A stretch of DNA of 21,333 nt, taken from positions 1 through 21,333 of the IMG/VR virus record IMGVR_UViG_3300018420_000144. The stretch is one strand, 5' to 3'. The notes beneath the pieces were generated by a model, which was not told the DNA's origin, did not search any database, and saw only the letters and a list, made by a program, of their open reading frames with translations. The stretch comes from a virus. The position numbers and the translations under genes were made by a program. Shown in pieces: positions 1 to 21,333 of this stretch. The stretch's first letter is position 1. The number at the start of each line of letters is the position of its first letter.

Positions 1-3000
1 CATTCTACCGCCAGCAAGTGCTGTCCAAGTAGTTGTTGCAGGAAGTGTTCCACCTGTTGTCCATGTTACACCGTCTGCGGAAACATTTGTGCCGTTTCCT
101 GTTGCGCTTGGTAAAGCAATAAACTTACCACCGTTTGATGTACCTGATTTGTCAAATTCTACTATAGCACCAGTGCTACTGTTTATAGATGTTATTGTAA
201 GCACTATATCGTTTGCTGGTGTTGCACCACCAACTGCTGTACCTAAAATAGTAACTGTCTCTAATCTTCCGTAACCAGTACCACCTGCTTTTAAAACAAC
301 TTCATACTTTGTACCTTTCTTGAAAACATCAAATGTAGCATTAATACCAGATCCTGTAGTAGAATTCGGTGCTGTATTAAGGTAATTTTCAAAAATGTTT
401 TGGTAGTGTAAGTCAGCCCAAGTAGTAGTAGCAGCCAATGTTCTTGCTGTTTCGCTTCTTGGTGGTGCACCAAATGTAACATTTGGTTGAATTACATATG
501 TAGTTGATGCATCCGGTGCTGAAATTGTAGTACCTGGAATTTCATGATCCCAACCTGCTGTACCTGTAGAAGGTTTTGTTACTGTAGCAACTTTTGTTCC
601 TGAGTTGTAAGTATCAATTATACCTATTTGTCCAATACCATTACCACCGTTTAGGTAAACTCTCATACCAATGTATGCTGTACTTGTTTGACTGTCTGTT
701 GCAGCAATGGTAATCTGTGTAGTTGTACCACCTTGTGCAGTGTTTGCTGATTGTATGTAACCAAATCCACCAAAGTTACCTGCGGCTTCTGGTGCATTTG
801 TTGAATCGTCTACATTGTCAAGCAGTCTAACATTGAATACTGCATCATCTCTAATTTCTTTTCCTAATTCTGAAGACGCATCAGATCCAGCACCAAACAG
901 TCCCATATCTGCTTCTGTATATTCTGAACCAGCATTATTATATTCTAGTGTGAAAATTTTATCTGCACCGTCTGTAGTTACTGATCCTACTGTTGCTTCG
1001 AATTGAAGTCTGTTGTCTACTATAGATGTTCCTGTAGTTTCTGTGCTATCAAATCCTTCTGCTACTGATCCAAAGTCACCGTAAGAATTGTTACCGTTGG
1101 TTCCTCTAATTCTTCCACCTTCAGTTGACAGGTATCCAATGTGTGAGTAGTAAGTAAACACTGATACAAGCTCTGCTCTACCATTGTTTGCTACCCAAGC
1201 ACCAATACCGTCGGAAATTACCTGTGTAAAGTCGTTGGATACTATTGAATCATTACCACCATTGTGTAATGCTCCGTCAATTTTTTGTCCTATGGCTGCG
1301 TTACCAAATGTTGTAACGTTTTGTACATAAGGCGAACGTGAAATAATCCAACCTCTGAAATCATCTGGTCCCCAACCTGGATCAAGTGATGCATATGCAC
1401 CCGCTGACACTCTTGATGTTCCATACTCGTTTGGTTGTAAAAGGTCGCCATTTAAGCCATCTAGTGTTTGGTTTCTTACACCAGTTCCGTTTCTTAAGTA
1501 ATAGAAATATTCTTCTTGTGATCCTGTAACTGCATTTGCATAGTATCTTGCAGCATATCGTGACTTGTAGTTGGAAGTCCACTGCAGATCCCATTTAAGT
1601 GCATCTATATAAGTGTCAACATCTCTTGCACAAGCAGTTTCATCGTACAACATTTCAACATTTGCACTTCCTGATGCAGTAGTTAATGTTACTGCACTAC
1701 CTGCATATCGTGAAGTTGCAATTTTAAACTGTGTTGCACTAACAACATCGTACACATAGTATGTTGTACCTGCAACAATATTTCCAAAGGTTGTACCTGT
1801 AAATTTAATTGCTGCATTTCTTTTCAACCAACCTGTATCACTTATAGTAATAACATCTGTTGTTATTGTTGTGTTTGTTATAGTGCCACTGAATGCATCG
1901 TCTATGTAAGCAGCAACTTCTGCTTTAATAAAGTCTCTGTTTTCTTCTAGTTTTAATCTAGCGTAGTCTCTATTTCTAATTTCAGTTGCACAAACGTCAC
2001 CTTCATCAGTTGCACTGTAGAATATTGTGTCTAGTTTATCCATCAACAACGCAACTCTTGCTGCCGCTGTTGCGTCACTATTTAAGTAAGTTGCAGTGTC
2101 GCCTGCAATCACAGTTGCTAGATATTTAAAAGCAGCTCTTGTTGCAGTCTTTTGTCCTAAAGTGTAAACATCACTTGAAGTACTACGCAAGTATGCTAAT
2201 GATGCAATATGTGTAGCAAAATTTGTTGAGTCTGCATTAATTGCGCCTGCGCCTAACATAAAGTCAAACATTACTGCTTCAAGTATTAATCTTGTATCTC
2301 TTTTACACTTAGCCTCGTCATATACAAGTGTAGGATAGTTAGTATCAATGTAACTGTCAACCAGTGTTACAAGGGCCTCTTGCTGCGCATCTAAGGTCTC
2401 TGCAGCGGTGATAAGTGCTGTAGTTGAACTTACAGCATTCGTTACTGCTGGATAGTTTTCTACGTGTGCAGGTACACTTAAACCAGTTGCGTCTGTTAAT
2501 GTAAACACACTACCACCAAATGTTTCACTAACTGTAAATGTGTTAGCGGCTGGTGTGCTTATAATCCAATACTTTGTATCTTTTACTAAGTTATTAGACG
2601 CTTCTAATGGAATAAATGCATCACCAACTTGTAAATTGTGTGCTGCACTTGTTGTTATAACATTTGATGCTGTTGTAGTTACAGTAACAAACGGTAAGTC
2701 TGCTCCTGTTGAATCTCCAGCAAGTGTGTTAAGAATAATATCAAAGTTATTTTCAATAACTGTTGCAACAGATGCACCAGCATCTGCATTCATGTATTGT
2801 GGAATTGTACTTTGTAAACCTGTAATAGTTGTACTTCTAGCAACTTTTGCTAACAATTCTTTCAAATAGTTATATGCTGAAATTGTTTGTGTAACTGCAT
2901 TGCTATTTAATGCACTTGTAGAACTATTTCCATCCCAATATGCTTTTGCTGCATTAAGTATTTGATAGTTTCCACCATATGTTAAATCATAACTAAATGC

Positions 3001-5826
3001 GTCAACAATATATCCAACATCTTGTCTACACTTTGTCTTACTATATTTTAGTGTAGGAAAGTTATTTGTAATATACTGTATAACTTCTTCTTGTAAGAAT
3101 TTTTTGTTGTACTCAATATTTTTCTTAGCAGTACCATATCCTGACAAGTAAGATGAATTATAACCTGTTGGCTCTGTTAAGTTGGTTGTATGTTTTACAC
3201 CAAGTTTAAAATCAATTTGCTCTGCTATCACATCAACTAATTTTGATGTAATTCCTGCAGTTTCAGCGTCATCTGCTAAAGGCCATGTTTGATCTTGTGA
3301 AGTTGTATTTCCTGTAGTAGGAGTAACTGATGTACCGTCAACAACATTACCAATAAATCCTTTAATATGTTTTAAAGTTTCTATAGAATAATAAGAATCA
3401 GTAACATCTGTATTACTATCTGCTTCTTGTTGTGCTGCAACATTTGTTGAACGAACCTCGTCGCCTAATATAACTGTTTCTGCAGGAACAATAATAGGTA
3501 ATATCTCTTTGTATCTACCTGACTTAACGTTAATTGTAACATTAGGTACTAATCTTGTAGGAATAGCACTTGTGTCGCCTGCTGTAATTGTATCAGTAAC
3601 AATTTTCATTAGCGTAGCGATTGTAGCCGATACTCCTGCTTCTGTAGTGTAGTTAGTATCAATGTACTGTGCTGCTACCGCTGTTGAGTCATTGCTGTCT
3701 TGGTACGCTGTTGCCGGTGCAGTGTTATTCAAAACACTATTAATTATTGTTTCTAAATGTCCGTATGCAGCAACAGATTGTTCTGCCTCTGCAGCCAATC
3801 CTGCTCCACCATATACTTTATCTTCTGATGGGTCTGAAAATTCACCGTCTGCACTAAATCCGTTTACAAAAGATAACGCTGCTGCACGTACTTTTAAATT
3901 TCCGCCGTGTCCAATATCCCAGATAAGTCTGTCAATAATAAATCCAACATCTCTTTCACATTTATATTCATCAAAGTCAAAATTTTCCCAGATACTTCCT
4001 GGTGTTGCATTTGCTACTTGATACTCTATGTAACTAGAAGTTTCTCTTTGTAAAAATATTCTATTTCTTTCTAATAGATACTGTGCGTTAGGATTTCTTG
4101 GTCCGTTTTCTACTTGTTCACATGCATATCTGATTGACTTGAATGGTTTATCTACAGTTCTTCCGTATGTTGGTGCAGGTCCGTCTGTACCATGAGGAGC
4201 AACATAATAAACTTGATCTGTTGCACCTAGTGTTCTCCATTCAGGTAGTGTTCCGCTTGAAACTAATACTTGTCCTTCTGTACCAATTGGTAATCTAGCA
4301 GGTCCTGCTCCTGAATAGTAAACAAGATCTCCTGTTGCACTTAGTACATCTATATCGCTACCAACGGTAAACGCATTCCAGTAACTACCTGTTACATCTT
4401 GATCTGGTCTTGAATTATCTGCTCCGCCACCTTCTGCGCCTATAGTAGATCCATCGTCTGCTTCTGATCTATGATTTTGAATACAAACATAATTGTTTGC
4501 ACCAAATCTGACCAAATCGCCTTTGAAGTATTCTCTGTCATCAGTCCATGTGCCTGTCCAGTTTAATCCTTCGTTAAGTTGATCCCAATAAGTTGCGTTT
4601 CCTGGTAGTGCTGCTACTGTAGCAGTCATTGTACCTGTTGCTGACGTAGGTGTAAATACTGTTCCGCCAGGTGTAGTTGAAATCGTAAATTCTGTTCCGC
4701 TGTCTACTGTTTTAATATAGTAAGTTGCACTTGTAAATACATTTCCAAATGTAGTACCTGACAATTGAATTGCCATGTTTGCAACCATACCTGTTGTATC
4801 GTCAGCAGTAAATATGTTTGTTCCTGCTGCTGTTTCTGATACTGTTGCTGTTATAGATGAACTATCTATTTTAGCTCTATATGTAAATCCGTTTAATCTT
4901 ACTACTTCACCAATTTTGTAACTTGTACCAATTGCCCAATCATTTGAGAATGTATAGTTTTCTGCAAATAGATCCCAATCTGTATTTCCAGAAGCAGTTG
5001 GAACTGTTCCTGTGTGTGTTGATTTTGAAACATATTGGTTACCACCGTATCTTACTATATCACCATTTTGATATGGTGTACTGATGCTCCATGTATCTTC
5101 AAATTCTAAACCTTCTACAAATTGATTCCATGATCCTGCTGCCACGTCAGCAGCAAAATCTGCTGTTGATGTGTGATGTTCACCTGCAGGTACAACCCAT
5201 AAACCGGCTCCCTGTTTTACAACATCATTTGCTTTGTATCTTGTTGCTTGTGCCCATGCGCCTTTGTAGTCAATACCTGTGTTAAAAGTATCCCAATATG
5301 CTGTATCGGCTTCTTGTCCTAGTGCTGCATCTGCTGTTGACGTATGTCCTGTTTTACATCTATATGTATAACCGCCATATCTTACCAAATCACCAACTAG
5401 GTATCTAGTTGATATTGCCCAATCTGCTTTCCAGTCTAATCCTTCTGCATATAAATCCCATTTGGCTTGATCGGCTTCTAATCCTGTGCTTGTTTCAACT
5501 CCGGAAGATCCTGATGATGCTGCACTATTAGAAGTATGAGCAGTGTTTGCAATGTATAAACTGCCTCCATATCTAACAACATCATTTAGTGCGTACGATG
5601 TGCTTACAGACCATTCGTCTCTCCAACGTTGTCCGTCACTCATCTGGTTCCATTTACTTGGAACAAAGTCTAAGTCTGTGTAAAAATTGTTGTCAGATGT
5701 ATGTCCTACAGCACAAATATAAGTTTTTCCACCGTATTTTACTACATCGTCAATGTAATATTGCGTTGAACCTGTCCAGTCGCCCTTCCAGACAAATCTA
5801 ATTCTACCTAATTTAAACTCTGCCAT
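1..5826 (-). CDS. Giant fibre-like virion structural protein, 3' end outside window
   Basis: Open from the ATG at 5826 (begins MAEFKLGRIRF) to the left edge: 1942 codons without a stop in the stretches I checked. It is a paralogue of the next gene upstream (start 11481). Seen in order: seven CBM5/12-like Trp/Tyr repeats (residues about 7-489), a pectin-lyase-like beta-helix opening (GRTVDKPFKSIRYA; later YKEILPIIVPAETVILG), four copies of a Cys-Arg-Asp motif over about 800 residues, and a conserved core (SLDPGWGPDD, DGALHNGG, NGNNSYGDFGS). A GGATPAND module follows, then the first blade of an Asp-box propeller at the edge. By alignment with its paralogue it carries about 720 extra residues before the propeller, so the full protein may be near 2600 residues (inference). 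Such proteins are annotated as structural or tail-fibre-like in marine T4-like phages. The late promoter lies 23 bases upstream of the ATG; the Shine-Dalgarno is weak (GGAAG). The exact virion position is unknown. Confidence 0.85.
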   Translation of the reverse strand, partial: MAEFKLGRIRFVWKGDWTGSTQYYIDDVVKYGGKTYICAVGHTSDNNFYTDLDFVPSKWNQMSDGQRWRDEWSVSTSYALNDVVRYGGSLYIANTAHTSNSAASSGSSGVETSTGLEADQAKWDLYAEGLDWKADWAISTRYLVGDLVRYGGYTYRCKTGHTSTADAALGQEADTAYWDTFNTGIDYKGAWAQATRYKANDVVKQGAGLWVVPAGEHHTSTADFAADVAAGSWNQFVEGLEFEDTWSISTPYQNGDIVRYGGNQYVSKSTHTGTVPTASGNTDWDLFAENYTFSNDWAIGTSYKIGEVVRLNGFTYRAKIDSSSITATVSETAAGTNIFTADDTTGMVANMAIQLSGTTFGNVFTSATYYIKTVDSGTEFTISTTPGGTVFTPTSATGTMTATVAALPGNATYWDQLNEGLNWTGTWTDDREYFKGDLVRFGANNYVCIQNHRSEADDGSTIGAEGGGADNSRPDQDVTGSYWNAFTVGSDIDVLSATGDLVYYSGAGPARLPIGTEGQVLVSSGTLPEWRTLGATDQVYYVAPHGTDGPAPTYGRTVDKPFKSIRYACEQVENGPRNPNAQYLLERNRIFLQRETSSYIEYQVANATPGSIWENFDFDEYKCERDVGFIIDRLIWDIGHGGNLKVRAAALSFVNGFSADGEFSDPSEDKVYGGAGLAAEAEQSVAAYGHLETIINSVLNNTAPATAYQDSNDSTAVAAQYIDTNYTTEAGVSATIATLMKIVTDTITAGDTSAIPTRLVPNVTINVKSGRYKEILPIIVPAETVILGDEVRSTNVAAQQEADSNTDVTDSYYSIETLKHIKGFIGNVVDGTSVTPTTGNTTSQDQTWPLADDAETAGITSKLVDVIAEQIDFKLGVKHTTNLTEPTGYNSSYLSGYGTAKKNIEYNKKFLQEEVIQYITNNFPTLKYSKTKCRQDVGYIVDAFSYDLTYGGNYQILNAAKAYWDGNSSTSALNSNAVTQTISAYNYLKELLAKVARSTTITGLQSTIPQYMNADAGASVATVIENNFDIILNTLAGDSTGADLPFVTVTTTASNVITTSAAHNLQVGDAFIPLEASNNLVKDTKYWIISTPAANTFTVSETFGGSVFTLTDATGLSVPAHVENYPAVTNAVSSTTALITAAETLDAQQEALVTLVDSYIDTNYPTLVYDEAKCKRDTRLILEAVMFDFMLGAGAINADSTNFATHIASLAYLRSTSSDVYTLGQKTATRAAFKYLATVIAGDTATYLNSDATAAARVALLMDKLDTIFYSATDEGDVCATEIRNRDYARLKLEENRDFIKAEVAAYIDDAFSGTITNTTITTDVITISDTGWLKRNAAIKFTGTTFGNIVAGTTYYVYDVVSATQFKIATSRYAGSAVTLTTASGSANVEMLYDETACARDVDTYIDALKWDLQWTSNYKSRYAARYYANAVTGSQEEYFYYLRNGTGVRNQTLDGLNGDLLQPNEYGTSRVSAGAYASLDPGWGPDDFRGWIISRSPYVQNVTTFGNAAIGQKIDGALHNGGNDSIVSNDFTQVISDGIGAWVANNGRAELVSVFTYYSHIGYLSTEGGRIRGTNGNNSYGDFGSVAEGFDSTETTGTSIVDNRLQFEATVGSVTTDGADKIFTLEYNNAGSEYTEADMGLFGAGSDASSELGKEIRDDAVFNVRLLDNVDDSTNAPEAAGNFGGFGYIQSANTAQGGTTTQITIAATDSQTSTAYIGMRVYLNGGNGIGQIGIIDTYNSGTKVATVTKPSTGTAGWDHEIPGTTISAPDASTTYVIQPNVTFGAPPRSETARTLAATTTWADLHYQNIFENYLNTAPNSTTGSGINATFDVFKKGTKYEVVLKAGGTGYGRLETVTILGTAVGGATPANDIVLTITSINSSTGAIVEFDKSGTSNGGKFIALPSATGNGTNVSADGVTWTTGGTLPATTTWTALAGGRM
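1650..1875 (-). repeat. Recurrent beta module, copy C
   Basis: About 70 residues reading NAAIKFTGTTFGNIVAGTTY, then YVYDVVSATQFKIATS and AVTLTTASGSANVEM. It ends directly before the fourth Cys-Arg-Asp motif (YDETACARD). GTTFGN and the V-x-S-x-T-x-F-x-I pattern are shared with copy A. Confidence 0.6.
2477..2690 (-). repeat. Recurrent beta module, copy B
   Basis: About 70 residues reading ITTSAAHNLQVGDAFIPLE, then KYWIISTPAANTFTVS and GGSVFTLTDATG. It is the second, more divergent copy of the module inserted in CBM-like repeat 6, and lies between the second and third Cys-Arg-Asp motifs. Confidence 0.55.
4360..5805 (-). repeat. Seven tandem CBM5/12-like repeats in the giant partial protein
   Basis: Seven repeats follow W-x5-Y-x2-xD-[VI]-V-x-[YFL]-G/N-x2-Y-x-C/A-x3-HTS and end in an aromatic block such as KWDLYAEG or YWDTFNTG. 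Examples are WAISTRYLVGDLVRYGGYTY and WSISTPYQNGDIVRYGGNQY. The spacing of Trp, Tyr, GD and GG matches the small chitin/cellulose-binding module CBM5/12 (ChtBD3 type). Repeat 6 is split by an inserted beta module. Carbohydrate binding is an inference from the pattern. The repeats lie at the N-terminus, which in classical T4 fibres faces the virion, so they could equally be a shaft or attachment region. Confidence 0.7.
4615..4865 (-). repeat. Recurrent beta module, copy A (inside CBM-like repeat 6)
   Basis: About 80 residues with the signatures MAIQLSGTTFGNV, TYYIKTVDSGTEFTIS and GGTVFTPTSATG, placed between the GG..Y half and the closing YWDQLNEG half of the sixth CBM-like repeat. The same pattern recurs at about 2477-2690 and 1650-1875 in the same gene. 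It resembles a short beta domain seen widely in marine phage structural proteins; no function is claimed. Confidence 0.65.
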
Positions 5827-5848
5827 TTTTTGCTTCCATTGTTGTTAT

Positions 5849-5857
5849 GTATTTATC
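5849..5857 (-). promoter_or_regulatory. T4-type late promoter (GATAAATAC) for the partial giant gene
   Basis: The minus strand reads GATAAATAC in the short gap between two giant genes. It is close to the T4 late consensus TATAAATA and shares TAAATAC with the sites at 18070 and 13374. With T4 spacing the start falls about 20 bases before the ATG, giving a short leader without an obvious hairpin. Confidence 0.7.
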
Positions 5858-5883
5858 AATATGCATCATTATACCGTTCCTCA

Positions 5884-8800
5884 CTACTCAATTCCAAATG
5901 AGTTCATAAACATTGTTTGTGCTAATATGCTGCCTGATATTCCAGCATTTGGTCCTTCAAAATCAGCACGTTGTCTAAATAAGTTTTCTAAACTTGCTAC
6001 GTTACCAATAGCATCTGGACCTACCTTAACAGTACCAGCAATAAAGCTCGCTGTCAATAAATCCGAACCACCAACATTCAATCTATTTTGTAAATAAGAT
6101 TTAATTGCTCTTTGCGTAGGCACTACATTGTTACTGTCCTGTGAAAATAAAGGATCAGTTGAAAATTCTCTAACAACTGCCCCTGATCCACCTAGTCTAA
6201 CACCGCCAAGTGCTAATTCTGTTAGTCCGCCAAAGTCGAAGAAGTCAGCACTAATAGTAACAATACCAGTTGCCTGTTCAACAGCAAACAATTCTCCGCA
6301 ACGGAAGTTACCGTTTTGGTCTGTGGATGTGTAGAATACTCTACCACCGTTGTTTTCATAAACTTCGTTTTCCGGAGCATAAACAAAAGTTGCTGCTTGA
6401 TACAATGTTGGATAATTAGTTTGTTCAAAGTTTCCTGTTCCGACATCAAGGAAATCATGTCCTGTGATTCTAACCTGTGAATATCTTTGTCTAATTTCTA
6501 CTTGTGATGTATGTTCAAGGAAATCATCTAAAGTTAGTTTAGGTGTTATTCTAAATCTTACAGTTTTGTTTCCTTTTGCATCTTCATCTAGTAATTCTTC
6601 AGTCTGTGTAGTATAGAATTCAGTTGCACCTCTAAATCTTAATTGTGTACCAGGTCCTGGTACAGGTCCAACTATACCTGATATTGTTACAAATTGTCCT
6701 GAAGGTATGTTATCTGCAAAACCATCTCCAAGCACAGTGACTTGTGTGCTTGATGTTCTATAACCTGAACCTCTGTTTACCCAGCCTGGTTGTGCAAGTA
6801 CTCTGTCAGCAATCCTTATCTCAGCATATGCGTCTACTGTGTTGTTAGGATCAACAAACGTTAGTGTAGGTTGGAAAGTTTCATATCCACTGCCTGGTTC
6901 CCACATTCTAATTTCGTTAATGTTTCTTGATTCAACAATTACTCTTCCTTTTGCTCTACATCCAGTTAGTATTTTTTCTCCCTGGCTACTGTTCTTAGGA
7001 ACAACAATCCATGTACCTGTACTATTTGAAAATGTAGTAGAGTCAGTAAGTGTTATATCTGGATTACCAAAACCAACAGTATCCCATTCCAATTTATTTG
7101 TTAATGTTCTAGTAGTCCAAGTTACACAATCTTCTGATGTTGCTGCAAATTGTGTTGTCAAATCAGCAGGAACATCACCTGAGATAGGTCTTAATCCGTT
7201 ATCACCTACAGCAAAGAAAACTCCTTGTCCGTATGCTATTTTTTTCCAATAGTGTGCGGTTGAACCATCTTGTGTAGGCATTGTTCCGCCGTACCAAGTA
7301 ACACTATTATAACTATATGAAAGATCACCTGTTGTTGAAATAGCAACCCATCTGTTATTTCCGTATGTAATTGATGTCCATTCTTTTGTAGCAGAGTCAT
7401 CAATCACATCCATAATTTCTGCATTCCATGTCCAAGTATCTGTAAGTGCGTTGTATTCACCTATTGCAGCAAAGTTTCCTGTATCACAAATAGCAACAAA
7501 CTTTCCTTTACCGTACGCTACAGATTTCCATTTGTTAAATGTTGAATCTCCTATGTTTGGTAATTCAGTTTCCGTCCAACTTGCTCCACCGTCAATACTA
7601 TAAATTCCTTTATCGGCTGTTTCAGATACTGCAAGGAATACTCCATAGTCTCCGTTACCTACAAGTGATTTACCGTATGCCATATCAGTCCATGTACTAT
7701 CTACAGGAAGTGATACCGCTGTCCAATTTATACCGTTTTTAGAATAAAGTCCAATTCCAGAATTATATGCAACTGCCGCAAATCTATTTGATCCTGCTGC
7801 TAGTGCTCTCCAATCTCCGCCTTGTGGTAGAGTTTCTTGTGTCCAATTAGTTCCGTCAATACTGTAACTACTGTCAGTGCTAGAGCTAGGTAATAACACA
7901 AATCTTCCGCTTTGTGCAATTCCTGTTACTGATACTGCTGTAAGAGTGTTTGTACTATCTTCAGACACACCTGCAACTTCTAGATAACAATCGTTTTCAG
8001 GTGTTGCACCACCTAGTTCGTCACCTGGAATAGTAATAGTTGCTCCTACAGTATATCCTGCTCCAATGCTGACTATACTTGCAACATATTTTCTTCCTAA
8101 TTTAGTTACATCAAATGTTGCATCTTCAATTACATTGTCTCCGCCGCCAGTTCCTGTAACACCTTGGTATTCTTCTTCTGTTTCGCCATAAGCAATTGAT
8201 GTCCAGGGAGATGCACCTGCTAAGTCTACAACTTCTTGTTCGAAGCCAGGATGTTGGAAAATTGGTCTAGGCTCTAATCTGTATGTGTTGTCAGTAAATA
8301 GTGCTGGCTGACTTGGAAATCCTGGAATAATATGATCCCAACCAGGCTGCCCGTCTGATTCTCTTGCTACTGTTGCTTTTTGATTAATGTTGTTGTAGCC
8401 AGTTACATAACCATACTGTCCTGCACCTTTACCTGAAGTAATAATTAATCGTAACCCAAGAATATCAGCCTCTTCAAAATCACTATTTGTTGCTAGTGTT
8501 AATGTAGTTTCATCACCAAACTGAGCGTTATTACCTATGTTTTGGTATCCGCCTGCACCTGGTGTGCCACCTGAATCGCCTGGTCTGTTTTTTACAAGTG
8601 CTTGATAAATTCCGCCATCACGTGTTTCTTCAAATACTGCTTCTGCATTTGTACCAGCACCTGCAAATTGATATGTAGCGTTTGTATATTCTTGACCTGC
8701 ATTACGATACTCTAGTGCAAGAATTTCATCGTTAACTTCTCCTGCAAAGGCAATACCAATTGTTGCTTGTTCTGTTCTGTTATCAACTTCTGCAAATGCA

Positions 8801-11481
8801 GGTGTTTCTGTCGGATCGTTACCGTCTGCAACTGCACCAAAGTCACCATAAGAACTGTTACCGTTAGTAGCACGTATTACACCGCCCTTTTCTGCAAACA
8901 TACCTATCTGTGCGTAATATGTAAACACTGATACTAGCTCGCCTCTTCCATTGTTTAAAATCCAAGCACCTATACCATCGCTACAAACTTGCGTAAAGTC
9001 ATTTGAAACAATCGATTTGTTACCGCCTGCGTGTAGCGCACCATCAATTTTTTGTCCTACACAATTTGTACCAAATGTCGTAACATTTTGAATGTAAGGT
9101 GATCTTGTTTTAATCCATACACTTTCGTCATCTACACCCCAGCCTGGATCAAGTGATACAAATGAACCTCCGGTTGGTCTTCTATATAATTCGTTTACAC
9201 CTACAGGATTTAAATCTCCGTTTAACCCTTTGGTAGTTAAGTTTCTAACACCTGTAGCATCTCTAACATAAAACATGTCTTCGCGCTCTGATCCTTGTAC
9301 AAGTCTTCTGTAATATCTTGCTTCTATCAAAGAACTGTAGTTTCCTGAATACCTAGTATCCATTATAAATCCATCTACATATCTACTAATCATGTCTTGT
9401 AAATAATTAGAATTATAAGCAATTGCGTTATCTGTAAGATATGCTATAACTTCAGCAATTAAAAAATCTCTGTTTGCTTCAAGAATCTGTCTTGAATTAT
9501 ACCATGCCCAGTTTTCACCTACTGTATGATTTTGTATAGTGTTTGATCCTGTTACTGTTACTTCTGCTCCTGTGCCTGCAATGTGATAATCTAAATAACT
9601 TCTAATATCTGTAATCAAATCTACAACGTTATCAGGTGCATCTGGTGCAAGAACTGGTTCGTATGTTAAATCTTCTCCTGTAGCAATATCAACATCATAC
9701 ACTTCACCTTTTAATGTAGCATTAGTATTTTGTGCTACAGTATTAGAAGTAGATGGAGTTATAGCAATATTAGTCATTACGCTAGGTATAATTGTAGCCA
9801 AATAACTTAGCGCAGTATAATGACTTGATAAATCACCTGCTAATTCTGCAACTGGTTTAGATGCTGTTATACTTGTGCTTCTTAATTCTGTTCCTAGCAC
9901 TGCAACGTTTGCCGGGACTCTCAATGGTAATACTTCTTCGTATAATCCTGTACCCATTTGCACAGAAATATTTGAATAGTCATCCATCATCATAATTCTA
10001 TCTAGTGCATATCTCAATGACTTGTAAGGCTTTTGAGGATCAAAACCTCTGTTAGTAGTTCTGTCATCAACTCCTGTATTTTTGTCTACATAAATGAATT
10101 TGTTTGCTATTCCAAAGGTTTTGTATTCTACAAAATTAGCATCATCAACAACTAATATTTGATTTTCGCCACCTATTGGCAATGATGTTGTGCCTATTGT
10201 ACTTAGATCACCTGCTCTTTGGAATCCAAATGTAAGCAAGTCTCCTTCAGCACTTAAAGCAACGTTGTCGCCTGCTTGTGATAAAAGATCCCAATAGTAA
10301 AAACCTTCTCCGTTGTCTCCAGGATAGTTAAATGTATTTGCATCATGATTGAAGTTACATTTATATGCATTACCTCTGTATAAAACAATATCTCCTACTG
10401 AATAATCTTCACCTGAAGCCCAACTGTTTCTCCATGCTATTCCAGGAATAATTATTTCCCATTGTGAATTATCTAAAAATGCTAGTGAACTATCGCCTTG
10501 TGCTACATCTGTATCTGCTAAAGCAAGATATAAGTTACCGCCACGTCTTACAAGATCACCTGTTAGATATGCTGTACTTTCGGAGTATTGTCCTCTAATT
10601 CTTGCTGCTTTATGTAAGATAGTCCATGATGTGTCTTGCGGAAATTGCGGTGCAAAAGATGCTGAAGGATTTACACCATTACTATTTCTTGTAGCAATGT
10701 AAATGTATCCACCATGTTTTACTATGTCTCCAATTGCATAGTATGTTTCCCCACTCCAGTTATTATAAAAATTGAATCCAGGAAATTCTGTTATAAAACA
10801 GTTATCTGTAATTACTTCACCTGAGGTGTGTCCTTTTGTAACTCTAAGTATAGATCCACCATACTTCACAAGATCGTTTGGTCTGTATCTTGTAGCGTCT
10901 GACCATGATCCTACATACTCAATTCCTTCATGTAAGATTTCCCAATTTTCTAATGTACTATCATCATCACCATCATTGTTACCAATTTCAGTTCCGTCAT
11001 CATTAGTACCGCTTGTGTGTTCAATTATACATTTATACGTGTTACCATTGTATCTAACAACATCGCCTACACCATATCTTGTAGTAGGTGTCCATACATT
11101 CGCCCAATTGTATGCGTCAGCATACTCTGCCCATTTATCAGCATTTGCTGCAAAAGTAGATCCTGAAGTATGTGATGTAACTGCTAGGTATAGTTTACCA
11201 CCATAAAGTGTGATATCGCCTGGATTATATAAAGTTGCAGTCTGCCAGTTACCACGCCAAGCAACACCATCTGTCATTTTTCTCCATGCAGGAGTAAATT
11301 CTGAATCTTGTGGATCTGCTAGATATTCTTGGTCAGTTTGAAATGCGCTTGCTGTGTGCTGTCTTACACAAACCCAAGTTTGTCCACCATATCTAACTAC
11401 ATCATCTCTATTGTAAACAATTGCAGTAACCCAACCTGATCTCCAAGTATATCTAAGTCTGCTTATCTTAAATTCTGCCAT
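5884..11481 (-). CDS. Giant fibre-like virion structural protein (1865 aa)
   Basis: Begins MAEFKISRLRYTW, like its downstream paralogue. Seven CBM5/12-like repeats (residues about 10-403) are followed by a beta-helix-type segment (KPYKSLRYALDR, LPLRVPANVAVLGTELRS; about 460-540). Next come the core shared with the paralogue (SLDPGWGVDD, QKIDGALHAGG, NGNSSYGDFG; about 770-890), a GYTVGATITIPGDELGG module, and an Asp-box propeller (about 1190-1475). The C-terminal part reads GNFRCGELFAVEQATGIVTI and DSNNVVPTQRAIKSYLQNRL, a kind of ending common in structural proteins of marine T4-like phages. AAGGA lies 8 bases before the ATG, and the previous gene ends 11 bases upstream, so the two are co-transcribed. 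Likely a fibre or other appendage; host binding is an inference from the sugar-binding-like repeats. No transmembrane segment or signal peptide is seen. Confidence 0.88.
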   Translation of the reverse strand: MAEFKISRLRYTWRSGWVTAIVYNRDDVVRYGGQTWVCVRQHTASAFQTDQEYLADPQDSEFTPAWRKMTDGVAWRGNWQTATLYNPGDITLYGGKLYLAVTSHTSGSTFAANADKWAEYADAYNWANVWTPTTRYGVGDVVRYNGNTYKCIIEHTSGTNDDGTEIGNNDGDDDSTLENWEILHEGIEYVGSWSDATRYRPNDLVKYGGSILRVTKGHTSGEVITDNCFITEFPGFNFYNNWSGETYYAIGDIVKHGGYIYIATRNSNGVNPSASFAPQFPQDTSWTILHKAARIRGQYSESTAYLTGDLVRRGGNLYLALADTDVAQGDSSLAFLDNSQWEIIIPGIAWRNSWASGEDYSVGDIVLYRGNAYKCNFNHDANTFNYPGDNGEGFYYWDLLSQAGDNVALSAEGDLLTFGFQRAGDLSTIGTTSLPIGGENQILVVDDANFVEYKTFGIANKFIYVDKNTGVDDRTTNRGFDPQKPYKSLRYALDRIMMMDDYSNISVQMGTGLYEEVLPLRVPANVAVLGTELRSTSITASKPVAELAGDLSSHYTALSYLATIIPSVMTNIAITPSTSNTVAQNTNATLKGEVYDVDIATGEDLTYEPVLAPDAPDNVVDLITDIRSYLDYHIAGTGAEVTVTGSNTIQNHTVGENWAWYNSRQILEANRDFLIAEVIAYLTDNAIAYNSNYLQDMISRYVDGFIMDTRYSGNYSSLIEARYYRRLVQGSEREDMFYVRDATGVRNLTTKGLNGDLNPVGVNELYRRPTGGSFVSLDPGWGVDDESVWIKTRSPYIQNVTTFGTNCVGQKIDGALHAGGNKSIVSNDFTQVCSDGIGAWILNNGRGELVSVFTYYAQIGMFAEKGGVIRATNGNSSYGDFGAVADGNDPTETPAFAEVDNRTEQATIGIAFAGEVNDEILALEYRNAGQEYTNATYQFAGAGTNAEAVFEETRDGGIYQALVKNRPGDSGGTPGAGGYQNIGNNAQFGDETTLTLATNSDFEEADILGLRLIITSGKGAGQYGYVTGYNNINQKATVARESDGQPGWDHIIPGFPSQPALFTDNTYRLEPRPIFQHPGFEQEVVDLAGASPWTSIAYGETEEEYQGVTGTGGGDNVIEDATFDVTKLGRKYVASIVSIGAGYTVGATITIPGDELGGATPENDCYLEVAGVSEDSTNTLTAVSVTGIAQSGRFVLLPSSSTDSSYSIDGTNWTQETLPQGGDWRALAAGSNRFAAVAYNSGIGLYSKNGINWTAVSLPVDSTWTDMAYGKSLVGNGDYGVFLAVSETADKGIYSIDGGASWTETELPNIGDSTFNKWKSVAYGKGKFVAICDTGNFAAIGEYNALTDTWTWNAEIMDVIDDSATKEWTSITYGNNRWVAISTTGDLSYSYNSVTWYGGTMPTQDGSTAHYWKKIAYGQGVFFAVGDNGLRPISGDVPADLTTQFAATSEDCVTWTTRTLTNKLEWDTVGFGNPDITLTDSTTFSNSTGTWIVVPKNSSQGEKILTGCRAKGRVIVESRNINEIRMWEPGSGYETFQPTLTFVDPNNTVDAYAEIRIADRVLAQPGWVNRGSGYRTSSTQVTVLGDGFADNIPSGQFVTISGIVGPVPGPGTQLRFRGATEFYTTQTEELLDEDAKGNKTVRFRITPKLTLDDFLEHTSQVEIRQRYSQVRITGHDFLDVGTGNFEQTNYPTLYQAATFVYAPENEVYENNGGRVFYTSTDQNGNFRCGELFAVEQATGIVTISADFFDFGGLTELALGGVRLGGSGAVVREFSTDPLFSQDSNNVVPTQRAIKSYLQNRLNVGGSDLLTASFIAGTVKVGPDAIGNVASLENLFRQRADFEGPNAGISGSILAQTMFMNSFGIE
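7050..7905 (-). repeat. Asp-box (BNR-like) propeller repeats
   Basis: Five Asp-box-like turns occur in series: SIDGTNWT, SKNGINWT, SIDGGASWT, SYNSVTWY and SEDCVTWT. Most are followed by a W-x-[DSK]-[MVI]-[AT]-[YF]-G strand and an F-x-A-[VI] strand. SIDGGASW fits the S-x-D-x-G-x-S-W Asp-box exactly. This indicates a sialidase- or Ycf48-like beta-propeller fold. No sialidase catalytic set is evident, so a structural or ligand-binding role is more likely than an enzymatic one. Confidence 0.65.
10270..11451 (-). repeat. Seven tandem CBM5/12-like repeats in the 1865-aa protein
   Basis: Seven units of about 50-65 residues with the same W-Y-GD-V-GG-Y-HTS pattern as in the paralogue, for example WTPTTRYGVGDVVRYNGNTY, WSDATRYRPNDLVKYGGS and WASGEDYSVGDIVLYRGNAY. 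Spacers vary and the third contains an Asp-rich insertion (NNDGDDD). Units 4 and 5 deviate most, and unit 6 replaces the first Trp by Tyr. Confidence 0.7.
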
Positions 11482-11492
11482 TTCCTATATCC

Positions 11493-11873
11493 TTAATTCC
11501 AAGGGTTTTCCGAACTGGAATTACCTGTTGGGTATTCATAATTTTGGTTAATTCTTTGTGTTAACATACCGTTACTATCTACATAGTAAAGTATGCTTCT
11601 TTGATCCCATCTATATTGACTCCAAACTAAATTATCGTCCTCAACTTCGTGATCTGCATTTACTCCTTCAAAATAATCAATACCTGGTTCAAAGTCTTCA
11701 AAAGTTTCTGAAGGTTTTCCAGGCAAATTAAGATGAATTGTATCTTTACTAATTAAATTATCAATTCTTTCTAAAAATACTTCTCCGTCATCGTTTCTTC
11801 TAATCATATATAGATAACGAGGACTGTTACCAAGTGACTCATTAGCAGCCTGACCAAAATAATATGTGCTCAT
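11493..11873 (-). CDS. Small structural-cluster protein of unknown function (126 aa)
   Basis: Begins MSTYYFGQAANESLG. The protein is acidic and rich in Asp, Glu, Asn and Tyr, with a middle block YLYMIRRNDDGEVFLERIDN and a C-terminal part RSILYYVDSNGMLTQRIN. I do not recognise a defined domain. The ATG overlaps the TAA of the upstream 110-aa gene by one base (TAATG), which suggests translational coupling. The stop codon is 11 bases before the giant gene. Its place between two structural genes suggests a small virion or assembly protein, perhaps an accessory of the giant fibre; that is inference from context only. Confidence 0.75.
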   Translation of the reverse strand: MSTYYFGQAANESLGNSPRYLYMIRRNDDGEVFLERIDNLISKDTIHLNLPGKPSETFEDFEPGIDYFEGVNADHEVEDDNLVWSQYRWDQRSILYYVDSNGMLTQRINQNYEYPTGNSSSENPWN

Positions 11874-12205
11874 TATGATATCTCCACGTAACTAATACTA
11901 GCATCGATACAATCGTCAGTATCACATTCTAGTCTTAATCCTGCTGTTTCGGGAAGGATTAACCTTTCACCGTTTGTTATTACTTTTGCACTAGACCCTG
12001 GAGGTATAGGAATTTGTCTAGCATAGTTAGCAACAGTAGATGATTCATCTACTACGTATACGTTTACAACTGCCATGTCAAAGTCTGACGTATTTGCTAG
12101 ATTTAAACCTACAATTGTTGCTCTAACTCCTGCTATAATCTGTAAGATATCTACAGGTGTTTTTCCTACTCCAGTTACTACTTCGTTTTTAAATACTGTT
12201 GGCAT
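11873..12205 (-). CDS. Small beta-rich virion protein (110 aa)
   Basis: Alternating hydrophobic strands (ATIVGLNLANTSDFDMAVVN, VNVYVVDESS, QIPIPPGSSAKVI, ISYVEIS) suggest a compact beta sandwich. It resembles the 122-aa protein at 15772-16140 in strand order: a [LI]xN[TS] strand, a V-x-[VL]-Y-x-V strand, an [IL]-x-[VI]-P-[PA]-G segment, an E-x-[LI]-[IL]-L strand and a final V-rich strand. The pair may be distant paralogues acting as decoration, fibre-connector or cap proteins (inference). The start ATG follows the upstream gene by only 7 bases, and the stop overlaps the next ATG, so this is a tightly coupled operon member. Confidence 0.78.
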   Translation of the reverse strand: MPTVFKNEVVTGVGKTPVDILQIIAGVRATIVGLNLANTSDFDMAVVNVYVVDESSTVANYARQIPIPPGSSAKVITNGERLILPETAGLRLECDTDDCIDASISYVEIS

Positions 12206-12212
12206 ACTATAC

Positions 12213-13280
12213 TTATCCTAACATTAGTGCAAATGATGCTGCAATATCATTTGCTAAAATTTCTGATACAGCACCTGAAGCACCTGCAGGACTTGCCCAA
12301 GCAGTACCTGACCAAACTTCTAATGCATTTGTATCTGTGTTAAATCTTGTCATACCAACTACTGCATATGCAGTTGGTCTTTGTGATGTATTTCCTCTAG
12401 GAGGTACAAATCCGTTTGTACCTGCAATTTTAAAATACCCTGTTCCTGTTTGTTCTATTTGTGTAATGGCATTTGGTTCAACGTTTGTAATCACATTATC
12501 AGTAACTTTTAAGTTTCCTAATCTTACTCCGCCGCTGCCGTTGCCATCTAAGTGTAAGTCTAGACCAGTTGTGGTTGTTATTTCGTTATCACGAAATCTC
12601 AAATCTCCAACATCTAATGTGCTAAGTGATAGTAAATCAGTATTTAAATTATTTGCAAATAAATTTTTCCATTTAAATGCACTGCTTCCTAAATCAAATG
12701 TGTTATCTTGTTCAGGTATCAAATCACTTTTAATTGCCGCATTTATTTGAATTGAATCTGTAAGGTCATCACCTATAGTAATATTTCCGCCAATAGTTAC
12801 ATTGCCATCTACGTTTACATTACCAGTTACATACAAATCACCGTCTACGTTTGCTGATGACAATACTTCTAATGTGCCTGCTCCGTTTGGTCTAAACTCT
12901 AAATTTTGATTAGATTCTGTAGTGGAAATAGTATTTCCTTCTATCCTTAAATCATCAACGTCTACTTTTGAGTGATATATAACAGGATCTGATCCACTAG
13001 GAGCAAAACTTATAGTATCTAAATCACTAGAGATAGTGTTACCAGTAATGTTTAAATTACCAATATCAATTTCAGTATCAATTTGAATGTTTGTTGATCT
13101 TGTAGTTCCTGTGACGTGTAAATCTGCTGTAGGTGCTGAATTGTTGACTCCAATGCGAGCATTGTTTACATCAACATATAAAATATCTGGGTCTGTTGCT
13201 CCATTTCTAAAAGTCAAATCTACGCCATTACGTATGAGATTTGCCTTTAAGAGCGGCCCACTTATACGACCTATTGCCAT
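12213..13280 (-). CDS. Fibre-like structural protein (355 aa), paralogue of the 553-aa protein
   Basis: First gene after the late promoter at 13374. The N-terminus, GRISGPLLKANLIRNGVDL followed by LYVDVNNARIGVN, matches the 553-aa protein (start 15056) almost position by position. The middle holds repeated short beta strands (VDGDLYVTGNVNVDGNVTIG, then GGNITIGDDLTDS) typical of trimeric beta-structured fibres. A DLGSSAFKWKNLFANNL segment matches NLGSGTL...RRWNNIFV in the paralogue. Near the end comes the PRGNTSQRPTAYAVVGMTRF motif followed by LEVWSGTAW, a pattern frequent in phage fibres. It ends ASFALMLG, like YSLILG in the paralogue. AAGGAG lies 6 bases before the ATG. Its virion position is not determinable from sequence. 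Confidence 0.85.
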   Translation of the reverse strand: MAIGRISGPLLKANLIRNGVDLTFRNGATDPDILYVDVNNARIGVNNSAPTADLHVTGTTRSTNIQIDTEIDIGNLNITGNTISSDLDTISFAPSGSDPVIYHSKVDVDDLRIEGNTISTTESNQNLEFRPNGAGTLEVLSSANVDGDLYVTGNVNVDGNVTIGGNITIGDDLTDSIQINAAIKSDLIPEQDNTFDLGSSAFKWKNLFANNLNTDLLSLSTLDVGDLRFRDNEITTTTGLDLHLDGNGSGGVRLGNLKVTDNVITNVEPNAITQIEQTGTGYFKIAGTNGFVPPRGNTSQRPTAYAVVGMTRFNTDTNALEVWSGTAWASPAGASGAVSEILANDIAASFALMLG

Positions 13281-13369
13281 TTGCTCTCCTTACACGGGGA
13301 TCCTGTCCCTCCAACTACCTTACATTGCGAGTTGACCACAGTAAAAGATTAACGATGGTCTTCGTTAAC
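13281..13369 (-). promoter_or_regulatory. Structured late-mRNA leader with a 5'-terminal hairpin
   Basis: From the start predicted by T4 late-promoter spacing (13369), the RNA begins with a perfect 7-bp stem (TTAACGA / TCGTTAA, 13362-13368 with 13349-13355). A G-U pair from the first base can extend it to 8 bp; the loop is 6 nt. A competing GACCA/TGGTC pairing (13334-13338 with 13356-13360) and a small GGGA/TCCC hairpin (13297-13309) lie further along. AAGGAG precedes the ATG at 13280. No open frame of note is present. Confidence 0.5.
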
Positions 13370-13373
13370 AAAA

Positions 13374-13382
13374 GTATTTAGC
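13374..13382 (-). promoter_or_regulatory. T4-type late promoter (GCTAAATAC)
   Basis: The minus strand reads GCTAAATACTTTTG, 12 bases after the stop of the 553-aa gene. It shares TAAATACTT-x-TG with the site at 18070 and opens the block 13280-5884. It has one mismatch from GATAAATAC at the second base. Confidence 0.6.
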
Positions 13383-13394
13383 CAAAAGGAGAAT

Positions 13395-15056
13395 TTAGCC
13401 CAGTATTAGGCTGTATGCATCGCCTAAATCTTCCATAAAAGGAACGTCGATTTCGGCACCGCCACCTGTTGATAATTGATATCCGTCGTCTGTTTGAGCA
13501 CCTACTGTAAGTACAATATCGTTGGTAGGAGTAGAGCCTCCTGTAAAATTGTTACCAGTAATTGTAATTAAGTCGCCGGTTATATAACCTTGTCCTACTG
13601 TGGTAATAGTTATAGTAGATATTGCTCCGGAAGTTATTGTAATAGAAAATTCAGCATCAACACCGCTTCCATCTGTAACACCTGTTAAACTAGTTGCTGT
13701 TTGATTAGGTAATCCTGTTACAACACCTATGCCTGTAACTACTTCGATAGTACCTGCAAAGACTTCTAGTAAATTTTGTTGATCGTTCCAACGTGTGTCA
13801 CCTAGTTCAGGACGAGCTGGACGAGAAGCATCATCAGCAGCAGGAATTAATAAAGCATTTGTATCAAGAAACCTTAAGTAACCTATACCCGTATTTGCAA
13901 AAGTTAATGGTGTTTCGGGATATTCTCTAGGTCCGCCGTCTATATCAGTAAGATTTGTTATTGCATCAGTAGCACCAGTTACTGCTATAGTGCCTGTAGG
14001 TGCTGGTCTTGATCCTGAACCATCATAGTTAAAGTTTACGGTGTAAGTACCAGCACTATCTGATCCTGTTGAAGTGCCTGTAATAACAGTTCCATCTATG
14101 ATACCTACACCTGTAAGTAACATTCCTGGTATAAATGTTCCTGTAATCGTTCCGCCTACTGTTAAAACATTACCACTGATACTAGCAGCAGTACTTGATG
14201 CACTTATATTATTCCACTTCGTCCATTCAATTATGTTAATACCTGTATCCGGTGCAAGTATTATATCATCGTTACTTTGTAGTGCAAAAATTTGATTATT
14301 AACACCATCTAATTTTTGTTGATCACTTACTCTAACTTCTAATGGTAATACTGTATCAGTGTTTGTTAAATTATCTGTTACAAAAATATTGTTCCATCTT
14401 CTTACAGAACTATCAACAAGTGTTCCTGAACCTAAATTCCAAGTAGCGTCATCGCCAGGAATAATCGATTGTGAAAAGTCTGGAACTATCTCAACAACAT
14501 CTCCTGAACCGCCCCCTACATCAGGATTATATAGTTCGTCTCCAATAGTCAGGTCGCCAAGTTTACTAAGGTTTCCATCCATAGTCAAGTCACCTGTTAC
14601 TCCTAGGTCACCATAAATGTTTGCTGCACTTGGAAAATCTACTGTTCCTGACTCAGACCTAACTTCAATTGTTTGATTAGTGTTAAGTCCGCTTATGGTA
14701 TTATCATTAAAATCTAAATCATCTGATCTCATTCTTTGGAATGTCATGTAAGCCCCAGGAGTAGCCGGCATTATATTAAGCGGTCCATAAACTGTGGAAA
14801 AAGTTGCAGGTGCTTTTGCAATAACTCTATCAATAGTTGCTACATTATCAATTTGGACTCGTGTGCTTCTCAGGGTGGTAGGAACATCTACATCATACTG
14901 AGGAGTATCATAGTTTACACCTATTCTTCCGTTGTTAACGTCAAGGAATAGTACAGGGGTTGAATCGTATGTGGTGTTACTAAATTTAAGATCTACACCG
15001 TCTCTATGTAGATTCTGTTGTAGTAATGCTCCTGTAATTCGCCCCAATTGAGACAT
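13395..15056 (-). CDS. Fibre-like structural protein (553 aa)
   Basis: N-terminus GRITGALLQQNLHRDGVDLK and LFLDVNNGRIGVN is paralogous to the 355-aa protein. Fibre-like strand repeats follow (YGDLGVTGDLTMDGNLSKLG), then WNLGSGTL and RRWNNIFVTDNL. Compared with the 355-aa form it has gained two recognisable modules. One is a segment (GNVLTVGGTITGTFIPGMLL, then GVGIIDGTVITG, about residues 280-345). The other is near the C-terminus: GQGYITGDLITITG and GGSTPTNDIVLTV, also found in both giant proteins. A RPARPELGDTRWNDQQNLLE motif corresponds to the GTxxQRP...LEVW motif of related fibres. It ends DAYSLILG. AGGAG lies 6 bases before the ATG, and the upstream gene ends 9 bases before it. Confidence 0.85.
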   Translation of the reverse strand: MSQLGRITGALLQQNLHRDGVDLKFSNTTYDSTPVLFLDVNNGRIGVNYDTPQYDVDVPTTLRSTRVQIDNVATIDRVIAKAPATFSTVYGPLNIMPATPGAYMTFQRMRSDDLDFNDNTISGLNTNQTIEVRSESGTVDFPSAANIYGDLGVTGDLTMDGNLSKLGDLTIGDELYNPDVGGGSGDVVEIVPDFSQSIIPGDDATWNLGSGTLVDSSVRRWNNIFVTDNLTNTDTVLPLEVRVSDQQKLDGVNNQIFALQSNDDIILAPDTGINIIEWTKWNNISASSTAASISGNVLTVGGTITGTFIPGMLLTGVGIIDGTVITGTSTGSDSAGTYTVNFNYDGSGSRPAPTGTIAVTGATDAITNLTDIDGGPREYPETPLTFANTGIGYLRFLDTNALLIPAADDASRPARPELGDTRWNDQQNLLEVFAGTIEVVTGIGVVTGLPNQTATSLTGVTDGSGVDAEFSITITSGAISTITITTVGQGYITGDLITITGNNFTGGSTPTNDIVLTVGAQTDDGYQLSTGGGAEIDVPFMEDLGDAYSLILG

Positions 15057-15065
15057 TTACTTCTC

Positions 15066-15761
15066 CTAGTTTGCAAATCCAAAGAATACTGTAATATATT
15101 TGTCAAGTGGTACTGCAGAATTAAATGTTAGATACCAGCCAGTTTCTCTTGCAAGCCCTGTAGCATCTGGTGTTCCTGCACTTGCGGCTGTGAATATTGT
15201 TCCTGGATTATTATCAGCAGCACCGTGTTCTGCTACAAAGTCTGTTGAACCTGTTGCAGTGATAATATATTCTGTACTTGTTACAAAATTTCCAGAATCT
15301 ACTTCTGCTCCTGTTCCTGTTGAAGTTGGATTTTGATTAAGTGTGAAGTTAGTTGTAGGTATTTGAAATACATTTTCAACTAAAACAATTATGTTGTTTG
15401 CACTAGAAGGAACTTTTGCTAAAGGTCCAAACAAAGTATCTACAGCATTGCCTGGTCCAAATGTTTCGATAGATACTGCTGCTGCTCCTGGTGCTCTTAC
15501 AACTTCCCAATTACCGCCAACATATGCTTCTATACCAATCGGTAAACCTGTAACAGCATCATTGTCTATATTATATCTTAAGTATCCGTTACCATCAATA
15601 GGGTGTCTAACACCTGTAAGTTGTGGACGTTGAGCAGTAGTTCCTTTTGGAATCATTATACCGCCATTAAAATCCATCACAGCTCTTCCATAAGGATTAA
15701 CACGCACTGTGTTATCGTTAGGACTATATTTTGATACGTACTGTGACTTTAAAAATTTCAT
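15066..15761 (-). CDS. Fibre-like structural protein with inserted module (231 aa)
   Basis: N-terminus MKFLKSQYVSKYSPNDNTVR, then GGIMIPKGTTAQRPQLTG, GYLRYNIDND and IEAYVGGNWEVV, a phage-fibre tip pattern (GTTxQRP...G.LRYN...Y.G..WE). The C-terminal half has FQIPTTNFTLNQNP, then a module of about 50 residues (NFVTSTEYIITATGSTDFVA, NPGTIFTAASAGT), then the ending WYLTFNSAVPLDKYITVFFG. The module appears to split what would otherwise be one continuous domain (inference from its position). AGGAAAAAATAA precedes the ATG, so the ribosome site is weak. It is sandwiched between other fibre-like genes with about 10-base gaps. Confidence 0.83.
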   Translation of the reverse strand: MKFLKSQYVSKYSPNDNTVRVNPYGRAVMDFNGGIMIPKGTTAQRPQLTGVRHPIDGNGYLRYNIDNDAVTGLPIGIEAYVGGNWEVVRAPGAAAVSIETFGPGNAVDTLFGPLAKVPSSANNIIVLVENVFQIPTTNFTLNQNPTSTGTGAEVDSGNFVTSTEYIITATGSTDFVAEHGAADNNPGTIFTAASAGTPDATGLARETGWYLTFNSAVPLDKYITVFFGFAN

Positions 15762-15771
15762 TTATTTTTTC

Positions 15772-16140
15772 CTATACCGGTAACGAACTTACTGTTACTG
15801 AAATTAAATTTGCGTCTGCTGCTTTTACCCATACTTCATCACCGCCGTCTAGTATAATTTTTTCATCACTGAAAAAAACAGTTTCGCCTGCAGGAACAGT
15901 TAAACTTGAAACAATTTTGTTTGCATCAACAGGTGTTTCACCTTGTTTTACTAGGTAAACATCTACCGAAGTTCTATTAATTGATTCATCAGTTATGGTT
16001 ACTGCGCCTGTGTTACAAAGTATAATGTTAGTTACAGCTCTATTTTGTGCTGTTACAGCACCGCCAATAGCGGCACCCGTTGTTGATGCTGTAAAAACTT
16101 GTGTGTCGCTTGTAGTAGTTAATTGTTGGTTGTTAATCAT
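15772..16140 (-). CDS. Small beta-rich virion protein (122 aa)
   Basis: Begins MINNQQLTTTSDTQVF. Strand-rich throughout: TNIILCNTGAVTIT, SVDVYLVKQGETPVDANKIV, SLTVPAGETVFFSDEKIIL and DEVWVKAADANLISVTVSSL. The strand order resembles the 110-aa protein at 11873-12205, suggesting two members of one small beta-sandwich family each lying beside fibre-like genes. No catalytic motif, signal or membrane segment is present. The gap to the upstream gene is 9 bases and holds AGGAAAAAC as ribosome site. A capping, decorating or connector role in the virion is inference from size and neighbours. Confidence 0.78.
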   Translation of the reverse strand: MINNQQLTTTSDTQVFTASTTGAAIGGAVTAQNRAVTNIILCNTGAVTITDESINRTSVDVYLVKQGETPVDANKIVSSLTVPAGETVFFSDEKIILDGGDEVWVKAADANLISVTVSSLPV

Positions 16141-16149
16141 TTGTTTTTC

Positions 16150-17130
16150 CTAAAATATCATGCTAAACAGCAATGCTTTGTTTTTACTTATCAATTCATC
16201 CGTATCGTTGTTAGTATTTCTATAAAACAACCCTGTATCTCCAATACTAGGTTCTTTTGCAAATTGTATTGTTGAATTAGGCACATATGCTGGATCTACA
16301 CTTATTTGTTCTAGTTGTAATCCATAGTTAGTTCTTAGTTTACCTGTTCCGTTTGTTTGTAAAAATATACTATCGTTGGTATTGTTTACAGTAATTGCAG
16401 GACTACCAGGTTCGTTTTGGTTTAATTCAAACCCTTGTATTAATGCTCTATTTGAATAAAACTGTGTGTTAAGAGTGTTGTCAATTAAAACACTTACCGC
16501 ACTTTCTCCAAATGTACTGTAACCTGTATTATCTATTAGATATTGCAGTGATCCTGTAACTTCTTTATCAGTAACAATAACTCTAGTATTATCATCAATA
16601 ATTTGGAATGTTGGATTATCTCTAATACTATCGTCTACATATTTTTTGTTTGGGATGTCATCATCGTCAGTAACTTGATCCTCGTAATTGTTAGTTCCAG
16701 TAACTGTTAGCACACCCTCGCCATAACCTATAAGTTCTAAATCAGGACTTGCTGTGTCTGTTGTTATTTTCTTTAATCTTAATGTTGTATTATAGTTAAA
16801 TGTTGATTCTGGGGATCCTGTTGCTAAATTAAATGAATCGTCATTATCATCAAAAAAGAATGAAGCAGGTTCTAGTGTGCCTCTATCTATTTGTAATCCT
16901 GAATATCTTAAAGATACTCCTGCGCCTGTTTCACCAAAATTTAATTGTATAATATTATCTTTTACATTTAGGTTTTCTGCTTCTACAGTAAGTGTATCAC
17001 CTTCAACAATAAGATCAGAAGTAACAACAACTTGTCCGCCCGAACTTGGAGGTCCGACATCTAATCTTACTATGCCACCTTCTCTTGTTTTTATAGCATA
17101 ATCACCGTTTGTTTGTAAAAACTGTCCCAT
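16150..17130 (-). CDS. Fibre-like structural protein (326 aa)
   Basis: N-terminus MGQFLQTNGDYAIKTREGG, followed by LIVEGDTLTVEAENLNVKDN, NIIQLNFGETGAGVSL and YSGLQIDRG. The middle contains DDIPNKKYVDDSIRDNP. The end reads IGDTGLFYRNTNNDTDELIS and NKALLFSMIF. I associate this combination with conserved structural proteins of marine T4-like phages, usually annotated only as structural; the exact virion component is not known to me. The ATG directly abuts the TAG of the upstream gene (TAGATG), with AAAGGT about 6 bases upstream, so translation is probably coupled. The fold is likely beta-rich and trimeric, as in fibres (inference). Confidence 0.82.
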   Translation of the reverse strand: MGQFLQTNGDYAIKTREGGIVRLDVGPPSSGGQVVVTSDLIVEGDTLTVEAENLNVKDNIIQLNFGETGAGVSLRYSGLQIDRGTLEPASFFFDDNDDSFNLATGSPESTFNYNTTLRLKKITTDTASPDLELIGYGEGVLTVTGTNNYEDQVTDDDDIPNKKYVDDSIRDNPTFQIIDDNTRVIVTDKEVTGSLQYLIDNTGYSTFGESAVSVLIDNTLNTQFYSNRALIQGFELNQNEPGSPAITVNNTNDSIFLQTNGTGKLRTNYGLQLEQISVDPAYVPNSTIQFAKEPSIGDTGLFYRNTNNDTDELISKNKALLFSMIF

Positions 17131-17493
17131 CTAAATACCTTTAAGTAAAACTATACGTTGAGATGAATCATCATCAACTTCCCAGTTATAGTTTATATTT
17201 ACAAAATCTTTCATTACGTTATCAATAATTTCTTTTATAAAAACCCAAGCACTTGATTGTAAAACTAATCCAGATAATGACATTTCATTATCTTCTAGTT
17301 CACTTACTTGTTTTTCAACAAGTTTACAAATGCCTACGTTGCCTTCTCTATCTTCTACCTTAAACTCTGAGTTTGAAATTTGTGCTAAGACGTTACCGTT
17401 GTGGCACGCCTTAGCACTTTCAATTTTAACAGAAACAACCAAGTCTTTTAGGTTTTTTAAAAAATCCCAAAATACATTAATTGGTGGTTCCAT
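17131..17493 (-). CDS. Protein of unknown function (120 aa)
   Basis: Begins MEPPINVFWDFLKNLKDLVV. Two Cys residues (KACHNGNV and GICKLVEK) lie in a probable beta region, followed by an acidic LEDNEMSLSGLVLQSSAW and a predicted helix FIKEIIDNVMKDFVNINYNW; it ends SSQRIVLLKGI. I do not recognise a family. The start has AAGGA 11 bases upstream, just after the stop of the acidic-tailed gene, and the stop abuts the next ATG. Its position between two presumed virion genes in the same late operon suggests an assembly or minor structural role, which the sequence itself does not establish. Confidence 0.75.
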   Translation of the reverse strand: MEPPINVFWDFLKNLKDLVVSVKIESAKACHNGNVLAQISNSEFKVEDREGNVGICKLVEKQVSELEDNEMSLSGLVLQSSAWVFIKEIIDNVMKDFVNINYNWEVDDDSSQRIVLLKGI

Positions 17494-17505
17494 CCTCAGT
17501 TATCC

Positions 17506-17967
17506 TTAAGCGTCGTCAGTGAAGTCTGTATCATCTGTACCAGTTAATGTGTTATCATCACCAGCCTCTTCAACTTCTGCTGCACCATCGGAAGTAGATG
17601 TACTAAAGTTCCACGGCACTGACAAACCGTCATATGCATTAGAACCAGTTCCACTTGGTTTTACCAATGTTGCTTTCTTTCCAGAAATTTTGCTTACGCC
17701 ATAAGTTTCACCGTCGTCCATTTTAAAAGAAATTGACATTTCGCCTGCTGATAATGCTGCTGGCAAAATACCTGTTTTCAATTCACAAGTAAACAAACCT
17801 GCTGTTTCAATTTCTTCACAGACAAATTTCTTTGAGCCTTTCTGTTTAACAATATAACCTTCTTTAACTGCTGTGTCGTTATGAAAGTTAACTTTGATTT
17901 CATTTCCAGAAGCAGTAGGACCTACGCCTTCCTTTCCGAAAAATCTTTTATTAAGTGGTCTTCCCAT
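17506..17967 (-). CDS. Small acidic-tailed structural-cluster protein (153 aa)
   Basis: The start was chosen at the ATG at 17967 (MGRPLNKRFFGKEGVGP), because AGGAG sits 7 bases upstream and the upstream in-frame ATG at 17994 lacks a ribosome site. The body is beta-rich (EIKVNFHNDTAVKEGYIVKQ, SKKFVCEE, LFTCELKTGIL, MSISFKMDDGETYGVS, KKATLVKPSG). It ends in a strongly acidic, flexible tail (EVEEAGDDN ... DDTDFTDDA). I associate the MGRPLNK-type start with a small conserved protein in late clusters of T4-like marine phages; its function is not known to me. It is the first gene after the late promoter at 18070 and the unusual structured leader, so it is probably made in quantity late in infection. 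Confidence 0.8.
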   Translation of the reverse strand: MGRPLNKRFFGKEGVGPTASGNEIKVNFHNDTAVKEGYIVKQKGSKKFVCEEIETAGLFTCELKTGILPAALSAGEMSISFKMDDGETYGVSKISGKKATLVKPSGTGSNAYDGLSVPWNFSTSTSDGAAEVEEAGDDNTLTGTDDTDFTDDA

Positions 17968-17988
17968 TTGTTTTCTCCTATATAAGTA

Positions 17989-18065
17989 GTCCAATCCGGG
18001 TTCTATCCGGTACGCTGTGGGTTAAACAGCATAAGTCCGCCACAATATGCGGCTCGCTATCTGAC
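17989..18065 (-). promoter_or_regulatory. tRNA-sized four-way-junction leader of the late transcript
   Basis: A 77-nt stretch on the minus strand. A 7-position closing stem (GTCAGAT with ATTGGAC; one A-G mismatch and one G-U) encloses three hairpins: CCGC/GCGG (8-nt loop), GCTGT/ACAGC (7-nt loop) and CCGG/CCGG (7-nt loop). The last hairpin abuts the closing strand with no linker. The first arm could instead pair as GCCGCA/TGTGGC. Its 5' base coincides with the start predicted from the late promoter. It lacks tRNA hallmarks (no TTC-type T loop; C after the anticodon position), so it is called a leader structure and not a tRNA gene. Confidence 0.4.
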
Positions 18066-18069
18066 ACAA

Positions 18070-18078
18070 GTATTTATC
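18070..18078 (-). promoter_or_regulatory. T4-type late promoter (GATAAATAC)
   Basis: The minus strand reads GGATAAATACTTGTG, close to the T4 late TATAAATA box. It overlaps the TAA stop of the small gene upstream (the stop is part of TAAATAC). With the box at -13 to -6, the start falls at 18065, about 98 bases before the ATG at 17967. Confidence 0.7.
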
Positions 18079-18346
18079 CTTTGCTCAGTAAAGCCATTAG
18101 TTCAACCTTGCTAATGGTGTTTAACAGTGCATTAATTTTGTCTATTTCGCCTTGAGCTTTTTCTATGTACAGTTCTTTTTTGGATTGTTTGTATTTGATA
18201 AGATAATCCATATAATGTTTCATATGGATATCGATTGAATCTTGTATACGTCTTACATCATGGCTAAACATAGGAAAACGTTTACGCCACTTTTGTAATT
18301 GTTCTCTTAACTTGTCAAAATCTTCATGACTTTTTATTTCAAGCAT
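18074..18346 (-). CDS. Small charged helical protein of unknown function (90-95 aa)
   Basis: Begins MLEIKSHEDFDKLREQLQKW at the ATG at 18346. A GTG at 18361 would add five residues. Neither has a clear Shine-Dalgarno; the ATG is favoured because the candidate promoter's -10 lies just upstream and the GTG would be untranscribed from it. The protein is predicted almost wholly helical and basic: RKRFPMFSHDVRRIQDSIDI, HYMDYLIKYKQSKKELYIEK, then AQGEIDKINALLNTISKVEL and a MALLSKG end. Coiled-coil or nucleic-acid-associated roles are possible; I do not recognise the family. It sits between the gp23 terminator and the next late promoter, so it forms its own small unit. Its expression timing may differ from the virion genes (inference). 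Confidence 0.72.
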   Translation of the reverse strand: MLEIKSHEDFDKLREQLQKWRKRFPMFSHDVRRIQDSIDIHMKHYMDYLIKYKQSKKELYIEKAQGEIDKINALLNTISKVELMALLSKG

Positions 18347-18352
18347 ACTAAT

Positions 18353-18381
18353 ATTTAACACTCAAAATGCAGTTTTGTCAA
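18353..18381 (-). promoter_or_regulatory. Candidate host sigma70-type promoter
   Basis: On the minus strand a perfect TTGACA (18376-18381) is separated by exactly 17 bases from TTAAAT (18353-18358), which matches TATAAT at four of six positions. The implied start lies about 7 bases on, at or next to the ATG at 18346, so a near-leaderless message is predicted. In an AT-rich genome such a match can be fortuitous. Confidence 0.4.
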
Positions 18382-18386
18382 GTCAT

Positions 18387-18416
18387 AAAAAAAGGGCGAC
18401 ATAAAGCCGCCCTTTT
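18387..18416 (-). terminator. Intrinsic terminator after gp23
   Basis: The minus strand reads AAAAGGGCG, a 9-nt loop region, then CGCCCTTTT continuing into a run of seven T. The stem is 9 bp (18408-18416 with 18390-18398). It lies 26 bases after the gp23 stop. A small ACACT/AGTGT hairpin also sits between the stop and the terminator. It should end or reduce the head-gene transcript before the small gene downstream. Confidence 0.85.
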
Positions 18417-18442
18417 AAACACTCTAAAGTGTAATTTATTGC

Positions 18443-19615
18443 TTACGCAAATCTTAGGTTTGCTGATGTAACAGCAACTTTGCCTAAGTAGTCAGCAGCA
18501 TTACCAAGAGATGATGCAGTGTTTGTTAACTCTACATAACCATATCTTGTCATGAAACTTACTACTGGCTCAAAAGTACCTGGATCAAGTACAACACCGC
18601 TTGACATTAAAGGAATGTATGGGCAGTAGAACGCTGCTGCGTCTGATTCACTTGAACCTTTGTAACCAATGATTACATCGTCTGATGTAGCATAACCATT
18701 AACGTAAACTTTCATTGCACTGTTTAAAGTTCCTACAAACTTAGTGTTTGTTGGTGCTTCAAAAGTACCTTCAGTTGTACGAGCAAACGCAGAAGTAGTT
18801 GCAGATTGTAACAATGTTAAAACTGTTGGTGAAACAACAGCCCAGTTACCTGCGCCTCTTCTTGTACGCTGTGCAATCAAGTTTGCAACTCTGTTGATTT
18901 GAACAGCAAGTGCTGCGTGTTCATCACCAACGAAAGTAGCAGTACCAGATACTGCACCTTGGTCGTATGTTAATGCGGCTGTACCAGCCAATGTTGATAA
19001 AGAAGTAATCACTTCCTGATCGATCTCAGCAGTAATTTCTTGCGCTAACGCAGCCATTACTTCTGCTTCGATATCGATCCCTTGCTGTGCTTGTGCATCC
19101 TGAGCAGCCTCAAAAGTCCAGCGAGCTGATAACTTACGAGTTTTTGCTTCTACAGTTTGCTTCAAGATTTGAATTGACAGTCTGTTTCCTGCTTCACCTT
19201 CTAAAGATGCAGTAGAACCAGCCTTGATGTCATCATTTCCTGAATAACCTTCAGCAATTTTGAAAGGTGATAATGCTTCTTCACCTGCTGTAGCACCAGT
19301 TCCAGACGCTGAAGTAAAGTTATCTGCATAACGTACTCTTAATGTATGGATCTGACCTACTGGTCCAGTCATTGGTTGAACACCAACTAATTCATTTGCG
19401 ATGACAGTTGGCATTACACGTCTGATAACTGGTAAAATGACGCGATTTAATGTTGCGACGTTGCCGGCAGAAGTTGCACCTGCTGTAGCACTCTCTGACA
19501 AATACTTACGGGTATTTTCCAGAGTCGTTGCCATAACAGTACGCTTATTACCTTGAAGACCTTCTAAAAGGGCGTCTTTGGTTTCTGACCAGCGTGACTC
19601 TAATAGTTGTGACAT
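18443..19615 (-). CDS. gp23: Major capsid protein gp23
   Basis: T4-type major head protein with the HK97 fold expected for this family. Recognisable blocks are NRVILPVIRRVMPTVIANEL, VGVQPMTGPVGQIHTLRVRY, AALAQEITAEIDQEVITSL and RGAGNWAVVSPTVLTLLQSA, plus the C-terminal RYGYVELTNTASSLGNAADY. At 390 residues it is clearly shorter than T4 gp23 (521 aa), with a short N-terminal leader. YLSE|SATAG (after residue 41) fits the L-x-E cleavage preference of the gp21 protease and is a candidate maturation site, while the earlier LLE sequences at 4-6 and 16-18 also fit the loose rule. AAGGAG lies 9 bases before the ATG. It follows gp22 directly and is closed by a strong terminator, fitting its need for very high late expression. 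Confidence 0.96.
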   Translation of the reverse strand: MSQLLESRWSETKDALLEGLQGNKRTVMATTLENTRKYLSESATAGATSAGNVATLNRVILPVIRRVMPTVIANELVGVQPMTGPVGQIHTLRVRYADNFTSASGTGATAGEEALSPFKIAEGYSGNDDIKAGSTASLEGEAGNRLSIQILKQTVEAKTRKLSARWTFEAAQDAQAQQGIDIEAEVMAALAQEITAEIDQEVITSLSTLAGTAALTYDQGAVSGTATFVGDEHAALAVQINRVANLIAQRTRRGAGNWAVVSPTVLTLLQSATTSAFARTTEGTFEAPTNTKFVGTLNSAMKVYVNGYATSDDVIIGYKGSSESDAAAFYCPYIPLMSSGVVLDPGTFEPVVSFMTRYGYVELTNTASSLGNAADYLGKVAVTSANLRFA

Positions 19616-19627
19616 TATTTGTTCTCC

Positions 19628-20731
19628 TTAAACTTTTAGTCCCGCAAGCCTGCGGATGTCAAAAATCTCAGCGGTTTTTTGCTCTGATCCGCCGATTGCT
19701 TGTGCCTGTGTTTTATCGCCTGTTACTTCTTTGCCTTCTGTCAGCGCCACCTTTTCTTTCTTTGGTACATTTCCTTCCATTACGGCTGAAATATACTTGT
19801 CAAAGGTTGCGTGTAATTTATCTGTCTGCACAGATTCTAAAAGTTCGCTCATAACTTCCTGCTTATCTTTAGAAAGAGGTGACATCAATTCTGACATTAC
19901 TTCTTTTCTTTCTGCAGAGTCATGCATACGAGCGATTTCAGTCTCTTTGCTTTCAACCAACTTCTCGGCGTCAGCCGCTTTGGCTTCTGCTTCTTTAACT
20001 GCTTCTTCTTTTTGTTTTACAACTTTAAGAAGTTTTGCTGTTTCAGATTTTTCATTAAGATGGCTAGTTGCATATTCGCTTGCAAAACTTTCAAAAATTC
20101 TGCGACCAAAATCATTCTTGCGTGCAGCCTCGATATCTTCTTTTAATTGAGTCATTTCAGAACGCAGTCCTTTTGAAACTGTTTCCTGAATTGCTTCAGA
20201 TGCTTTATTAATAAACTCTTTCTTAACAGCCTCAAACTTAGCCTTGCTATCTCTAACAAGTTTAACTTTTGTTTCTGCAAGATCCTTTTTATCAGCATGG
20301 AATTCTGCGATTTCTTTCGCCAATGAATTCACAATAAAAGATTCCAACTTGGCAACATTGCCTGCTACATTCTTACGATCTTCACGAAGTTCACCTAGTT
20401 CCTTTTTCAAGTTGTTAAGAACGAACGATTCCATTGCTTCAGAATCTTTTTTCATTTTCTTAGCGTACTTGGCTCTAGCCTCAATAAGTCCTTGACGGTC
20501 TTCAGCAAATTCAGATAATTCAGCAGTAATTCTGTCTGAAAGCATCTTATCTACTGCTTCAACCATCGCAGTTTTATCGTGCTCATACTTCTGTGCAAAT
20601 TCTTCACGTAATTGTGTAGAGATTGTGTCACGGTTTTCTTGAACAGCAGTTTCCCAAGCGGATTCAATCTCCGACTTAGTTTCCTCGGAAATCACATTGT
20701 TTTCAAACAATTGTTTAACAAAGTCTAGCAT
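19628..20731 (-). CDS. gp22: Prohead core scaffolding protein gp22
   Basis: Identified by position between gp21 and gp23 and by composition: almost entirely charged helix and coiled coil, rich in Lys, Glu and Ala. The family forms the inner core on which the gp23 shell assembles and is later degraded by gp21. Residues about 58-205 contain roughly four imperfect helical repeats built on F-[IV]-x-N-x-L-x-K-E-[LI]-x-E-x3-[DE]-[RK]-K, for example SFVLNNLKKELGELREDRK and SFIVNSLAKEIAEFHADKK. The C-terminus has LTE|GKE, a possible gp21 site, and ends FDIRRLAGLKV. At 367 residues it is longer than T4 gp22 (269 aa), consistent with repeat expansion. AAGGAG precedes the ATG, and the gp21 stop is 12 bases upstream. 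Confidence 0.93.
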   Translation of the reverse strand: MLDFVKQLFENNVISEETKSEIESAWETAVQENRDTISTQLREEFAQKYEHDKTAMVEAVDKMLSDRITAELSEFAEDRQGLIEARAKYAKKMKKDSEAMESFVLNNLKKELGELREDRKNVAGNVAKLESFIVNSLAKEIAEFHADKKDLAETKVKLVRDSKAKFEAVKKEFINKASEAIQETVSKGLRSEMTQLKEDIEAARKNDFGRRIFESFASEYATSHLNEKSETAKLLKVVKQKEEAVKEAEAKAADAEKLVESKETEIARMHDSAERKEVMSELMSPLSKDKQEVMSELLESVQTDKLHATFDKYISAVMEGNVPKKEKVALTEGKEVTGDKTQAQAIGGSEQKTAEIFDIRRLAGLKV

Positions 20732-20743
20732 GTGATATTCTCC

Positions 20744-21333
20744 TTAAGATTTAAGACCTTGAATTAAATTTTTCAAGCTCTCTGCTATATAACGTTGTGC
20801 CTGTATGTCGCCTTGGACTTCTTTTGCTACTTTAAATGCCTCGTAACCACCTTTATTATTCATAAGGTGTTCATAAACTGGTGTTGGATAGGCGCCTGGT
20901 GCACTTGGTTGTGCAACCACATCCACTGTGATAATTTCGAAACCTCCAACATTACCACTTGGATCAACTTCGCCTGAACCGCGACTAGAAACTCCTAATT
21001 TAACTCCCGACTCCAACATAGTCGAAACTAATTGACCCATTGGAGTTGGAAGCATTTTAAGTTTTCCGTAGCCGTTAGGACCGTCCATCCACATTTTTGT
21101 AATCATGTGTGATACACGGTCGAGGTTGATGCGTAAATCTTGAGGATGATCAACTTCACCTAGCACTGAATACCCCCCAGAAATCTGTTCATTGAGCGTC
21201 TTGACAGCCCTATCAATTTCTTTCGAAGAATAAACACGTTGATTGGCATTACGAATGTCACCTTGGATACAAATACCACTTAGGTGTAACGTTTTGCCAT
21301 TCTCGCCTTCATCACGTTCAACGACGATTTTAG
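20744..21333 (-). CDS. gp21: Prohead core protease gp21, 5' end outside window
   Basis: T4-type prohead maturation protease (MEROPS S77-like), which cleaves scaffold and capsid proteins inside the prohead. The frame continues upstream of the internal GTG at 21166 to the right edge (KIVVERDEGENGK... with NANQRVYSSKEIDRAV), so that GTG is not the start. The catalytic His is in GEVDHPQD (codon 21146-21148) and the nucleophile Ser in LGVSSRGSG, the hallmark pair of the family. An Asp in TVDVVAQPSAPGAY probably completes the triad. 195 residues are visible against 212 in T4 gp21, so only a short N-terminal piece is missing. The TAA is followed at once by the AAGGAG of gp22, showing a continuous operon. 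Confidence 0.95.
   Translation of the reverse strand, partial: KIVVERDEGENGKTLHLSGICIQGDIRNANQRVYSSKEIDRAVKTLNEQISGGYSVLGEVDHPQDLRINLDRVSHMITKMWMDGPNGYGKLKMLPTPMGQLVSTMLESGVKLGVSSRGSGEVDPSGNVGGFEIITVDVVAQPSAPGAYPTPVYEHLMNNKGGYEAFKVAKEVQGDIQAQRYIAESLKNLIQGLKS

Follow-up and report, generated by a model that had tools for sequence, protein, structure and literature searches.

Regulatory leaders have been worked out in T4-like phages mainly for genes like 32 and 43. RNA control of initiation in T4 includes the gene 32 pseudoknot (PMC535899), the gene 43 hairpin and the hairpins of genes e, soc and 49 (PMC3014915). T4 late promoters consist of an 8-bp TATA box that precedes the transcription start by about one helical turn (PMC2988020). 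The Rfam family freshwater-2 (RF02980) has a consensus of three hairpins without a closing stem, and its entry gives the type "Cis-reg" only, without a stated function. Weinberg and colleagues reportedly introduced the family in a comparative survey of 2017. We found no open papers naming freshwater-2 or RF02980.

A freshwater-2 element in a predicted late leader

The window, the whole stretch of 21,333 nucleotides analysed here, contains a single Rfam match above cut-off (cmscan, Rfam 15), to RF02980, for which the gathering cut-off is 49.9 bits (Table 1). The match covers model positions 1-84 completely and has the architecture of the family, three hairpins followed by a Shine-Dalgarno sequence and AUG. 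The covariance score places the folded stretch in this already catalogued, unexplained family. The original prediction described a 77-nt, tRNA-like leader fold. The structure proved real, with its hairpins backed by relatives, but the predicted 3' end was too short, since the element runs on to the Shine-Dalgarno sequence and the AUG start codon at 17967-17965 (minus strand), and the tRNA-like reading is unsupported.

Table 1. Features of the element and its surroundings, in window coordinates.
Feature	Coordinates	Strand	Basis or comment
TAAATA box, T4-late-type promoter	18071..18076	-	sequence; box upstream in nearly all relatives
Predicted +1 (G at 18065) and 5' strand of proposed closing stem P1, GUCAGAU	18059..18065	-	retained in most relatives even without 3' partner
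RF02980 freshwater-2 RNA, full-length match	17965..18054	-	71.3 bits, E 2.2e-09
Hairpin 1, GCCGCA-UAU-UGUGGC, alternative CCGC/GCGG	18039..18053	-	MFE; hairpin of at least 4 bp in 84/88 distinct leaders
Hairpin 2, UAUGCUGU-UUAACCC-ACAGCGUA, 8 bp, 7-nt loop	18011..18033	-	Rfam alignment
CCCA at hairpin-2 apex, candidate partner of start region UGGG (17966-17963)	18018..18021	-	loop GCC only with AUGGC starts
Hairpin 3, CCGG-AUAGAAC-CCGG, 4 bp, 7-nt loop, conserved UAGAA loop	17996..18010	-	31 stem variants; all four pairs covary
Linker AUUGGAC, 3' strand of proposed P1	17989..17995	-	conserved in long-linker class, missing from short-linker class
Candidate short helix CUA (17989-17987) / UAG (17980-17978), overlapping Shine-Dalgarno	17978..17989	-	coupled states
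Shine-Dalgarno AGGAG	17975..17979	-	in Rfam consensus; conserved
MGRPLNK gene, 153 aa, directly behind element	17506..17967	-	mostly beta model, pLDDT 85

By energy alone, the stability of the 77-nt fold is modest. The 77-mer reaches -22.7 kcal/mol and is more stable than most shuffled sequences (z = -1.99; 7/200 shuffles equally good), but adding downstream sequence leaves an unremarkable fold (z -0.72); the closing stem is then lost and the three hairpins remain. The three consecutive hairpins are present as predicted, and hairpin 3 has the expected dimensions, but hairpin 2 has 8 bp rather than 5.

Strong covariation is seen in hairpins 2 and 3 across the homologous gaps that precede MGRPLNK-type genes, in agreement with the conserved pairing anticipated there. 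Together they are 98.1% paired, vs 77.2% when shuffled, with a covariation score of 0.491 vs 0.099 for shuffled and at most 0.063 for slid controls; shuffle values here and below ignore kinship. Pair 6 of hairpin 2 is G-C, U-A or A-U, exceptionless in 72 sequences, and the 31 distinct stems of hairpin 3 are 92.7% paired vs 45.8% with shuffled partners. RNAalifold, applied to the 72 sequences, predicted hairpins 2 and 3 as the only pairings in the leader, plus a 2-bp pairing within the coding sequence. Sequence conservation is strong in hairpin 2 and the UAGAA loop; in samples collected by protein, CUUAUGC also occurs as UUUAUGC, and UAGAAC as UGGAAC or UAGAAU.

Hairpin 1 is too variable for MAFFT alignment and was counted by a stem search near CUUAUGC. 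A stem of at least 4 bp ending within 4 nt of this motif occurs in 84 of 88 distinct leaders vs 26 in shuffled leaders, with about 45 different stems. The window folds it as GCCGCA/UGUGGC with a 3-nt loop; the alternative CCGC/GCGG is commoner among relatives. Some relatives have leaders too short for hairpin 1 (e.g., L006, L011, L067, L104 and L111).

Promoter, gene partner and distribution

Among relatives, the commonest distance from TAAATA to CTTATGC is 36 nt, and GT(T)C stands at offset 5 after the box in 88 of 129 distinct relatives. Taken alone, the box shows no enrichment in the window. From the late-type promoter we infer a transcription start at 18065 (minus strand), the G five bases past TAAATA, and therefore the 5' end of the RNA would be the start of the structure. 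Both box and G are in place, which agrees with the prediction of a structured leader beginning at the late +1.

A structure that starts at the predicted +1, with a first hairpin whose sequence is free to vary and which some relatives lack, would also suit a 5' mRNA stabiliser, shielding the late message from RNase E/RppH-type decay and playing no role in initiation control. However, a simple cap needs neither the conserved hairpin 2 and UAGAA loop nor an invariable AUGG, and relatives form two classes by the spacing between hairpin 3 and the start codon. We regard the stabiliser as a rather unlikely explanation.

A search of viral contigs for the conserved-core pattern returned at least 120 stretches. 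Because this pattern fixes the letters of hairpin 2, sampling by protein alone was added. With the protein of the window as query, 78/80 loci have the full element at the start codon; the remaining two are cut at the contig end, and one of these is still a partial match. Two distant relatives as queries gave 93/93 loci with the element at the start codon. All 18 of the long contigs carry one element each. A tandem copy of element and MGRP gene, with two different leaders, was seen in one contig (L110).

The MGRPLNK protein belongs to no Pfam or PHROGs family. The fold of its AlphaFold model has no match in the PDB and resembles uncharacterised phage proteins only, some of them from Agrobacterium phage Atu_ph07. 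In L083/L239 and L229 the first gene behind the element is an unrelated one (MATKK, MANT), and these contigs also carry an MGRP-like gene, which we read as lying behind the MATKK/MANT gene; the element therefore would belong to the front of the transcript and not only to one coding sequence. This arrangement bears on an autogenous operator, in which the MGRP protein would bind hairpins 2/3 and repress its own translation, like gp32 or S15. T4-like phages use such operators (PMC3014915), and the pairing of element and gene is strictly 1:1, but an operator of this kind is at odds both with the unrelated first genes and with a protein so diverse (identities down to 18%) beside a constant RNA core. 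We consider it improbable.

Wherever gp23 was found within reach of the element (181/181 cases), the two share a strand and gp23 is upstream. In the window the element is preceded by genes for a gp21-type protease, a phrog_10922 protein and gp23, and then by an orphan ORF of 90 aa. Behind gp23, near 18410-18385, stands a GC-rich hairpin with a T run (seen by eye; beyond the loop limit of the terminator scanner), and therefore the element is probably outside the gp23 unit. This setting also bears on a metabolite or ion riboswitch, for which a compact conserved domain adjoining a possible expression platform would be suitable; the single target gene lies in the virion region with no metabolic set, however, and no alternative terminator was found, leaving a riboswitch very improbable.

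Other features of the window concern neighbouring genes. A second TAAATA at 18346-18357 (minus strand) lies close to the 90-aa ORF, where the same spacing puts the late start on the A of the AUG, and a leaderless late message is possible. Two neighbouring ORFs at 12213-13280 and 13395-15056 (minus strand) are paralogues with 38% identity over 232 residues (MAIGRISGPLLKANLIRNG / MSQLGRITGALLQQNLHRDG) and probably encode virion or fibre proteins. Two very large consecutive ORFs at 5884-11481 (1865 aa) and 1-5826 (1942 aa, open at the window end), also on the minus strand, are of a size typical of fibre or adhesin-like structural proteins.

The capsid protein of the window is nearest to those of jumbo T4-like isolates, including Vibrio phage 2.275.O, Sinorhizobium phage Phosso and the CBB/GAP32 group. 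Three of these were scanned whole; the element is absent from them, and the gene after their capsid gene is unrelated. No relatives of the MGRPLNK gene were found in 50,697 phage records, and the window has no convincing DNA relatives in isolated phages. The carriers are uncultured T4-like aquatic phages. In bacterial genome contigs the pattern gave six matches, five of which are chance by context. The sixth (L223) is a true element, with late box, hairpins and an MGRPLKK start; its contig is assigned to a Rickettsiales MAG. Either a phage contig was binned together with its host or the binning is wrong, and we therefore claim no host.

Closing stem and start-region pairings

The proposed closing stem (P1) of the 77-nt fold spans 7 positions, with 6/7 pairs and one A.G mismatch. 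Folding recovered it in the MFE structure of the 77-mer and of 17965-18065, but it vanished when more downstream sequence was added. Its two strands occur independently: GGAC is absent in 40 of 129 distinct relatives, 34 of which keep the 5' GT(T)C after TAAATA, and present in 89, 7 of which are without GT(T)C. P1 has 68% of cells paired vs 62% shuffled, with a partner shuffle mean of 5.31 vs 5.41 pairs of 7, and the RNAalifold consensus of 72 sequences does not predict it. On these grounds we reject P1 as a conserved closing (acceptor) stem, and with it the four-way junction as the defining feature. P1 may form in the clade of the window and appears to be an optional feature rather than a defining one. 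The GUC strand may instead be an initiation-region motif at +1, because it is retained when the 3' partner is missing. By inspection, an alternative closing pairing UAGU/ACUA is without covariation, and a pseudoknot of the UAGAA loop with linker UUCUA fails in the main CUACU class.

A decayed tRNA or tRNA mimic had been suggested by the 77-nt length and the cloverleaf possible in the window sequence alone. However, ARAGORN found 0 tRNA genes, the Rfam scan gave RF02980 and no tRNA family, the UAGAA loop is not a T-loop and the closing stem is not conserved; a tRNA origin can practically be dismissed.

Two candidate pairings involve the start region. In the long-linker class, GGACUN...N'AGGAG, N/N' is A-U in 50 and U-A in 23 of 87 (coupled in 73/87). 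Counts on a protein tree are 9 changes for N and 10 for N', against 14 for the joint state, and therefore about five changes coincide. These states suggest a CUA/UAG or CUU/AAG helix beside the Shine-Dalgarno sequence, sometimes longer (CUCCU/AGGAG or CUUCU/AGGAG). It is 3 bp in the class of the window and absent from the short-linker class.

The second pairing is suggested by a hairpin-2 loop with CC (mostly CCA or CCCA) in 96/101 distinct forms, complementary to AUGG(G). The start is AUGG in 118/118 elements, and a scan of the whole virus collection gave 0 matches for AUG followed by A, C or T at the commonest spacing. On the alignment, the loop/start pair count is 86.7% vs 86.2% shuffled, a comparison that ignores kinship and in which the partner AUGG is near-invariant. 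Loop GCC occurs in 4 of 11 distinct hairpin-2 forms with AUGGC, a start rare among relatives, vs 0/90 with AUGGG (Fisher p 8e-5, kinship ignored). The corresponding numbers of changes on a protein tree are 5 for GCC, 7 for the start base and 8 for the two jointly, and therefore about four changes coincide. An AUGGC clade with MARS starts retains UCCA, not GCC, and the L083 loop is without CC. The pairing is just 3-4 bp long, and by inspection it does not extend as far as the third base of codon 2.

Proposed function and comparison with known RNA systems

The comparison of relatives shows the family, the hairpins and a fixed place before one gene and after a late-type box. Our preferred reading, which we hold with somewhat more confidence than doubt, is that the element is a 5'-terminal late-mRNA leader of the freshwater-2 family controlling translation initiation of the MGRPLNK gene in an uncultured T4-like phage. 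Translation control was among the options first proposed, and we retain it as the best reading, with start-region pairings suggested by covariation. Transcription from the late promoter at 18065 would yield an RNA starting with the structure, and the folded domain would keep the MGRPLNK start region partly closed, through the short CUN/N'AG helix beside the Shine-Dalgarno sequence and through base pairs between the CCA/CCCA of the hairpin-2 loop and AUGG(G). The initiation rate would then be set by a binder, most likely a protein recognising hairpin 2 and the UAGAA loop, or the ribosome itself.

More tentatively, the element could be a start-codon pseudoknot in which the hairpin-2 loop captures AUGG, the short helix lies over the Shine-Dalgarno sequence, and a putative phage or host protein on hairpins 2/3 switches one virion-region protein, in step with gp23, across a large group of uncultured T4-like phages. 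The loop/start pairing poses a cheap, concrete question: do T4-like phages tune virion protein supply by the RNA structure of late messages?

The T4 gene 32 leader serves a different gene and is without sequence likeness to the element. Its pseudoknot lies 5' of the initiation region (PMC535899), whereas the candidate pairing of the element, with limited covariation, is between the hairpin-2 loop and the start and includes the start codon. In T4 e, soc, 49 and I-TevI, as proposed here, RNA pairing sequesters the Shine-Dalgarno sequence or the AUG (PMC3014915). These precedents, and the late promoter immediately upstream, raise the idea of an e/soc-type silencer, a structure confined to long early transcripts. 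Late transcripts of gene e are without the inhibitory strand, however, whereas all conserved strands here lie downstream of the inferred +1 at 18065. The late transcript here would contain the whole structure, which does not match the gene e mechanism, and we give such a silencer hardly any credence. The manA and wcaG motifs are likewise cis-regulatory RNAs of T4-like phages discovered in metagenomes (PMC2864571), but in T4-like cyanophages they are tied to host-type metabolic genes, whereas the element is tied to a gene beside gp23.

With RF02980 the window shares the three hairpins, UUAUGC, GCGUA, UAGAAC, the Shine-Dalgarno sequence and the AUG, all in the same places. Added here are the promoter, the gene partner, the phage type, variants lacking hairpin 1 and the candidate start-region pairings. 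The family is known; the genomic context and a testable idea of its mechanism are new. An orphan Rfam family thereby gains a home, behind a late-type promoter, in the gp23 neighbourhood, with a single gene family and in a phage group near jumbo T4-like isolates by capsid.
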